Below the pieces are notes generated by a model. It ran no database searches. It saw nothing but the letters and a program-made list of their open reading frames with translations, and had not been told where the DNA came from. Positions 1 to 64,000 of a stretch of 64,000 nt of DNA are shown piece after piece (the stretch's first letter is position 1; the number at the start of each line of letters is the position of its first letter). The position numbers and the translations under genes were made by a program. The stretch is from NCBI GenBank assembly GCA_944324805.1, contig CALUXS010000001.1, forward strand, positions 62,001-126,000, in the 5' to 3' direction. Source of the DNA: an uncultured Acholeplasmatales bacterium (lineage in GTDB: Bacteria; Bacillota_I; Bacilli_A; Acholeplasmatales; Anaeroplasmataceae).

Positions 1-95
1 TAAGCAGACAAGTTTTTCAAGGTATGAGACATGAAATACTAAACGAAGTTGATCATTTAAATGTATATGAAGAAGCGGTAAATTTTTATGAATAA
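1..95 (+). CDS. 3' end of an unidentified upstream gene (partial)
   Basis: The frame starting at base 3 is open from the window edge to a TAA at 93-95. It encodes about 30 C-terminal residues, mostly polar and acidic, ending Asn-Phe-Tyr-Glu. The next gene starts at 88, so the two overlap by 8 bases, which suggests they are translationally coupled in one operon. Too little is present to name the family. Confidence 0.6.
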   Translation, partial: SRQVFQGMRHEILNEVDHLNVYEEAVNFYE

Positions 96-579
96 TGATG
101 AAATTTTTTGTAGTAAATGCGGTGCTAAGTTGATAATAAAAGAATTAGAGCATGAGGGGAATATTCCATATTGTCCTAATTGTAATACATTTCATTTTCC
201 ACCTTTTTCTACAGCAGTAAGTATGATAGTTATATGTGAGGGGAAGACACTACTAATTAAACAGTATGGTAAGGATAGATATATATTAGTTGCTGGTTAT
301 ATTTCGAAGGGTGAAAGTGCGGAAGATGCTTGCAAAAGAGAATTAAAGGAAGAAGTAAACCTAGAGGCTAAAAATATTAAAATTTTAAAAACTAGTTATT
401 TTAGTAAGACTAATGTCCTTATGATAAATTGCTTAGTTGAAGTCTATTCTCAAAACGTATTAAAAAATTATGAAGTCGATAGTTTTGAGTGGTTTACCTA
501 TGATGATGCTAAAGATAAAATTGCATCTGGATCATTAGCAGAGCAATTTTATTTAAATTTTTATAACAATTATAGATAG
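88..579 (+). CDS. NUDIX hydrolase with N-terminal zinc ribbon
   Basis: The 163-residue protein has a zinc ribbon formed by Cys8/Cys11 and Cys29/Cys32, followed by a NUDIX domain. The Nudix box runs from about Gly70 to residue 92 and has the G-x5-E-x7-REL-x-EE pattern; the usual Gly near its end is Asn. This layout is that of NudC-like NAD(H) pyrophosphatases and related sanitising hydrolases that cleave nucleoside diphosphates linked to another moiety using Mg2+. Substrate cannot be told from sequence. It overlaps the preceding gene by 8 bases and lies 25 bases before glycerol kinase, so it is probably in the same transcript. Confidence 0.85.
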   Translation: MNNDEIFCSKCGAKLIIKELEHEGNIPYCPNCNTFHFPPFSTAVSMIVICEGKTLLIKQYGKDRYILVAGYISKGESAEDACKRELKEEVNLEAKNIKILKTSYFSKTNVLMINCLVEVYSQNVLKNYEVDSFEWFTYDDAKDKIASGSLAEQFYLNFYNNYR

Positions 580-604
580 AATTATTGGTTAGTGAGGTGA
601 TGTT

Positions 605-2086
605 ATGGAATATGTATTAATTATCGATCAAGGAACTACTAGTACAAGAGCAATTGCTTATGATTTGAAAGGAAATCAAATATGCATGAGCAAGAAAGAA
701 TTTAAGCAGTTGTTTCCTAAAGAATTGTACGTAGAACAGGATTTAGCCGATGTTATTAGAACGGTTGAAGAGTCAATATTAGAAATTATTAATACGCTTG
801 GAACTGAAATAATTGCGCTCGGAATTGCTAATCAAAGGGAGAGTACGGTTCTTTTTGGTAAGGATGCAAAACAACTCTATAATGTCATTTCCTGGCAAGA
901 TAGAAGAACTACAACTTTATGTAATCAACTAAAATCAGCAGGATTAGAGGAAAAAATCTATAAAAAAACTGGTCTAAAACTAGACCCATGTTTTTCTGCT
1001 TCTAAAATATATTGGCTTTTACATAATGTTCATAAAGCATTTGATAAGGCATTGAGAAAAGAAATATTTTTTGGGACTATGGACACATATTTATTGTATT
1101 ATTTGTCGGCTGGTAAAATATTTAAAACTGATGTGACTAATGCTTCACGTACAATGCTATATAATATATACACTAAAGCTTGGGATAATGAATTATGTAA
1201 AATTTTTGATGTTCAAAAAGAAATGCTTGCCGAGGTTTGCCCATCAAGGCATTTTTATGGTAAAACAAGTAAATCTTCTATTTTTAAAAAAGAGATTCCT
1301 ATTTTAGGAGTCATTGGTGATCAACAAGCATCATTGTTCGGACATTTGTGTCTAAATCAAGGAGATGCAAAGATTACCTTTGGTGAAGGTTGTTTTTTAT
1401 TAGCAAATATTAATTCACCTAAAATTGTAGAGAAAAGTAAATTAATCACTTCAGTAGGGGCTATGTATGATAATAATTTCCATTACATCGTAGAAGGAAG
1501 TGTCTTTTATGCAGGATCTTTAATAAAATGGTTGAAGGAAGACTTAAATATTTTAAGTACTGAGGATGAAAGTGAAAAAATAGCTTTTGAAATTGAAAAT
1601 TCGAAAGGCGTTTATGTTATTCCATCTTTTATTGGAATGGGTGCACCTCATTGGATGAATGGAGCTAAAGGTGTTATTTTTGGTCTTGGTCCTGATGTTA
1701 CTAAAAAGCATATTATTAGAGCAGCCTTAGAGTCAATTTCTTATCGAGTAAATGACATAATAAGACAAATGGAAAATGAAAATCAAATGAAAATATCTCA
1801 AATATATGCTGATGGTGGTGCCTCAAAAAATAATTTTTTGATGCAATTTACAGCAGATATTTTAGATACTGCAATTATTAGGCCTAAAAATATTGAAATT
1901 ACAGCTCTAGGTGCATTTTATTTGGTAGCCTTAGAGTTGAAGTTGTATAATAGCATAGAAGAAATAAAAATAGCTAGCGCAAACAAGAAAAGTGATATTT
2001 TTAAGGCAAGCATTACAAACTCTATGCGTGATAGTTTATTAGAAGATTGGCAAAAAAGAATAAGGATGGTATTAGAAAATGATTAA
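605..2086 (+). CDS. glpK: glycerol kinase (FGGY family)
   Basis: The 493-residue protein has the usual length for GlpK, which phosphorylates glycerol to glycerol-3-phosphate with ATP. The N-terminal phosphate-binding loop DQGTTSTRA, the NQRE motif near residue 79, the WQDRRT motif near residue 98 and the DVTNASRTMLYNI segment near residue 178 are all glycerol-kinase-like rather than xylulokinase-like. The C-terminal FGGY signature region around DGGASKN (near residue 400) is present. The start is supported by a GAGGTGA sequence just upstream. It overlaps the peroxiredoxin gene by 8 bases. No glpF or glpD is next to it. Confidence 0.9.
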   Translation: MEYVLIIDQGTTSTRAIAYDLKGNQICMSKKEFKQLFPKELYVEQDLADVIRTVEESILEIINTLGTEIIALGIANQRESTVLFGKDAKQLYNVISWQDRRTTTLCNQLKSAGLEEKIYKKTGLKLDPCFSASKIYWLLHNVHKAFDKALRKEIFFGTMDTYLLYYLSAGKIFKTDVTNASRTMLYNIYTKAWDNELCKIFDVQKEMLAEVCPSRHFYGKTSKSSIFKKEIPILGVIGDQQASLFGHLCLNQGDAKITFGEGCFLLANINSPKIVEKSKLITSVGAMYDNNFHYIVEGSVFYAGSLIKWLKEDLNILSTEDESEKIAFEIENSKGVYVIPSFIGMGAPHWMNGAKGVIFGLGPDVTKKHIIRAALESISYRVNDIIRQMENENQMKISQIYADGGASKNNFLMQFTADILDTAIIRPKNIEITALGAFYLVALELKLYNSIEEIKIASANKKSDIFKASITNSMRDSLLEDWQKRIRMVLEND

Positions 2087-2540
2087 TATTGGTGATAGAA
2101 TCCCGGATTTTACTTTATTAAACCAAGATGGAAAAGAAACAAAATTAACTGATTTTAAAGGTAAAAAAATTTTATTATATTTTTATCCAAAAGATATGAC
2201 TAGCGGATGTACTATGGAAGCTTGTAACTATAGAGATAATTATCAGCGCTTTATTGATAATAATACGATAGTCATTGGTATCTCAAAAGATTTACCAAAA
2301 TCACATAAAAAGTTCATTGAAAAAAATGAATTACCTTTCATTTTACTTTCAGACCCAGAATTGAATATGATTAAATATTTTGATTTATGGAAAGAAAAAA
2401 AATTGTATGGTAAAACATACATGGGAACATTACGAGCAACCTTCATTTTGGATGAAAATTTGGAGGTTATTTATACAAATTATAAGGCATCTGCAAAGGA
2501 AGATGCTCAAAATAGTCTAAACTTTTTAGAAAATTTGTAA
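2079..2540 (+). CDS. bcp: thioredoxin-dependent peroxiredoxin, Bcp/PrxQ type
   Basis: This 153-residue protein reduces hydroperoxides with thioredoxin as electron donor. The peroxidatic cysteine is Cys44 in the motif TSGCTMEAC and the resolving cysteine is Cys49, the two-cysteine arrangement typical of the PrxQ subfamily. The preceding FYPKD stretch and the DPELNMIKYF region near residue 90 also fit. It overlaps the 3' end of glpK by 8 bases, implying coupled translation. FAD-linked glycerol-3-phosphate oxidation produces H2O2 in some Firmicutes, which would make this pairing sensible, but no oxidase is visible here. Confidence 0.9.
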   Translation: MINIGDRIPDFTLLNQDGKETKLTDFKGKKILLYFYPKDMTSGCTMEACNYRDNYQRFIDNNTIVIGISKDLPKSHKKFIEKNELPFILLSDPELNMIKYFDLWKEKKLYGKTYMGTLRATFILDENLEVIYTNYKASAKEDAQNSLNFLENL

Positions 2541-2606
2541 TTTAGAAAAAAAATACTTGCTTTAGAGAGCTTAAAACGATATAATTAAAAAGCTGAGGTG
2601 ATTTGT

Positions 2607-3071
2607 ATGCGGTTTTCTTTAGCTCAGTTACTGAAGTTACCTATGCCTTATCGCTTTACTGAATCAATGGACTTAAAGTCTGATTTAGTTGGCTTAGAAG
2701 GTATTCTTGATGTCATATTTTGTAATGTTGAAGGAGAGGTCTATCATATTGATAAATCAAATTATCAAATTAGATTTAAACTTCATACAAAATTAATTTT
2801 AGAATGTGCTGTTTCCTTGAAGGAAGTGCCATATGAAATTAATACGACCTTCACGGAAATTTTTTCTCCTGAAGAAAGTGATGATACTTTTCCAATTGAA
2901 GGACAAACTCTTGACACGAAAGAAGCTGTTATCACTAATATTTTAATCAATAAACCTATGAAGGTTTATGCTGATGGTGAGTATTTTGTTGATGAAGATG
3001 ATAGCTTTGGTGATGATGAACCAGAAGAAAAAATAAATCCAGCATTTGAATCTCTCAAAGATCTATTGTAG
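2607..3071 (+). CDS. yceD: YceD/DUF177 family protein
   Basis: The 154-residue acidic protein belongs to the DUF177 family, whose gene is almost always directly upstream of rpmF, as here (11 bases). The family is linked to 23S rRNA processing or ribosome assembly in some bacteria and plants; the precise role is not settled. I chose the ATG at 2607 over the GTG at 2598 because the GAGGTG ribosome binding site at 2595-2600 lies 6 bases before that ATG and overlaps the GTG. Confidence 0.85.
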
Positions 3072-3082
3072 GAGGTGTAATT

Positions 3083-3277
3083 ATGGCTGTACCTTTTCGT
3101 AGAGTATCTAAGATGAAGAAGGGAATGAGACGTTCTCATCAAGCATTAAGCGTTCCTGGAATGATTACTTGCCCAAATTGTGGTGAATTAACATTAGCTC
3201 ATAGAGTATGTTCTAATTGTGGTTACTACAAAGGAAAACAAGTAGTAAATGTTGAAAAGAAGGAAAGCGCAGAATAA
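3083..3277 (+). CDS. rpmF: 50S ribosomal protein L32
   Basis: The 64-residue basic protein has the conserved L32 N-terminus ([10 protein letters not shown]) and the zinc-binding pairs CPNC and CSNC near residues 30 and 43. This is the zinc-containing L32 form. A strong GGAGG lies 8 bases upstream. It is followed at once by a hairpin that looks like a rho-independent terminator. Confidence 0.95.
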
Positions 3278-3297
3278 TTGCGAAATAGTCGGATAGA

Positions 3298-3329
3298 AAT
3301 AGATGCTAGAGGCATCTATTTTCTATTTA
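3298..3329 (+). terminator. terminator after rpmF
   Basis: A 9-bp perfect stem (AATAGATGC / GCATCTATT, loop of 5) is followed by a T-rich tail. It ends just before the rsmH ribosome binding site, so it probably limits read-through from the ribosomal gene into rsmH. Confidence 0.75.
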
Positions 3330-3340
3330 TGGAGGAAAAT

Positions 3341-4267
3341 ATGGAATATAAACATTATAGTGTGCTTTTAAATGAATCAATTGAAGCTTTAAATATAAAG
3401 GAAAATGGAATTTATGTTGATGCAACTACTGGTGGGGCAGGGCATAGCTCAAAGATTTTAGAAAAGATAACGACTGGACACCTTTATTGCTTTGACCAAG
3501 ATGATTATGCTTTAGAACGCAGTAAAAAAAGATTAGAAATAATAGGCGAAAATTTCACTTTAATTAAGGCTAATTTCGCAGATATAAAGGAAAAATTAAA
3601 TTTGCTTGGTGTTGAAAAAATAGATGGTATTATTTACGATTTAGGCGTTTCTAGTTTTCAACTTGATATGGTCGAAAGAGGATTTTCTTATCGTGAAGAT
3701 GCACCTTTAGATATGCGAATGGATAATAATTCAAAATTAACTGCTAAGGATATTGTAAATAATTATTCTAAAGAAGAGATACAAAAAATTTTATATAAAT
3801 ATGGTGAAGAGCCTAATGCAAGAAAAATTGCTGATGCAATAGTAAAAAGAAGAGAAATTAGTCCAATAAATACTACACTAGAATTAGTTGACGTTATTAA
3901 AGGTGCATTACCACAAAAAATTTTGAAGCAAAAGGGACATCCAGCGAAGCTAACATTTCAGGCATTAAGAATTGCAGTTAATGATGAACTTGGTGTATTA
4001 GAAAAGAGTTTAAACGATGCCTTAGATCTTTTGAATAGTGATGGATATTGTGCTGTCATAACTTTTCAACCATTAGAAGATAAAATAGTTAAGCACATTT
4101 TTAAAGAACGCTCAACAGTTGATATTCCAATTGGATTGCCAATTGCGAATGTACCACTTGCACCATATGAAATGGTAACAAGAAAACCAATTTTGCCAAG
4201 TGAATGTGAGCTTGATGAAAATCATAGATCTCATAGTGCTAAATTGAGAGTTTTGAGGAGAAGATAG
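3341..4267 (+). CDS. rsmH: 16S rRNA (cytosine1402-N4)-methyltransferase
   Basis: The 308-residue protein carries the RsmH (MraW) landmarks: the N-terminal HYSVLLNE, the SAM-binding DATTGGAGHS motif, DLGVSSFQLD, GFSYREDAPLDMRM, and the C-terminal RSHSAKLRVLRR. It methylates N4 of C1402 in the 16S rRNA decoding centre. I chose the ATG at 3341 because a GGAGG lies about 6 bases upstream; the longer frame from TTG at 3278 would run through the rpmF terminator. Unlike most Firmicutes, there is no mraZ, ftsL or penicillin-binding protein gene beside it, so it is detached from the division cluster. Confidence 0.93.
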   Translation: MEYKHYSVLLNESIEALNIKENGIYVDATTGGAGHSSKILEKITTGHLYCFDQDDYALERSKKRLEIIGENFTLIKANFADIKEKLNLLGVEKIDGIIYDLGVSSFQLDMVERGFSYREDAPLDMRMDNNSKLTAKDIVNNYSKEEIQKILYKYGEEPNARKIADAIVKRREISPINTTLELVDVIKGALPQKILKQKGHPAKLTFQALRIAVNDELGVLEKSLNDALDLLNSDGYCAVITFQPLEDKIVKHIFKERSTVDIPIGLPIANVPLAPYEMVTRKPILPSECELDENHRSHSAKLRVLRRR

Positions 4268-4268
4268 C

Positions 4269-5642
4269 ATGAAAACTTTTGATTTGGGAAAAGATAATAT
4301 TACAAAAATTGTGTTTAGATTAGCACTTCCTGCGATGTTAGGGCAATTTGTGAATGTTTTATATGGAATTATTGATCGTATTTATATAGGTAATATTCCT
4401 AATATTGGAGATTTGGCATTGGCAGGAGTAGGAATATGTGCCCCTGTAACAACTTTATTAACTTCATTTAGCTATTTAGTTGGTGTAGGAGGAGCTCCGT
4501 TATTATCGATGGCATTAGGAGAAAAGAAAGAAGATAAGGCCAAAAAAATATTAGCTAATAGTTTTATAATGATGATTGTGCTAGCATTATTTATAACAAT
4601 TATTACCTTGATTTTTATTAATCCATTTTTGAGACTTTTTGGAGCTACTGATGCGAACTTTGAATATGCAAAAACATACTTACAAGTTTATTTAATTGGA
4701 GCTCCTTTCGCAATTATGGCATTAGGATTAAACCAATTTATTACTTGTCAAGGCTTCGGAAGCGTTGGAATGAAAACAATGCTTGTTGGGGCAATTATTA
4801 ATATAATATTAGATCCTATATTTATTTTTGTTTTTAACTTAGATGTACTTGGTGCAGCAATTGCTACAGTTATTGCTCAAATTGCTTCATGCTGTTATAC
4901 ATTGCTTTTCTTATTTGGAAAGAAAACATTTGTAAAAATTAGTTTTGGTAATTACAACTTTGCTTTAATGCGTAAAATACTACTAATGGGACTTTCTCCA
5001 TTTATAATTTTAGCGACAGATAGCATAGTAAATATTTCATTAAATAGTGCATTGAAACTTCATAGTGGAAATAATGCTGATTTTTATTTAACAGTTGCAA
5101 CGATTACTACAAGCTTTTTTCAATTAATAACTATGCCTTTATTGGGTATTACGGGTGGAACGCAAGCAGTTATAAGTTATAATTATGGAGCTAGACAAAT
5201 TGATAGAGTCAAAGAAAGTGAAAAAAAGATATTTATTCTTGCTCTAAGTTTTAACGTCATATTCTTTATTTTATCATTTGTTATTAGTAAACCATTTACT
5301 TATTTATTTACTAAAGATCAAAGTATAATTGCTGAAACAAGTAAGATGATAAGAATTTTTATGTGGGGAGTTATTCCTCTTGCATTCCAATATAGTTTTA
5401 TAGATTGTTTAACTGCTTTAGCACAGCCTAAGGCTGCTGCATTTGGTTCATTATTTAGAAAGACTTTAGTGATAATATTGACATGGGTACTTCCTATTTT
5501 TATGGGTAGTATAGGATGTTTTTATGCTGAGATGATAACAGATATTGCTGCTGCAGTATGTTCAAGCATCTTATTTTCATTTGTATTTCCTCGTGTATTG
5601 AGGGCAAGGGTTTCTGAAATAGAAGTAACGGATATGAATTAG
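4269..5642 (+). CDS. MATE family multidrug/cation exporter
   Basis: The 457-residue integral membrane protein has about 12 hydrophobic helices in two homologous halves, as in MATE transporters (DinF/NorM superfamily) that export organic cations using Na+ or H+ gradients. The opening KIVFRLALPAMLGQFVNVLYG and the mid-protein helix with ITGGTQAVISYNYGA are typical of this family. It starts 2 bases after the rsmH stop. It converges with a second, unrelated-in-detail MATE gene and the two share the terminator between them. The substrate is unknown. Confidence 0.88.
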   Translation: MKTFDLGKDNITKIVFRLALPAMLGQFVNVLYGIIDRIYIGNIPNIGDLALAGVGICAPVTTLLTSFSYLVGVGGAPLLSMALGEKKEDKAKKILANSFIMMIVLALFITIITLIFINPFLRLFGATDANFEYAKTYLQVYLIGAPFAIMALGLNQFITCQGFGSVGMKTMLVGAIINIILDPIFIFVFNLDVLGAAIATVIAQIASCCYTLLFLFGKKTFVKISFGNYNFALMRKILLMGLSPFIILATDSIVNISLNSALKLHSGNNADFYLTVATITTSFFQLITMPLLGITGGTQAVISYNYGARQIDRVKESEKKIFILALSFNVIFFILSFVISKPFTYLFTKDQSIIAETSKMIRIFMWGVIPLAFQYSFIDCLTALAQPKAAAFGSLFRKTLVIILTWVLPIFMGSIGCFYAEMITDIAAAVCSSILFSFVFPRVLRARVSEIEVTDMN

Positions 5643-5652
5643 TTTATAAAAT

Positions 5653-5706
5653 AAAAAACTTAAGGTAGAATCATAAGATTATGTTTTTACCTTAAGTTTT
5701 TTTTAT
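5653..5706. terminator. bidirectional terminator between the two MATE genes
   Basis: A long stem with arms around AAAAACTTAAGGTA and TACCTTAAGTTTTT has A-tract and T-tract flanks, so it can terminate transcripts from both sides. It separates two convergent genes. Confidence 0.85.
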
Positions 5707-5723
5707 TAATGTGATGATATCTA

Positions 5724-7073
5724 TTATGAAGCTTTTAGTTGCTTTTTAGGATATTCGAGTCTTTTTGTCTTGTATCTAATTAAAAATACGATTGCTTTTG
5801 CTAGCCAATCGAAAAGCATAGCTATCCATACTCCTAAAGCACCTAAAGCTAGGGTGAAATGGAATATATATGAAAAACCAATTCTAAATATCCACATTGA
5901 AAGTACAGAAACAATCATTGTAAAATTTACGTCACCTGAAGCTCTAAGAGCATTTGGAAGTGTAAATGCAGTTGGCCATAGCAACATTGCAAAGCCATCA
6001 TGGAGAAGAACAAGATATATAGTTAATTTTTTTGCTTCATCGCTTATGTTATATAGTTCGACAGCAAATGGAATTGTTGCACAAATAATAGTATTTAATC
6101 CAATTGTAAAAAGATAAGTAATCTTTATTAGTTTTTTTGTATATATTCTTGCGCCTTCGTAGTCTTTAGCTCCAATTAATTGACCAATAACAGTTATCAT
6201 TGCTAAATTCATTGCTGAGCCTGGTATGCATCCTAATGAATCAAATGTATTTGCAACCGAATTAGCTGCAACTTGATAAGTAGGGTATAGGGCTATTAAT
6301 GAAACAACTAAAATTCTTCCTAATTGAAATAGACCATTTTCAATTGAACTAGGAATTCCATACATTAAAATTTTTTTAATGACCTGTAGCTTAGGAATAA
6401 ATATATCTTTAATATTTATATGAATTGGAAGGTTTTTATTCAATAGCAAACCAGTAATTAAAAAAGCTGCTACTCCCCTTGATACCAAGCTGGGTATTGC
6501 TACACCCTCAACCCCCATCTTAAGACCGAAAATGCAAATAGAATTACCTATTACGTTAATAACATTCATTAATGCACTTGTAAACATAGAGATTTTAGAG
6601 TTACCCATACTTCTAAATAGGGCTGCAGATGAATTATAAATTGCAAGGAAAGGAAAAGATAGGGCTGACCAAAAAAAATATGTTTTTGCTGCTTCCATAA
6701 CATCATATTCTACGTTACCATAAAGTAGTTTTAAGATACTTTGATTTAGAAAAATAGAAATCATCATCAAAACAAAGCCAACAACGATAGAAATAAGTAG
6801 TAATTGATTTGCACCTTTCCTACCATCTTCAAAATCAGATTTTCCAATTGCATGGCTTGTTACAATTGCTCCACCTGTCGCTAGAGCAGCAAATATGTTT
6901 ATCAATAAAACATTAATCATATCAGTAAGTGAGACGCCAGATACAGCTGCTTCTCCGACGCTTGAAACCATAAGCACATCTAACATACCAACAAGTACAG
7001 AAAGTGTTTGTTCTATTACTAGCGGGATTATTAATTTTTTAAGTTCTTGATTAGAAAAACGAACATTATTCAT
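5724..7073 (-). CDS. MATE family efflux transporter
   Basis: The 449-residue protein has about 12 predicted membrane helices and the MATE N-terminal pattern (IPLVIEQTLSVLVGMLDVLMVS). On the minus strand a TGAGGTAAT sequence lies about 7 bases before the ATG at 7073. Sequence similarity to the facing MATE gene looks limited outside the fold, so they are probably distinct subfamilies rather than a recent duplicate. It is divergently arranged with the antiporter gene at 7209. The substrate is unknown. Confidence 0.88.
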   Translation of the reverse strand: MNNVRFSNQELKKLIIPLVIEQTLSVLVGMLDVLMVSSVGEAAVSGVSLTDMINVLLINIFAALATGGAIVTSHAIGKSDFEDGRKGANQLLLISIVVGFVLMMISIFLNQSILKLLYGNVEYDVMEAAKTYFFWSALSFPFLAIYNSSAALFRSMGNSKISMFTSALMNVINVIGNSICIFGLKMGVEGVAIPSLVSRGVAAFLITGLLLNKNLPIHINIKDIFIPKLQVIKKILMYGIPSSIENGLFQLGRILVVSLIALYPTYQVAANSVANTFDSLGCIPGSAMNLAMITVIGQLIGAKDYEGARIYTKKLIKITYLFTIGLNTIICATIPFAVELYNISDEAKKLTIYLVLLHDGFAMLLWPTAFTLPNALRASGDVNFTMIVSVLSMWIFRIGFSYIFHFTLALGALGVWIAMLFDWLAKAIVFLIRYKTKRLEYPKKQLKAS

Positions 7074-7154
7074 AACATATTACCTCAATTTTTTTATTAT
7101 ATATCCATAAATATAAATGTTCAATATTGTTTTGTCAAAATTAACTAAATTCGA

Positions 7155-7182
7155 TTGACTTTTTATAAATGGGGTCTATAAT
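7155..7182 (+). promoter_or_regulatory. sigma-A-type promoter of the CPA2 antiporter
   Basis: TTGACT at 7155-7160 and TATAAT at 7177-7182 are separated by 16 bases, about 27 bases before the start codon at 7209. The divergent MATE gene starts at 7073, so this intergenic stretch serves both. Confidence 0.75.
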
Positions 7183-7208
7183 TAAGTAAGAATGGGTGGT
7201 GTTTTTTT

Positions 7209-8582
7209 ATGTTTATGTCATGGTTTTATACTGAACCTGAATCTTTTATGTATGTTATTTTTTGTTTAGCGGTTATTTTGTTCGCAGCTAAATCATTAGG
7301 AATTTTGGCTAGACGCTTGGGCTTACCACAGGTAGTTGGAATGTGCGTAGCTGGTTTATTAGTTGGTCCTGCATTCTTTTTTAATACAGGTTCATTCCAT
7401 GGAATTTTAAATCCTAATCAAGAAGAAATGGATATGCTCCACGTCTTTTCACAAATTGGTGTTTTATTCATTTTGTTTTCAAGTGGACTTGATACTAATT
7501 TTAAAGAAATGAAGCAAGCTGGGCTTGTATCAACATTTGTTGCTTTAATGGGTGTATTAGTTCCTCTTATATTAGGTTTTGTTGTGACGATGTTTTTTAT
7601 GCCAGGAGGATTTAGTAGTATAAATAACTCACACGCGGTATTTAATGCATTATTTGTAGGAACAATCTTAACTGCAACATCAGTTGGTATTACAGTAGAA
7701 ACACTTCGTGAATTAGGAAAACTTAATACTAAAATTGGAACAATAATTTTAAGTAGCGCAATAATTGATGATGTATTAGGAATACTAGTATTAAGTGTTG
7801 TTACTAGCCTTAAAGGTGGAGATGTTCCGATGTGGGTTACTTTTTTAAAGGTTGTTTTGTTCTTTGTTTTTGCAATTGGCGTTGGTCTTTTAATGCGTTT
7901 TATTTTCCGTTGGTTGTCAAAACATTACCCACATCATAGAAGAAGTGGAATATATGCTATTTCTGTTTGTTTTGTTTTTGCTTTTGTTGCTGAACAAGTG
8001 TTTGGAGTAGCTGCCATTACAGGTGCTTATATGGCTGGCTTAATGCTTTCAGGACTTGAAGATACTGAATATATAAACAAAAAGATAATTTCTTCAGGAT
8101 ATTTAATTTTCTCACCAATTTTCTTTGCTTATATAGGAATTTCAGCTGATTTTTCTACATTCCATCCTAGCGATTTAATATTTGCTGCGGTTTTTGTTTT
8201 GGCTGGTATAGTGGGAAAAATTATTGGTTGCGGTTTTGCAGCTAGAGTTACAAAGCATAACTTAAATCAAAGCTATATTGTTGGAGCAGGTATGGTTGCC
8301 CGTGGCGAGGTTGCTTTAGCTGTATATGCAGCTGGTAAAAGTTTAATCTATACAAATGAAGCTGGTGAAGTACTTGGAATTGATCCTATGATTGCCACAA
8401 TATGTTTAATTATTTTTTCAAGCATTGCGTGTCCTATTTTGTTAAAATTAGGATTTAAGAATTATAAGGATGATGGTGGTATTTCTAATGCGAATTTAGA
8501 GCCTCAAATTTCAAAAGAGGGTACAGCATCTGAAAATTTAGCTCCAGAACTTAGCCAAGCATCATTTAAAGAAAATAACTAA
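7209..8582 (+). CDS. cation:proton antiporter, CPA2/Kef-type membrane domain
   Basis: The 457-residue protein has about 12-13 hydrophobic helices typical of CPA2 transporters: the early LGLPQVVGMCVAGLLVGP, the SSAIIDDVLGILVLS helix carrying the paired acidic residues used for ion exchange, and the late GAGMVARGEVALAVYAAG segment. It probably exchanges Na+ or K+ for H+ at the cytoplasmic membrane. No RCK/TrkA-N regulatory domain follows; the last 40 residues are a soluble polar tail. A terminator hairpin follows the stop directly. Confidence 0.88.
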   Translation: MFMSWFYTEPESFMYVIFCLAVILFAAKSLGILARRLGLPQVVGMCVAGLLVGPAFFFNTGSFHGILNPNQEEMDMLHVFSQIGVLFILFSSGLDTNFKEMKQAGLVSTFVALMGVLVPLILGFVVTMFFMPGGFSSINNSHAVFNALFVGTILTATSVGITVETLRELGKLNTKIGTIILSSAIIDDVLGILVLSVVTSLKGGDVPMWVTFLKVVLFFVFAIGVGLLMRFIFRWLSKHYPHHRRSGIYAISVCFVFAFVAEQVFGVAAITGAYMAGLMLSGLEDTEYINKKIISSGYLIFSPIFFAYIGISADFSTFHPSDLIFAAVFVLAGIVGKIIGCGFAARVTKHNLNQSYIVGAGMVARGEVALAVYAAGKSLIYTNEAGEVLGIDPMIATICLIIFSSIACPILLKLGFKNYKDDGGISNANLEPQISKEGTASENLAPELSQASFKENN

Positions 8583-8587
8583 TAAAA

Positions 8588-8628
8588 AAAGATAATCCTA
8601 GTCACTTGTTAGGATTATCTTTTTTCTT
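8588..8628. terminator. terminator shared by the antiporter gene and yidD
   Basis: The stem arms AAAGATAATCCTA (8588-8600) and TAGGATTATCTTT (8610-8622) are followed by T's. The minus-strand yidD stop codon (8602-8604) lies in the loop, so the downstream arm is also yidD coding sequence. The hairpin can work for both convergent genes. Confidence 0.85.
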
Positions 8629-8847
8629 TTGCTTTTTTTCTGGTACAGGATCATAAGCCATTTTATGAAATGGATTGCACTTTAATAATCTCTTTATTGT
8701 TAAAAAAGATGCTTTAAAAAAATTAAATCTAATAAAACATTCTTTAGCATATTCACTGCAAGTAGGTATAAAACGACATTTAGGCGGTGTATTTGGAGAT
8801 ATTTTTGTTTGATACCAATTAATGAGTTTAAGAACAATTTTTTTCAT
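8602..8847 (-). CDS. yidD: membrane protein insertion efficiency factor YidD
   Basis: The 81-residue protein has the YidD hallmark pattern: LINWYQTKISPNTPPKCRF, then PTCSEYA, then the C-terminal NPFHKMAYDPVP. YidD is a small amphipathic protein at the inner face of the membrane that aids YidC-dependent insertion. I chose the ATG at 8847 because the longer frame (to 8892) adds 15 residues not found in the family; a GGTGAT lies upstream. Its lysine-rich C-terminus is encoded by the terminator arm. Confidence 0.9.
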   Translation of the reverse strand: MKKIVLKLINWYQTKISPNTPPKCRFIPTCSEYAKECFIRFNFFKASFLTIKRLLKCNPFHKMAYDPVPEKKQKKKDNPNK

Positions 8848-9037
8848 TGTATCACCATATTTAATTCTATAGTATTTTAGATAGCTTTTCAATCAAATTT
8901 AATAACATAAAAAGTAATAATTCTGTTTTTTACAAAAAAAATAAATTATATGATATAATAAAGAGCAAACATTTATAGAATTAAATATTAAAGTAGTAAA
9001 AATTAAACATAATGTTTAAATAAGAAGGAGTGACTTT

Positions 9038-10525
9038 ATGGCTGATATAAAAGATTATATTGAATTCAAGAAGAAAATAAACAAATTGTCGTACATTTGT
9101 AATGTATTATATTACGATGCTTCAACAGATTGTCCTAAACTTAGCAAAGAAAACTCTTTTATAATTCAAGATGAATTGAATAAAGAAATATATGATTTAA
9201 ATCAAAGTATAGAGTATAAAAAATTGATACAAGATTTGGCATTAGATGAAAATTTAACAAGTATTTATGCAAAGGCAATTGAAAAAGAAATAAAAGAATT
9301 AAATAGAATTTCTAAGATACCGAGTGAAATTTATAAAAAGCATCTAGAAAATACAAGTAGAGCTTACCTTACTTGGGAAAATGGTAGAGAATCTGGGGAT
9401 TTTTTTGCTTTTGAAAATGAACTAAAAGAATTACTAGAATATTATAAATTTTTTATTAAGCAAAATGAAACTGAGGATTTAAAAGGATATGATGTTTTGC
9501 TTAGCATTTTTGAAGAAGAATTTAAAGAAGAGGATTATGATTTGTTGTTTGATGCTATCGAAAAAGAAATTATTCCTTTAATAAAAAAAATTCTAGAAAA
9601 TCCTAAAAAAACTATTATATCTGATAAAATATATCCAATTTCTAAACAAAAAGAATTAACAGAAATTGTTAGAAATATTTTAGGGTATGATAATAACAGA
9701 GGAACGATTAGAGAAACAATGCATCCTTATACAATAAATATTGGTGAAAATGATGTTAGAATTACTACTAATTATGATGAAAAAAATATATTTTCAAATC
9801 TTTATAGCGTTATGCATGAAATAGGACATGCTTTATATCAACTTAACATAGATAATAAATATAAGAATACAATTTTAAACCAATCACCATCTATGGCTTT
9901 TGATGAATCACAATCAAGATTTATTGAAAATTATATTGGTAGAGATAAAAAATTTTTAAAATATATAAAACCACAAATTGATGAGTTATTTGTAGAATAT
10001 AAGAATATATCATTAGATGATTTTTATAGATTTGTCAATAAAGTCGAAGCAAATTTAATTAGAGTTGATGCTGATGAGTTGACATACCCTGTTCATATAT
10101 TGATTAGATATAAAATTGAAAAAGAATTATTTAGTAATAAACTTAATGTAGATGGTATTAGTGATAGATTTGCAGATCTTATGCAAGAATACTTAGGAAT
10201 TAGACCAAATAATAAAAAAGAAGGATGTTATCAAGATGTACACTGGTCTAGTGATTTTGGGTATTTTCCTACATATGCACTAGGAAGTGCTATTGGTGCT
10301 CAATTGTTATTTTACCTAAAAAAGGAATTAGATTTTGACAAGTTACTTGAAAGTGGAGATTTAAAACCTATTTTAGATTGGCTTGCAAAAAATATTCATA
10401 AAAATGGTGCATATTATTCAACAAGGGAATTAATAAAGAAAATAACAGGTGAAGATTTTAACTTTAATTATTATATTACATATTTAAAAGATAAATTTTG
10501 TGATTTATACGAGGTAGAAAAATGA
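9038..10525 (+). CDS. metallocarboxypeptidase, M32 family
   Basis: The 495-residue protein matches the M32 carboxypeptidase family (Taq/Bacillus carboxypeptidase 1), cytosolic Zn2+ or Co2+ enzymes that trim C-terminal residues. The zinc motif HEIGH is at about residue 264; the family blocks MHPYTINIGENDVRITT, FDESQSRFIEN, and the late VHWSSDFGYFPTYALGSAIGAQ are all present. Length is standard. An AGGAG lies 8 bases before the start, and the gene overlaps the next by 4 bases. Confidence 0.92.
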   Translation: MADIKDYIEFKKKINKLSYICNVLYYDASTDCPKLSKENSFIIQDELNKEIYDLNQSIEYKKLIQDLALDENLTSIYAKAIEKEIKELNRISKIPSEIYKKHLENTSRAYLTWENGRESGDFFAFENELKELLEYYKFFIKQNETEDLKGYDVLLSIFEEEFKEEDYDLLFDAIEKEIIPLIKKILENPKKTIISDKIYPISKQKELTEIVRNILGYDNNRGTIRETMHPYTINIGENDVRITTNYDEKNIFSNLYSVMHEIGHALYQLNIDNKYKNTILNQSPSMAFDESQSRFIENYIGRDKKFLKYIKPQIDELFVEYKNISLDDFYRFVNKVEANLIRVDADELTYPVHILIRYKIEKELFSNKLNVDGISDRFADLMQEYLGIRPNNKKEGCYQDVHWSSDFGYFPTYALGSAIGAQLLFYLKKELDFDKLLESGDLKPILDWLAKNIHKNGAYYSTRELIKKITGEDFNFNYYITYLKDKFCDLYEVEK

Positions 10526-11346
10526 AAGTAGATTTACACAATCATTCATATTATTCAGATGGGGTTGACTCAATTGATGGACTAGCTAAAAAAGCTAAGT
10601 TAGCAGGTGTATCAGTATTTGCTCTTACTGATCATGATAGCGTTATTGGAGCATTAAATATACCTGAAAACTTGAAAAATACTATTTTACCAGGTATTGA
10701 ATTATCTACGTATTTAAATGGTGAATCAGTACATATTGTTGGATTATTTAAAGATGGGGTAATTCCTGATGAAATGATTAAATTTTCTAAGGACTTTTTA
10801 GCTAAGCGTAAAGAACGTGCAATCCAAATGATGAATAAAATAAAAGAAATATATGGATTAAATGTTGATTTAGATGATTTATTAAAAAGTGCAGATAAAA
10901 CAGCTGTTACTAGGGGCAATATGCTTAGAAATTTAATGAAGTGCAATGAACTTACACTTCAAGAAGCTCAATTGTACATATCAAATAAATCAAAAGCATA
11001 TATTCCAATGTCTAAGATGCTTCCAAATGATGGAATCGATTTTTTAAAACGTAATAATTGCTTTACGATTTTAGCTCATCCTGTACTTTTAAAAAAAGAG
11101 ACATTAGAGATGCTTGATTTATCACTATTTGATGCTATTGAAGCGAGATATCCTAAAAATGGAACTGGTGATTTTGAATACTTTGCTAATCTAGCTAAAC
11201 AACATAAAATACTAATATCTGCCGGTAGTGACTGTCATGGTGATTTAAGTCATTCTAATATTGGAACTTCTTGTTTGACTAAAGAAGAATTTAAACCAAT
11301 CGCATTTTCTATTGGTTATGATGAGGAGGAATTAAAATGGAAATAA
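10522..11346 (+). CDS. PHP-domain phosphoesterase (TrpH/YciV-like)
   Basis: The 274-residue protein starts with the PHP motif DLHNHSYYSDG and has TDHDS near residue 36, a central histidine (ILAHPVLL) and the C-terminal SDCHG. This is the layout of stand-alone PHP proteins such as E. coli RNase AM/YciV, metal-dependent enzymes acting on 3',5'-nucleoside bisphosphates and 5' RNA ends. The substrate here is inferred. It overlaps its neighbours on both sides (4 and 10 bases), so it is co-translated with the M32 peptidase and engB. Confidence 0.85.
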   Translation: MKVDLHNHSYYSDGVDSIDGLAKKAKLAGVSVFALTDHDSVIGALNIPENLKNTILPGIELSTYLNGESVHIVGLFKDGVIPDEMIKFSKDFLAKRKERAIQMMNKIKEIYGLNVDLDDLLKSADKTAVTRGNMLRNLMKCNELTLQEAQLYISNKSKAYIPMSKMLPNDGIDFLKRNNCFTILAHPVLLKKETLEMLDLSLFDAIEARYPKNGTGDFEYFANLAKQHKILISAGSDCHGDLSHSNIGTSCLTKEEFKPIAFSIGYDEEELKWK

Positions 11347-11921
11347 CAAAAGCAGTTTTTGTCACATCTGCAGTAAGCAATGATGGTATTCCTAATGAAG
11401 ACCACTTACCTGAGTTTATGTTTTGTGGAAGAAGTAATGTTGGTAAATCTTCTTTTATAAATGCTCTTGTTAGACAAAAAAATTTAGCAAGAACAAGTCA
11501 AAATCCTGGTAAAACACAAACTCTTAACATTTTTTTGTGTAATGATAGTTTTTATTTAGTTGATGTTCCTGGTTACGGATATGCACGTGTTTCTAAGAGT
11601 ATTAAAGAAAAGTTTGGTAAAATGATTGAAGAATATGTAACTAAGCGTGAAGAATTAAAAATGACATTTTTACTTGTTGACTTTAGGCACAAGCCAACCG
11701 AAGATGATATATTAATGTATAATTTTTTAAAATACTATAATTTACCTGTTACTGTTATTGCAACAAAGTCAGATAAAGTTAAAAATATGGATAGAAAGAA
11801 AAATAAAGAAAAAATAAAAGAAACTTTGAATTTATCTGCCGAAGATTCCTTCATAGTCACATCTTCAGAAAATAACGAGGGAATTAATTTGGTTAGAGAA
11901 AAGATATCTAATTATTTATAA
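11337..11921 (+). CDS. engB: ribosome biogenesis GTPase YsxC/EngB
   Basis: The 194-residue GTPase has G1 GRSNVGKSS near residue 31, the switch region TSQNPGKTQT, G3 DVPGYGYA near residue 78, and G4 TKSDK near residue 144. EngB/YsxC is needed for late 50S subunit assembly. It starts inside the end of the PHP gene (10-base overlap). In many Firmicutes it follows lonA or clpX, which are not here. Confidence 0.95.
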   Translation: MEITKAVFVTSAVSNDGIPNEDHLPEFMFCGRSNVGKSSFINALVRQKNLARTSQNPGKTQTLNIFLCNDSFYLVDVPGYGYARVSKSIKEKFGKMIEEYVTKREELKMTFLLVDFRHKPTEDDILMYNFLKYYNLPVTVIATKSDKVKNMDRKKNKEKIKETLNLSAEDSFIVTSSENNEGINLVREKISNYL

Positions 11922-11960
11922 AAAAGCTTTATTTTTAATTTTTAATGGAAAAAAGATTTT

Positions 11961-11997
11961 AAAAGTACTCTTATCGTATGATAAGGGGCTTTTTTTA
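11961..11997 (+). terminator. terminator after engB
   Basis: An imperfect hairpin centred on CTTATC-GTAT-GATAAG is followed by seven T's. The glyRS promoter starts at the very next bases. Confidence 0.65.
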
Positions 11998-12026
11998 TTG
12001 ACTTTTTGACGAAAATAGGATATTAT
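11998..12026 (+). promoter_or_regulatory. promoter of glycyl-tRNA synthetase
   Basis: TTGACT at 11998-12003, a 17-base spacer, and TATTAT at 12021-12026. The leader to the start codon is only about 35 bases, too short for a T-box. Confidence 0.75.
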
Positions 12027-12065
12027 TGTAAAGTGTTATACTGTATAAGAAAAAGGTGAGTTTAC

Positions 12066-13442
12066 GTGACAAAAATAAGTTTAGAAGAGCTTGTTGCTTT
12101 TTTAAAGGAACAAGGTTTTGTATTTCAAGGTAGTGAAATATATGGTGGACTAGCTAATGCATGGGACTATGGTCCACTAGGTGTTGAACTAAAGAAAAAT
12201 GTTAAAGAAGCATGGTGGCAAAAATTCATTCGTCATAATAAATATAATGTTGGATTAGATAGTGCCATCTTAATGAATAAAGAGGTTTGGGTTGCAAGTG
12301 GACATTTGTCTAATTTCTCTGATCCTTTAATAGATTGTAAAAAATGTCATAGTCGTTTTAGAGCCGATAAATTAATTGAAGACTTTACTAAGGGTGAAGT
12401 TAATGGCGATGGTATGACTAATGATGAACTAATTGCATATATAAATGAACATCAAATTAAATGCCCTGTTTGTGGTGAACTTGATTACACTGATGTTAGA
12501 AAGTTTAATTTGATGTTTAAGACACACCAAGGTGTAATAGAAGAATCAAAAAGTGAGGTTTATCTTCGCCCTGAGACAGCACAAGGTATTTTTGTGAATT
12601 TCAAAAATGTTCAAAGAACAGCAAGAAAAAAATTACCATTTGGAATTGGCCAAATAGGTAAAAGCTTCAGAAATGAAATTACACCAGGAAACTTTATTTT
12701 CCGTACACGTGAATTTGAGCAAATGGAATTAGAATTCTTTACAAAACCTGGTACAGAATTAGAATGGTTTACATACTGGCGTCAATTTTGTATGGATTTC
12801 TTGGTTAATTTAGGTGTAGAAAGAGAAAATCTTCGTTTTAGAGATCACGAAAAAGAAGAATTAAGTTTCTATAGTAATGCTACTACTGATATTGAGTTTA
12901 ATTTCCCTTGGGGATTTGGCGAACTTTGGGGCATTGCTAGTCGTACTGATTATGACTTAAAGGCTCACATGAATCATTCTAAAACTAGTTTAGAATATTT
13001 AGATCCTGAAACAAATCAAAAATATATTCCATATGTTGTTGAGCCAAGTGTTGGTGTTGAACGTATGATGCTAGCTATTTTATTTAGCGCTTATAATGTT
13101 GAAAAAACAGAAAAAGATGAAAGAGTTGTATTAAAATTACATCCAGCTCTTGCTCCTTATAAGTGTGTAGTTTTACCACTAATTAAGAAAACACATGGTG
13201 AAAAAGCAAATGAAATATTTGATATGCTTTCTAGTGATTTTGCTGTTACATACGATGAAGCAGGAAATATTGGTAAACGTTATCGTCGTAGTGATGCTAT
13301 TGGTACTCCATTTGCAATTACTGTTGATGACAACACAATTAATAATGGAACAGTAACAGTAAGAAATCGTGACACAATGCTTCAAGAGACTGTTAACGTA
13401 AATGATCTTAAAGAATACATTGAAAGTCGTATAAAATTATAA
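12066..13442 (+). CDS. glyQS: glycyl-tRNA synthetase (dimeric alpha2 type)
   Basis: The 458-residue class II synthetase charges tRNA-Gly. It shows the N-terminal [21 protein letters not shown] typical of the single-chain alpha2 enzyme, zinc-binding cysteines (CKKC near residue 92 and CPVC near residue 137), motif 2 ([19 protein letters not shown]) and motif 3 ([10 protein letters not shown]). The start is a GTG at 12066 with GGTGAG 5 bases upstream. It opens the glyQS-dnaG-rpoD gene run, a common Firmicutes order. Confidence 0.95.
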
Positions 13443-13468
13443 ATATCTAAGGCAAAGGAGGCCTTACC

Positions 13469-15295
13469 ATGGTGTCAAAAGATGATATACAAAAATTAAT
13501 TGAAGCCACTGATATGGCAGCCTTGGTAAGTCCTTATGTTAAGCTTATAAAAAGTGGATCAGGATATAAAGGGCTTTGTCCATTTCATAGCGAAAAAACA
13601 CCATCATTTTCTGTATCTCAAGATAAACATATGGCCAAGTGCTTTGGGTGCGGTAAAGGTGGAAATCCTATCCAGTTTTTAATGGATATTAAGCATATAA
13701 GCTTTATAGAAGCTGTGCGAGAATTATCTAAAATAAACAACATGGAATTAGACATTGCACCTCCTAATCCATTAGAAGAGCAATATAAAAAATATTATGA
13801 AATTAATGAGCTTGCACTTAATCTATATACAAGAAATTTATGGCATACCAAAAATGGTGAAAAAGCCTTAGAATATTTATATGCTAGAGGATTATCAAAG
13901 GAATTAATTGAAGAATTTAAAATTGGTTTAGCTCCTTCTGAAAGTGATACCCTATATCAAGTCTTAAAAGAATCTAATTTTTTAGAATTAGATATGGTTG
14001 ATGTAGGACTAGTAAGAAGTAGTGGTGATCGTTATTTTGATGTCTTTACAAATAGAATTATTTTCCCTATTACTGATGAAAGAGGAAAAATATTAGGCTT
14101 TTCTGGTCGTATATTTAATGATTCTGATAAGCAGACTGCTAAATATATGAACACATCAGAAACACCAATATTTAAAAAGAATAACATACTTTATAACCTT
14201 GAAAGGGCAATATCTGGTATCGTGCAAAATGATCGCATCGTTTTGCATGAAGGTTTTATGGATGTTATAGCTACATATAGAAGTGGAATTAAGGAAGCTG
14301 TTTGTTCAATGGGAACACAGCTTACTCAAAACCAAATAAAGATTATAAAAAAGTATACTAATAATGTTATTTTATGCTACGATGGAGATAAGGCTGGTAT
14401 ATTAGCTACATATCGCGCATTAGATATGTTTGAAAAAGCAGGCCTAAAAGTAAAGATTGTTAGACTGGTAGATGCTAAAGATAGTGATGAATTTGTTCAT
14501 AAATTTGGTACGGATAAATATGTAGAATATTTTAATTCCCATCAACAAGAAGGAATAGCATATTTATACCAAAGTTTAACTGAAAATTTAGATATTAATG
14601 ATACTGACAAAGTTGAAGAAGTAAAAAAAACATTATTTTCTATTTTGAAAAATAAGCAAAGTCAAAGCTTATTAGAAAAATATATTGGATCGTTAGCAGA
14701 CTTATTACATGTTAGTACATCATCATTATACTTAGATTATGATCGTATTACTGGTTTTACAAACAAAAATGTTCCTCGTAAGCCAAGAACCGATTTTGAT
14801 TTAAAAGTAAAAAAAATTATTATAAGTAGAATCTTTGAACTTAGAATTTTTGAATACGCTAAAATTAGTAAGAGAAATGCCCTAGAAATTGATAGATTTC
14901 TTGAAGAAAATGATGCATTTTATGCTTTAGATAGTAAAAATCAAGAAATATGGATTTTAATGATTAATGATTTTTATAAGAAAAATGAAGATTATAATGA
15001 ACAAAAATTTATTGAATTATTAGAAAAACATAACCTTTTTGATTGTTACTATAATAATGCTCTTTCTTTAAAGAATGGTTCTTTTAATAAATATGGTGAC
15101 ATAGATTTACAAGCTTGCTTAAAGATGTTAAAGGAAAATGCAATAGCTAAAAGGATTGGCAAAATTGTAGAGAATATAAAAAATTCACAAGAAATAAATA
15201 GCGATTTGAAAAAAGAACTTCTTTTGAAGAGTGTTGCTGAGCGACAAAAATTTGAGTTTGTAAGAAATAAAAATAAAAAACAAAAAAATAATTAG
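13469..15295 (+). CDS. dnaG: DNA primase
   Basis: The 608-residue primase has the N-terminal zinc-binding domain (CPFH near residue 38 and CFGCGKGG near residue 59), the core [19 protein letters not shown] block near residue 228, and the TOPRIM motifs HEGFMD and YDGDKAG. It makes RNA primers for replication and contacts DnaB through its C-terminal helical domain, which here is divergent. A perfect AAAGGAGG precedes the ATG. Confidence 0.95.
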
Positions 15296-15306
15296 GAGGA
15301 AAGATT

Positions 15307-16473
15307 ATGGAATTTGAACAAGCATTAAATGAATTGGTTGAATTATCCAAGAAGAATGATGGTTGGGTTACTATTGATGATATAAGCAAATATTGTCAAC
15401 CTGATTCTGAGGAATATGATCGTTTTGAAAAGGAATTATTGGCTAAAGGTATTGAAATAGTACCTACTGGCGATGGTTCGATTGATGATATTGAAACGCC
15501 AATGATACTTGATGAAGAACCGATTGATGTTGAAAAATTTGATGATTTACCTCCAAGTGTCAAGGTTGATGACCCTGTCAGAATGTATTTAAAGGATATA
15601 GGTCAAATTAGTTTGATTGATGCTGAAACAGAGACTATTTTAGCTAAGCAGGTAGTAGCTGGTAATGAAGCTCAAGCAATTTTAGATTCTGGCAATCTAG
15701 AAGGATATGATGTAGAAGAGCTTATTAAAAAGGTAGAACTTGCAAAACAAGCTAAAGAAAGATTAGTAAATGCCAATTTACGTTTGGTAGTTAGTATTGC
15801 TAAAAAGTATATTGGACGTGGATTACAATTCTTAGATTTAATTCAAGAAGGTAACATGGGATTAATCAAAGCTGTTGATAAGTTTGATTACAATAAAGGT
15901 TTTAAATTTTCAACATATGCTACTTGGTGGATTCGTCAAGCTATAACAAGAGCTGTAGCTGATCAAGCTAGAACAATTAGAATTCCTGTTCATATGGTTG
16001 AAACAATTAATAAATTAGTTCGTGTTCAACGTCAATTAGTACAAAAATTATCACGTGAGCCATCTCCTGAGGAGGTAGCTAAAGAAATGGGAATTGATGT
16101 TGAAAAAGTACAACAAATTCAAAAAATAGCTCAAGATCCAATTTCTTTAGAATCACCAGTAGGTGAAGAAGAGGATTCTTCATTAGGAGATTTCATCTCT
16201 GATCCAACTGCGTTAGATCCATATGACTATTCAGCTAAAATGAAGTTAAAAGAAGAAATTGACCAAGTTCTTACAATGCTTACAGACCGTGAGGAAAGAG
16301 TGCTTAGATTGCGTTTTGGTCTAGTTGATGGACGTCCTAGAACTCTAGAAGAGGTTGGTAAAGAATTTGGTGTAACAAGAGAGCGTATACGTCAAATAGA
16401 AGCGAAAGCATTAAGAAAATTAAAACACCCATCTAGAAGTCGTAAATTAAAGGACTTTATGGTACATGAATAA
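15307..16473 (+). CDS. rpoD: RNA polymerase primary sigma factor (sigma-A)
   Basis: The 388-residue protein carries region 1.2 ([13 protein letters not shown]), region 2 ([37 protein letters not shown] and the -10 binding [13 protein letters not shown]), region 3, and region 4 ([20 protein letters not shown] then the HTH). It is the size of Gram-positive SigA. It lies 11 bases after dnaG and overlaps trmK by 8 bases. The promoters seen in this window (TTGACA/TATAAT-like) match its expected specificity. Confidence 0.97.
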
Positions 16474-17848
16474 AAAGCGTATTTCATTTTTAGCAAGCTT
16501 GACGAAGGGCTTTAACACTTTAGTTGATATTGGTTGTGATCATGGTTATACAATTAAAGAAGCTTTAGAAAAGCAAGCTGTTAAATATGCTTATGCTTTA
16601 GAAGTTAATGAGAAACCTTTAGAAAAAGCCAAGCAGACCTTAAAAGAAGCTGAGCTTTTAGAAAAGGTTTCTTTTTTCTTGAGTGATGGGCTTAAGAGTT
16701 TTAATGAATTCTTTGATGTTGCGATAATTAGTGGAATGGGTGGAAGATTAATTAGTAGCATTTTAGAAGCAAGCAAAGATAAATTTAAAGGCAAATGTTT
16801 GATACTAGAGCCACAAAGCGATAACTATTTGGTAAGAATGTGGTTAATGTTAAATAACTTTAATATAACAAGTGAGTACACACTAGAAGAGAATAATAAA
16901 TATTATGAGATCATAGTTGCTAATCCAGGTCAATCAAATTATTCATGGTTAGATTTAAATTATGGTCCGATATTGAGGTTAGAAAAAAGTAATCTATTCA
17001 TGAAACATTATAAAAAAATATTAAACATTAAGAGAAATGCTTATAATAATAGTAAAAGACAAACTACACTTCCTGAAGAAATTATAGAATTAGAATATAT
17101 ATTGGGGGAAAGAAAAATGGATAAAGTATTGTATGATGAAGCAAACTATTACACAAAAATGTATATAGATGATGAAAAAAGAGATTTGATAATTATGTTC
17201 CCAGGTGGAGGATATAATCATACATCTCCAAGAGAGGCTGAGCCAATAGCACTAAAATTTAATGCTATCGGATATAATGTCGTGGTTTTTCATTACCGTG
17301 AAAAGCTAGATTTTTATCCAGAAATTTATACTAAAATTTCTAAGGAAATTGAATCTTTACGTAAAGAAAAAAATATAGCTAATGTCTTTTTACATGGATA
17401 TTCTGCAGGCGGACATTTAGCATTAGAACTAGCTTTGCATCAGGATTTATATAAAATAGGTTCAATAAAAGGTTTAATATTAGGATACCCTGTTGTTAGT
17501 TCAAAACCTGGAATATTACACGAGGGTTCATTTGCTAATTTGTTAGGACCTAACGACTCAAAAGAATTACGTACGCGTCTTAGTGAGGAATTAGAGGTTA
17601 ACGAAAAAGCTCCTAATTTGTTTTTATGGACTACAGCAACTGATAATGCAGTTCCTGCTCAAAATTCCTTATTACTATTAGAAGCATATCAAAAGTATAA
17701 TATCAAATATGAATGCCATATTTTCCCAATGGGCCATCATGGATTAGGCTTAGCTACTAAAGAGACTGCTCGTGATGAAAATGATATTATTCCTTATGTT
17801 TCAACATGGTTTAAAATGCTAGAAAATTGGCTTGAACTTCAAAAATAA
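16466..17848 (+). CDS. trmK: in-frame fusion: tRNA (adenine22-N1)-methyltransferase TrmK + alpha/beta-hydrolase (esterase)
   Basis: The 460-residue frame joins two families without a stop. Residues 1 to about 217 match TrmK (YqfN): [13 protein letters not shown] motif, ISGMGG near residue 90, and LEPQSD near residue 114; TrmK methylates N1 of A22 in tRNA. Residues from Met218 match small esterases of the acetyl-esterase/BD-FAE type: [14 protein letters not shown] oxyanion loop, the nucleophile motif GYSAGG near residue 311, and a late DNAVP / GHHGLG giving the Asp and His. An ATG at 17117 with GGGGGAA 6-7 bases upstream could start the esterase separately, so one fused or two separate products are both possible. 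It overlaps rpoD by 8 bases. Confidence 0.82.
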
Positions 17849-17865
17849 AGAAAAGGGATGAAAAA

Positions 17866-20178
17866 ATGGTAGCATCAGTAATAGTTGATGTAACAAATAA
17901 AAATGTTAATAAACCATTCGATTATTTAGTTCCAGAATGCTACTATGACTTAATAAAGGTTGGTTCTCGTGTTGAAGTTCCTTTTGGTAGTAGAAAAATA
18001 ATGGGGTATGTAATTGAATTAAAGGAAAAAAGTGATTTTTTAGATTTAAAAAGCATAGAAGGGTTAATTGATTTGTATCCATTATTAGATGAAGAATTAG
18101 TTTATTTAGCTAAAAGAATGGAAAAACGCTATTACACTAGTTTAGTAGTTTGCCTAAATCAAATGATACCATCTGCCCTTAGAGTATCCTATCAAAAAGA
18201 AATACAAATAGTATCAAGTGAGAACTTGCCTTTAGAATTAAAAGAAATATTAAAAAACAAAAAAAGATTTATACTAAATAAAGAATTTGATATTTTTTTA
18301 CCGATAATTAGTAAAGAAATAAAAGAAGGAAATTTAATTCTTAATACCTTAATAAAAAAAGGTTTAAAAGAAAAAGAAAAGGTTTACTATAAATATAAAA
18401 CAGAGACAAAATCTAAGAGTAAAAAAGCTAAAGAATTATTAAAATATTTATTAGAAATAAATAATAAAGTTAGTAAAGAAGTCATTGTTAAAGACTTAGG
18501 TTATTCAACAGCAATAATAAAAAAATTATTAGATGAAGGTGCTCTAGAAGAAATCACAGAAACTATATACACAAAGCCTAAAACAATAATCTATGAAGAT
18601 AAAAATGTTACTTTAACTGAAGAACAAAGAATAGCATTAGACAAAATAAATTATTATGAAAATAGTATATATTTACTTTATGGTGTCACGGGATCAGGTA
18701 AGACAGAAGTATATTTAAAGGCCATTGAACATGTATTAAAAGAAAATAAAACTGCTATTTTACTAGTTCCTGAAATAAGTTTAACACCACAATTAACTAG
18801 TAGATTTGAGGCGCGTTTTCCTAATATTGTTGCTGTTTTGCATTCTAGATTGACAATAAGGGAAAGATTTGACGAATGGCGTAGAATTAAAGAAGGAAAG
18901 GCAAAGGTTGTAGTTGGTGCAAGAAGTGCTATTTTTGCTCCTTTAGAAAATTTAGGTATTATTATAATTGATGAAGAACATGAAAATTCATATGCTCAAG
19001 ATAATATGCCTGCGTATAATGCTAAAGATATTGCTAAAATACGTGCTGATTATCATAATATTCCAATAATTTTAGGTTCTGCAACCCCATCTATAACTGA
19101 TTACTATGCAGCATTAAATGATGAATATACATTGCTTAAGCTTGAAAATAGAGCCACAAATTTAGAAATACCTAAAACAACAATTGTTGATATGAAGCTT
19201 GAACTTAGAAATGGTAATAAAACGGTTTTATCAAATGAATTGTATAATGCACTAAAATGTTGTTTAGAGAAAAAAGAACAGGCAATTTTATTTTTGAATA
19301 GACGAGGTTTTTCTACATCAGTAATGTGTAGAAGCTGTGGCGAAGTAATAAAATGTCCAAACTGTGATATGCCTCTAACCTATCATCATTTCAATAATAG
19401 CCTTAAATGTCATTATTGTGGATATTTAATTTCATCGCCTAGTGTTTGTCCAAAATGCGGTAGTGACAAAATAAGATATGTTGGTTTAGGAACTGAAAAA
19501 ATTGAAGAATATTTAGCTAGTGTTTTTAAAGAAGCAAAGATAATAAGAATGGATAGAGATACAGTTAGCAATAAGGATGCATATACAAATATTTTTGAAG
19601 ATTTCTCTAACCATAAAGCAGATATTTTGATTGGTACTCAAATGCTTGCTAAGGGCTTAGATTTTAAAGATGTGACATTAGTAGGTATTATAAATGCGGA
19701 TATGGCATTGTTTTATCCTTCATATGATGCTAATGAGGTTGCATTTTCTCTTTTAGAGCAAGTTTCAGGTAGAGCTGGAAGACATAAAAAAGGTCAAGTT
19801 ATTATGCAAACATATATGCCTAATAATGATGTAATTAAATATGCGGCAAATCATGATTATTTATCTTTTTATCAAAGTGAAATTATTAGAAGAAAACGTT
19901 CATTTAATCCACCATTTGTGAATATAAAAGAAATAACGTTTAAAAGTGAGGATAGACTAAAAGCATTAGCCTTAGCAAAAATATTTCATACAAAGCTAAA
20001 CAAAAACTCAAAAATAACCATATTAGGGCCAACAGAATCATTATTATTCAAAGTTAATAATATTTATAGTTACACAATTTATATTAAATATGTAAGTTAT
20101 TCCGATATTGAAGATTTATATAATATATATGAAGAAAACAAAGATCCATTAGTTCAAATTAGAATAGGAGATGTATAA
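17866..20178 (+). CDS. priA: primosomal protein N' (replication restart helicase PriA)
   Basis: The 770-residue protein has the N-terminal 3' DNA-binding domain (FDYLVPE, GSRVEVPFGSR), a superfamily 2 helicase core with Walker A GVTGSGKTEVY near residue 275 and DEEH near residue 367, the zinc-binding insert (CRSCG, CPNC, CHYCG, CPKCG near residues 488-528) and the C-terminal GQVIMQTY region. It loads the replisome at stalled forks. Eighteen bases separate it from the upstream fusion gene; it abuts fmt. Confidence 0.95.
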   Translation: MVASVIVDVTNKNVNKPFDYLVPECYYDLIKVGSRVEVPFGSRKIMGYVIELKEKSDFLDLKSIEGLIDLYPLLDEELVYLAKRMEKRYYTSLVVCLNQMIPSALRVSYQKEIQIVSSENLPLELKEILKNKKRFILNKEFDIFLPIISKEIKEGNLILNTLIKKGLKEKEKVYYKYKTETKSKSKKAKELLKYLLEINNKVSKEVIVKDLGYSTAIIKKLLDEGALEEITETIYTKPKTIIYEDKNVTLTEEQRIALDKINYYENSIYLLYGVTGSGKTEVYLKAIEHVLKENKTAILLVPEISLTPQLTSRFEARFPNIVAVLHSRLTIRERFDEWRRIKEGKAKVVVGARSAIFAPLENLGIIIIDEEHENSYAQDNMPAYNAKDIAKIRADYHNIPIILGSATPSITDYYAALNDEYTLLKLENRATNLEIPKTTIVDMKLELRNGNKTVLSNELYNALKCCLEKKEQAILFLNRRGFSTSVMCRSCGEVIKCPNCDMPLTYHHFNNSLKCHYCGYLISSPSVCPKCGSDKIRYVGLGTEKIEEYLASVFKEAKIIRMDRDTVSNKDAYTNIFEDFSNHKADILIGTQMLAKGLDFKDVTLVGIINADMALFYPSYDANEVAFSLLEQVSGRAGRHKKGQVIMQTYMPNNDVIKYAANHDYLSFYQSEIIRRKRSFNPPFVNIKEITFKSEDRLKALALAKIFHTKLNKNSKITILGPTESLLFKVNNIYSYTIYIKYVSYSDIEDLYNIYEENKDPLVQIRIGDV

Positions 20179-20179
20179 G

Positions 20180-21094
20180 ATGAAAGTAGTATTTTTAGGT
20201 ACACCAGAATTTGCTATTCCTACACTAGAAATGTTAAATAAGAATTATGATGTTGTATTAGTTGTTACTCAACCTGATAAACCGGGTAAACATAATAAAT
20301 TGACTGAACCACCTGTCAAAACAAAGGCAAAAGAGCTAGGACTAGATGTATTCCAACCGGTTAGTATTAAAGAAGATTATCAGTATATTTTAGATAAAAA
20401 TGCTGATATTATGATTACAGCCGCATATGGTCAATTTATTCCCACAAAATTACTTAAAAGCTTTAAATTTGCCTTAAATGTACATGGCTCACTACTTCCT
20501 AAGCATCGTGGTGGAGCTCCTATTCAAAGGTCAATTATTAATGGCGATTTAAAAACAGGGGTTACAATCATGGAAATGATTGCTAAAATGGATGCAGGTA
20601 GAATGTATAGTCAAGAGGAGTTACCAATTTTAGATAGTGATAATAGTGATTCTATATTTTCAAAGCTTTCAGTCTTAGGAAGCGAATTATTATTTAGAAC
20701 CCTTCCGGATATTTTGTCAGGTAAGAATCAAGGAATTATGCAAGATGAGTCTAAGGCAACTTATTCATATAATTTAACTAAACAAGAAGAAATAATAAAT
20801 TTCAATAAGAAAAGTCGTGAAATATTTAATCAGGTAAGAGGATTAGCTACAAATCCAGGAGCTTCATTTATTTATAAAAATCAAACATTTAAGATTTATG
20901 AGACAAAAATTGTAAATGATAGTACTGATAAAATCCCAGGAACAATTTTAAGTTTAAAAAATGAATTTAAAATTAAAACAAGTGATGGTGCAATTAGTAT
21001 AATTTTGATAAAACCACAAGGTAAAAAAACTATGCCAATTAAAAACTTTTTAAATGGTCAAAGAATATTTGCAGAAGATGATGTAATTATTTAA
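20180..21094 (+). CDS. fmt: methionyl-tRNA formyltransferase
   Basis: The 304-residue enzyme formylates initiator Met-tRNA. It has MKVVFLGTPEFAIP at the N-terminus, VVTQPDKPGKHNKL, the catalytic block NVHGSLLPKHRGGAPIQ near residue 106, and GVTIMEMIAKMDAG. I chose ATG 20180, since the GGAG at 20165-20168 is 11 bases upstream, while the ATG at 20171 lies only 2 bases from it. The gene directly follows priA as in B. subtilis (priA-def-fmt), but def is missing from the pair here. Confidence 0.94.
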   Translation: MKVVFLGTPEFAIPTLEMLNKNYDVVLVVTQPDKPGKHNKLTEPPVKTKAKELGLDVFQPVSIKEDYQYILDKNADIMITAAYGQFIPTKLLKSFKFALNVHGSLLPKHRGGAPIQRSIINGDLKTGVTIMEMIAKMDAGRMYSQEELPILDSDNSDSIFSKLSVLGSELLFRTLPDILSGKNQGIMQDESKATYSYNLTKQEEIINFNKKSREIFNQVRGLATNPGASFIYKNQTFKIYETKIVNDSTDKIPGTILSLKNEFKIKTSDGAISIILIKPQGKKTMPIKNFLNGQRIFAEDDVII

Positions 21095-21128
21095 TTTTAT
21101 GCTATAATAAATAAACGGTGGTGATGTC

Positions 21129-22448
21129 ATGAACTTTCATAAACTTAAAGAGACTAGTATTTACAATAATATGTTTGGTTTTGAGAGTAATATTGATATT
21201 ACTAATGATACTCAGGTTTTATTTAGAAAAAATGTAGTTATAAAAAATATTATATTTATTTCAAACTTGATTTATACATTTATATTTTCTATAGCTTCTA
21301 TAGGTGAGCCTTCAAATTGGTTGTTGACAATAATATGCTTTCCTATAACATTTTTAGTGAACCACACTTTAAATAAGATGATAAATAGGGATAAAGAGAA
21401 TCTTTTAAAGCAGCAAATTGCTATGTATATGTGCTGTTTTTATATGTTTCTTTCAGCAATACTTATTTATACAAAATTAAAGACAGGCGTCTCAGCTAAT
21501 TATTTAGGTGAGGTTGGATATATCTTATTTTACTATTCATTAGTAATATGTTCATTCTACCAAGATAAAAAAATGCTAAAACAAGTATATGGTTGGAGTT
21601 TAGTTATTATTACTGTAATTCATTTTTCGTTAACTTATAATATTGTTTTTGGCGATAATGCTTTAGAAGGAACAAATTTTTTCAAAACATTTTTTACATC
21701 ATATGAATTTAAGGATATTTTATTACGAACTATAATTCTTATTATTTTTATGCTTGTTCTTTATATAAGTGTTTCTATGAGCAATTATATGCAAGAAGAA
21801 AGAAAAAAAGAACTTAAGAAGCGCCGTGAGGTTGAAGATGATTACACTAAGGTTGTAACAAAAATATTTGAAACTACTCTTACACAAAAAACAAGAAGTG
21901 ATGAGGAAATTAATCAAAGTAAATTACTTTGTGAGATGAGTAAAAAATTAAGTAGCTTGTTAGGTAGAGATGCCAAGTTTTGTGATGAGGTAGAGAAATA
22001 TGCAAATATTCATATTGTTAGTCACTTTGACTTTTATTTAAGTGATATAAAAGATGAGGAAGAAAAATTTTTAAAATTAAAGGAAGAAACTAAGTTAGGT
22101 AGTATCGTAATTTCTAGACTGCAATTAGAAAGAAAAACAGAGGATATAATTAGAGCACATATGGATGGCTCAAATGATGATGCTTTTACTGAAAGAATGT
22201 GTAAGATTCAAAATGATGAAAAATCTCAAATAATTATGATTTCTGATTTATATATTACTTTAAGAAGCATTAGAAGTTATAAGAGAGCTTTAAATCACAA
22301 TACAGCAATTAATTATTTAAAAGATACATATCGAATTTATTTTGATCCACAAATTTTTGATCGTTTTATACGATTTCAAGATGATTTTGAAAAACTATAT
22401 GATAACTTTAAGGAGAATTTAGATGGAACACAAGATTTATTATCCTAG
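21129..22448 (+). CDS. six-helix membrane protein with degenerate HD-GYP-like cytoplasmic domain
   Basis: The 439-residue protein has six hydrophobic helices within about residues 38-222, followed by a charged coiled-coil-like segment and a cytoplasmic domain. The end of that domain (DLYITLRSIRSYKRALNHNTAINYLKD, then FDPQIFDRF) resembles the C-terminus of HD-GYP cyclic-di-GMP phosphodiesterases. However the HD and GYP metal motifs themselves are absent, so it is probably not a phosphodiesterase and may be a sensor or adaptor. It overlaps the next gene by 26 bases. The assignment of the degenerate domain is inference from the last 60 residues. Confidence 0.55.
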   Translation: MNFHKLKETSIYNNMFGFESNIDITNDTQVLFRKNVVIKNIIFISNLIYTFIFSIASIGEPSNWLLTIICFPITFLVNHTLNKMINRDKENLLKQQIAMYMCCFYMFLSAILIYTKLKTGVSANYLGEVGYILFYYSLVICSFYQDKKMLKQVYGWSLVIITVIHFSLTYNIVFGDNALEGTNFFKTFFTSYEFKDILLRTIILIIFMLVLYISVSMSNYMQEERKKELKKRREVEDDYTKVVTKIFETTLTQKTRSDEEINQSKLLCEMSKKLSSLLGRDAKFCDEVEKYANIHIVSHFDFYLSDIKDEEEKFLKLKEETKLGSIVISRLQLERKTEDIIRAHMDGSNDDAFTERMCKIQNDEKSQIIMISDLYITLRSIRSYKRALNHNTAINYLKDTYRIYFDPQIFDRFIRFQDDFEKLYDNFKENLDGTQDLLS

Positions 22449-22668
22449 TGGCGTTTGCTCTAGAAAGATTGAATTTGACTATGAGAACGGAAAATTGTAT
22501 AATTTAAACTTCACAGGGGGTTGTCCAGGAAATCTAAAGGCAATTAGTAAGCTAGCAGAAGGAATGGAGTTAACTACCTTAGTGAATATTTTAGCTGGAA
22601 ATACATGTGGTGCTAAAACTACATCATGCGCAGATCAATTAGTAAAAGCAATTAAGGAGGTACTATAA
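22423..22668 (+). CDS. TSCPD domain protein (TIGR03905-like)
   Basis: The 81-residue protein has two cysteine pairs, around GVCSRKI, GGCPGN, GNTCG and TSCADQL, the TSCPD-type pattern seen as a stand-alone family in Firmicutes and as the C-terminal zinc-binding part of B12-dependent ribonucleotide reductase NrdJ. Its function alone is unknown. It overlaps the upstream membrane protein gene by 26 bases and precedes metK by one base, so translation is probably coupled. Confidence 0.75.
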
Positions 22669-22669
22669 A

Positions 22670-23824
22670 ATGGCAAAATTTTTTACATCTGAAGCAGTTA
22701 CTGAAGGACATCCTGATAAAATAGCTGATCAAATTAGTGATGCTGTATTAGATGATGTTCTAGCAGCTGATAAAAATGGTAGAGTAGCATGTGAGACTGT
22801 TTGTACAACAGGAATGGTATTTGTTTGTGGAGAAATCACTACTAATCACTATGTTGACGTGCAAAATATTGTGCGTGAAACTGTTAGAAATATTGGGTAT
22901 ACACGTGGTAAATTTGGTTTTGATGCGGATAATTTAGCAGTGCTAGTTGCAATTGATCCTCAATCACCTGATATTGCAATGGGTGTTGACGAAAGTGATA
23001 CTCATGAACAAGGTGCTGGTGATCAAGGAATTATGTTTGGTTATGCATGCGATGAGACTAAAGAATTGATGCCTATGGCGATAACTTTAGCTCAAAAGTT
23101 AGCAATGCGTTTAACTGAGGTAAGAAAAAATGGTACGTTAAGTTATTTAAGACCTGATGGAAAAACTCAAGTTACAGTTGAATATGATGACAATGATAAA
23201 ATTAAAAGAGTTGATACTGTACTAATTTCATCTCAACATGATCCAAATGTAAATATGGATACATTAGCCGCTGACTTAAAACGTGAAGTTGTTTTAAAGG
23301 TTATCCCATCAGATTTAATCGATGAAAAAACAAAATTTTTATTCAATCCAACAGGACGTTTCGTTGTCGGAGGTCCTGCAGGTGATAGTGGTTTGACTGG
23401 TCGTAAAATTATTGTAGATACATATGGTGGTGCTGCATGTCACGGTGGTGGTGCATTTAGCGGTAAGGATCCTTCAAAGGTTGATAGAAGTGCATCATAT
23501 ATGGCGCGTTATATTGCTAAAAATATTGTAGCAGCTGGTTTATGTACAAAGTGTCAAGTTCAACTTTCTTATGCTATAGGTATTGCAAAGCCTACATCAG
23601 TAAATGTAGAAACATTTGGTACAAGTAAAGTTGATGAAAGAAAGATTGAAAAGGCAGTTGAAAAGATTTTCCCACTTACACCAAAGGGTATAATTGATCA
23701 TTTAAATTTAAAACGTCCTATTTACAAAAAGACTGCATGCTATGGTCACTTTGGTAGAGACGATGCCGATTTTACATGGGAAAGAACTGATAAGGTTGAA
23801 GAACTTAAAGAACTTTTAAAGTAA
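22670..23824 (+). CDS. metK: S-adenosylmethionine synthetase
   Basis: The 384-residue enzyme makes SAM from methionine and ATP. Diagnostic motifs are [16 protein letters not shown] near residue 14, [12 protein letters not shown] near residue 118, and the phosphate-binding [17 protein letters not shown] near residue 261. An AAGGAGG lies 9 bases upstream. No SAM riboswitch leader is possible because the upstream gene ends one base before. Confidence 0.97.
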
Positions 23825-23882
23825 TTGATTCATAAGATTAATTATGTTATACTGATATAAAAGATATGGAGGGCATTAATAT

Positions 23883-24464
23883 ATGATTCTTGAAATGAGT
23901 TTTGGTTTAATTGTTGGTTTAGTTATACTTGCAATTATTGTTATTGCTGTGATATCAGTAATTGGATGGTATATTTCTACAAGAAATCGTTTCATACGTA
24001 TGACAGAAGATATTAATAATTCAGAATCACGTATAGATGTTTATTTAACAAAACGTTTTGATGATTTAACAAAAATGGTATCAACTGTTAAAGGATATAC
24101 AAAACATGAAAATGAAACATTAGCAAAAATTATTGAAATGCGTAATCCTGGTTCAAAAGCTTCAATGAAAGAGAAGGCTGAGTTTGATAGTTTGTTAACT
24201 CAAGCAACAAAACAATTGAATGTTGTTGTTGAGCAATATCCAAACTTAAAAGCTGATACTCTATTTGCAAATTTACAAAAAGAAATTTCAGAAATTGAGG
24301 AAAATTTACAAGCTGCTAGAAGCAACTATAATGCTAATGTTGCTAATTATAATAAAGCTATTCAAGTTTTCCCAAGTAGCATTGTTGCAGGAACTAGATT
24401 TACTAAGCGTGATTACTTTGAAGCAGAAGAGTCAAAGCGAAGCGACGTAGAAATTAATTTTTAA
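23883..24464 (+). CDS. lemA: LemA family protein
   Basis: The 193-residue protein has one N-terminal membrane helix (about residues 7-31) followed by an extracytoplasmic or cytoplasmic all-helical domain with the LemA pattern: YISTRNRFIRM, RIDVYLTKRFDDL, and ending in the NYN-rich helix. Family function is unclear. It has its own GGAGG-preceded start, and a terminator follows. Confidence 0.9.
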   Translation: MILEMSFGLIVGLVILAIIVIAVISVIGWYISTRNRFIRMTEDINNSESRIDVYLTKRFDDLTKMVSTVKGYTKHENETLAKIIEMRNPGSKASMKEKAEFDSLLTQATKQLNVVVEQYPNLKADTLFANLQKEISEIEENLQAARSNYNANVANYNKAIQVFPSSIVAGTRFTKRDYFEAEESKRSDVEINF

Positions 24465-24489
24465 GTAGAGAATAATCTCTACTTTTTTT
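24464..24489 (+). terminator. terminator after lemA
   Basis: AGTAGAG and CTCTACT arms with a 6-base AATAAT loop are followed by a T tract. Confidence 0.85.
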
Positions 24490-24513
24490 CTAAATAAAAT
24501 AAGGAGACTTAGT

Positions 24514-24945
24514 ATGAAGTTGTGGAAACTATTTAAGCAGCAAATAAAAATATTTTGGCCTTTTATTTTAGTATGCTCTATTTATGTTTTAATTTCATTA
24601 TTATGGATTGATGAATATACAAATTGCTTGTTTAAAATGGTAACTGGTTTTCCTTGCCCTGGTTGTGGTTTAACACGTGCTTTTCTAAGTATCCTACATT
24701 TTGATTTTAAGGCAAGTTTCTTTTATAATCCTTCTTGGCCTGTAGTTATCTTAATTGTACTAGTAATTTTCTTTTCTCCTACAAAATTAGGTAAAACTTT
24801 AATGCATAGTAAGATTTTTTGGGCGTTTTCTATTGGTATAATTTTTGGACTATATATTTATAGAATGATAAATATATTTCCAAATTATCCTTTAAATTAT
24901 GAACCTAGAAATTTAATAAATATTTTAAAAAAACTCCTCTATTAA
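24514..24945 (+). CDS. DUF2752 membrane protein
   Basis: The 143-residue protein has three or four membrane helices and the DUF2752 signature FPCPGCGLTRAFLSILH near residues 48-64, where the CPGCGLTR motif is almost invariant. The function is unknown. The codons for its last residues form the 5' arm of a hairpin whose 3' arm is the ribosome binding site of the next gene. Confidence 0.88.
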   Translation: MKLWKLFKQQIKIFWPFILVCSIYVLISLLWIDEYTNCLFKMVTGFPCPGCGLTRAFLSILHFDFKASFFYNPSWPVVILIVLVIFFSPTKLGKTLMHSKIFWAFSIGIIFGLYIYRMINIFPNYPLNYEPRNLINILKKLLY

Positions 24946-24972
24946 CTATTTATATAAAAAAGGAGTTTTTTT
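24927..24972 (+). terminator. hairpin whose 3' arm is the Shine-Dalgarno of the next gene
   Basis: AAAAAAACTCCT (24927-24938) pairs with AGGAGTTTTTTT (24961-24972). It looks like a terminator with a T tract, but the downstream ATG is at 24973 and the GGAG inside the 3' arm is its only ribosome binding site. It could therefore act as terminator, as translation block, or both. Confidence 0.6.
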
Positions 24973-25341
24973 ATGTATTGTAAAGATTGTAATTCATTTT
25001 TTGTCGAGGAAAGAGATTTTCTAGAGTTGTTTAAGAAAAAACATAGTTATTTTTGTCTAAAATGTAAGGAAAAATATCAATTGAATATAGAAAATATAGT
25101 TGTACCTCTAGAAAATGGGTATAGACTCATTGTAATCAGTCTTTTTAAAAATACTATAAAGAAAAATATTATTCCCTATTTATTTAGTGTATATAGTAAA
25201 GTCTATGAAAAAATTGTAAATCTAGGATTCATTATTGTTGAAGATTATTTTTCTTTTAATAATTTAAAATTATATGAAAAAATAGCTGTTATAAATGCTA
25301 GAGATATAATTTTACTTGTTTATAATTTCTTTGATTTCTAA
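24973..25341 (+). CDS. uncharacterised protein with N-terminal zinc ribbon, in comFC position
   Basis: The 122-residue protein has CKDC at residues 3-6 and CLKC near residue 28, a likely zinc ribbon, followed by a helical or strand-rich domain that I do not recognise. In many Firmicutes the gene directly upstream of hpf is comFC, which also starts with a zinc ribbon, but the phosphoribosyltransferase motif of ComFC is not visible here. It may be a very divergent or shortened relative; that is a guess from position. Confidence 0.5.
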   Translation: MYCKDCNSFFVEERDFLELFKKKHSYFCLKCKEKYQLNIENIVVPLENGYRLIVISLFKNTIKKNIIPYLFSVYSKVYEKIVNLGFIIVEDYFSFNNLKLYEKIAVINARDIILLVYNFFDF

Positions 25342-25355
25342 TATAACACTTTTTA

Positions 25356-25384
25356 TTGAAAACGTTTTATTTTAATGCTATAAT
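25356..25384 (+). promoter_or_regulatory. promoter of hpf
   Basis: TTGAAA at 25356-25361, a 17-base spacer and TATAAT at 25379-25384, giving a leader of roughly 135 bases before the hpf start. Confidence 0.8.
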
Positions 25385-25390
25385 ATAGCT

Positions 25391-25506
25391 AGAAGAGATG
25401 CTAGTCTTGAATTAAATATTTGCCTCGCATGAGTTTTTCTCATTATATTCTTTTTAAGGCTAGTTTCTCAACTTGTAGTTAGGTTTTACCTAAATTTAAA
25501 CTACAT
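25391..25506 (+). ncRNA. structured 5' leader of hpf (candidate regulatory RNA)
   Basis: The leader holds two hairpins. The first pairs GAGATGCTAGTCTT (25397-25410) with AAGGCTAGTTTCTC, a 14-bp stem with one mismatch, and encloses a smaller ATGAG/CTCAT hairpin. The second pairs GTAGT with ACTAC and contains TAGGT-TTT-ACCTA. A free ribosome binding site (AAGGAG) follows. Structured leaders upstream of raiA/hpf are known in Firmicutes (raiA and raiA-hairpin motifs); I cannot say whether this one is a member. Confidence 0.5.
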
Positions 25507-25527
25507 TTATTTAAGGAGTGAACGATT

Positions 25528-26067
25528 ATGTTAAAAGTTGAAGTTGTTGGCAAAAATGGTTTTGAGCCTTCTAATTCTAATAAGGAGTATGCAGTAAAAA
25601 AATTATCTAAATTAGAACAATATTTTGAGGATGAAGGCGAATTACAAGCACGTGTTGTTTGTAAGGTATATCCTACATATCATAAAGTAGAGATTACAGT
25701 TCCAACCAAGAATGTCTTATTGAGATCAGAGGTTATGGAAAAGGACATTTATGCAGCTATCGATTGCTCAATTGACAAGTTGATGAAACAAGTTCGTAAG
25801 TATAAGACTAAATTTAAAGATAATTCTAATAAAGATGGAATAAAAGAGGTTGCCGCTTTATATGAAGAGAAAGAGGAAGTAACCCCACGCTTCGTTCGTG
25901 ATAAGCAAATTGAACTAGAACCAATGACTAAGGAAGAGGCATTAGATCAAATGGAATTACTAGGTCACGATTTCTTTGTATATTTAGATAAAAATACACA
26001 TAAAACAAATGTTATTTACTTACGTGACGATGGCGATTATGCCGTAATTGAGACTAAAACAAAGTAA
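25528..26067 (+). CDS. hpf: ribosome hibernation promoting factor, long form
   Basis: The 179-residue protein has the N-terminal S30AE ribosome-binding domain (about residues 1-100) and the C-terminal dimerisation domain (about 120-175) with the FVRDKQIELEPMTKEEALDQMELLGHDFFVYLD pattern. Long HPF dimerises 70S ribosomes into inactive 100S particles during slow growth. It precedes secA and prfB, as in B. subtilis, and ends at a strong terminator. Confidence 0.95.
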   Translation: MLKVEVVGKNGFEPSNSNKEYAVKKLSKLEQYFEDEGELQARVVCKVYPTYHKVEITVPTKNVLLRSEVMEKDIYAAIDCSIDKLMKQVRKYKTKFKDNSNKDGIKEVAALYEEKEEVTPRFVRDKQIELEPMTKEEALDQMELLGHDFFVYLDKNTHKTNVIYLRDDGDYAVIETKTK

Positions 26068-26085
26068 GATGATAGATCTTTTAAT

Positions 26086-26118
26086 AAGGACAGCACGATG
26101 TGCTGTCTTTTATTTTTG
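26086..26118 (+). terminator. terminator after hpf
   Basis: GACAGCAC-GAT-GTGCTGTC is a perfect 8-bp stem followed by TTTTATTTTT. Confidence 0.9.
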
Positions 26119-26125
26119 TAATTTA

Positions 26126-26154
26126 TTGAAAAAATGATGCTAATAGAGTATAAT
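26126..26154 (+). promoter_or_regulatory. promoter of secA
   Basis: TTGAAA at 26126-26131, 17-base spacer, TATAAT at 26149-26154, about 35 bases before the secA start. Confidence 0.8.
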
Positions 26155-26189
26155 AACAAAGATGTATCTTACATTTTCGGAGGTTAAAA

Positions 26190-28718
26190 ATGTTTAAAAA
26201 ATTATTTGACTCAGGTCGTAAAGAATTAAAAAGATGTGCTAAGATTGCAGATAAGGTTTTAGCACTTGAAGAAACTATAGAAAAATTAAGTGATGAGGAA
26301 TTAAAGGCGAAGACTACATATTTCAAAGACTTATTAAAACAAGGTAAGACTTTAGATGATATATTAGTTGAGGCATATGCGGTATGTCGTGAGGCAGCAT
26401 TTAGAGTAACAGGAATGAAAGCCTTTAGAGTACAAATTATTGGTGCTATTGCAATTCATGGTGGAAACATTGCAGAAATGAAAACAGGTGAAGGTAAAAC
26501 ATTAACAGCTGTTTTCCCTGCATACTTGAATGCTTTAACTGGAGATGGTGTTCATATTGTTACAGTTAATGAGTACCTAGCTCAAAGAGAGACAACTGGT
26601 GAAATTGGGGAAATTTATCGTTACTTAGGTTTAACAGTTGGATTAAATCTACGTGAGATAACTAGAGAAGAAAAAAGAGCAGCATATGAGTGTGATATTT
26701 TATATTCTACAAATAGTGAATTAGGATTTGATTATTTACGTGATCATATGGTAGCCTATAAGAATCAAATGGTTCAAAGACCTCTAAATTATGCAATTAT
26801 TGATGAGGTTGACTCTATTTTGATTGATGAGGCACGTACACCACTTATTATCAGTGGTGGAGCTACAGATAAATCTATGGCATATATTCAAGCTGATACT
26901 TTTGCAAAACGTTTAAAGGATGAAGATTACGAATTAGATTTAGAAACTAAAACAATTGTTTTAACACCTAGTGGTATCAATAAAGCAGAAAGATTTTTTG
27001 GTGTAGACAATTTATATGATATTAAGTATGTAACTTTAGTTCATCATATTAATAATGCCTTAAAGGCTAACTATATTTTCCATTCAGGTGTAGAATACGT
27101 TGTACAGAATGGTGAGGTAAATATTGTAGACTCATTCACAGGACGTATTTTGAAGGGGCGTCAATATAGTGAAGGTTTGCATCAAGCTATTGAAGCAAAG
27201 GAAAATGTTGAAATAAAGAAGGAAACAACAACTGTTGCTACTATTACATATCAAAATTATTTCAGAATGTATAAAAAATTATCAGGTATGACAGGTACGG
27301 CAAAAACTGAAGAAGAGGAATTCCGAGATATTTATAATATGTATGTTGTAGAAATTCCTACGAATAGACCTGTTATTCGTGAAGACAAACCTGATTTATT
27401 ATTCTTAACTAAAGAAGCAAAATTTAAGGCATTAATAAATGAAATAAAGGAACGTCATGAAAAAGGACAACCAATCCTAGTTGGTACAGCAGATGTTGAA
27501 ACATCAGAGTTAGTAAGTAATATGCTTAATAAAATTAATTTACCACATGAAGTTTTGAATGCTAAAAATAATGCAAGAGAAGCAGAAATTGTTGCTTTAG
27601 CCGGTCAAAAAGGTGCTATTACTATTTCTACTAATATGGCTGGTCGTGGTACTGATATTAAGCTTGGTGATGGAGTTAAGGAATTAGGTGGTCTAGCTGT
27701 TCTAGGAACTGAACGCCATGAATCACGTCGTATTGATAATCAGTTAAGAGGACGTTCTGGTCGTCAAGGAGATCCTGGATATTCACGTTTCTTCATATCA
27801 GTTGAAGATGATTTACTTGTTAGATTTGGTGGAGATTCACTTAAGAATCGTATCAGTTGGGTTTTAAAAACATATAATAATGGTGATACAGATCTACCAC
27901 TAGAATCAAAATTGTTTACTAACGTCGTTACAAGTGCTCAGCAAAGAATTGAAGGAAATAACTTTGATGCCCGTAAGAATGTCTTAAAGTATGATGATGT
28001 TATTAGACGTCAAAGAGAAATTTTCTATAATCAAAGAACAGAAGTAATATCAGAAGATTCAATTGAACCACAAGCATTAAAAATGATTAAAGAAGGTATA
28101 AGTACTGTTGTAAATCAGCATATTAAATTGGTTTCAGGAAATAAATATGATATTGATGATGCAGCTATTTGCAATGCCTTTAACACCGAATATTTTGGCC
28201 CAAATCGTGTAGATATAAATGTAATTAAAACATTAGATGAGGTTCAAATTGTAGATTACTTATATGATATTGCAATGAAGATATTAGATGAAAAACGTGC
28301 TAGTTGTCCTGAGGCAGTTTTCCAAGAAATATTAAAGGCAATTATATTAAGGGTACTAGATAACAATTGGACACATCATATTGATGAAATGGATGGCTTG
28401 CGCCAAGGAGTTGGATTACAATCATATGCTCAACAAAATCCTCTACAAATTTATCAACAAGAGGGATTCCGTAAATTTGAGGCTATGATGGATAAAATTA
28501 GACTAGAAGTATTACGTTATTTAATGCGCGTTCAAATTCGTCAAAATATTGAGCGTGAGGATAATACTAAAAATTTAAGCACTAACCAAGATCCTGATAC
28601 TGCATTAAAGGCTAAACCTAAAACAACTAAAATCCCAAAAGTTGGAAGAAATGATTTATGTCCTTGTGGAAGTGGAAAAAAATATAAATATTGTCATGGA
28701 GCAAATGAAAAGGACTAA
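26190..28718 (+). CDS. secA: preprotein translocase ATPase SecA
   Basis: The 842-residue motor drives proteins through SecYEG. Visible are Walker [10 protein letters not shown] near residue 98, the DEAD-like [21 protein letters not shown] near residue 205, motif [12 protein letters not shown] near residue 484, [11 protein letters not shown], and the C-terminal SEC-C zinc motif [14 protein letters not shown] that binds SecB or ribosomes. GGAGG precedes the ATG. Confidence 0.97.
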
Positions 28719-28732
28719 AAGGAGGTATTAAA

Positions 28733-29839
28733 ATGGATCGCTATGAGATAAATAAATATTTAGAAAAATTTAAAATAAAAGTTGGTGATCTATTTGAAGC
28801 CTTACAAATCGAAAAGAAAAAAGAAAGGCTAGATATTTTAGATCAAGAGATATCTAGCCCTAATTTTTGGAATGATCAAAAACAAGCTAATAAGGTAATC
28901 AGCGAGGCAAATATTTTACGTGATGATATTAGTCTTTATAACAAAATTAAAACTGGTTTTGATGAATTGCTAGAATTAGATGAATTGGCTAAAGAAGACT
29001 CTAGTTTAAATGATATGCTAGATGAGGAAATTCTAACTTATATTAAGGAGTTAGATAAAGCTGAGGAAACAGCATTACTTTCTGATGAATATGATAGCTT
29101 AAATGCTATTGTTGAACTTCACCCAGGAGCAGGAGGAACAGAAAGTATGGATTGGGCTTTAATGCTTTATCGTATGTACTCTCGCTTTTGTCAAAAAAAG
29201 GGATTCAAGTTTGAAGTTTTAGATTACCAAGCTGGTGATGAAGCAGGGATAAAATCTGTTACTTTTTCAGTTAGAGGAAAATTTGCATATGGATTACTAA
29301 AAAGTGAGAGAGGAGTCCATCGATTAGTTAGAATTTCTCCTTTTGATAGCGGTGCAAGAAGACATACTTCATTTTGTTCTTGCGATGTTTCACCAGAAAT
29401 AGAAGAAACTAATATGGTTTCAATAAAAGAAGAAGAATTAAGAATTGACGTGTTTCATAGTAGTGGTGCAGGTGGTCAGAGTGTTAATACAACAGATTCT
29501 GCTGTTCGTATAACTCATTTGCCAACTGGTTTAGTTGTAACATGTCAAAATGAGCGTAGCCAAATCAAAAATCGAGAGGTTGCTCTAAAAATACTAAAGT
29601 CCAAGCTTTTAGAAAGAGAAATTTTGGCCAAACAAGAAGAATTAAAAAAATTAAAGGGAGAACAGATGGGAATAAATTTTGGGTCCCAAATTCGTTCTTA
29701 TGTTTTTTGTCCATATACGCTGGTTAAAGATCATAGAACTAATGAAGAGACTACAAATGTTAATGCCGTAATGGATGGAGATATTGAGGCATTCATGCTT
29801 GCTTATTTAAAGTATGAGAAAGGAGCAAATAATGTCTAA
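28733..29839 (+). CDS. prfB: peptide chain release factor 2 (no programmed frameshift)
   Basis: The 368-residue protein has the RF2 stop-codon recognition tripeptide SPF (in VRISPFDSG) and the catalytic GGQ in SSGAGGQSVN. The whole protein is read in one frame from the ATG at 28733; the in-frame TGA near codon 25 and upstream SD-like slippery CTT TGA that give autoregulated +1 frameshifting in most bacteria are absent. Its presence agrees with TGA being a stop here. An AAGGAGG lies upstream, and the gene overlaps yitT by 8 bases. Confidence 0.95.
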   Translation: MDRYEINKYLEKFKIKVGDLFEALQIEKKKERLDILDQEISSPNFWNDQKQANKVISEANILRDDISLYNKIKTGFDELLELDELAKEDSSLNDMLDEEILTYIKELDKAEETALLSDEYDSLNAIVELHPGAGGTESMDWALMLYRMYSRFCQKKGFKFEVLDYQAGDEAGIKSVTFSVRGKFAYGLLKSERGVHRLVRISPFDSGARRHTSFCSCDVSPEIEETNMVSIKEEELRIDVFHSSGAGGQSVNTTDSAVRITHLPTGLVVTCQNERSQIKNREVALKILKSKLLEREILAKQEELKKLKGEQMGINFGSQIRSYVFCPYTLVKDHRTNEETTNVNAVMDGDIEAFMLAYLKYEKGANNV

Positions 29840-30758
29840 AACAGTAATTTTACACCATCTAAAGCAATACTTCTTTATTGCCATTGGAGTTCTTTTAATG
29901 GATATTGGCTATTATTTTTTCTTTAGTCCAACTAATTTAGTACCAGGTGGTGTAACTGGTATTTCTATAATTGTAAAGCCCTTTTTAGAAACAATTAATA
30001 TGCCACAGTCTATATTTTTATATATAATTGAAGGTATTTGTTTACTTTTAGGCTTGATATTATTGGGTAAGGACTTTTTTTTAAAAACAATACTAGCTTC
30101 AATATTAGCGCCTACCTTTGTTTTTATTTTTGAGCAATTAGTAGCTCAGGATGTAATTATGAGTAATGTAACTAATAAGCTTATAGTTGCAACAATATGT
30201 GGAGGTGCATTGTCAGGGGCAGGTATAGGAATATGCCTGAGAAATAATGGATCTACTGGTGGAATGGATGTTATTCAAAAAAGTTTATCTAAATACCTTC
30301 ATGTCCCATATTCGATAGCTATGTACTCTACCGATTGGATTATCATATTAATTGGTGGTATGTCTTTTTCAAATGGATTTAACTATAATTTAGAATACGT
30401 TTTATTTGGTTTAGCTTGTGTATATCTAGTAGCATATATTATTGATATGATTACTTTAAATGCTAAAACACGTCGTACTGCATATATTATCACTTCATGT
30501 CCTGAGGAAGTAAAACAACTTATTTTTAAGGAAATTGGTCGTGGATGTACTGAATGCGATGTTAGAGGAGGATATACAAATCAGGATAAAACAATGCTTA
30601 TTACCGTACTTGATAAAAATGAAAGTTACAAGTTAGGAGAACTAATAAAGAGTGTAGATGCTGATGCATTTACCTTCTTTACAAAAACAAAAGAGGTTGT
30701 TGGTGATTATGCAAGAAATCCAAAGCAAGATGTTGGAAAACAAAGTAAGGGTAACTAA
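29832..30758 (+). CDS. YitT family membrane protein
   Basis: The 308-residue protein has five or six membrane helices (SPTNLVPGGVTGISIIV and GIGICLRNNGSTGGMDVIQK are characteristic) and a C-terminal soluble DUF2179 domain (from about residue 225). Function of the family is unknown; it is common and multi-copy in Firmicutes. I prefer the ATG at 29832, which has AAAGGAG 6-7 bases upstream, over the one at 29814 that lies before the ribosome binding site. Overlaps prfB and recX. Confidence 0.85.
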   Translation: MSKTVILHHLKQYFFIAIGVLLMDIGYYFFFSPTNLVPGGVTGISIIVKPFLETINMPQSIFLYIIEGICLLLGLILLGKDFFLKTILASILAPTFVFIFEQLVAQDVIMSNVTNKLIVATICGGALSGAGIGICLRNNGSTGGMDVIQKSLSKYLHVPYSIAMYSTDWIIILIGGMSFSNGFNYNLEYVLFGLACVYLVAYIIDMITLNAKTRRTAYIITSCPEEVKQLIFKEIGRGCTECDVRGGYTNQDKTMLITVLDKNESYKLGELIKSVDADAFTFFTKTKEVVGDYARNPKQDVGKQSKGN

Positions 30759-31350
30759 GTTAGAGGCTTTAAAAAACAAAAAATATAGGGTAACTATTGC
30801 AAATGAATCATATGATTTAAATGAAGATACGATTTTACATTTTCGATTAGTAAAAGATAAATGTGTAGATTCAATAGAAAAGATATTAGAATATGATTTA
30901 AAAATTATTTATTACAATAAGTATAAAAATTATTTGTTTAAATTTCCTAAAAGTGAAAAACAATTTCTTACATTACTTAAGGTAAAAGAACCAAATTTAA
31001 GTATAGATGATACTTATTATCTAGTTACTAGATTAAAAAACGAAAAAATTTTGGATGATAATTTATACGCTAACTCAATATTTTCTTCTTTAATAAAAAG
31101 AGGATATGGTAGGTCTTATATTGAAAAAAATCTATTAAATAGGGGAATTGGTTTTGATATAATCAATGATTTATTAGATAAATATAACGTAGATGAGCAA
31201 TTCGTTTATAATTTAGCCTTGAAGCAAAATAGAAATTATCAAAAGTATCCTATTTTTAAACAAAAACAAAAACTTACATCATATCTTTTAAACAAGGGAT
31301 ATGATTTTAAAACAATTAATATTGTTTTAGATAAAATATATAACGAGTAA
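30709..31350 (+). CDS. recX: RecX family regulatory protein
   Basis: About 213 residues, with the three-helix repeats of RecX (a segment near LSIDDTYYLVTRLKNEKILDD and the RGYGRSYIEKNLLNRGI motif). RecX binds and restrains RecA filaments. It is quite divergent, and the start is uncertain: ATG at 30709 gives a length normal for Firmicutes RecX and overlaps yitT by 50 bases; ATG 30730 is the alternative. recA is not nearby. Confidence 0.72.
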   Translation: MQEIQSKMLENKVRVTKLEALKNKKYRVTIANESYDLNEDTILHFRLVKDKCVDSIEKILEYDLKIIYYNKYKNYLFKFPKSEKQFLTLLKVKEPNLSIDDTYYLVTRLKNEKILDDNLYANSIFSSLIKRGYGRSYIEKNLLNRGIGFDIINDLLDKYNVDEQFVYNLALKQNRNYQKYPIFKQKQKLTSYLLNKGYDFKTINIVLDKIYNE

Positions 31351-31351
31351 G

Positions 31352-31386
31352 AACCAAATTCACATTGAATTTGGTTTTTTATTTTT
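31352..31386 (+). terminator. terminator after recX
   Basis: AACCAAATTCA-CAT-TGAATTTGGTT is a perfect 11-bp stem followed by T's. It ends the secA-prfB-yitT-recX run. Confidence 0.92.
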
Positions 31387-31460
31387 TTAATACTTGATAC
31401 TATAAAAAATAAATATTTTTGTTATAATATATATGACTATAAAATAGGGAGGAAAAAGAT

Positions 31461-33350
31461 ATGGTTAAAAATAAGATTGATAGTGGCTTTTTGTACTATT
31501 TTGATCAAGGTAAGTCACTTAATCTATATGAGATAATGGGAGCTCATCAAGTTAAAGATGATGAAGGAAATTATGTCGGATGTGAATTTGTTTTATTTGC
31601 TCCTAACGCTCATGAAGTTTATGTAATGGGAGAATGGAATTATTTTAATCAAACTGAGCATAAAATGGAAAAAATTGACAATTATGGAATATGGTATCTA
31701 TATATTGAAGGAAATTTAAATAATATGAGATACAAATATGTTATTCATTCTAATAATGGTTCAATTCTTTATAAAGCTGACCCTTATGCTTTTTATTCTG
31801 GGTTAAGACCAAATAAAGATTCGATTGTATATGATTTAGAAGGTTACAAATGGGAGGATTTGAATTGGCGTTTAAAACATAAGAAAACTTATGATCAACC
31901 TATGCTTATTTATGAACTTCATTTTGGTTCATGGCGTCGTAAGGGCGTTGGCGCGAATGACTTTTATACTTATGGTGAAATTGAAGAAATGTTAGTTCCA
32001 TATTTAAAGGAACATCATTATACCCATGTTGAATTAATGCCAATTTATGAGCATCCACTTGACGCATCATGGGGTTATCAAGGGACAGGATATTATTCTG
32101 CAACTTCAAGATTTGGAAAGCCACAAGATTTAATGCATTTTGTTGATACACTACACAAGAATAATATTGGTGTTATTTTTGATTGGGTTCCTGGTCATAT
32201 ATGCAAGGATGCTCACGGCCTATATATGTTTGATGGCTATCCTTTATATGAATATCCAAATGAACAAGATCGTGAAAATTATGAGTGGGGAACTGCTAAT
32301 TTGGATTTAGGACGTGGTACTACTAGAAGTTTCTTATATTCAAATGCCTTATTCTATATGCGCTATTATCACGCGGATGGATTTAGAGTAGATGCTGTAA
32401 GTAATATTATTTATTATTTAGGAAATAAAAATAGAGGCGAGAATAGAGGAGCTTGTGATTTTTTAAGAGAATTATCAAGAAACTTATTTAAGGAAGATGA
32501 TAGAGTCTTATTAATTGCTGAAGATTCATCAGATTATCCTGGTGTAACAAAACCAGCTGATATGGGCGGTTTAGGATTTAACTACAAGTGGGATATGGGT
32601 TGGATGAATGATACATTAAAGTACTTTAAACTAGACCCTATCTATAGAAAATATCATCATAATCAACTTACATTTAGTATGGCTTATTTCTATAATGAAC
32701 AGTTTTTATTGCCTTTTTCACATGATGAAGTAGTGCATATGAAGGGATCTTTACTTAATAAAATGCCTGGTGATTATTGGCAAAAGTTTGCAAACTTTAG
32801 ATTAATGATGGGATATATGATGACTCATCCTGGTAAGAAGCTTTCTTTCATGGGAAATGAATTAGCACCTTTTAGTGAATGGGGATTCCAAAAAGAGTTA
32901 GATTGGAACTTGCTAGATTATGAATCTCATCGTGGTGCTAATAAATACATAACCGATTTGAATAAGTTATATTCAAAGGAAAAATCTTTGTATTCAGTTG
33001 ATTATTCGTATGATGGATTCAAGTGGATTGATGCTGATAATTGTAATCAAAGTCTTTATTCATTCATTAGATATGCTAAAAATCCAAGCGATCATTTAGT
33101 TATAATTATGAATTGTACTCCAAATACGTATCATGACTATCAAATTGGTGTTCCTGGTGGTACAAAAGCATATAAAGAAATAATGAATAGTGATGCAAAA
33201 GTTTATTATGGTTCAGGACAAATAAACTCTAAGGAGTTAGTTGTTTTAGATGAAAAACAAAATAATCAGCCTTGTAGTATTAAATTAACTATTCCACCTC
33301 TAGGTATAGTTATCTTAAAGCCAAAAAAGTCTTTAAAAAAAGCTGAATAA
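31461..33350 (+). CDS. glgB: 1,4-alpha-glucan branching enzyme
   Basis: The 629-residue GH13 enzyme introduces alpha-1,6 branches into glycogen. It has the N-terminal CBM48 module (FVLFAPNAHEVYVMGEWNYF), the GH13 motifs including DGFRVDAVSN with the nucleophile Asp, the acid-base Glu in LIAEDSS, and FSHDEVVHMKGS. The very long N-terminal extension of some GlgB proteins is absent. It lies next to glgP, suggesting a glycogen module, although glgC, glgD and glgA are not in the window. Confidence 0.95.
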   Translation: MVKNKIDSGFLYYFDQGKSLNLYEIMGAHQVKDDEGNYVGCEFVLFAPNAHEVYVMGEWNYFNQTEHKMEKIDNYGIWYLYIEGNLNNMRYKYVIHSNNGSILYKADPYAFYSGLRPNKDSIVYDLEGYKWEDLNWRLKHKKTYDQPMLIYELHFGSWRRKGVGANDFYTYGEIEEMLVPYLKEHHYTHVELMPIYEHPLDASWGYQGTGYYSATSRFGKPQDLMHFVDTLHKNNIGVIFDWVPGHICKDAHGLYMFDGYPLYEYPNEQDRENYEWGTANLDLGRGTTRSFLYSNALFYMRYYHADGFRVDAVSNIIYYLGNKNRGENRGACDFLRELSRNLFKEDDRVLLIAEDSSDYPGVTKPADMGGLGFNYKWDMGWMNDTLKYFKLDPIYRKYHHNQLTFSMAYFYNEQFLLPFSHDEVVHMKGSLLNKMPGDYWQKFANFRLMMGYMMTHPGKKLSFMGNELAPFSEWGFQKELDWNLLDYESHRGANKYITDLNKLYSKEKSLYSVDYSYDGFKWIDADNCNQSLYSFIRYAKNPSDHLVIIMNCTPNTYHDYQIGVPGGTKAYKEIMNSDAKVYYGSGQINSKELVVLDEKQNNQPCSIKLTIPPLGIVILKPKKSLKKAE

Positions 33351-33365
33351 GGTTAGTAGTCATTA

Positions 33366-33394
33366 AAAAAGACAGTTTCTATACTGCCTTTTTT
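33366..33394 (+). terminator. terminator after glgB
   Basis: AAAAAGACAGT pairs with ACTGCCTTTTT (one A-C mismatch) and ends in a T tract. Confidence 0.75.
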
Positions 33395-33436
33395 GTGAGG
33401 CAAGTTTTTGCTTGTAAATGAAAAAATTAAAAAATA

Positions 33437-33464
33437 TTGCAAAAAGAAGTAAATAATGTATAAT
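33437..33464 (+). promoter_or_regulatory. promoter of glgP
   Basis: TTGCAA at 33437-33442, a 16-base spacer and TATAAT at 33459-33464, 41 bases before the start. With the preceding terminator it implies glgP has its own transcript. Confidence 0.7.
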
Positions 33465-33505
33465 AGTAATGGTTATTTTTAGAACTTAGAACAAGGAGAA
33501 TAAAA

Positions 33506-35929
33506 ATGGAATATCTAGAATTTAAAGATGCTAAAACTTTTAAAAAAGCTTTTGTTAGCAATGTTGAAAATAAATATGCAATTGATTTTGAAAATTCTAC
33601 ACCATATCAACAATTTGTTGTATTAGGTGAAATGCTAAGAATGTATATTGCCAAGGATTGGCACAATACAATTGAAATCACTAAGAAGAAAAAGGCTCGT
33701 CAAGTATATTATTTCTCAATGGAATTTTTAATGGGTCGTATGATTACTAATAATTTAATGAATGCAGGAGTATATCCAATCGTTAAAAAAGCATTCGATG
33801 AATTAGGACTTGATTTGAATGAGGTTGAACATCAAGAATCAGATGCTGGTCTTGGTAATGGTGGTTTAGGAAGATTAGCAGCATGTTTTATGGATTCAGT
33901 AGCTTCACTAGGATTACCTGTTCATGGTAATTGTATTCGTTATCGTTATGGTTTCTTCGAGCAAGGTATTAAAAACGGCTATCAAGTTGAACATCCAGAT
34001 CGTTGGTTAAAGGATGTTAACGTTTGGGAAATTCGTAAAGATGCAGAAGCAGTTGAGATTCCTTTTTATGGTAACATAGTTATGGATTCAGAAAATGGCA
34101 AACTTACAGTTAGACATGAAAATGCTGAATATGTTAAAGCAGTACCTTATGATGTTCCTATTATTGGTGATGGAAATCATATTGTAAACACATTACGTTT
34201 ATGGAGTGCTGAGCCAGCTTCTACATATCCTGATAATGCTTTTGAGTATCATAGAAAGTTAAGAGAAATTTCTTCATATTTATATCCAAATGATGAGACT
34301 TATGAAGGTAAAACATTACGTTTGAAACAACAATATTTCTTCGTATCAGCAGGTGTTAAATCTGCAGTTAGAAGACATAAAGAAATCTTTAAGACAGTTA
34401 ATAATTTAGACAAAAAGGTATGTTTCCATATTAATGATACTCACCCTGCTTTAATTATTCCTGAATTAATGAGAATATTAGTCGATGAAGAGGGAGTTGC
34501 TTGGGAAAAAGCATGGAGCATAGTTAAAAATTGTTGTGCATATACAAACCATACAATTTTGGCTGAAGCACTTGAAAAATGGCCTGTTGATTTATTCCAA
34601 TCATTATTACCACGTATTTATAGTATTTGTGAAGAAATTAATCGTCGTTTATTGATTGAAATCGCAAATAAGTATGGTGAGAATTCATATGAAGCTGAAG
34701 AAATGGCAATTATAAAGCATGGCACTGTTCATATGGCTGCATTAGCTATTGCAGGTTCATTTAGTGTTAATGGTGTTGCTGCTCTTCACACTGAAATACT
34801 TAAAAATATTGAAATGAAGGTATATAATGACTATTATCCTGGTAAGTTCAATAATAAAACAAATGGTATAACTCATCGTCGTTGGTTAGTTCAATCAAAT
34901 CCAGAATTAGTAAAGATTATTACTAAGTATTGTGGTGAAGATTGGGTAAAAAATATGAATAACTTAGAGAAACTTTTACCATATGCAGATGATGTTAAAG
35001 TTCAACAGGAATTTGCTAAAATGAAACGTGCTAGAAAGCAAGCTCTTGCTGAAAAGATTTATAACTCTCAAGGAGTTTCACTTGATATTGATTCTATCTT
35101 TGATATTCAAGTAAAACGTCTTCATGAGTATAAGCGTCAATTAATGAATGCACTTCATGTAATGTATTTATACAATAGATTAAAAACTGATGAAGCATTC
35201 CGTAAGAATTTCTATCCAACATCTTTCATTTTTGGTGCTAAATCTGCATCAGGATATGTATTTGCTAAAGCAGTAATTAAATTGATAAATACTATTGCTG
35301 ATAAAGTAAATAATGATCCTGAAACTAATAAGTATTTAAAGGTTGTATTTGTAGTTAACTATAATGTAACTTATGCAGAAACAATTATGCCTGCTTGCAA
35401 TGTTTCTGAACAAATTTCAACTGCATCTAAAGAAGCTTCAGGAACAGGAAATATGAAGTTTATGATGAATGGCGGTATAACATTAGGAACTTTAGATGGC
35501 GCTAATGTGGAAATTAAAGAGCTTGTTGGTGATGATAATATTGTTATTTTTGGTATGAATTCAGAAGAAGTAAATAATTTATACCAAAATGGCGGATATA
35601 ATCCTTATTCATATTATGAAAATGATCCACGTATTCATCAAGTTCTTGATCAATTGACAAATGGATTCTTTGAAAAGGTTGATCAAAATGAATTTAGAAT
35701 AATTCGTGACAACTTATTATACCAAGACCATTATTTTGTTTTAAAAGATTTTGATGCTTATGTTAAGGCCCATGAAAAAATAAATGAATTATATAAGGAT
35801 CAACAAAAATGGCTTCATATGTCAATTGTAAACGTTGCTAAATCTGGATTCTTTACAACTGATAGAACAATGAAAGAATACAATGAAGATATTTGGCATT
35901 TAGAGACAATTGTAAATGAAAATAAATAA
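33506..35929 (+). CDS. glgP: glycogen phosphorylase
   Basis: The 807-residue GT35 enzyme releases glucose-1-phosphate from glycogen. The pyridoxal-phosphate lysine is in EASGTGNMKFMMNG near residue 648, followed by GTLDGANVEI. The N-terminal YFSMEFLMGR and the GLGNGGLGRLAACF motifs are typical. Length is standard for bacterial GlgP. It is followed by a GC-rich terminator. Confidence 0.97.
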   Translation: MEYLEFKDAKTFKKAFVSNVENKYAIDFENSTPYQQFVVLGEMLRMYIAKDWHNTIEITKKKKARQVYYFSMEFLMGRMITNNLMNAGVYPIVKKAFDELGLDLNEVEHQESDAGLGNGGLGRLAACFMDSVASLGLPVHGNCIRYRYGFFEQGIKNGYQVEHPDRWLKDVNVWEIRKDAEAVEIPFYGNIVMDSENGKLTVRHENAEYVKAVPYDVPIIGDGNHIVNTLRLWSAEPASTYPDNAFEYHRKLREISSYLYPNDETYEGKTLRLKQQYFFVSAGVKSAVRRHKEIFKTVNNLDKKVCFHINDTHPALIIPELMRILVDEEGVAWEKAWSIVKNCCAYTNHTILAEALEKWPVDLFQSLLPRIYSICEEINRRLLIEIANKYGENSYEAEEMAIIKHGTVHMAALAIAGSFSVNGVAALHTEILKNIEMKVYNDYYPGKFNNKTNGITHRRWLVQSNPELVKIITKYCGEDWVKNMNNLEKLLPYADDVKVQQEFAKMKRARKQALAEKIYNSQGVSLDIDSIFDIQVKRLHEYKRQLMNALHVMYLYNRLKTDEAFRKNFYPTSFIFGAKSASGYVFAKAVIKLINTIADKVNNDPETNKYLKVVFVVNYNVTYAETIMPACNVSEQISTASKEASGTGNMKFMMNGGITLGTLDGANVEIKELVGDDNIVIFGMNSEEVNNLYQNGGYNPYSYYENDPRIHQVLDQLTNGFFEKVDQNEFRIIRDNLLYQDHYFVLKDFDAYVKAHEKINELYKDQQKWLHMSIVNVAKSGFFTTDRTMKEYNEDIWHLETIVNENK

Positions 35930-35932
35930 TGT

Positions 35933-35957
35933 AAACCCCTCATTCGAGGGGTTTTTT
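35933..35957 (+). terminator. terminator after glgP
   Basis: AAACCCCTC-ATTC-GAGGGGTTT with T tail, one of the most GC-rich stems in this AT-rich window. Confidence 0.92.
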
Positions 35958-35971
35958 TGAAAGAGGTTTTT

Positions 35972-37720
35972 ATGTTAAATTTACAAGAAGAAAATAAGTA
36001 TCAACAACTATTAGAAAAAAACAAAAAAACGATACTATCTATAACAATAATAAGAGTTATTTTAGCCTTAGCTTTTATAATAAGTTTTATATGCTTTTTT
36101 ACATTAGATTATAGTATTTCTTTTTTAATCGTGGGAATAATACTTATAGGTGCATTTTTTGTTTTTATATTTCTAACATCTAAATACTATAGCGAAGAAA
36201 AGTACTTGAAGAATGTCATTTTATGTTTTAATAAGCATAAAAATAGAAGAGAAAATAATATAAATAATAGTCTAGGTTTTTTTGATAAAGGCTTGGACTT
36301 TAAAAGAAATTTAGCCAAATCTAGTTTAAGAGTTAAATATCTAATGGAAGATATAGATATTTTTGGAGAAAACTCTCTTTATCAAAATATATGTTCTGCA
36401 AAGTCTTTGCTAGGCAGGGAAGAATTAGCAAAAAGTTTGATTGAAACAACTTATTTAGATAAAAGAAAAGAGTGGCCGCAAAAAATATATGAATTGGGAA
36501 ATAATGAAAGAGTAATTGAATTAGAAGCAGCATTAATGGAAAATAATTGTGAATTTGATATGGAATACAAAGATTATTTGGCAACTATCACTAGAAAATT
36601 TGCTGAAAAGCCAAAAAGAAAGTGGGGATTAATAGGTTTGTATCTATTAGATTTACTTATAATAGTATTATCTATTATAGGAGTGTTACCATTATATTCT
36701 TTAGTATTAGTAATTATTTTAAATCTATATTATTCGACACTATTTTCTGATGATTTAAATAAGGTTAATTCAACTAAAATTTCTAATTCACTTTTTGGTT
36801 ATTCTAATTGTCTTCGAATTTTAACGAAGCAAGATTTGACATTTATTGATGAAAAATACACAAAAGATTATTTCTATGCTGAAAGAAAGAAGTTGACTAG
36901 ATTAGTTAAACTGTGGCAAATTATGTCATATAAGAATAATATAATTTTTAAATTATTATTAAATTCATTATTTTGTTTTGAGGGATTATTCCAGCAAGTT
37001 TATAATAAAATGATTGTTGATGTTTATTCATTAGATCAAACTTTTAATCTTATTAGTAATCTCGAAAATATGGTTAGTTTGAGTAATGTAGTAGCAGATT
37101 ATGAAGCTTGTGTACCAAAAAATAGTGAAAAAATTAATTTTGTTAATTTGATTAATCCTTTGGTTAAAAATTGTGTTCCTAATAGTTTTAATTATCAAAA
37201 TGGTGTAGTATTGACAGGTTCAAATATGAGTGGAAAAACAACCTTTTTGCGAACTATTGCAATTAATATTATTTTAAAAATGGCTGGTGGATGTGTTTGT
37301 GCTAGTGAATTTTCATCTCCAAATTATGAGGTTTACACTTCTTTAAGAGTAAAGGATGAAATGAGTGAAGGAGTTTCTACTTTCTACGCTGAAATTGCTA
37401 AAATAAGAGAAATGTTAAGCTCAAATTCAGATAACCTAAAAAAGTTATGTCTTATAGACGAAATTTTCAAAGGAACAAATACATTAGATAGAATTTATGG
37501 TGCTACTAAATTAATTGAAAAATTACAAACTATTAATTCTGATTTTTTAGTAAGTACACATGATTTTGAACTTTGTGATTTAAATAATATTGATAATTAC
37601 CATTTTAGTGAATTATATGATGATTTATATACTAAGATATCTTTTGATTACAAAATAAAAAAAGGAAAATCCGTTTCAACAAACGCAATCTTCCTTTTAA
37701 AGAGTTCGGGAATAATTTAA
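35972..37720 (+). CDS. membrane-anchored MutS-like ATPase
   Basis: The 582-residue protein has two pairs of membrane helices (about residues 22-70 and 215-255) and a C-terminal MutS-type ATPase domain with Walker A GSNMSGKTTFLR, a Walker B region LCLIDEIFKGTN and the following STHD loop. It lacks the MutS mismatch-recognition domain. Such MutS-related membrane proteins are common in gut Firmicutes and Bacteroidetes but their role is unknown; mismatch repair is unlikely. I chose ATG 35972, preceded by AAAGAGG, over a TTG at 35957 that lies in the terminator tail. Its 3' end overlaps the facing HAD gene by 24 bases. Confidence 0.82.
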   Translation: MLNLQEENKYQQLLEKNKKTILSITIIRVILALAFIISFICFFTLDYSISFLIVGIILIGAFFVFIFLTSKYYSEEKYLKNVILCFNKHKNRRENNINNSLGFFDKGLDFKRNLAKSSLRVKYLMEDIDIFGENSLYQNICSAKSLLGREELAKSLIETTYLDKRKEWPQKIYELGNNERVIELEAALMENNCEFDMEYKDYLATITRKFAEKPKRKWGLIGLYLLDLLIIVLSIIGVLPLYSLVLVIILNLYYSTLFSDDLNKVNSTKISNSLFGYSNCLRILTKQDLTFIDEKYTKDYFYAERKKLTRLVKLWQIMSYKNNIIFKLLLNSLFCFEGLFQQVYNKMIVDVYSLDQTFNLISNLENMVSLSNVVADYEACVPKNSEKINFVNLINPLVKNCVPNSFNYQNGVVLTGSNMSGKTTFLRTIAINIILKMAGGCVCASEFSSPNYEVYTSLRVKDEMSEGVSTFYAEIAKIREMLSSNSDNLKKLCLIDEIFKGTNTLDRIYGATKLIEKLQTINSDFLVSTHDFELCDLNNIDNYHFSELYDDLYTKISFDYKIKKGKSVSTNAIFLLKSSGII

Positions 37721-38470
37721 CAAAAACTTGAAGGCTCCATTTTTTGAAAAATCTTCAACAATGTAATCAGCCTCAGCTTTAACAAGTGGCACGGCATTTT
37801 GCACTGCCACTTTTATTTTTACTTGTTTAAACATTTTAAGATCATCAATACTATCTCCTATAGCAATACTATTTTCAGTATTGTAATAATTACAAAGTTC
37901 ATGGAAGTAGTATCCTTTATTAACAATTTCTGAAACTAGTCTAAAAATTACTCTTTTTGCATCCTCAGCAATTAATATTACTCGGATATGTTTTCTATTC
38001 ATTGTTTCAATAAATTGGTTTCTAATACTTTGATTTATGCAAATGAATATTTGTTTAAAGTATGGATTTTTAATTTTCATAAAGTCATCTATTATTACTG
38101 TTTTAGATGGATTTTGTGGATAAATTGATTTCAAACCAGGAATATAATTATAGACATAAAAAACATTAGAGTTTTCATAAAATAAAAATTCAATCTCATT
38201 TTTGAAATTAATTAAAATTCGTGGTGGTAATTTGAATTCGATTTCTTTTTCAAATTCTTTAGTATGAACTAGGGCTCCACCTTCAGCAATATAATCCCAG
38301 TCTAAATTGTTTAGTTCTAAGAAAAACTTGAGGTCAGAGGCGCATGCAGTAGAACATAAACAAAACTTATATTTTGTTTGAATTTCTTTAATTAAATCAA
38401 TTGCTTCTTGGTTTAGCTTAGTTATTCCTGGAGCAATTGTATTTTGTAAATCTAAAAAAACTATATGCAC
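37697..38470 (-). CDS. HAD superfamily protein (Cof-like), motif I degenerate
   Basis: The 257-residue protein has the Cof/YwpJ-type HAD layout: motif I DLQNT at residues 7-11, a Ser/Thr region (CSTACAS), a cap domain, and motif IV GDSIDDLKMF near residue 203. Motif I normally reads DxDxT; here the second Asp, the general acid-base, is Gln9. The start is a GTG at 38470 with a perfect AAGGAGG 7 bases upstream; the longer frame from 38500 reads through that site. It may be an inactive or altered-chemistry member. Convergent with the MutS-like gene. Confidence 0.75.
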   Translation of the reverse strand: MHIVFLDLQNTIAPGITKLNQEAIDLIKEIQTKYKFCLCSTACASDLKFFLELNNLDWDYIAEGGALVHTKEFEKEIEFKLPPRILINFKNEIEFLFYENSNVFYVYNYIPGLKSIYPQNPSKTVIIDDFMKIKNPYFKQIFICINQSIRNQFIETMNRKHIRVILIAEDAKRVIFRLVSEIVNKGYYFHELCNYYNTENSIAIGDSIDDLKMFKQVKIKVAVQNAVPLVKAEADYIVEDFSKNGAFKFLLNYSRTL

Positions 38471-38594
38471 ATTATCGCCTCCTTTTTTTAAATATATCAT
38501 AGTTTTTTAGAAAGATAAAGATTTTTTCTAATATAAATATAGGAAAAGCACTTAAAAAATGCTATAATGATAAAAGTACAAGGAGGCATTAAGT

Positions 38595-39377
38595 ATGACA
38601 AATATTTTAATACAAGTTAAATTTGATTGGTCTATGCTTTTTGGTTTCCTAGGCGGTATTTTTGCTGGTATATCTATAACTGTGCTCATTTATTTATTAT
38701 TCGTTCTTGTAACTTTGCGTGGTAAAAAGAAAATTGTTAGTACAAAAGTAGAAATATCAGATGAAGAAATGATTGATAGAATCAATAAGACAAAGGAAGC
38801 ATTTAAAAATAAGAAGCTAAAAGGAAGTAAGAGTATCAATTATGCTACTACCCTTTGTAAAAAGTTGACTTATGATATGGCTAGTTCCTTTTTTCCAAAT
38901 AGTAATTATCCTTTACTAGAACTATCAATAGATGAAATATTACTTCTTAGCGAATATATAAAAAAACGCGTTGATGAGGTTTTAGATCATCGTGGCTTAA
39001 GAATTTTACGAAAGCTCAAGGTTTCAACAATCGTTAATGCGACAGATGTTAAGCGTAAAGTAGAAGAAAATGCTATAATAAAAGCTTCAAAAAAATACAA
39101 AATTATGTCGGCATGGCGTGCTACACAAAAAGTAATAAATTTAGTAAACCCTTTTTGGTGGGCCAAAAAACTTGTTGTGAATGGTACAATAAATATCATT
39201 ATTAATCAAATGTGTTTAGTTGTCATAGGAATTGTCGGTGAGGAAACTTACAAGATATATTCTAAAAAAGTTTTTAATGAAGAGTTAACCATTGATACAG
39301 GAAACGGAGAAATTTTAACAGAATTAGATTCGAATTTTGTGAAGAATCAAGAGGAAGGAGAATATTATGAAGAATAA
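38595..39377 (+). CDS. uncharacterised membrane-anchored protein upstream of ftsK/spoIIIE
   Basis: I do not recognise this 260-residue protein. It has one strong membrane helix at about residues 15-40, a positively charged cytoplasmic region, and a second hydrophobic stretch at about 200-225 (GTINIIINQMCLVVIGIVG). The C-terminus is acidic. It overlaps the downstream FtsK-like gene by 11 bases. As that translocase has no membrane helices of its own, this protein is a candidate membrane partner, which is inference from position only. Confidence 0.6.
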   Translation: MTNILIQVKFDWSMLFGFLGGIFAGISITVLIYLLFVLVTLRGKKKIVSTKVEISDEEMIDRINKTKEAFKNKKLKGSKSINYATTLCKKLTYDMASSFFPNSNYPLLELSIDEILLLSEYIKKRVDEVLDHRGLRILRKLKVSTIVNATDVKRKVEENAIIKASKKYKIMSAWRATQKVINLVNPFWWAKKLVVNGTINIIINQMCLVVIGIVGEETYKIYSKKVFNEELTIDTGNGEILTELDSNFVKNQEEGEYYEE

Positions 39378-41439
39378 AAAAGTAATATTAAAAGAAAAAT
39401 TTGTGATTCCTCAAATTGATGAAAAATATGAGGGCCTAAAAAAAACTAAGCCTGGCTTTGAAAAGTCCATCGCAGCATCTCCATATTTTGGAAGTAGAGT
39501 TAAAGATAAATTAGTTGTTCCTGACATTAAAGGGAAAATAAATGTTGATAAAGCATACGATTCTTTTAGACCAAAAAATGAAAAACATATAACAGATGAA
39601 CAATTGATTGCTCAATATGGTACTAAGTACTATGATTTTAATATTTTAAATGAAGAAAAAAGAAAGGAAATATTAGGAACTTCTTATGAAGAAAAGAAAG
39701 AACCTAATAATGAACCAACTAAAGAAAATGATGCTTTAGAAAAAGTTTTAGATGATGTAAATTTAGATGACACAGATAATGATTTATATAATGAATTTGA
39801 ACTTAAGCCAAAGCTTCATTTAGATCTTTCGGTTGATGAAGAAGAAGATTCTACACCTGAAACTACTAATGTATTTACTTCTAAAATACAAGAAGAAGTT
39901 TCTCATGAAAAGCCTTCTAGACCTAGTGAACCTGAAAAGATAGATGAAGAAGCTGCTGAAGAAGAATTTACAAGTAATTATGATAATTATCGTTTACCAC
40001 CATTATCAATTTTTAAGCACTCAGGATTAGCTAATGATGAAGTTCCTGCTTGGCTAATAGAAAAAAAGGAAACTATCAATCAATGCTTAAATAGTTTTGG
40101 AATTGGTGGAGAAGTTGTAAATTATACAAAAGGTCCAGCTTTTACGCGATATGAAATTATGATAGATTCAGGTGTTAAGGTAAATAAAATAACTAGTTTA
40201 TATGAAAATTTTCAGTTAGCTTTATCTGCTAAAAGCTTACGTTTATTAGCACCAATCCCTGGCAAAAAGACAATTGGTTTAGAGGTTCCTAATGATAAAG
40301 TAGATACTGTATTCTTCGGTGATATAATTAGTCCTGATTTTATCAGTAGTGGTAGTCCTTTAGAGGTATCTCTTGGTAGAAATATTGATGGTAGAGTAAT
40401 TACAAGAGCCATTGAGGATATGCCACATTGTTTAGTTGCTGGTGCGACTAAAAGTGGTAAATCAGTTTGTATGAATACTATGCTTATTTCATTACTTTGT
40501 AAAAACAAACCTGATGATTTAAAATTAATTTTAATCGATCCTAAGAAGGTAGAGATGAGCTTTTATGAGGAAATACCTCATTTAGTTACTCCTGTAATTA
40601 ATGACCCAACTATGGCAAGCCTAGGTCTTAAATGGGCTGTAGATGAAATGGAAAGAAGATATGACATTCTAAGTAAAGCAAGAGTTCGTAATTTAGAAGA
40701 TTATAATCGCAAAGTTAAAAACCATGAATTATCTATGAAAAAATTGCCATATATAGTAATTGTAATTGATGAGTTAGCTGATTTAATGATGACTTGTAGT
40801 AGCGATGTTGAAGATTCAATAAAGCGTATTACACAAAAGGCTCGTGCAGCTGGTATCCACTTGATTGTTGCTACCCAACGTCCTTCAGTACAAGTAATTA
40901 GTGGTAATATAAAGGCTAATATTCCTACTAGAATTGCATTTAGAGTTTCATCTTTCACTGATAGTAACACAATTCTAGATGAAGCAGGTGCTGAAACTTT
41001 ACTAGGTCGAGGAGATATGTTAATCAAGGATAGTGACATTCCTGAGCGTGTTCAAGGTGCTTATATTTCTGATGATGAAATTAATGCAGTATGTGATTAT
41101 ATACGTAATCAAGCAGAACCAGATTATATTTTTACTCATGAAGATTTAGAAAAGCAAATTGAAAATGAAAGAAATGGTGTTAGTATTGTAGGAAACAAAG
41201 AAATACCATCAGAACCAGAAAATGTTTTATACGAAGTTGCAAGATTATGTGTAGAAAATGGCACATGCTCAATTAATTTGATTCAAAACACATTTAATTA
41301 TGGCTTTAATAGAAGTTCTAGAATTGTATCTTTACTAGAACAAAGGGGAATTATAGGTCCTAAACCTGGTGGAACTAAAAGTCGTGAGGTTCTAGTAGAT
41401 ATTGCAGGGTTAAATAAAATCTTTGATAGAGAGGAATAA
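39367..41439 (+). CDS. ftsK: DNA translocase FtsK/SpoIIIE family, soluble form
   Basis: The 690-residue protein has the FtsK alpha-beta motor (Walker A GATKSGKSVCMN near residue 358, Walker B VIVIDELADLMM, and the ATQRPSVQVISGNIKANIPTRIAF block) and a C-terminal winged-helix gamma domain (about 625-690) that reads oriented DNA motifs. The first 230 residues are acidic and disordered-looking; the four N-terminal membrane helices of FtsK/SpoIIIE are missing. It pumps DNA during segregation or division. Directly downstream lies lepB. Confidence 0.9.
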   Translation: MKNKKVILKEKFVIPQIDEKYEGLKKTKPGFEKSIAASPYFGSRVKDKLVVPDIKGKINVDKAYDSFRPKNEKHITDEQLIAQYGTKYYDFNILNEEKRKEILGTSYEEKKEPNNEPTKENDALEKVLDDVNLDDTDNDLYNEFELKPKLHLDLSVDEEEDSTPETTNVFTSKIQEEVSHEKPSRPSEPEKIDEEAAEEEFTSNYDNYRLPPLSIFKHSGLANDEVPAWLIEKKETINQCLNSFGIGGEVVNYTKGPAFTRYEIMIDSGVKVNKITSLYENFQLALSAKSLRLLAPIPGKKTIGLEVPNDKVDTVFFGDIISPDFISSGSPLEVSLGRNIDGRVITRAIEDMPHCLVAGATKSGKSVCMNTMLISLLCKNKPDDLKLILIDPKKVEMSFYEEIPHLVTPVINDPTMASLGLKWAVDEMERRYDILSKARVRNLEDYNRKVKNHELSMKKLPYIVIVIDELADLMMTCSSDVEDSIKRITQKARAAGIHLIVATQRPSVQVISGNIKANIPTRIAFRVSSFTDSNTILDEAGAETLLGRGDMLIKDSDIPERVQGAYISDDEINAVCDYIRNQAEPDYIFTHEDLEKQIENERNGVSIVGNKEIPSEPENVLYEVARLCVENGTCSINLIQNTFNYGFNRSSRIVSLLEQRGIIGPKPGGTKSREVLVDIAGLNKIFDREE

Positions 41440-41442
41440 CTA

Positions 41443-42321
41443 ATGCGTAAGTATAAACGGAAATATTTAGAAATAGCAATAAAAAAAAATAAGACGTCAT
41501 ACAGTGATAGTTTGCTTATCATTAGAGAACTTAGGTTTTCTTCACTCTTTACTTTTTGTTTTGCGTTATTATTTTTCGTTTATTCTTTGCTAAATAAGGA
41601 ACAAATTTCTAAATTAGCTATTATAACTGCAGATACAATTTTTAATCATGAGGTGATTTTCTCACCTGCATATTATTATTTTGTTTGTTTGCTAATATTA
41701 GTAATCATTACGTTTGTTATGTTTTTAATTGCAAATTTGTTACGTTGTTTTTTAAAAAGTGATATAACAAAAAAACTTTATCGTATATTTAAGATGTATG
41801 ATTTAACTACTTTTGTAATGGCAATATTAGTAAGTATAAATTTTATAATTATGTTCATTATTACCCCAGTTACTATTGATGGTAATTCGATGAAAAACAC
41901 CTTAAATTCTGATGATAAAGTATTAATATGGCATTATGGTTATAAGCCAGAAAATGATGATATTATTATTTTTGATGCTGAAAGTATTGGTTATAAGGGA
42001 GAGTTTTTCGTAAAAAGAATAGTTTCTAGTCCAAATGATATTTTAACAATTGAAAAAAATGCTAGATCATTAGAATACTATTCTTTATATTGTAATGATA
42101 ATTTAATTGAGGATGAATTAACTATAGAAGAATGGAATAATATTACGGGTTTTAATGAAGAGAAAAAAGAATTTATCTTACCTGAAGATAAATATCTTAT
42201 TATGGGAGATAATAGAGATGCAAGCTTCGATGGCAGAAGCTTTGGTCTCATTGATGAAAAGGATATTTTAGGTAAAGTTATTATAAGATATTACCCTTTC
42301 AACAAGATTGGGTTACTTTAG
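41443..42321 (+). CDS. lepB: signal peptidase I with N-terminal membrane extension
   Basis: The 292-residue protein has three hydrophobic helices in about the first 140 residues and then the S26 catalytic domain: the nucleophile Ser in DGNSMKNTL near residue 149, the general-base Lys in FFVKRIV near residue 189, and the GDNRDASFDGRSFGLI box near residue 257. Most Firmicutes SipS-type enzymes have one helix and about 180 residues, so the extended N-terminus is unusual. It lies 3 bases after ftsK. The gene after it was originally rbgA, now split by the integrated element. Confidence 0.88.
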   Translation: MRKYKRKYLEIAIKKNKTSYSDSLLIIRELRFSSLFTFCFALLFFVYSLLNKEQISKLAIITADTIFNHEVIFSPAYYYFVCLLILVIITFVMFLIANLLRCFLKSDITKKLYRIFKMYDLTTFVMAILVSINFIIMFIITPVTIDGNSMKNTLNSDDKVLIWHYGYKPENDDIIIFDAESIGYKGEFFVKRIVSSPNDILTIEKNARSLEYYSLYCNDNLIEDELTIEEWNNITGFNEEKKEFILPEDKYLIMGDNRDASFDGRSFGLIDEKDILGKVIIRYYPFNKIGLL

Positions 42322-42330
42322 TAGATAATG

Positions 42331-42387
42331 AAGGAGGAAAAAGTTATGCAAAATTTAAATTGGTTGATTACGATTTATTGCAACCCC
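42331..42387 (+). pseudogene. rbgA: orphaned native rbgA start and attL
   Basis: AAGGAGGA at 42331-42338 and ATG at 42346 start a frame reading Met-Gln-Asn-Leu-Asn-Trp, which then runs into element sequence and stops at a TAG at 42388-42390. The first six residues match what is expected at the RbgA N-terminus (B. subtilis RbgA starts MTIQWFPGHM). The element half-site is 42363-42387, which contains GTTGATTACG and TTGCAACCCC. This is the left end of the insertion. Confidence 0.85.
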
Positions 42388-42518
42388 TAGCAAAAACCTT
42401 ATAAATAAAGGCTTTCCTTGATTTTTGATCTTGCACATTTTTGATAAAAAAAGCCTAAAATCATTCAAAATAGATAAAAATATAGCAAATTTAATGATAT
42501 TTATGATGGGAATTAGAA

Positions 42519-42542
42519 TGGTGATTACGTCATTGCAACCCC
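42519..42542 (+). repeat. second copy of the att half-site inside the left end
   Basis: TG followed by GTGATTACG and ATTGCAACCCC repeats the left half-site at 42363-42387 but is 3 bases shorter in the middle. The copies lie 158 bases apart in the same orientation. It may be a recombinase-binding accessory site or a scar of an earlier insertion. Confidence 0.65.
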
Positions 42543-42641
42543 ATAAAAAATTGTCCTTGCAACAAGAAAATAGTTGTTACACATTTTCATTTGCTAAAAA
42601 AGTATAGTATTATACTTATATGAAATGAGAGTGTGATAAAG

Positions 42642-42788
42642 ATGAAAAAAATAAAATTAAAAGTGGATAATATAGAATACGGAATGCTTGTGAACGGATT
42701 AGTTGAATTAAGAAATAAATTATTAAAAGAAAAAGAAGATACATCTCCTATTGATGAATTATTATTAAGATTAGTAGATAAAAAATAA
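42642..42788 (+). CDS. small conserved element protein upstream of parA
   Basis: A 48-residue frame with GAGAG about 12 bases upstream. It encodes a small, mostly helical, charged protein (KLKVDNIEYGMLVNGLVELRN). Similar tiny proteins precede parA in Tn1549-type conjugative elements of Firmicutes as far as I recall; function unknown. A terminator-like hairpin follows. Confidence 0.6.
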   Translation: MKKIKLKVDNIEYGMLVNGLVELRNKLLKEKEDTSPIDELLLRLVDKK

Positions 42789-42807
42789 ATAACATATAAC
42801 ATATTTT

Positions 42808-42838
42808 GAACTGGTAATAAAATATCAGTTCTTTTTTT
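42808..42838 (+). terminator. terminator before parA
   Basis: GAACTGGTA and TATCAGTTC arms (one G-T pair) are followed by seven T's. Confidence 0.75.
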
Positions 42839-42859
42839 GTGCCTTGAAATGGCAGTACA

Positions 42860-42887
42860 TAGCCATCTTATTTATATAAGGTGGCTA
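42860..42887 (+). promoter_or_regulatory. 12-bp hairpin just upstream of the parA ribosome binding site
   Basis: TAGCCATCTTAT-TTAT-ATAAGGTGGCTA forms a 12-bp stem with one G-T pair. It is not followed by a T tract, so it is more likely a translation or RNA-stability element or a DNA-binding site (for example a partition site) than a terminator. Confidence 0.5.
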
Positions 42888-42913
42888 AATATAAAAGAAA
42901 GGAGGAGATGAAG

Positions 42914-43738
42914 ATGTCACAATGTAAGGTAATTGCAGTTGCTAATCAAAAGGGTGGAGTTGGTAAAACAACAACGGCTTTTAGTACAGGAGTTGCATTA
43001 TCTCAAATGGGTAAGAAAGTTCTTTTAGTGGACGCTGATCCACAAGGTGATTTAACGACTTATATGGGTTGGTATGAACAAGATAAATTGCCTTTAACAT
43101 TAGCAGATTTAATGGAACAGTCTATGAATGACGAGCCAATAAAAGTAAAAAAAGCAATATTACACCATAAAGAAAATGTAGACTTAATTCCTGCTAATTT
43201 GGATTTGTCGGCAATGGAAATGTCATTAGTCAATGCAATGAGTAGGGAGTACACTATGAGAAATTGTTTGTCAGAAATCAAAAAAGATTATGATTATATT
43301 ATATTGGACTGTATGCCAAGTTTAGGTATGGTAACAATAAATGCTCTTGCTAGTGCAGATAGTGTTATTATTCCAGTTCAATCACAATTTCTTGCTGCAA
43401 AAGGTATGACGCATTTATTAAAAACAATTTCCAAAGTAAGAAGACAGATTAACCCAGATTTAAAAGTAGATGGTGTATTACTGACTTTGGTAGATAAAAG
43501 AACAAATTTATCAAAAGAAGTAAAAACACAACTACAAGAAAATTATGGAAGTATGTTCAATTTTTTTGAAACACAAATACCACTTGCAGTAAAAACAGCA
43601 GAATCAACTTCACGAGGTAAGAGCATATTCACTTACGATAAAAACAGTAAAGTGGCAGAGGCATATTCTTCATTTGCAAAGGAGGTGGTTGATATTGGCA
43701 AAGAACGAAACAAAAATGCCGTTTGCAAAGTTAGATGA
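42914..43738 (+). CDS. parA: ParA/Soj-family partition ATPase of the element
   Basis: The 274-residue protein has the deviant Walker A motif KGGVGKTTT near residue 16, the switch DADPQGDLT near residue 42, and the Walker B region YIILDCMPSLG near residue 127. ParA proteins move or position DNA molecules and are frequent in Firmicutes integrative elements. The start at 42914 has GGAGGAG 6-7 bases upstream; the longer frame to 42881 lies across that site. It overlaps the parB remnant by 44 bases. Confidence 0.9.
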   Translation: MSQCKVIAVANQKGGVGKTTTAFSTGVALSQMGKKVLLVDADPQGDLTTYMGWYEQDKLPLTLADLMEQSMNDEPIKVKKAILHHKENVDLIPANLDLSAMEMSLVNAMSREYTMRNCLSEIKKDYDYIILDCMPSLGMVTINALASADSVIIPVQSQFLAAKGMTHLLKTISKVRRQINPDLKVDGVLLTLVDKRTNLSKEVKTQLQENYGSMFNFFETQIPLAVKTAESTSRGKSIFTYDKNSKVAEAYSSFAKEVVDIGKERNKNAVCKVR

Positions 43739-43877
43739 CTTGTTTACAACAGAAGAAGAACGACAAACGGCTAATTTAGAAAAAGTTATTGATATACCAA
43801 TAACAGAAATTGAAGACTTTCCAAATCACCCATTTAAAGTTATTGTAAATGATGAATTAAAGGGCCTGTCTAAATAG
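43695..43877 (+). pseudogene. parB: truncated ParB-like gene (N-terminal fragment)
   Basis: A TTG start at 43695 with GGAGGTGG 6-7 bases upstream gives 60 residues beginning MAKNETKMPFAKLDDLF, which is the usual N-terminus of ParB-like proteins following parA in Tn1549-type conjugative elements (the segment EIEDFPNHPFKV marks the start of the ParB nuclease-like fold). The frame ends right after that segment, whereas ParB is normally 300 residues or more. The break is near 43860; everything beyond (the conjugation module in related elements) is missing. Confidence 0.8.
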
Positions 43878-43946
43878 CATTTTCCCACCTCCAATCATCA
43901 CATATAATTTTAACAAAATTGTTGTCAAATTATTTACGGATATCCG

Positions 43947-43975
43947 TTGACTTTTTGACGTCAAGGTGTTATAAT
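43947..43975 (+). promoter_or_regulatory. promoter of the unknown gene at 44095
   Basis: TTGACT at 43947-43952, 17-base spacer, TATAAT at 43970-43975. Two copies of TTAAGATAT (43989-43997 and 44004-44012) lie just downstream in the region where a repressor would block initiation. Confidence 0.8.
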
Positions 43976-43988
43976 TTTTTTTGCATAT

Positions 43989-44014
43989 TTAAGATATAGA
44001 TTATTAAGATATAT
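43989..44014. promoter_or_regulatory. tandem operator-like half-sites
   Basis: TTAAGATAT occurs twice, 15 bases apart, immediately downstream of a strong -10 box. The same half-site forms a perfect palindrome at 45185-45200, beside the XRE repressor gene, so this regulator is the likely ligand. Confidence 0.55.
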
Positions 44015-44036
44015 ATAGAATACAAAAGACGACAAT

Positions 44037-44076
44037 AGCAGTACATTAGAATTTTTTGTGTACTGCTTTTCTTTTG
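44037..44076 (+). terminator. leader hairpin with T tract (possible attenuator)
   Basis: AGCAGTAC (44037-44044) and GTACTGCT (44060-44067) form an 8-bp stem with a 15-base loop followed by TTTCTTTT. It lies between the promoter at 43947 and the start codon at 44095, so it may attenuate the downstream gene. Confidence 0.55.
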
Positions 44077-44094
44077 AGAAAGGAATGTAAAAAA

Positions 44095-44820
44095 ATGGAA
44101 CTAAATGAAAAAATCGAAAGTTATATTGATGAGTTTTATGTGTTATATAAATATGATGTAAAAAGTATTTTTAAATCTATGAATAAAGATATATCTACCA
44201 AAGAAAAAATGAAAAAATTAGATGATAAACAAATAAAGAATTTGATAAAGTTTTTTGATTCTTTTCTATTTATAATAGATTATAGTTTTTTAGATGGAAA
44301 AGGATTACTGTTTGCATTTGAAAATTATGATTATAATGCTACACCGTCATATAGACGAGTACATATTGTTACAACATTGCTTGAAAATGAAATAATCAAT
44401 ATAGAAGAAATTATGAATAATGAAAATCTTACTGATAAGCAGTTAATATATGAAATGGAATTACCAATGATCAAAAATATTGATGACAAAGAAGCAATAT
44501 ATAAAAGAGTGCCAATGATACCAGAGATTTATTCGTATTGTGAAAAGGCATTAAGTGAAATGTGCTATATAAATTTAAAAAAATTGACATTTACGCATTT
44601 ATTTGATTTTCAAAAAGACTGTTTAAAGGTATTGAAAAAAGTAAATAAAATGGATAATGAAGAACAAAAAAAGGAACTATTATATTGCTTTGCTAATAGT
44701 TCCATAAGTAATAAAGATATATTACTTTCTGATCCGATTTTACAAAATTATAGTTTTGATAGTAACAATGGAGATAATTGGAAGAATATCTATGACTTAC
44801 TGAAAGAAACAGTATTATAG
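44095..44820 (+). CDS. uncharacterised element protein
   Basis: I do not recognise this 241-residue protein. It is soluble, helical and lysine/asparagine-rich, with no membrane segment and no clear catalytic motif. The ATG at 44095 has an AAAGGA about 10 bases upstream; the longer frame to 44056 crosses the leader hairpin. It is controlled by a strong promoter with repressor-like half-sites and converges with the XRE gene (stops 1 base apart). Being regulated cargo in a mobile element, it may be a host-interaction, defence or toxin-type protein, but nothing in the sequence shows that. Confidence 0.6.
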   Translation: MELNEKIESYIDEFYVLYKYDVKSIFKSMNKDISTKEKMKKLDDKQIKNLIKFFDSFLFIIDYSFLDGKGLLFAFENYDYNATPSYRRVHIVTTLLENEIINIEEIMNNENLTDKQLIYEMELPMIKNIDDKEAIYKRVPMIPEIYSYCEKALSEMCYINLKKLTFTHLFDFQKDCLKVLKKVNKMDNEEQKKELLYCFANSSISNKDILLSDPILQNYSFDSNNGDNWKNIYDLLKETVL

Positions 44821-44821
44821 A

Positions 44822-45079
44822 TTATCTATACATATCAACTCTTGGTGGTAGTTTTTTAGCAAGTTTTGCTGTTTCTTCATTAAATAATGCAGCAGGTTTT
44901 ATACCAAAAGATTCAGCAATAAAATCTATATTTTTACAAGTGAGATTTGCGTCACCGGTTTCAATAGTGCTAATGTAAGCCATTTTGAACTTTGTCTTGT
45001 TTGCATATTCTTCTTGTGTTAAATGACGTTGGTATCTGTAATATTTAGTATTAAGACCAACTAATTCCATAGATTTCAT
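44822..45079 (-). CDS. XRE-family transcriptional regulator
   Basis: The 85-residue protein has an N-terminal Cro/CI-type helix-turn-helix at about residues 9-63 (LTQEEYANKTKFKMAYISTIETGDANLTCKNIDFIAESFGI). The start at 45079 has GGAGGTG about 8 bases upstream; the ORF from 45094 starts inside that site. It converges with the unknown gene at 44095 and diverges from the frameshifted gene at 45226. The palindrome between 45079 and 45226 and the half-sites at 43989 suggest it represses itself and both neighbours. Confidence 0.85.
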   Translation of the reverse strand: MKSMELVGLNTKYYRYQRHLTQEEYANKTKFKMAYISTIETGDANLTCKNIDFIAESFGIKPAALFNEETAKLAKKLPPRVDMYR

Positions 45080-45184
45080 AACAGACACCTCCATTCTTTT
45101 TTTAGTATAAGTTGTTAAGATAAAACTTATTCATATATAAATTATAAAGATAAAGATATAATAATTTAACACCACTAAAACTTA

Positions 45185-45200
45185 TTAAGATATATCTTAA
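45185..45200. promoter_or_regulatory. perfect 16-bp palindromic operator
   Basis: TTAAGATATATCTTAA reads identically on both strands. It lies 22 bases downstream of a TATAAT box (45157-45162) and just before the ribosome binding site of the gene at 45226. Related half-sites occur at 43989-44014. Confidence 0.7.
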
Positions 45201-45225
45201 ATAAAAATGAAAGGAAAGAAAAAAA

Positions 45226-45767
45226 ATGAATAATTTATTAAAAGAATTTGAAGTAATGCTTGATGACGAAGCAAAAAAAGTAGTAAATGAAATGGTGAAT
45301 ATGTATCATAAAAGAATTATTGTCAATAAACCTTATAGAGAAATTGTCAGAGATTTAGTTCCAAAAGAATTACAATACTATATACTTCTATTGAATTAAG
45401 AACATATCATTTTTTACCTGAAGAGTATTGTCCTGATTTTAATAATGAATATACTCTTTGTAAAAAAGAAGAACATCTTGAAGATCATCTATTAAAATAT
45501 TGTGAATATTGTAAAGAAGAAAATACTAAAAATCACTCAAAAGTTGCTAAAACAATGGCAGAAAAATTAGTACAATATCTGATAACAAATCCAGATAATA
45601 GGGAGGGATTATTAGAATTATCAGCAAAGTGGACAGAAGAATTGTTGCCAGAACATAATGATAGTGTTGATGTTGAAACAATAATGTTGTTTTTACAGAG
45701 TGAAATAGAAGATTTAGGATATAAGATAACAGAAATAAGTCCGCTTGTAATTGAAAAAAATATATGA
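45226..45767 (+). pseudogene. frameshifted element gene
   Basis: An ATG at 45226 (AAAGGAAAG upstream) starts a frame that stops at TAA 45397-45399. The -1 frame is open from 45339 and continues to a TGA at 45765-45767, reading a well-formed polar protein with Cys pairs (YCPDF, LCKKEEH, CEYC). Joined, they would give about 180 residues. No slippery heptamer is visible in the 45339-45396 window, so a one-base indel is more likely than programmed frameshifting. Translation could restart at ATG 45555, giving a 70-residue C-terminal piece. Family not recognised. Confidence 0.6.
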
Positions 45768-45778
45768 TTTATGTTAAT

Positions 45779-45816
45779 AAAACTACGACAAATATAGTCA
45801 TAGTTTTATTTTTTTT
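45779..45816 (+). terminator. terminator after the frameshifted gene
   Basis: AAAACTACGAC and GTCATAGTTTT pair with one C-A mismatch and are followed by ATTTTTTTTT. Confidence 0.8.
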
Positions 45817-46082
45817 TACAAATTTAGAGTAGTCGTCAAATTTTGACAAACTTTGCAAATAATATGTCGTATAATGTGGGCAATATAGCATTGCCTTATG
45901 CTATGTAATATAGAAAGAAGGAAAAGTGTTAGTAATGAAATAAATAGAATTTTAATTAAAAAATTAGTAGTATGTAGTATTTTTCTATTTAGGTAGGCTT
46001 CCTTATTACTGGCTAATTTTATTTTGGAAAATTATACATATAAAAAAGTTTAGTAGTATTTTTAACTTTTTGTGTAATTAAA
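45817..46082. other. non-coding stretch of the element with short inverted repeats
   Basis: No gene was seen. It holds a palindrome GTCAAA-T-TTTGAC (45835-45847) overlapping a TTGACA, a TATAAT at 45870-45875 (21 bases from that TTGACA, too far for a standard promoter), an ATAGCAT-TGCCTT-ATGCTAT hairpin near 45886, and two copies of TAGTAGTAT-like sequence. It probably contains the promoter and leader for the genes from 46119 on, but the exact start cannot be placed. Confidence 0.45.
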
Positions 46083-46118
46083 AGGCAATAGCATTCATTT
46101 TATGGAGGTTTATTGCCT
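46083..46118 (+). promoter_or_regulatory. hairpin enclosing the ribosome binding site of the small gene at 46119
   Basis: AGGCAATA (46083-46090) and TATTGCCT (46111-46118) are perfectly complementary. The GGAGG ribosome binding site lies in the loop and the ATG follows the 3' arm directly, so folding would modulate initiation. Confidence 0.55.
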
Positions 46119-46292
46119 ATGGATAGAAGATACTACTCTCCGAAAAAGGAAAATAAACAACATAATGCAGTTATTGAAAAGGTCAGATTCACCTACAAAC
46201 AAGGTGAGTTTGACCTTTTTTTTAATGTTCTTAAAGTGAGGACAGGCTGCCGTGATCCACCTTATCAATTTGTTTTTAAAAATTCAAATTGA
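46119..46292 (+). CDS. small conserved element protein (57 residues)
   Basis: A 57-residue frame from ATG 46119 with GGAGG upstream. It ends with the segment VRTGCRDPPYQFVFK, which I recall from small proteins just upstream of the sigma-like gene in Tn1549-type elements. Function unknown. Codons 21-35 form a strong terminator-like hairpin, so the same bases may be coding and regulatory. Confidence 0.6.
   Translation: MDRRYYSPKKENKQHNAVIEKVRFTYKQGEFDLFFNVLKVRTGCRDPPYQFVFKNSN
46179..46223 (+). terminator. terminator-like hairpin inside the 46119 gene
   Basis: AAGGTCAGATTCACCT (46179-46194) pairs with AGGTGAGTTTGACCTT (46202-46217), 16 bp with two G-T pairs, loop of 7, followed by T's. It lies in codons of the small gene, upstream of the sigma-like gene. 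This suggests attenuation controlled by translation or by an antiterminator. Confidence 0.7.
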
Positions 46293-46307
46293 TAGGAGGA
46301 AAGAAAA

Positions 46308-46784
46308 ATGGCAGAACGCCCAAAAAGAAGAAAAAGTAATGATAATCCTTATACATTAAATTATTGTGAGGAAACAAATATTTATACTATCTCGTTTAAA
46401 GATGGAAATGGTGTATTACAAAAAATAGAAGTTAGCGAAAGTATATTTAAAACATTTGATAGATTTGAACTTGATGATTTATCACAAATGAATGAATACG
46501 ATAATCATATAGAACATTCAGAAATCTATGAGAATAACTTGAATAGCCGTGCTATGGACAAGCCAATGAGTTTAGAAGATGAAGTAATAAATAAATGTAC
46601 TTTTGAAGATTTAAGAAGTGCAATAGAAAAATTACCAGAGGTACAAAAAAGAAGAATTAAAAAATATTATTTTCAAGAAAAAACAGAGCAAGAAATAGCA
46701 GATGAAGAAAATGCTACACAACAGTCAGTACATATCATTTTAGAGCGTGCAATAGAAAATTTGAAGAAAATATTAAAAAAATAA
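46308..46784 (+). CDS. sigma-70 region 4-like regulator of the element
   Basis: The 158-residue protein has a divergent N-terminal half and a C-terminal sigma-70 region 4-like helix-turn-helix (about residues 98-155: LRSAIEKLPEVQKRRIKKYYFQEKTEQEIADEENATQQSVHIILERAIENLKKIL). Such short sigma-like proteins are regular components of Tn916/Tn1549-type elements near the recombination module and are thought to control excision genes. There is a GGAGGA 7-8 bases before the ATG. A strong terminator follows. Confidence 0.8.
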   Translation: MAERPKRRKSNDNPYTLNYCEETNIYTISFKDGNGVLQKIEVSESIFKTFDRFELDDLSQMNEYDNHIEHSEIYENNLNSRAMDKPMSLEDEVINKCTFEDLRSAIEKLPEVQKRRIKKYYFQEKTEQEIADEENATQQSVHIILERAIENLKKILKK

Positions 46785-46819
46785 AAATTAGTGTCTGTTA
46801 TTTTACGTTTTAGTTAGGA

Positions 46820-46867
46820 AACAGGTGAGAGGGTAAGTTATTCCCTTTCACCTGTTCTCCTTTTTTA
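46820..46867 (+). terminator. terminator after the sigma-like gene
   Basis: AACAGGTGAGAGGG and CCCTTTCACCTGTT form a 14-bp stem (one mismatch), followed by CTCCTTTTTT. Confidence 0.88.
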
Positions 46868-47230
46868 GTGGAGGCAGGACGTTCTTTGAAAATTTGATAT
46901 ACATTTCATCAAATACGTTCCTGTTGTTATTCCGAGAGGATAAGCACGTTAATAAGTACGCCAAGACCTTTTATAAATATAAGAGCGAGCGATTAAATAC
47001 TTGATTATAAAATTAGGTTGCTCCTAATATTGCGATAACAGACAACAGGGTTAAAGATACTCCTGCCTAGCCACAGACTCACGCAATGGGGGCAGTCTTG
47101 AGCGAACCTCAAGAGGGTGAAATTCCCGTGAGATTGACTAGCAGTCAATCGTTTGATGATTTCCCGTAGGCTGAGGGGTTTCGAGGAGAAATATCAGTTA
47201 TAAAAACAAAATAAAAATAAAGATAAATTA
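46868..47230 (+). ncRNA. candidate structured non-coding RNA of the element
   Basis: This 360-base stretch holds no plausible gene but many complementary segments. AGGCAGGA (46872-46879) can pair with TCCTGCCT (47061-47068); TTTGAT/ATCAAA (46893/46908) is local; CCTGTTG (46920-46926) can pair with CAACAGG (47043-47049); ATTAGG/CCTAAT (47012/47023) is a hairpin; CTCACG (47078-47083) pairs with CGTGAG (47127-47132) and encloses CTTGAG-CGAAC-CTCAAG (47097-47113); GATTGACT-AGC-AGTCAATC is at 47132-47150. It is flanked by a terminator on each side. Local base composition is clearly less AT-rich than neighbouring genes. I cannot assign a known RNA family. Confidence 0.6.
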
Positions 47231-47261
47231 AGCCAGAGTATGCCCATACTTTGGCTTTTAT
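47231..47261 (+). terminator. terminator of the candidate RNA
   Basis: AGCCAGAGTATG and CATACTTTGGCT (12 bp, one G-T pair, 2-base loop) followed by TTTTA. It lies upstream of the next gene's GGAGGA. Confidence 0.88.
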
Positions 47262-47282
47262 ACATAAAGGAGGAGAATGTAT

Positions 47283-47483
47283 ATGAAAAGAAAAAGATAT
47301 AAAGTGAGAATTAAACTGATATTTGAAACTACAATGGATCATTCACAAGAAAGTATGGTTAAAGCCAAACAGGATGTAGATAGAGTATTGACTGATTATT
47401 TAAAAAATAAAAAGTTAAATATATTAAACTTATTTCAAGAGCCACCACGAATTATCTATAAAGTTGAAAAATATGACAGATGA
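47283..47483 (+). CDS. small basic element protein (66 residues)
   Basis: A 66-residue basic protein (MKRKRYKVRIKLIFETTMDHS). I prefer the ATG at 47283, 9 bases from GGAGG, over that at 47277, which is only 3 bases away. No family recognised. It resembles the protein at 47848 in size and general pattern (short, basic, with an alpha-helical VDRVL or VEDVL region) and the two may be paralogues. It overlaps the MazF gene by 11 bases, so it could be the partner antitoxin, which is only inference. Confidence 0.55.
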   Translation: MKRKRYKVRIKLIFETTMDHSQESMVKAKQDVDRVLTDYLKNKKLNILNLFQEPPRIIYKVEKYDR

Positions 47484-47835
47484 TATAAAAAAGGGCGATA
47501 TTTATTATGCTTCTTTAAATCCGATAATAGGGAGTGAACAGAGTGGCAATAGACCGGTGGTAATTGTCCAAAATAATATTGGTAATAAATATAGTCCTAC
47601 TGTGCTTATAGCACCTATTACAAGTAAAGTTAATTCAAAGCCTAATTTACCTACACACGTTATTATTAAGAAAAATGGAAAGATAACTCACGATTCGATT
47701 ATTTTAATTGAACAAATAAGAGTAATTGATAAGCAGAGATTACAAGAATATCTTTGTAAAATAGAGCCAGAAAAAATTGACGAGATAAATAAGGCAATGA
47801 TAGAGGCTTTTGATATAACTAATAAATATAAATGA
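47473..47835 (+). CDS. type II toxin-antitoxin toxin, PemK/MazF family
   Basis: The 120-residue protein has the MazF fold signature: IKKGDIYYASLNPIIGSEQSGNRPVVIVQNN, then SPTVLIAPITSK, and IILIEQIRVIDKQRL. MazF-type toxins are ribosome-independent RNases that cut mRNA at short motifs. The start at ATG 47473 overlaps the upstream small gene; a TTG 9 bases earlier is an alternative. No recognisable MazE antitoxin lies next to it; the candidates are the small proteins at 47283 and 47848. Confidence 0.88.
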   Translation: MTDDIKKGDIYYASLNPIIGSEQSGNRPVVIVQNNIGNKYSPTVLIAPITSKVNSKPNLPTHVIIKKNGKITHDSIILIEQIRVIDKQRLQEYLCKIEPEKIDEINKAMIEAFDITNKYK

Positions 47836-47847
47836 AAGGGAACAGAT

Positions 47848-48048
47848 ATGTTAAAAAAAAGAAAAGACTTTATAGTCAGTGTGATATGCAATGGTGGAGT
47901 TGATGATATACAAGTTAAAGCAAGTAATCGCAAGGAAGCAATGCAGATGGTTGAAGATGTGTTGCTTAAATGCGATATTTTTGGTTTTAAATCAAGTGAT
48001 GAGTTTGATTTAAAAGTTAGAAAGATAAGAAAGAGGAGATATATATAA
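47848..48048 (+). CDS. small basic element protein (66 residues)
   Basis: A 66-residue protein with AAAGGGAA upstream. It begins MLKKRKDFIVSVICNGGVDDIQVKAS and contains a helix (RKEAMQMVEDVLLK). No known family. Its stop overlaps the next ATG by 1 base, so expression is coupled. Possible antitoxin for the preceding MazF or a recombination accessory protein. Confidence 0.6.
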   Translation: MLKKRKDFIVSVICNGGVDDIQVKASNRKEAMQMVEDVLLKCDIFGFKSSDEFDLKVRKIRKRRYI

Positions 48049-48323
48049 TGAATAAATATGATATTAAGTCATTAGAACGAAAATTAGAAAAATGTAAGAG
48101 TATGTCATTAGATGATGTAAGTCTTAATGACGTTGATGAAATAACAGACATTAAAATAGATAAGAGAAAATCAAGTAATGAAAGAATACTTGATTTTTTA
48201 AATAAAGTAAAAAATCCTTATATTTTTAAAGTTAAAGGTAAATTAGTAAGGATAAGGTTCTCTGATACAGAAAAAACTGCTGATGATTGTTTGACTAATG
48301 TACTAAAAAATTTATATAGATAG
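48048..48323 (+). CDS. DUF6870-like small element protein
   Basis: The 91-residue protein contains the pattern ITDIKIDKRKSSNERILDFLNKVKNPYIFKVKGKLVRIRFSDTEKTADDCL. This matches what I remember of a small family (DUF6870) found next to recombinase genes in Firmicutes mobile elements. Function unknown; position suggests recombination accessory. It overlaps the upstream gene by 1 base. Confidence 0.65.
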   Translation: MNKYDIKSLERKLEKCKSMSLDDVSLNDVDEITDIKIDKRKSSNERILDFLNKVKNPYIFKVKGKLVRIRFSDTEKTADDCLTNVLKNLYR

Positions 48324-48411
48324 TCAAGTCTGCAAAACTAAAATTTCCACCTTCGTAAAAAAAACAAATTTGAATTATGATTTATTCATAATTTGAAAGG
48401 AGGAGGTGAAA

Positions 48412-50124
48412 ATGGCAGGTCGTGGAAATAAAAAGCAGAGTAGAAAAAATGATGAAAATAAGAGATGGCTACTAGGTGTATATGGAAGAAGATCATTTGA
48501 TGATGGAGAAAATAGTGAATCTTATACTATTAAAAATCAAAAGGCATTAATAGAATCTTTTATAGAAAATCTGCCAAATGTAGAAATTGAAGATTATTAT
48601 ATTGATGATGGATATACTGGTACTAATTTTGAAAGACCGGGATTTAAAAGAATGTTACAAGATGTATTAAACGGTAAAATAAATGGAATTATTGTAAAAG
48701 ACTTATCAAGGTTAGGGAGAAATCATAAAGAGGTTGGAAAATATATTGAAGAAATATTTCCAATATATGATATAAGAATTATCTCTGTAAATGATAATGT
48801 TGATTCGTATTTAGACCCAGAATCAATAAGTAGTTTGATAGTACCAGTAAAAAATCTTATGAATGAAAATTATTCAAGGGATTTGTCAAAAAAGGTTTCT
48901 AGTGCTTATGAAATTATGGCAAAGGGTGGACAATTTGTTGCAGGAACTCCACCTTATGGATATATGTTAGACCCAGAAGATAAACATCATTTAATACCAG
49001 ATCACAACGAAGTAGATGTAGTAAAAAAAATATTTGATATGGCTTTATCAGGGAGTGGTCGACCAACGATTTGCCAGTATCTTAATGATAATGGAATTTT
49101 GTGCAGAAAAGAATTACAAAGGAGGAAAAAAAGAAAACTTACATTAGAACCTTTTGAAATAAAGTCACAATATTTATGGAGTACATCTACAATTGGTAGA
49201 ATGCTTCATAATGAAGTGTATATCGGAAATCTAGTACAATTAAAAACTACAAGGGCTACTTTTGGATGTAAAAAAATTATTTCTAAAGATGAAGATGAAT
49301 GTGTTCGCTCTGAAAACACTCACGAGGGAATAATACCCAAAGAAGATTTTTATAAAGTTCAAACCATAATAAAGCAAAATGATAAAAAGAAAACACATAA
49401 TACACCAATAAACTACTCAATATTTAGGGGAATACTGAAATGTGCCGATTGTGGCAGAGCAATGACCAAACAAGAAGATTTTAGAGGCAAACGACAACTT
49501 TCAAACTATTTTTGTATGAGTTATTTGCAAGTAAGTAAATCTTGTTCATCACATAAGATAAAAACGAGTAATTTAGAAACTGCAGTATTAGAGGCAATTC
49601 AAGTACAAGTGAAATTAGTAATTGAATTAGAAAAAAGTTTGTCTAAACTGTATTTTAAGAATAATCAGAGTTCTATCGAAAATGAATATAAAAATAATGT
49701 AAAAATTTCAGAAATAAAAATATCTAATTTAAAAGAGCAAAAGAGAAAATATTATGAGGAATGGAAATTTGATAAATTAGAAAAAAGTGAATTTATTAAA
49801 TTATCTGAAGAAATCGAATCTAAAATTGCCAAGTTAAATGAGGACATAGAATTATATACATCAACATATAGGGAAAACATAAAGAAAATCAGAAAAAATG
49901 ATTATTGGATAGGTCATTATAAGAGAAATAGAAGAATTAAAAATCTTTCAAAAGAAGTCTTAAATGAATTAATAGAAGTTATCTATGTTAGAAAAGATGG
50001 TAGCCTAGACATTAAATTCAAATATCAAGATGAATATTTAGGATTAATAAATTATTTAGAAGAGGAGGAAGCAAAAATCAATGAAGAAATGGAAAATAGG
50101 GATTTATCGCAGGCGTTCATTTGA
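48412..50124 (+). CDS. large serine recombinase 1
   Basis: The 570-residue protein has the resolvase/invertase catalytic domain with Ser28 in GVYGRRSFD as expected nucleophile, DDGYTGTNFERPGFKRM, and KDLSRLGRNHKEVGKYIE; a recombinase domain; a zinc ribbon starting LKCADCGRAM (near residue 342) and completed by Cys residues in YFCMSY and SKSC; and a coiled coil at the C-terminus. Such enzymes integrate and excise elements at short att sites. The ATG at 48412 follows AAAGGAGGAGG; the GTG at 48406 lies within the site. It overlaps recombinase 2 by 44 bases. Confidence 0.93.
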   Translation: MAGRGNKKQSRKNDENKRWLLGVYGRRSFDDGENSESYTIKNQKALIESFIENLPNVEIEDYYIDDGYTGTNFERPGFKRMLQDVLNGKINGIIVKDLSRLGRNHKEVGKYIEEIFPIYDIRIISVNDNVDSYLDPESISSLIVPVKNLMNENYSRDLSKKVSSAYEIMAKGGQFVAGTPPYGYMLDPEDKHHLIPDHNEVDVVKKIFDMALSGSGRPTICQYLNDNGILCRKELQRRKKRKLTLEPFEIKSQYLWSTSTIGRMLHNEVYIGNLVQLKTTRATFGCKKIISKDEDECVRSENTHEGIIPKEDFYKVQTIIKQNDKKKTHNTPINYSIFRGILKCADCGRAMTKQEDFRGKRQLSNYFCMSYLQVSKSCSSHKIKTSNLETAVLEAIQVQVKLVIELEKSLSKLYFKNNQSSIENEYKNNVKISEIKISNLKEQKRKYYEEWKFDKLEKSEFIKLSEEIESKIAKLNEDIELYTSTYRENIKKIRKNDYWIGHYKRNRRIKNLSKEVLNELIEVIYVRKDGSLDIKFKYQDEYLGLINYLEEEEAKINEEMENRDLSQAFI

Positions 50125-51667
50125 TGAAAGAAATGAAGAAGAATCAAATAGTGTTGCTAATCAGAAAAGGCTTATAGATGATTATTTACTTGACAAAAAT
50201 GATATAATTGTATATAAAGACTACGTTGATGATGGATATACGGGAACAGATTTTAATAGACCGGGATATAAAAGAATGCTTAATGATATTAAAAATAGAA
50301 AAATAAATGGTGTAGTAGTAAAAGATTTATCAAGGTTGGGAAGAAATTATATAGAAGTCGGAAATTTTATTGATGAAATAGTACCACAATACAGTTTGAG
50401 ATTTATTTCAGTAAATGATAATGTCGATTCTATTAAAAATCCTAATATAATGCAGTCATTAGAAATACCATTTAAAAATCTTCTAAATGAAAGTTATTCT
50501 AAAGATTCATCAAAGAAAATGAGAACAGCATTAAAAGCCAGTAAAAAGTCAGGTAATTTTATAGGAAAAATTGCTCCTTATGGATACTTGAAAGATCCAG
50601 ATGATCCACATAAACTCATTATAGATAAAGACGCTGCAAATATAGTAAAAAGAATATTTGATTTAGCTTTAAAAGGTAGAAGCAAACAGGAAATAGTAGA
50701 AGAATTAACTAACAATAATATCTTGACACCAAGTGTTTATTTAAAAGAAAAGTATAATATAAAAGTTAGTAGAATTAGTCGTAGATGGAATACTAAAATG
50801 TTAGATACCATATTACAAAATAAAACATATATTGGCTCACTTGTTCAATGTAAGAGAACGAGAATAAGTCATAAAACACACAATATGGTAAGAGTTGCTG
50901 AAGATGAGTGGGTTGTTTCAAAGAAAAGACATAATGCTATTATTAAAGAAGAAATATTTAATCAAGTACAGGATATTTTATATAATAGAAATGTCAGAGT
51001 AAATAAAGAAGGAAAATTTTATAAATATACTGGTTTTTTAAAATGCTCAGAGTGTGGTGCCAATCTATATAGGAAAACTAAAATAAAAAACAATAAGGAA
51101 AAAGTATATTATTACTGTAGCACTTATTATAATACCAGACAATGTAATAAACATTATATACAAGAAAAAGAACTGGATGAAGTTGTTTTAGAAATTTTAA
51201 ATCAACACATAGAATTGGTATGTGATATTAGTAATAAAATTGAAGATGTTATTTCAGTTTCAAGAGTAGAGTATAATGCTAAATTAAAAGAAATTAGAAT
51301 AAGCGAAATAGAAAAAGAATTAGAAAAATATCAAGTATTACTAAACGAATTGGTAAAAGACTACCGATGTGACTTCATATCACAAGAAGATTATGATGAT
51401 TTTAAACAAAAATATTTATATGAAATAAATAAATTAAATATGGAGAAAGAAAATTTAGAAATCAGTAAAATTAATTCCTATAATTTGGATTGGATAAATA
51501 ACTTTAAAAAAACAGGAAAAATAAAAACGATAGACAGAAATATTGTAGATAGTTTTATTAAAGATATATTTGTTAATAATGAAAAAGGTGTAGATGTAAT
51601 ATTTAGGTATAAAGACGAATATGAAAATGCAGAAAGGTATCTAAAAAGTAAAAACAATGTGGTATAA
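50081..51667 (+). CDS. large serine recombinase 2
   Basis: The 528-residue protein has the same architecture: nucleophile Ser13 in GIYRRRSFD, DDGYTGTDFNRPGYKRM, KDLSRLGRNYIEVG, recombinase domain, zinc ribbon (LKCSECGANL and YYYCSTYY...QCNKHY), and a coiled coil. It is clearly homologous to recombinase 1 but diverged well beyond a recent duplication. The start lies in the 3' end of recombinase 1, with AGAGGAGG about 11 bases upstream. A pair of serine recombinases acting together is known for ccrA/ccrB in SCCmec. Its stop overlaps the outward-facing -10 box. Confidence 0.92.
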   Translation: MKKWKIGIYRRRSFDERNEEESNSVANQKRLIDDYLLDKNDIIVYKDYVDDGYTGTDFNRPGYKRMLNDIKNRKINGVVVKDLSRLGRNYIEVGNFIDEIVPQYSLRFISVNDNVDSIKNPNIMQSLEIPFKNLLNESYSKDSSKKMRTALKASKKSGNFIGKIAPYGYLKDPDDPHKLIIDKDAANIVKRIFDLALKGRSKQEIVEELTNNNILTPSVYLKEKYNIKVSRISRRWNTKMLDTILQNKTYIGSLVQCKRTRISHKTHNMVRVAEDEWVVSKKRHNAIIKEEIFNQVQDILYNRNVRVNKEGKFYKYTGFLKCSECGANLYRKTKIKNNKEKVYYYCSTYYNTRQCNKHYIQEKELDEVVLEILNQHIELVCDISNKIEDVISVSRVEYNAKLKEIRISEIEKELEKYQVLLNELVKDYRCDFISQEDYDDFKQKYLYEINKLNMEKENLEISKINSYNLDWINNFKKTGKIKTIDRNIVDSFIKDIFVNNEKGVDVIFRYKDEYENAERYLKSKNNVV

Positions 51668-51668
51668 T
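51660..51668 (+). promoter_or_regulatory. outward-facing extended -10 promoter of the element driving rbgA
   Basis: TGGTATAAT is an extended -10 (TGn-TATAAT) at 51660-51668, overlapping the stop of recombinase 2; no clear -35 box is seen. A short leader and AAGGAG precede the replacement rbgA start at 51727. Confidence 0.6.
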
Positions 51669-51726
51669 ATATAAGGAAAAACACTTGATTTAATTAAAAA
51701 TTTAGTGCGAAAGGAGTAGAATTTTT

Positions 51727-52611
51727 ATGAAGAACAATGAAATACAAGGGGGGTTGCATAAAAGTGTAATCAACTGGTTTCCAGGACATATGGCCAAGGC
51801 TAAAAAGGAACTAATGCAAAAATTAAAATTGGTAGATTTGGTGATTGAACTTAGAGATGCGAGAATTCCTTTTTCCTCCCAAAATCCACTTTTAAAAGAA
51901 TTGATTGGTAATAAACCAAGGCTTATAATTCTATCAAAATCATTAATGGCAGATCAAAACATTACGAAAAAGTTTATTGATTATTTCAATTCGGAAAATA
52001 TTTTAGCTTTAGATGTTGATCTTGTTAATGGTAAAAATGTCTCACTAATAAAAAACTATATTACAAAGGCAGCTAGTGAAATAATAAATAAAAGAGTGGC
52101 AAAAGGAATAATTAATAAAGAAGTAAAAATTATGGTTGTTGGTATACCAAATGTTGGAAAATCTACATTTATTAATAAACTTGCTAGCAAGCGCTCTTTG
52201 AATGTTGGTAATAGACCCGGTGTCACTAAATCGACAAATGTATGGATTAAAATAACTAATGAGTACCTACTTTTAGATACTCCAGGAATTTTATGGCCAA
52301 AATTTGAATCTGAAGATGTAGCTGCTAAATTAGCTCTTTGTGGAGCTATAAAGGATGAGCTTTTACCAATTCAAGATTTAACAATTTACGGGATAAATTA
52401 TTTGAAGGAGTATTATCCTCAAGCGTTGAAGGATAGATATAATTTGACAAATTTAGGAGATCCTCTTCAAATAATTGAAGAAATAGGTAAAAATCGTGGT
52501 GCCTTGAGACGTGGCGGAGAAATTGATTTAGATAAGGTATACAAATTATTTTTACAGGATGTAAAAAATGCCAAGTTAGGAGCAATAAGCTATGAGCGAC
52601 CAAGTGAATAA
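51727..52611 (+). CDS. rbgA: ribosome biogenesis GTPase RbgA (YlqF), N-terminus supplied by the element
   Basis: The 294-residue circularly permuted GTPase is needed for 50S assembly. The conserved protein begins at WFPGHMAKAKKEL (Trp17); the first 16 residues are encoded by the integrated element. G1 is GIPNVGKST (139-147) and G3 is DTPG. The G4 motif, NKxD in B. subtilis RbgA (in LLNKADKA), is SKSL here (residues 70-73), so nucleotide specificity may be changed. AAGGAG is the ribosome binding site. Overlaps rnhB by 20 bases. Confidence 0.92.
   Translation: MKNNEIQGGLHKSVINWFPGHMAKAKKELMQKLKLVDLVIELRDARIPFSSQNPLLKELIGNKPRLIILSKSLMADQNITKKFIDYFNSENILALDVDLVNGKNVSLIKNYITKAASEIINKRVAKGIINKEVKIMVVGIPNVGKSTFINKLASKRSLNVGNRPGVTKSTNVWIKITNEYLLLDTPGILWPKFESEDVAAKLALCGAIKDELLPIQDLTIYGINYLKEYYPQALKDRYNLTNLGDPLQIIEEIGKNRGALRRGGEIDLDKVYKLFLQDVKNAKLGAISYERPSE
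51750..51776 (+). other. attR: right half-site of the element
   Basis: The 25 bases 51750-51774 (start GGGGTTGCA, end GTAATCAAC) are an inverted copy of the left half-site 42363-42387. They are followed by the TG dinucleotide and the conserved rbgA codons. The half-site is translated as part of RbgA. Confidence 0.85.
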
Positions 52612-53257
52612 TATTTATAAAATAGAAGAAGAATTATTTGATAATGGAATCAGTTTAGTTTGTGGTGTAGATGAAGCCGGAAGAGGACCTTTAGCAGGGC
52701 CTGTTGTAATTGCGGCAGTTATTATGCCTGCTCTTGAAAGAATTGATGGAATAAATGATTCTAAAAAACTAAGTGCTAAAAAAAGAAGTGAGCTATATAA
52801 AATAATTAAAAAGAAGGCCCTTGCTATATCTGTAGTAATGATACATGAAAAGGAAATAGATGAACTTAATATTTATCAAGCTACAAAAAAAGGAATGCTA
52901 GAAGCAATATCTAAACTTAAAGTAGAACCTGAATATTGTTTGATAGATGCTATGCCTTTAAATGAGCTTACTTTACCGCATGATTCATTAATTCATGGTG
53001 ATGCTCGTTCTGCATCTATTGCAGCAGCAAGCATTATCGCTAAAGTTACTAGAGATGAATATATGGAAAAAATGGATTTTAAATATCCAAATTATGGTTT
53101 TAAGCGTCATAAAGGATATTGTACAAAATTACATAAGGAAGCATTAGAAAAATATGGTCCTTGTCCAATTCATAGAAAAACTTATTATCCTGTAAGTAAA
53201 TATTATTTAAAAGAAAGACAACTTTCATTTGATTTTGAAGAAGAATCTAAAAAATAG
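52592..53257 (+). CDS. rnhB: ribonuclease HII
   Basis: The 221-residue enzyme removes ribonucleotides from DNA and cuts RNA in RNA-DNA hybrids. It has the motif GVDEAGRGPLAGPVV with the first catalytic Asp-Glu, DSKKL, the ASIIAKVTRD block, and the Asp in YCLIDAMP. rbgA-rnhB is a conserved Firmicutes gene pair. It overlaps rbgA by 20 bases. Confidence 0.96.
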   Translation: MSDQVNNIYKIEEELFDNGISLVCGVDEAGRGPLAGPVVIAAVIMPALERIDGINDSKKLSAKKRSELYKIIKKKALAISVVMIHEKEIDELNIYQATKKGMLEAISKLKVEPEYCLIDAMPLNELTLPHDSLIHGDARSASIAAASIIAKVTRDEYMEKMDFKYPNYGFKRHKGYCTKLHKEALEKYGPCPIHRKTYYPVSKYYLKERQLSFDFEEESKK

Positions 53258-53271
53258 ATTTTTCTTTTTTT
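53244..53271 (+). terminator. terminator overlapping the rnhB stop
   Basis: AATCTA-AAAAA-TAGATT followed by TTTCTTTTTT. The rnhB stop codon lies in the 3' arm. Confidence 0.7.
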
Positions 53272-53321
53272 AAACTATATTTATTAATATAAATATAAAT
53301 AAAAAGTTACAAAATAAGCTA

Positions 53322-53349
53322 TTGACAATAAGAAAAATCAAAGTATACT
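53322..53349 (+). promoter_or_regulatory. promoter of topA
   Basis: TTGACA at 53322-53327, 16-base spacer, TATACT at 53344-53349, 34 bases before the TTG start. Confidence 0.8.
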
Positions 53350-53383
53350 AATAAAATGTAAAATAGACAATGAGGTGAGTTGG

Positions 53384-55654
53384 TTGAAGAATGTACTAAT
53401 AGTAGAGTCTCCTACTAAATCAAAAACAATTGAATCATATTTGGGAGCTGATTTTAAAGTTTTGTCCTCACGTGGTCATATTTGTGACTTAGCTACAACA
53501 GGTAAAGATGGATTAGGTATTGATATTGAAGCAGGATTTAAACCAAATTATGTAATAAATCCCGATAAAAAGAAGTTAGTTCAAGATTTAAAAAAGGAAT
53601 GTAAGGATGCTAATGTTTATTTAGCAACCGACCCTGATCGTGAGGGGGAAGCGATTAGTTTCCATTTAGCAAATTATTTAGGATTAGATATAAATAATAC
53701 CAAGCGTGTTTTATTCCATGAAATAACTGAGCCAGCTGTTAAGGAAGCTTTTTTAAATCCTAGGAATATTGATTTAAATCTTGTAGATTCTCAGGAAACT
53801 AGAAGAATTTTAGATAGAATAATTGGTTTTAAAGTTTCTAAGTTGTTACAAAGTAAAATTAAGAGCAAAAGTGCAGGTAGAGTTCAAAGTGTTGCCTTGA
53901 AGTTAATTTGTGATTTAGAGAAAGAAATAAAGGCATTTGTACCAACAAAATATTACGAAGCAGAAGCAATATTTGATAATTTTAAATTAAATTTAACTAA
54001 ATTAAATGGTAAGAGTGATAGAATTTTAGATAGAAGTATCCTAGAAAAATTACTTTTAGATTTAAAGGAATTCATAGTTGATAGCATAAATCAAAAGGAA
54101 GCAAAGAAAGAAAGTAAACCTCCATATACTACATCTACATTGCAACAAGATGCATCAAGTAGATTAGGATTTAGTGCTACAAAGACTATGACAATTGCTC
54201 AAGCTTTATATGAAGGAAAATTAGTAAATAAAGAACATGTAGGTTTAATAACATATATGCGTACAGATTCTACTCATCTTTCTACAATTTTCGTAAAAGA
54301 TGCTAAAAACTATATTATTAATCAATATGGAGATAATTATTTAGGTAAAATTAAAGAAAAGGAGCAAAAACTAGCTCAAAATGCCCATGAAGCTATTAGA
54401 CCTACGTCAGTTTTAAGAAATCCTGAATCTATTAAAGCTTTTTTGACAGTTGATGAGTATAAACTTTATAAGTTGATTTATAATCGTACTCTTTCTTCTT
54501 TAATGTCACCTGCAATTTTTTTAAACACAACCATAATTTTTACTAACACAAATTCAACTTGGCAAACATCTGGTAAACAATTAATGTTTGATGGTTATTT
54601 AATAATGGAAGGTAAAGATTCAGAAGATCTAAATAAAATTTTACCGATGTTTAAAATTGGTGAAGCTTATAAAGCTAATGAAGTAGTGATAAAGGATTTA
54701 GAAACAAAACCAAAGTCACGTTATACAGAAGCTACTTTAATTAAAGATATGGAAGAAAAAGGTATTGGTAGACCTTCAACATATGCAATTACTATGCAAA
54801 CTCTTACTAAGCGGGATTATATTAGAATTGAAGATAAAAAATTGATTCCTACTGAACAAGGTATGCTTACAACTTCGAAGCTAGATGAATTTTTCCCAAG
54901 TATATTTAATGTTTCTTACACTGCCTCTATGGAAGAAAAACTTGATCAAATAGCAAAGGGTGAAGAAAGTAAATTAAATGAGCTAAATGATTTTTATAGC
55001 TTATTTGAGCCAATATATGAGTCTGCTAAAGTAAATATGGAAAAATTAGCGCCAGTAGAAACTGGTGAATTGTGTCCAGTTTGTGGAGCACCACTTGTTA
55101 TTAGAAAAGGTAGATATGGTGAATTTGTTGCTTGTTCAAATTATCCTAGCTGCAAATATATAAAACAAGAGGAAAAAGAAGAAGCTGTTGATACAGGAAT
55201 AATTTGTCCTAACTGTAAGGAAGGTCATATCGTAGAAAGAATCGCTACAAAAGGCCGAAATAAGGGAAATAAATTTTATGCGTGTGATAATTTTCCGAAG
55301 TGTAAAACAATATTTACAGATTTACCTACAAAAGAATTATGTCCAAATTGTAATTCTATTATGCTAATTAAAGAAGATGGTACTAAATATTGTTCTAATC
55401 ATTGTGAAGAAAGCGATGATTATAAACCAATTTTATGTCCAAATTGTCATAAGGGTCATATAATAAAGAGAGTTGCAACAAGAGGTAAGAATAAAGGTAA
55501 TGTTTTCTATTCATGTGATAATTTTCCAAGATGTAAAACAATATTTAACTATGAACCTCTAGAAAAAAATTGTCCTTTGTGTGGAGCTAATTTAGTTAAA
55601 AAGGGAGATAAAGAGGTTTGTTCTAATAAAGAATGTTCAAATTATGAGGATTAA
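53384..55654 (+). CDS. topA: DNA topoisomerase I
   Basis: The 756-residue type IA topoisomerase relaxes negative supercoils. The N-terminal TOPRIM (VLIVESPTKSKT, DPDREGEAISFH), the catalytic Tyr in GLITYMRTDST near residue 302, and C-terminal zinc fingers (four or more cysteine pairs from CPVC near residue 567 to the last C-x4-C) are visible. The start is a TTG at 53384, with GAGGTG 6 bases upstream; the GTG at 53375 lies within that site. smf/dprA, its usual upstream neighbour, is not here. Confidence 0.95.
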   Translation: MKNVLIVESPTKSKTIESYLGADFKVLSSRGHICDLATTGKDGLGIDIEAGFKPNYVINPDKKKLVQDLKKECKDANVYLATDPDREGEAISFHLANYLGLDINNTKRVLFHEITEPAVKEAFLNPRNIDLNLVDSQETRRILDRIIGFKVSKLLQSKIKSKSAGRVQSVALKLICDLEKEIKAFVPTKYYEAEAIFDNFKLNLTKLNGKSDRILDRSILEKLLLDLKEFIVDSINQKEAKKESKPPYTTSTLQQDASSRLGFSATKTMTIAQALYEGKLVNKEHVGLITYMRTDSTHLSTIFVKDAKNYIINQYGDNYLGKIKEKEQKLAQNAHEAIRPTSVLRNPESIKAFLTVDEYKLYKLIYNRTLSSLMSPAIFLNTTIIFTNTNSTWQTSGKQLMFDGYLIMEGKDSEDLNKILPMFKIGEAYKANEVVIKDLETKPKSRYTEATLIKDMEEKGIGRPSTYAITMQTLTKRDYIRIEDKKLIPTEQGMLTTSKLDEFFPSIFNVSYTASMEEKLDQIAKGEESKLNELNDFYSLFEPIYESAKVNMEKLAPVETGELCPVCGAPLVIRKGRYGEFVACSNYPSCKYIKQEEKEEAVDTGIICPNCKEGHIVERIATKGRNKGNKFYACDNFPKCKTIFTDLPTKELCPNCNSIMLIKEDGTKYCSNHCEESDDYKPILCPNCHKGHIIKRVATRGKNKGNVFYSCDNFPRCKTIFNYEPLEKNCPLCGANLVKKGDKEVCSNKECSNYED

Positions 55655-55676
55655 AAGGCGTAAAGCCTTTTTTCTT
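55653..55676 (+). terminator. terminator after topA
   Basis: AAAAGGC-GTAAA-GCCTTTT with T tail. Confidence 0.8.
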
Positions 55677-55729
55677 TGATTGGAAAAATAAAAGAAATAT
55701 GATATAATTATAAAGATTGGAGTGATTAT

Positions 55730-56701
55730 ATGGGTTTTTTTAGTTTCTTTAAAAAAGATAAAGACAAGGAAAAAAGTAAAAAATATAAAATGGGTCTTCA
55801 CAAGACACGTGAGGGCGCGTTAAAGAATATAAAAGAAATATTAAGTAAAAATACAAAAATAGATGATGAATTGTTTGATTCATTAGAAGAGGTATTTATC
55901 ACTGCTGATATAGGTGTTGATACAGTAATTGATTTTATAGATTCACTTCGTGATGAAGTATATCATAAGAAAATCACAGATGTTCATGTCTTAGAAGAAA
56001 TGATTATTGATAAGATGTTTGAATTATACACTAATAATGAAATTGTCAATGCTAACTTGAATTTAAATAAAAATGGTCTATCAGTAATTCTTTTTGTTGG
56101 AGTTAATGGAGTTGGTAAAACAACCTCAATTGCTAAAATAGCATACCAATACAAGAAGCAAGGTAAAAAAGTACTATTGGCAGCCGGAGATACATTTAGA
56201 GCTGGTGCAGTAGAGCAATTAAAAATATGGGCTGAAAGAATTGGAATTCAAATTGTTACAAAACCGGAGGGATCAGATCCATCATCCGTTATGTATGAAG
56301 CTGTTGATAAAGCAATTTCTGAAAAATATGATATTTTACTATGCGATACTGCAGGTAGATTACAAAATAAAGTCAATTTGATGAATGAACTTGGAAAAAT
56401 GCGAAGGGTTTTGCAAAATAAACTTCCTGATGCCCCACAAGAAACATTGCTAGTAATAGATGCTACAACAGGACAAAATGGAATGATTCAAGCCAAGGCC
56501 TTTAAAGATGTTACGGATGTAACTGGTATAATCCTTACAAAATTAGATGGAACATCAAAAGGTGGAATTGTTTTAGCTATTCGTCATGAATTAGGAATCC
56601 CTATTAAATATATTGGTCTAGGAGAAGGCCTAGAGGATTTAGAAATTTTTGATATTGAGCAATATCTATATGGTTTATTTGCTGACTTCTTTGAGGAATA
56701 G
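55730..56701 (+). CDS. ftsY: signal recognition particle receptor FtsY
   Basis: The 323-residue SRP GTPase has a short acidic/basic A domain, the N domain, and the G domain with GVNGVGKTT near residue 127, DTAGRLQNK, and TKLDGTSKGG. It docks SRP-ribosome complexes at the membrane. It opens the ftsY-ylxM-ffh operon (gaps of 2 and 4 bases). Confidence 0.97.
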   Translation: MGFFSFFKKDKDKEKSKKYKMGLHKTREGALKNIKEILSKNTKIDDELFDSLEEVFITADIGVDTVIDFIDSLRDEVYHKKITDVHVLEEMIIDKMFELYTNNEIVNANLNLNKNGLSVILFVGVNGVGKTTSIAKIAYQYKKQGKKVLLAAGDTFRAGAVEQLKIWAERIGIQIVTKPEGSDPSSVMYEAVDKAISEKYDILLCDTAGRLQNKVNLMNELGKMRRVLQNKLPDAPQETLLVIDATTGQNGMIQAKAFKDVTDVTGIILTKLDGTSKGGIVLAIRHELGIPIKYIGLGEGLEDLEIFDIEQYLYGLFADFFEE

Positions 56702-56703
56702 CG

Positions 56704-56994
56704 ATGTTAAAGCATGACTATATTGTAGAATTATATGATTTATATAGCAATCTACTTACAGAAAAACAAAGACTCTATTTTGAGGCATATTATTTTGAGG
56801 ATTTATCCTTAGCAGAAGTTGCTAGTTCATTTAATCTAAGTAGAAACGCAATATTTGATCAAATTAAGCACGTAGAAGAAAAATTGAATGATTATGAGGA
56901 AAAATTGCATTTTAGGGCCAAAAGTGAAAAAATAACTAAATTGCTAGCTAACACAGAGTATCTAGATGCAATTGTTGACATATTAAAGGAGTGA
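56704..56994 (+). CDS. ylxM: YlxM/UPF0122 SRP-associated DNA-binding-like protein
   Basis: The 96-residue protein has a sigma region 4-like HTH (LTEKQRLYFEAYYFEDLSLAEVASSFNLSRNAIFDQIKHVEEKL). YlxM lies next to ffh in Gram-positive bacteria and is reported to influence SRP GTPase activity. Length and position fit. Two bases separate it from ftsY. Confidence 0.93.
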   Translation: MLKHDYIVELYDLYSNLLTEKQRLYFEAYYFEDLSLAEVASSFNLSRNAIFDQIKHVEEKLNDYEEKLHFRAKSEKITKLLANTEYLDAIVDILKE

Positions 56995-56998
56995 AAAA

Positions 56999-58417
56999 AT
57001 GGCATTTGAATCATTAAGTGAAAGATTACAAAAGGCATTAAAAAAAATTACAGGTCGCGGTAAACTAACAGAAAATGACATTGATGAAATGTTAAGAGAA
57101 GTTAGATTGTCATTATTAGAGGCTGATGTTAATTTTAGAGTTGTTAAAAAATTCCTAGCTAACGTAAAGGAAAAGGCAATTGGTGAAAAAATAATGACAG
57201 GACTAAATCCTGGACAACAAGTTGTTGAAATTGTTCGTCAGGAATTGCAAAATGTCTTAGGAAGCGAGGCATCTAGCTTAAATTTTAATAAAAATGGTTT
57301 AACTGTTATGATGCTAGTTGGTTTACAAGGTGCAGGTAAAACTACTGCCTGTGGCAAGTTAGCATTGTATGCTAGAAAAAAAGAAAAGAAGAACCCTATG
57401 CTTATAGCTGCAGATATTTATCGTCCTGCTGCAATTGACCAATTAGTTACATTAGGCAAGCAAATTAATGTTCCGGTTTTTGAAATGGGCGTTAAGGCTA
57501 ATCCAAGAAAAATCGTAAAAGAAGGTATTGCTGCTGCGGTTAAACAAGGTTGTGATTTTGTAATTATTGATACTGCAGGACGTCTGCAAATTAATGAAGA
57601 GTTAATGGATGAATTAAAGGATATAAAAGAAATTGCTCGTCCTCATGAAATTTTATTAACTGTTGATGCGATGGTTGGTCAAGATGCTGTTAACGTTGCT
57701 TTGTCCTTCCATGAAAAAGTTAATGTTACAGGAATTATTTTGACAAAATTAGATGGTGATGCTCGTGGTGGTGCTGCCCTTTCAATTAAGCAAATGACAG
57801 GCGTTCCTATAAAGCTTATGAGTACAGGTGAAAAATTAGATGCATTAGAAATTTTTTATCCAGATCGTTTAGCTGATCGTATTTTAGGAATGGGTGATGT
57901 TTTATCATTAATCGATAGCGTAAAAGAAAATATTGATGAAGATGAAATGCAAAATATGAGTGAACGAATGATGAGTGACTCATTTAATTATAATGACCTA
58001 TTGAAACAATTTAAAATGATCAAGAAAATGGGCTCTTTATCAAAAATACTAGGATTTATACCTGGACTTGGAAAAATAAAACAAGCAATAAGTCAAGTCG
58101 ATGATAGAGCTTTTGATTATATGGAAGCAATAATTTTTTCAATGACTGATCAAGAAAGAAAAAATCCAAAGTTAATTGAAGATTCTGCAAAAAGAAGAGA
58201 AAGAATTGCTAAAGGTAGTGGAAGAAGCGTAACTGAAGTTAATAATTTAAGAAATTCCTTAGCTCAAATGAAAAAGACAATGAAACAATTTAAAGGAATG
58301 GATGAGAAAGATATAGAAAGAATGCAAAGCCAAGTTCAAAATGGCAATTATTCTGGAATAGCCCAACCAAAAGTTAAAAAAGGTAAGGGAAAAGGAAAAG
58401 GTAATTTCCGCTTTTAG
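56999..58417 (+). CDS. ffh: signal recognition particle protein Ffh
   Basis: The 472-residue GTPase has the NG domain (GLQGAGKTTACGKLA near residue 107, DTAGRLQIN, TKLDGDARGG) and the methionine-rich M domain (about 325-440: MIKKMGSLSKILGFIPGLG) that binds 4.5S RNA and signal sequences. The basic C-terminus ends KGKGKGNFRF. The 4.5S RNA gene was not seen in the window. Confidence 0.97.
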   Translation: MAFESLSERLQKALKKITGRGKLTENDIDEMLREVRLSLLEADVNFRVVKKFLANVKEKAIGEKIMTGLNPGQQVVEIVRQELQNVLGSEASSLNFNKNGLTVMMLVGLQGAGKTTACGKLALYARKKEKKNPMLIAADIYRPAAIDQLVTLGKQINVPVFEMGVKANPRKIVKEGIAAAVKQGCDFVIIDTAGRLQINEELMDELKDIKEIARPHEILLTVDAMVGQDAVNVALSFHEKVNVTGIILTKLDGDARGGAALSIKQMTGVPIKLMSTGEKLDALEIFYPDRLADRILGMGDVLSLIDSVKENIDEDEMQNMSERMMSDSFNYNDLLKQFKMIKKMGSLSKILGFIPGLGKIKQAISQVDDRAFDYMEAIIFSMTDQERKNPKLIEDSAKRRERIAKGSGRSVTEVNNLRNSLAQMKKTMKQFKGMDEKDIERMQSQVQNGNYSGIAQPKVKKGKGKGKGNFRF

Positions 58418-58429
58418 GAGGTAACAAAA

Positions 58430-59278
58430 GTGCTTATTACTACGCCAAGAAATATAGATGAGGCTAAAAAACTATTATCACTTGATTTTGAAATTGGATT
58501 TTTAATTGGAATTACTAATATTTCTGCAAAGCACCATAATAACTTTTCGTTAGAAGAAATAGATAATTTATTGGAATTAGATAAAACTATTATTTTAAGA
58601 TTAGATAATATGCTTTTTGATGAAGATTTAGCAATTTATTTAGATGTTATTAATAGATTTAGCAATAAAGTAAAATATTATGTAAATGATTTAGGATTAG
58701 TAGAACTATTACTTGAAAATAATTTAAAAGAAAATGTTATATATGATTCTTTAACAATGGTTACAAATTATCTAGATTTTGGTATTTACGCTGATATGGG
58801 GATTGATGCTGTTGGTATTAGCTCAGAAATTCCTTTTAGAGATGTATTAAAAATGAATACTATGAAAGGATTTTACCAATTTTTTGGATATAGACAAATG
58901 TTTGTTAGCAAGAGAAAGGTAATTTCTCTTTATGAAGAACATGCAAATTTATCTTTCCCTAAAAAGAATCTATCATTAATTGAGCAAACTAGAAATGATA
59001 TTTATCCTTGCTTTGAAGATGAATTAGGTTGTTATATTTATAGAAGTTATGCATTAAATTTATTAGAACATTTAAAGGATGCAAATTTTAAATATTTATA
59101 CTTAGAATCAATGCTGATTCCATGGGAAAAATATTATAAAATTGTGAGCTTATACGTTATGGTTTTAAATGATAAATTAAATATTAATGCTGCTATGGAA
59201 CAATTTAAAGAGCTAGATATTCATGTTGAAGAAGGTTTTACGTATAAAGATAGTGTTTACCAAAAGGAGGAATTTTAA
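58430..59278 (+). CDS. trhP1: U32-family protein, small subunit (TrhP1/YrrN-like)
   Basis: The 282-residue protein resembles the shorter of the paired U32 proteins: the TIM-barrel-like IGFLIGITNISAKHHN, strands ending ILRLDNMLFD, and a central GIDAVGIS. In B. subtilis YrrN/TrhP1 and YrrO/TrhP2 are both needed for 5-hydroxyuridine at tRNA position 34, with prephenate as cofactor precursor. The GTG start is preceded by GGAGG. It overlaps the second U32 gene by 1 base, and greA follows nearby, as in B. subtilis. Confidence 0.7.
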   Translation: MLITTPRNIDEAKKLLSLDFEIGFLIGITNISAKHHNNFSLEEIDNLLELDKTIILRLDNMLFDEDLAIYLDVINRFSNKVKYYVNDLGLVELLLENNLKENVIYDSLTMVTNYLDFGIYADMGIDAVGISSEIPFRDVLKMNTMKGFYQFFGYRQMFVSKRKVISLYEEHANLSFPKKNLSLIEQTRNDIYPCFEDELGCYIYRSYALNLLEHLKDANFKYLYLESMLIPWEKYYKIVSLYVMVLNDKLNINAAMEQFKELDIHVEEGFTYKDSVYQKEEF

Positions 59279-60465
59279 TGAAAAAAGTAGAACTACTTGC
59301 TCCTGCTGGTGATTTAGAAAAATTAAAGGTTGCTATTTTATATGGAGCTAATGCTGTATTTATTGGAGGAGAAAAGTTTAGTTTAAGGTCAAGAGCCTCA
59401 AATTTTACTATTGCTGATATTAAAGAAGCTTGTGATTTTGCTCATTTACATAATGCTAAAGTTCATGTAACTTGCAACATTGTAATGCATAACATTGACT
59501 TAGATGGACTATTAGAATATCTAAAGGAACTTGAGGCCTCAGGGGTAGACGCAATTATAACATCATCATTATATATGATGAAGCTTGCGCTAGAAAACAC
59601 AAAAATGGAGGTTCATGTTTCTACTCAGGAATCTACGTTAAATTCTAAAGCTGTAGATTTTTATACAAAATTTGGAGTTAATAGAGTTGTTTTAGGTAGA
59701 GAATTAAATCTTTCAGAGATAAGGAAAATTAGAGAAAAAGCAAAAGTTGATTTAGAAGTATTCATTCATGGTGGAATGTGTGCAAGCTATAGTGGTAGAT
59801 GTATGCTATCAAATAACATGACTAATAGAGATGCTAATCGAGGTGGGTGTGCACATAGCTGTCGTTGGAATTATAATTTATACCAAGATAATAATAAGAT
59901 TAATCCCGATGGTGATTTTTTTTCTTTAAGCAGTAAGGATTTATGTGCAATACATGAAATACCAGAGTTAATTTCTATTGGTGTTGATTCATTTAAGATA
60001 GAAGGAAGAATGAAAAGCTTACATTATGTAGCTAGTATCACAAATACATATCGCAAAATCATTGATGAATATGAAAGAACAGGTATGATTAAGAATTTTG
60101 ATATCTATGAGGAAATGATTAATAAGGCTGAAAATAGATTGACTAGTACAGGCTTTTTAAGAGGTAATGTTACTACAAAAGAGCAATTATATGATTTAAA
60201 CTTGTCAGTTCCTACTAAAACATTTGTTGGATTGGTATATGATTATGATAAGGAAAAGAAAATTGCCTATATTGAACAAAGAAATTATTTTTTACCTAAT
60301 TCATATTTAGAAGTTTTTACACCTACTTCAACTTTTAAAATTAAAATTGGTGATATTTTTGATTTAGAAGGCAATCTTCTTGATGCAGCGCGTCATCCAT
60401 TGCAAAAGATATATTTTTATTGTGATTATGAATTAAAACCATATGATATGTTAAGATTACTATGA
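59278..60465 (+). CDS. trhP2: U32-family tRNA hydroxylation protein (TrhP2/YrrO)
   Basis: The 395-residue protein has the U32 signature: N-terminal ELLAPAGDLEKLKVAILYGANAVFIGG, central VFIHGGMCASYSGRCMLSN, and cysteines in GGCAHSCRWNY used for an iron-sulfur cluster. It ends with a TGA that overlaps the next ATG. Together with the preceding gene it is predicted to install 5-hydroxyuridine in tRNA. Annotated in many genomes as a peptidase, but the tRNA role is better supported. Confidence 0.85.
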   Translation: MKKVELLAPAGDLEKLKVAILYGANAVFIGGEKFSLRSRASNFTIADIKEACDFAHLHNAKVHVTCNIVMHNIDLDGLLEYLKELEASGVDAIITSSLYMMKLALENTKMEVHVSTQESTLNSKAVDFYTKFGVNRVVLGRELNLSEIRKIREKAKVDLEVFIHGGMCASYSGRCMLSNNMTNRDANRGGCAHSCRWNYNLYQDNNKINPDGDFFSLSSKDLCAIHEIPELISIGVDSFKIEGRMKSLHYVASITNTYRKIIDEYERTGMIKNFDIYEEMINKAENRLTSTGFLRGNVTTKEQLYDLNLSVPTKTFVGLVYDYDKEKKIAYIEQRNYFLPNSYLEVFTPTSTFKIKIGDIFDLEGNLLDAARHPLQKIYFYCDYELKPYDMLRLL

Positions 60466-61166
60466 AATACCAATATTATGAAAAAAATTTAAACCTTACA
60501 GCGATTGTTACTATTAGGAAACAAAAAAATATTATTCTTCATTTTAAGCCGAGACTTTTAGTTATTACGAGCCCAGTTTTTTTAAAAGAGGAAAAAATCA
60601 AAAAATATTTATATCTTTATCAAGATAAATTAAATGTAGAAACTGAAAATGATGATGATTCATTGTATTTACATTTTTGGGGTAAAAAATATACTTTAAA
60701 AGTTTATTTTTCAAATCATAACTCATATTATTTTACAACCGATACTATAAACATTTTATCGACATCAAAATCTGAAAAAGATATAAAAAAATTTATTAAG
60801 AAAATATATATTAATGAACTTAGGCAAAAAGCTGATTTAAAATTTATTAACATAAAAGAATTGCTAAATAATAATGAAGAATACAAATATGCTACGACAC
60901 TCGTTAAAGAATTAAATTACACATATGCAAAAAGTTTTTTAGGCAGATGCTTTAAGAAAACCAATAAGATTGAATTATCAGGATATTTAGCTAAATATGA
61001 TGAAAAATTTATAGAAGGAGTAATCTTTCATGAACTAACACATTTATTAGTTTTTTCACATAATCAATTATTTCATAGATATTTAGCAAGTGTCTATCCA
61101 TACCAAGCAAGAGATAAAAAAGAAATGCGAAAATTAGCCTTATACTTAGAAAAAGATTATGTATAA
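60462..61166 (+). CDS. YgjP-like (DUF45/M48-type) metallopeptidase
   Basis: The 234-residue protein has the zinc motif HELTH near residue 191, followed by HNQLFHRYL, which gives the third His ligand. The N-terminal half has the YgjP-like domain with strand-rich sequence. Substrate unknown. It overlaps the U32 gene by 4 bases (ATGA) and has its own 3' border near the greA promoter. Confidence 0.82.
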   Translation: MKYQYYEKNLNLTAIVTIRKQKNIILHFKPRLLVITSPVFLKEEKIKKYLYLYQDKLNVETENDDDSLYLHFWGKKYTLKVYFSNHNSYYFTTDTINILSTSKSEKDIKKFIKKIYINELRQKADLKFINIKELLNNNEEYKYATTLVKELNYTYAKSFLGRCFKKTNKIELSGYLAKYDEKFIEGVIFHELTHLLVFSHNQLFHRYLASVYPYQARDKKEMRKLALYLEKDYV

Positions 61167-61168
61167 GA

Positions 61169-61196
61169 TTGAAAAAAATAAAAAAAAGTGTATAAT
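61169..61196 (+). promoter_or_regulatory. promoter of greA
   Basis: TTGAAA at 61169-61174, 16-base A-rich spacer, TATAAT at 61191-61196, 29 bases before the start codon. Confidence 0.75.
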
Positions 61197-61225
61197 TATT
61201 AAAGAAAAAAATTGGAGGAATACAT

Positions 61226-61693
61226 ATGAAGGAAGTATTTGAATTAACTGAACAAGGAAAAATTGAATTAGAAAATGAATTAGAACATTTAAAATCTGTT
61301 GATAGACCAAAAAATATAGAAGCAATTCAAGAAGCGCGAGCTCAAGGAGATTTATCTGAAAATGCAGATTATGATGCTGCAAGAGAAGAACAACGCCGTA
61401 TTGAAGGACGTATCTTTGAGATTGAAAATATTTTAAAGAATGTAAAAATTATTGAAAGTGATAATTCAAATAAAATCAATATTGGTAAGACTGTTACATT
61501 AGAATATGTTGCGTTAAAGAAAACATTCACATATGATATTGTTGGTACAATTGAATCAGATCCATTTTCTGGACGTATATCAAATGACTCACCTCTAGGA
61601 AAAGCATTAATTGGTCATAAACCAAATGATGTAGTAACATTTACTACTGAAGCAGGAAAAGAACAAAAAGTATTAATCAAGGATGTTAAGTAG
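61226..61693 (+). CDS. greA: transcription elongation factor GreA
   Basis: The 155-residue protein has the N-terminal coiled coil with the acidic tip (QGDLSENADYDAAREEQ near residue 40) and the C-terminal FKBP-like domain (SPLGKALIGHKPNDVV). It enters the RNA polymerase secondary channel to rescue backtracked complexes. GGAGG precedes the ATG. Confidence 0.96.
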   Translation: MKEVFELTEQGKIELENELEHLKSVDRPKNIEAIQEARAQGDLSENADYDAAREEQRRIEGRIFEIENILKNVKIIESDNSNKINIGKTVTLEYVALKKTFTYDIVGTIESDPFSGRISNDSPLGKALIGHKPNDVVTFTTEAGKEQKVLIKDVK

Positions 61694-61724
61694 TAGGGTT
61701 TCCTATTAGTTTTATTGTTATATT

Positions 61725-62294
61725 ATGTTAAAAAAATTTATCCCTACATATCATGCTAAAAGTATTTATACCATTGATTATGAAAAATTATATAGTGATG
61801 GTATTAGAATGATTTTTTTAGATTTAGATAATACTTTAATTACATATGCAATGACTGAACCAACTGACAAACTTTTCTTATGGAAAAAGGAATTAGAAGA
61901 AAAAGGTTTTGAACTTATGTTAGTTTCTAATTCTAAGAAGTATAGAGTTGTGAAATTTGCAGATCTTTTTGGAATTAATTACGTTCAATTTGCTAAGAAA
62001 CCATTAAAGGTTGGTTTTAAAAAAGCGATGGAAAAAACTAGTAAGATGTACAAAATTACGGAAATTGTTGAAATAGGTGATCAGATTATGACTGATGTAC
62101 TAGGAGCAAATAGAATGAATTTTACTAGCATATTAGTAGACCCTATCGATAAAAAAACAGAATTTTTTGTTACAAAATTAAATAGAGTTTATGAAGGAAT
62201 AGTATGCTTTTTTCTAAAAATATTTAAGAAAAGCTTGTATAAAGAAAGAATATTAGGTTATAGAGGTGAGGTCGAATGCAAAGAAGATGTATAG
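61725..62294 (+). CDS. yqeG: YqeG family HAD-IIIA phosphatase
   Basis: The 189-residue protein has motif I FLDLDNTL near residue 31, the SNSK motif, and GDQIMTDVLGANR near residue 118. The gene precedes yqeH in most Firmicutes, as here (19-base overlap). Physiological substrate unknown. No clear ribosome binding site is visible before the ATG at 61725, so the start is less certain. Confidence 0.9.
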   Translation: MLKKFIPTYHAKSIYTIDYEKLYSDGIRMIFLDLDNTLITYAMTEPTDKLFLWKKELEEKGFELMLVSNSKKYRVVKFADLFGINYVQFAKKPLKVGFKKAMEKTSKMYKITEIVEIGDQIMTDVLGANRMNFTSILVDPIDKKTEFFVTKLNRVYEGIVCFFLKIFKKSLYKERILGYRGEVECKEDV

Positions 62295-63367
62295 GTTGTG
62301 GTGAGATATTACAAAACTCAGACCCAAATTTGCCTGGTTACACCCCTGTAATTAAGGATGAAATTACATATTGTAAACGTTGCTTTAGAATGATGCATTA
62401 CAATGAACTACCTAAGGTGTTAGCTAAAAATGAAGATTATTTGAAAGTCGTTAATCATGTATTAGAAAAGAACGGCTTAATGGTTTTGGTTATAGATATT
62501 TTTTCTTTTTCAATTTCATTTAATAAGGAAATACTTGCTAAGTTGCGTAATAATGATGTAATACTAGTGGTGAATAAGTTTGATTTATTGCCAAAATCAA
62601 TCAACGTAAATGACATTTTAAATTTTGTTAGCAAGGAATGCGAAAAGTTATTTTTCAGGGTCATAGCAATTCACATAGTTTCTGCTACAAAAGGTTACTA
62701 TCTAGATGAATTAATGAATACAATTGATTTAGTACGTAAAGGTAGAGAAGTCTATATTTTAGGCGTGGCAAATGTCGGAAAAAGTTCTTTCATTAATGCT
62801 ATGTTGAAGCGATTTACATCAAGAACATCTGATGTGATTGCCACATCAATGATACCAGGAACTACGTTAAAAGAAATTGTGATTCCTTTTTTTGATGATA
62901 ATAAAGCTTTTATTGATACTCCAGGTTTAATAAATGATAAGTCAATATTAGAATATATTGATTCAAATGACTATGACAAAGTTTTACCGAAAAAAGAAAT
63001 TAGGCCAATTACATACCAGTTATTTGGCTCTTATACATACTTTGTTGGTGGACTTGCTTATTTAACCTTTATTAACGCAAAAAATGTATCAATTGTATTT
63101 TATTTAAATGATAAACTATTAGTTACAAGGGTAAAAAACGAAAAATTAGAAGAAGCTATAAAATCTAGAGTTGGTAATAGTATTTTACCGGTTTCTAATG
63201 TAAAAGGTTTTGATAGTAAAAAAATCAAGTTAAAGGGTAGAAATACATTGTTTTTTTCTGGTTTTGGATTTGCTTTGATAATAGGTGATGTCGAAGTAGA
63301 CATCAATTATGCAAAAAATACGGAAGTGGTATTATATGGAGATATCCTTAAAAAACAAAATAAATAA
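62276..63367 (+). CDS. yqeH: circularly permuted ribosome biogenesis GTPase YqeH
   Basis: The 363-residue protein has a treble-clef zinc finger (CIGC near residue 5 and CKRC near residue 33), then circularly permuted GTPase motifs in the order G4 (VNKFDLLPKS near residue 100), G5, G1 (GVANVGKSS near residue 164), G3 (DTPG). It aids 30S assembly. It overlaps both neighbours: yqeG by 19 bases and yqeK by 32. Confidence 0.95.
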   Translation: MQRRCIGCGEILQNSDPNLPGYTPVIKDEITYCKRCFRMMHYNELPKVLAKNEDYLKVVNHVLEKNGLMVLVIDIFSFSISFNKEILAKLRNNDVILVVNKFDLLPKSINVNDILNFVSKECEKLFFRVIAIHIVSATKGYYLDELMNTIDLVRKGREVYILGVANVGKSSFINAMLKRFTSRTSDVIATSMIPGTTLKEIVIPFFDDNKAFIDTPGLINDKSILEYIDSNDYDKVLPKKEIRPITYQLFGSYTYFVGGLAYLTFINAKNVSIVFYLNDKLLVTRVKNEKLEEAIKSRVGNSILPVSNVKGFDSKKIKLKGRNTLFFSGFGFALIIGDVEVDINYAKNTEVVLYGDILKKQNK

Positions 63368-64000
63368 AGCAAGAAAATTAATTGATGAAAAATATAAAGA
63401 TAGTTGTCATAAGGAAAGATATTTGCACATACTAGGTGTGGCAGATATGGCAAAAAGACTTGCTACTTTGTATAATGTAAATGAAGAAAAAGCATACATA
63501 GCTGGATTGATGCATGATTATTATAAATATGAACCTAAAGAAGAAATGCAAATACTTTTAACTTCTGAAGAAAAAAAAGAGGCTGAAGAATGTAATGTTT
63601 TGTATCACTCTTATGCTTCAGCACGGGCTTATAAAAAACTAATAGATGATGATGAAGAAGTTTTCTCAGCGATTAAAAATCATGTTTTTGGACATTTAAA
63701 TATGACAAAATTAGAAGAAATTATTTTAATTAGTGATTATATAGAGGAAAACAGAAAATATCCTAATTGTATATTTTGTAGATCACTAGTTAATCGTGGT
63801 TTTTTCTATACAGCTATTTATGAATCAACTAGACATACTATAAGTTTTATTGAATCAAAGGGTCAAAAACCTGCTATAATGCAAGTTAGTGTTTTACAGC
63901 AATACAAGGAGTTGATGTTTATGGAATTGCTAAATAAAATAAAAGAGGCACTTGATAAAGTCAAAGCTAGTGATATCATTGTATATGATATGAAAGAAAA
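63336..64000 (+). CDS. yqeK: YqeK HD-domain hydrolase fused in frame to RsfS (partial, runs off window)
   Basis: The open frame from ATG 63336 has no stop to the window end. Residues 1 to about 195 are YqeK, a metal-dependent HD protein that hydrolyses diadenosine tetraphosphate: HKERYLHILGVADMAKRLA, the AGLMHDYYKY HD pair, and LYHSYASA. From Met196 (ATG 63921) the sequence matches the start of the ribosomal silencing factor RsfS (MELLNKIKEALDKVKASDIIVYDMK). An AAGGAG lies 9 bases before that ATG, so RsfS may also start independently. nadD, normally before yqeK, is absent. The C-terminus is outside the window. Confidence 0.83.
   Translation, partial: MEISLKNKINKARKLIDEKYKDSCHKERYLHILGVADMAKRLATLYNVNEEKAYIAGLMHDYYKYEPKEEMQILLTSEEKKEAEECNVLYHSYASARAYKKLIDDDEEVFSAIKNHVFGHLNMTKLEEIILISDYIEENRKYPNCIFCRSLVNRGFFYTAIYESTRHTISFIESKGQKPAIMQVSVLQQYKELMFMELLNKIKEALDKVKASDIIVYDMKE

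What the first reader, a model, noticed from the sequence alone, without database searches (positions are those of the whole stretch)
46868..47261. Candidate structured non-coding RNA within the element
A roughly 360-base gene-free stretch lies between a terminator and its own strong terminator. It has several exact complementary pairs including an 8-bp long-range closing pair (46872/47061), a 7-bp pair (46920/47043), nested CTCACG/CGTGAG around CTTGAG-CGAAC-CTCAAG, and an 8-bp hairpin with a 3-base loop (47132-47150). Some pairings are mutually exclusive, which fits a switching or multi-state RNA. It sits between a sigma-like regulator and the toxin/recombinase genes, so it may control excision or plasmid-like maintenance.
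Basis: seen in the sequence. Interest (0 to 1): 0.75.

Follow-up and report, generated by a model that had tools for sequence, protein, structure and literature searches.

The report
RNA antiterminator in a mobile element
This is a structured RNA of about 270-380 bases that most likely lets RNA polymerase run through stop signals in a mobile DNA element; it matches an orphan RNA family (Rfam "pemK") which, as shown here, is the essential core of canT, the antiterminator RNA of the conjugative transposon Tn916.

Summary
Window 47051-47131 is a clear match to Rfam RF02913 (pemK RNA; 54.4 bits, cut-off 34.8), a family for which the papers I could read give no function. The conserved RNA is much larger than Rfam's 61 positions: about 270 nt (46881-47150), and in this subtype it may run on to a terminator-like hairpin at 47257. 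It has an rRNA-type boxA at its 5' end and long-range helices with compensatory changes across 44-47 homologues. Homologues lie at the recombinase end of integrative elements, usually behind a sigma-like gene. The same RNA lies between orf8 and xis of Tn916, where Wirachman and Grossman (2024) showed that canT is a cis-acting processive antiterminator. Their inactivating canT(S3) mutation falls on the first three bases of the RF02913 match, and their 162-bp deletion removes the whole match. Best explanation: a canT-type antiterminator that lets transcription pass the terminator-like hairpin before the toxin/recombinase genes and, after excision, the left-end terminator before parA. Use of host Nus factors through boxA is inferred. 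New member of a known kind; apparently new are the link pemK = canT, the full-length fold and the boxA.

The parts
46822..46860 (+).
   Evidence: sequence; similar hairpins precede the RNA in L226, L230, L236, L242
46881..46892 (+). boxA-like site GUUCUUUGAAAA at the 5' end of the conserved RNA
   Evidence: 37 of 47 homologues against 1.7 expected; rRNA leaders of host and relatives carry UCUUUGAAAAC
46892..46914 (+). Hairpin P1 (46892-46898/46908-46914)
   Evidence: sequence; variable among homologues
46919..46928 (+). P2 5' strand, pairs with 47041-47050
   Evidence: swap test, own 18.8 against other 14.5, 0 of 10000 permutations
46950..47007 (+). P3 (46950-46958/46998-47007) with conserved ACGCCAAGACC and GAGCGA inside
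47012..47028 (+). Hairpin P4
   Evidence: compensatory changes in alignment A1
47041..47050 (+). P2 3' strand
47051..47131 (+). Core: Rfam RF02913 (pemK RNA). Motif UUAAAGAUACU 47051-47061; H1 47063-47068/47090-47095; H2 47096-47102/47108-47114; H3 47115-47117/47125-47127
   Evidence: 54.4 bits; 19 of 19 pairs with compensatory changes
47132..47150 (+). Hairpin H4
   Evidence: swap test, 0 of 10000 permutations
47151..47229 (+). 3' extension with GGGG..CGAGGAGAAAUA, found in the PemK-type subset
47230..47263 (+). Terminator-like hairpin, tail UUUUAUACAU
   Evidence: sequence; similar hairpin in several PemK-type relatives
46308..46784 (+). Sigma-70 region-4-like regulator
   Evidence: PF04545/PF08281
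47473..47835 (+). PemK/MazF-family toxin gene
   Evidence: PF02452, E 1.5e-32
48412..50124 (+). Large serine recombinase 1
   Evidence: PF00239/PF07508/PF13408
50081..51667 (+). Large serine recombinase 2
   Evidence: PF00239/PF07508/PF13408
42808..42838 (+). Left-end intrinsic terminator upstream of parA (position of Tn916 T1)
42881..43738 (+). ParA-family ATPase at the left end of the element
   Evidence: PF13614

Best explanation
The stretch encodes a canT-type processive antiterminator RNA. Transcription comes from upstream, presumably from the promoter of the sigma-like gene, and makes a nascent RNA that starts with a boxA. The RNA folds through P2, P3 and P4 into the pemK core (H1-H4). 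It stays on the same RNA polymerase, probably with host Nus factors recruited by boxA, and makes that polymerase resistant to terminators. In the integrated element this would carry transcription past the terminator-like hairpin at 47230-47257 into the PemK-family and recombinase genes. After excision and circle formation it would carry transcription across the junction and past the left-end terminator (42808-42838) into parA. Shown here: homology, fold, covariation, boxA, gene order and overlap with the canT mutations. Shown in the literature for Tn916: cis-acting, processive antitermination. Inferred: that this copy is transcribed and active, and that boxA binds NusB-S10.
For: RF02913 match. 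Tn916 (in pCF10, L215) carries RF02913 at 4263-4363, between orf8 and xis. canT(S3), ATA to TGC at nt 283 after orf8, is L215:4263-4265, and canT(d162) is 4209-4370; canT is essential, cis-acting, orientation-specific and processive in PMC11658703. Positions 1 and 5 of the motif hit by S3 pair in 48 of 48 sequences with four pair types, A-U in Tn916 and U-A in the window. Helix P2, core, P3 and H4 covary. boxA in 37 of 47 homologues against 1.7 expected. Recombinase downstream in 37 of 46 homologues, one of which has almost no downstream DNA; many upstream neighbours are sigma-70 region 4 proteins (29 of 87 proteins scanned). Left-end terminator before parA.
Against: No transcript or activity data exist for this copy. 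The element looks like a remnant (parB cut short, no transfer genes), so the RNA could be a relic. A terminator-like hairpin also lies between the sigma-like gene and the RNA, and no convincing promoter was found for the RNA. boxA function in this RNA has never been tested; the published deletion that kills canT leaves the boxA in place, so boxA alone is not sufficient.
Confidence: 0.85

Rival explanations
1. A leader attenuator or riboswitch that regulates the PemK toxin gene in cis, as the Rfam name suggests: the RNA folds in two ways and decides whether the terminator-like hairpin at 47230 stops transcription.
For: Rfam types it as Cis-reg; a hairpin with a U-rich tail directly follows the RNA in the window and several PemK-type relatives.
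Against: PemK-family genes follow only 10 of 46 homologues, recombinases 37; most homologues have no terminator right after the RNA (9 of 45); no conserved competing fold was found; the Tn916 member acts on several unrelated distant terminators.
Confidence: 0.1
2. A free small RNA that ends at its own terminator (47257) and acts in trans on element or host genes.
For: The gene-free stretch ends in a terminator-like hairpin.
Against: Most homologues lack such a terminator; canT of Tn916 acts in cis and a copy in trans does not complement (PMC11658703); no promoter-like site at the 5' end.
Confidence: 0.03
3. A decayed relic of an antiterminator without present function.
For: The element has lost most ICE genes (parB cut to 67 aa, no transfer genes in the window copy).
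Against: All helices are intact in the window copy, the motif pair has swapped to U-A with the pair kept, and both recombinases are full length.
Confidence: 0.12

Closest known systems
canT of Tn916 (Wirachman and Grossman 2024, PMC11658703)
   Same: Same Rfam core, same 5' boxA, P2/P3 and H4; same place between sigma-like/HTH genes and the recombination module
   Different: Tn916 is followed by xis/int (tyrosine recombinase) without a terminator between; here PemK and two serine recombinases follow, with a terminator-like hairpin between
Rfam RF02913 pemK RNA
   Same: Window 47051-47131 scores 54.4 bits over the 61-position model
   Different: The model holds only part of the RNA; only about a fifth of homologues are next to PemK genes
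conAn (ConAn1 protein + conAn2 RNA) of pLS20
   Same: Processive antitermination of a conjugation operon, by function
   Different: First 50 kb of pLS20 have no RF02913 match and no boxA-like site at 1900-4700; needs a protein partner
EAR of Bacillus eps operons; put RNA of phage HK022
   Same: RNA that makes polymerase terminator-resistant (literature)
   Different: No EAR match in the window
rRNA operon boxA antitermination (NusB-S10)
   Same: Same UCUUUGAAAAC box in host and relatives' rRNA leaders
   Different: rRNA leaders lack the pemK core

Membership tests
Rfam RF02913 (pemK RNA) | Covariance model score at or above the gathering cut-off | tested here: met
   54.4 bits against 34.8
Rfam RF02913 (pemK RNA) | Consensus hairpins H1, H2, H3 | tested here: met
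   all present; 95% of cells paired over 24 sequences
canT-type antiterminator | Homology to Tn916 canT over its essential part | tested here: met
   same RF02913 core in L215 at the site of canT(S3) and canT(d162); same 5' landmarks
canT-type antiterminator | Place between regulator genes and recombination genes of an integrative element | tested here: met
   sigma-like gene upstream, two serine recombinases downstream
canT-type antiterminator | Terminator at the left end of the element ahead of its first operon | tested here: met
   42808-42838 before parA
canT-type antiterminator | Cis-acting, processive readthrough of terminators | not testable with these tools
   needs a reporter assay
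rRNA-type boxA (NusB-S10 site) | Sequence match to boxA of rRNA leaders | tested here: met
   37 of 47 homologues; rRNA leaders of host and three relatives
rRNA-type boxA (NusB-S10 site) | Binding of NusB-S10 | not testable with these tools
   needs binding assays or a nusB mutant
conAn2 of pLS20 | Shared RNA family with pLS20 conAn region | tested here: not met
   no RF02913 match in pLS20 1-50000
Group II or group I intron fragment | Match to an Rfam intron family | tested here: not met
   no intron match in the window at gathering scores, nor in 46750-47300 at E up to 1

The most novel reading that the evidence does not exclude
Rfam's pemK RNA and canT are one widespread class of large boxA-containing RNAs with which integrative elements of many Bacillota borrow the host's rRNA antitermination machinery, so that one promoter at the recombinase end can drive genes across terminators and, once the element is circular, across its junction.
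Probability: 0.55. Interest if true: 0.75.

Novelty: new member of a known kind. Interest (0 to 1): 0.62.

Why it matters
It gives a function to an orphan RNA family and extends the antiterminator known from Tn916 to serine-recombinase elements and many genera. It defines the full-length fold, explains why the canT(S3) mutation inactivates, and points to host factors (NusB, S10) that can be tested at once. RNA antiterminators of this type may be a common switch that keeps integrated elements quiet and turns them on after excision.

Tried and rejected
Intron or ribozyme fragment: no Rfam intron match. The weak Rfam hits CyaR (25.9 bits) and SNORD65 are far below cut-off. Loose pattern scans of genome contigs and viral contigs returned mainly chance matches in unrelated phyla; the tighter viral scan gave one locus, L009, without an RF02913 match. 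DNA search in plasmids with the window sequence found nothing, but the Tn916-type homologue did. conAn2 as the same family: rejected. My automatic split of downstream genes into serine and tyrosine recombinases was not clean, so only the total is used. A promoter for the RNA was not found.

Full report
OBSERVATION. The stretch 46868-47261 is gene-free apart from chance ORFs. It folds at -108.9 kcal/mol, z = -4.9 against dinucleotide shuffles. No intron or riboswitch family matches.

HOMOLOGUES. A search of 395 genomes of the same class with RF02913 gives matches in 29, often several per genome. None of the seven other genomes of the same genus has one, so the RNA travels with mobile DNA. Plasmid records of Enterococcus, Clostridioides and others also hold it, and so does a faecal contig filed as phage (L303).

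THE RNA IS MUCH LARGER THAN THE RFAM MODEL. Reading upstream of the cores shows shared landmarks: UUCUUUGA(A/C)AACUGAAUA at 130-220 nt before the core, UACGCCAUGACC at about -95, GAGCGA at about -64, then a hairpin and a conserved AUGAC. A boxA-like site occurs in 37 of 47 homologues against 1.7 expected from shuffles. The rRNA leader of this very genome carries GGUCUUUGAAAACUAUAUA about 110 nt before the 16S gene, and leaders of relatives carry AUCUUUGAAAACUGAAUA. The 5' end of the RNA therefore looks like an rRNA boxA, the NusB-S10 site of rRNA antitermination (established knowledge; abstract of PMC4807359).

COVARIATION. Helix P2 (window 46919-46928 with 47041-47050; Tn916 CGAUAAGAA with UUCUUAUCG) was tested by swapping 3' strands between homologues: own pairs score 18.8, swapped pairs 14.5, 0 of 10000 permutations reach the own mean. 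On 24 cores, RNAalifold predicts 19 pairs in H1-H3 and all 19 have compensatory changes. 95.1% of cells pair against 76.3% in shuffles, and the covariation score is 0.625 against at most 0.172 when partners are slid. Hairpin H4 (window 47132-47150) scores 12.9 against 9.4 on swapping, 0 of 10000, and P3 13.7 against 11.8, 1 of 10000. Among six window-type RNAs, P2, P3 and P4 are predicted without guidance. Caveats: alignments come from MAFFT, sequences are related, and R-scape was not available.

LINK TO canT OF Tn916. A homologue near a Tn916-type xis gene matched pCF10 at 94.9%; there the RNA lies between orf8 and xis with RF02913 at L215:4263-4363. Wirachman and Grossman (PMC11658703) found that this interval holds canT, an element-encoded antiterminator that is cis-acting, orientation-specific, processive, and active on foreign terminators without other Tn916 genes. 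Their canT(S3) changes ATA to TGC at nucleotide 283 after the orf8 stop codon. In pCF10 this is ATA at L215:4263-4265, the first three bases of the RF02913 match, and canT(d162) (4209-4370) removes the whole match. The paper mentions neither pemK, Rfam nor boxA. In the motif AUAAUGAUACU, positions 1 and 5 form a standard pair in 48 of 48 sequences with four pair types: A-U 42, U-A 4, G-C 1, G-U 1. canT(S3) would break that pair; the window has the swapped U-A pair. Papers that cite RF02913 and could be read treat it only as a structure; the paper that first described the motif was not held.

SURROUNDINGS AND MECHANISM. Many upstream neighbours are sigma-70 region 4 proteins (29 of 87 scanned); downstream are resolvases, integrases, Tn916 Xis and PemK. 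A recombinase follows in 37 of 46 homologues, PemK in 10, so the Rfam name reflects a minority. The window element is inserted in the 5' end of rbgA: relatives have lepB next to rbgA, and the junctions are TTGGTT/GATTACG near 42360 and ATCAACTGGTTTCC near 51774. All modules point the same way, so in a circle transcription from the regulator end would pass the recombinases and the junction and meet the left-end terminator 42808-42838 just before parA. This is the Tn916 T1 arrangement. Unlike Tn916, a terminator-like hairpin lies directly after the RNA in the window and several PemK-type relatives, with tail UUUUACAUA or similar and an extra conserved 3' block. The RNA may therefore also license the toxin/recombinase operon in the integrated state. 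This last step is inference.

WHAT REMAINS OPEN. The promoter, activity of this copy, the role of boxA, and the role of the hairpin upstream of the RNA. The element lacks transfer genes and may be a remnant. A sister element in a genome of another family (L304) sits in the same gene with the same recombinase pair and carries a vanG-like cluster, which shows that elements with this module can carry cargo between families.

VERDICT. A real RNA, a member of RF02913, homologous to canT. New here, as far as the literature I could read goes: that pemK RNA and canT are the same thing, the full-length fold, and the boxA.

Noticed in passing
L304 (G434:C21:1-20000): Sister element in a genome of another family, with the same two serine recombinases and inserted in the same rbgA gene, carries a vanG-like cluster (response regulator, kinase, VanW, D-Ala ligase-like, VanY, alanine racemase-like).
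   Followed up: partly
window 46113-46289: Small leader ORF upstream of the sigma-like gene contains a 19-pair terminator-like hairpin (46176-46220); small ORFs sit at a similar place in some relatives. Possible second attenuator in the same operon.
   Followed up: no
window 42524-42543: A second copy of the element end sequence (GATTACG..ATTGCAACCCC) about 165 bp inside the left junction, perhaps the trace of a second insertion.
   Followed up: no
window 51727-51775: After insertion rbgA starts with an element-encoded start codon and N-terminus (MKNNEIQGGLHKSVINWFPGH), so the element keeps the host gene readable.
   Followed up: partly
window 43674-43877: ParB-like reading frame cut to 67 aa; transfer genes are missing, so the element is probably a reduced ICE.
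   Followed up: no
L215:2814-3043: Rfam RF03532 (SQ2397, cis-regulator of an HTH factor) lies in Tn916 between the HTH gene and orf7.
   Followed up: no
window 44056-44820: 254-aa protein without any Pfam or NCBIfam match inside the element.
   Followed up: no
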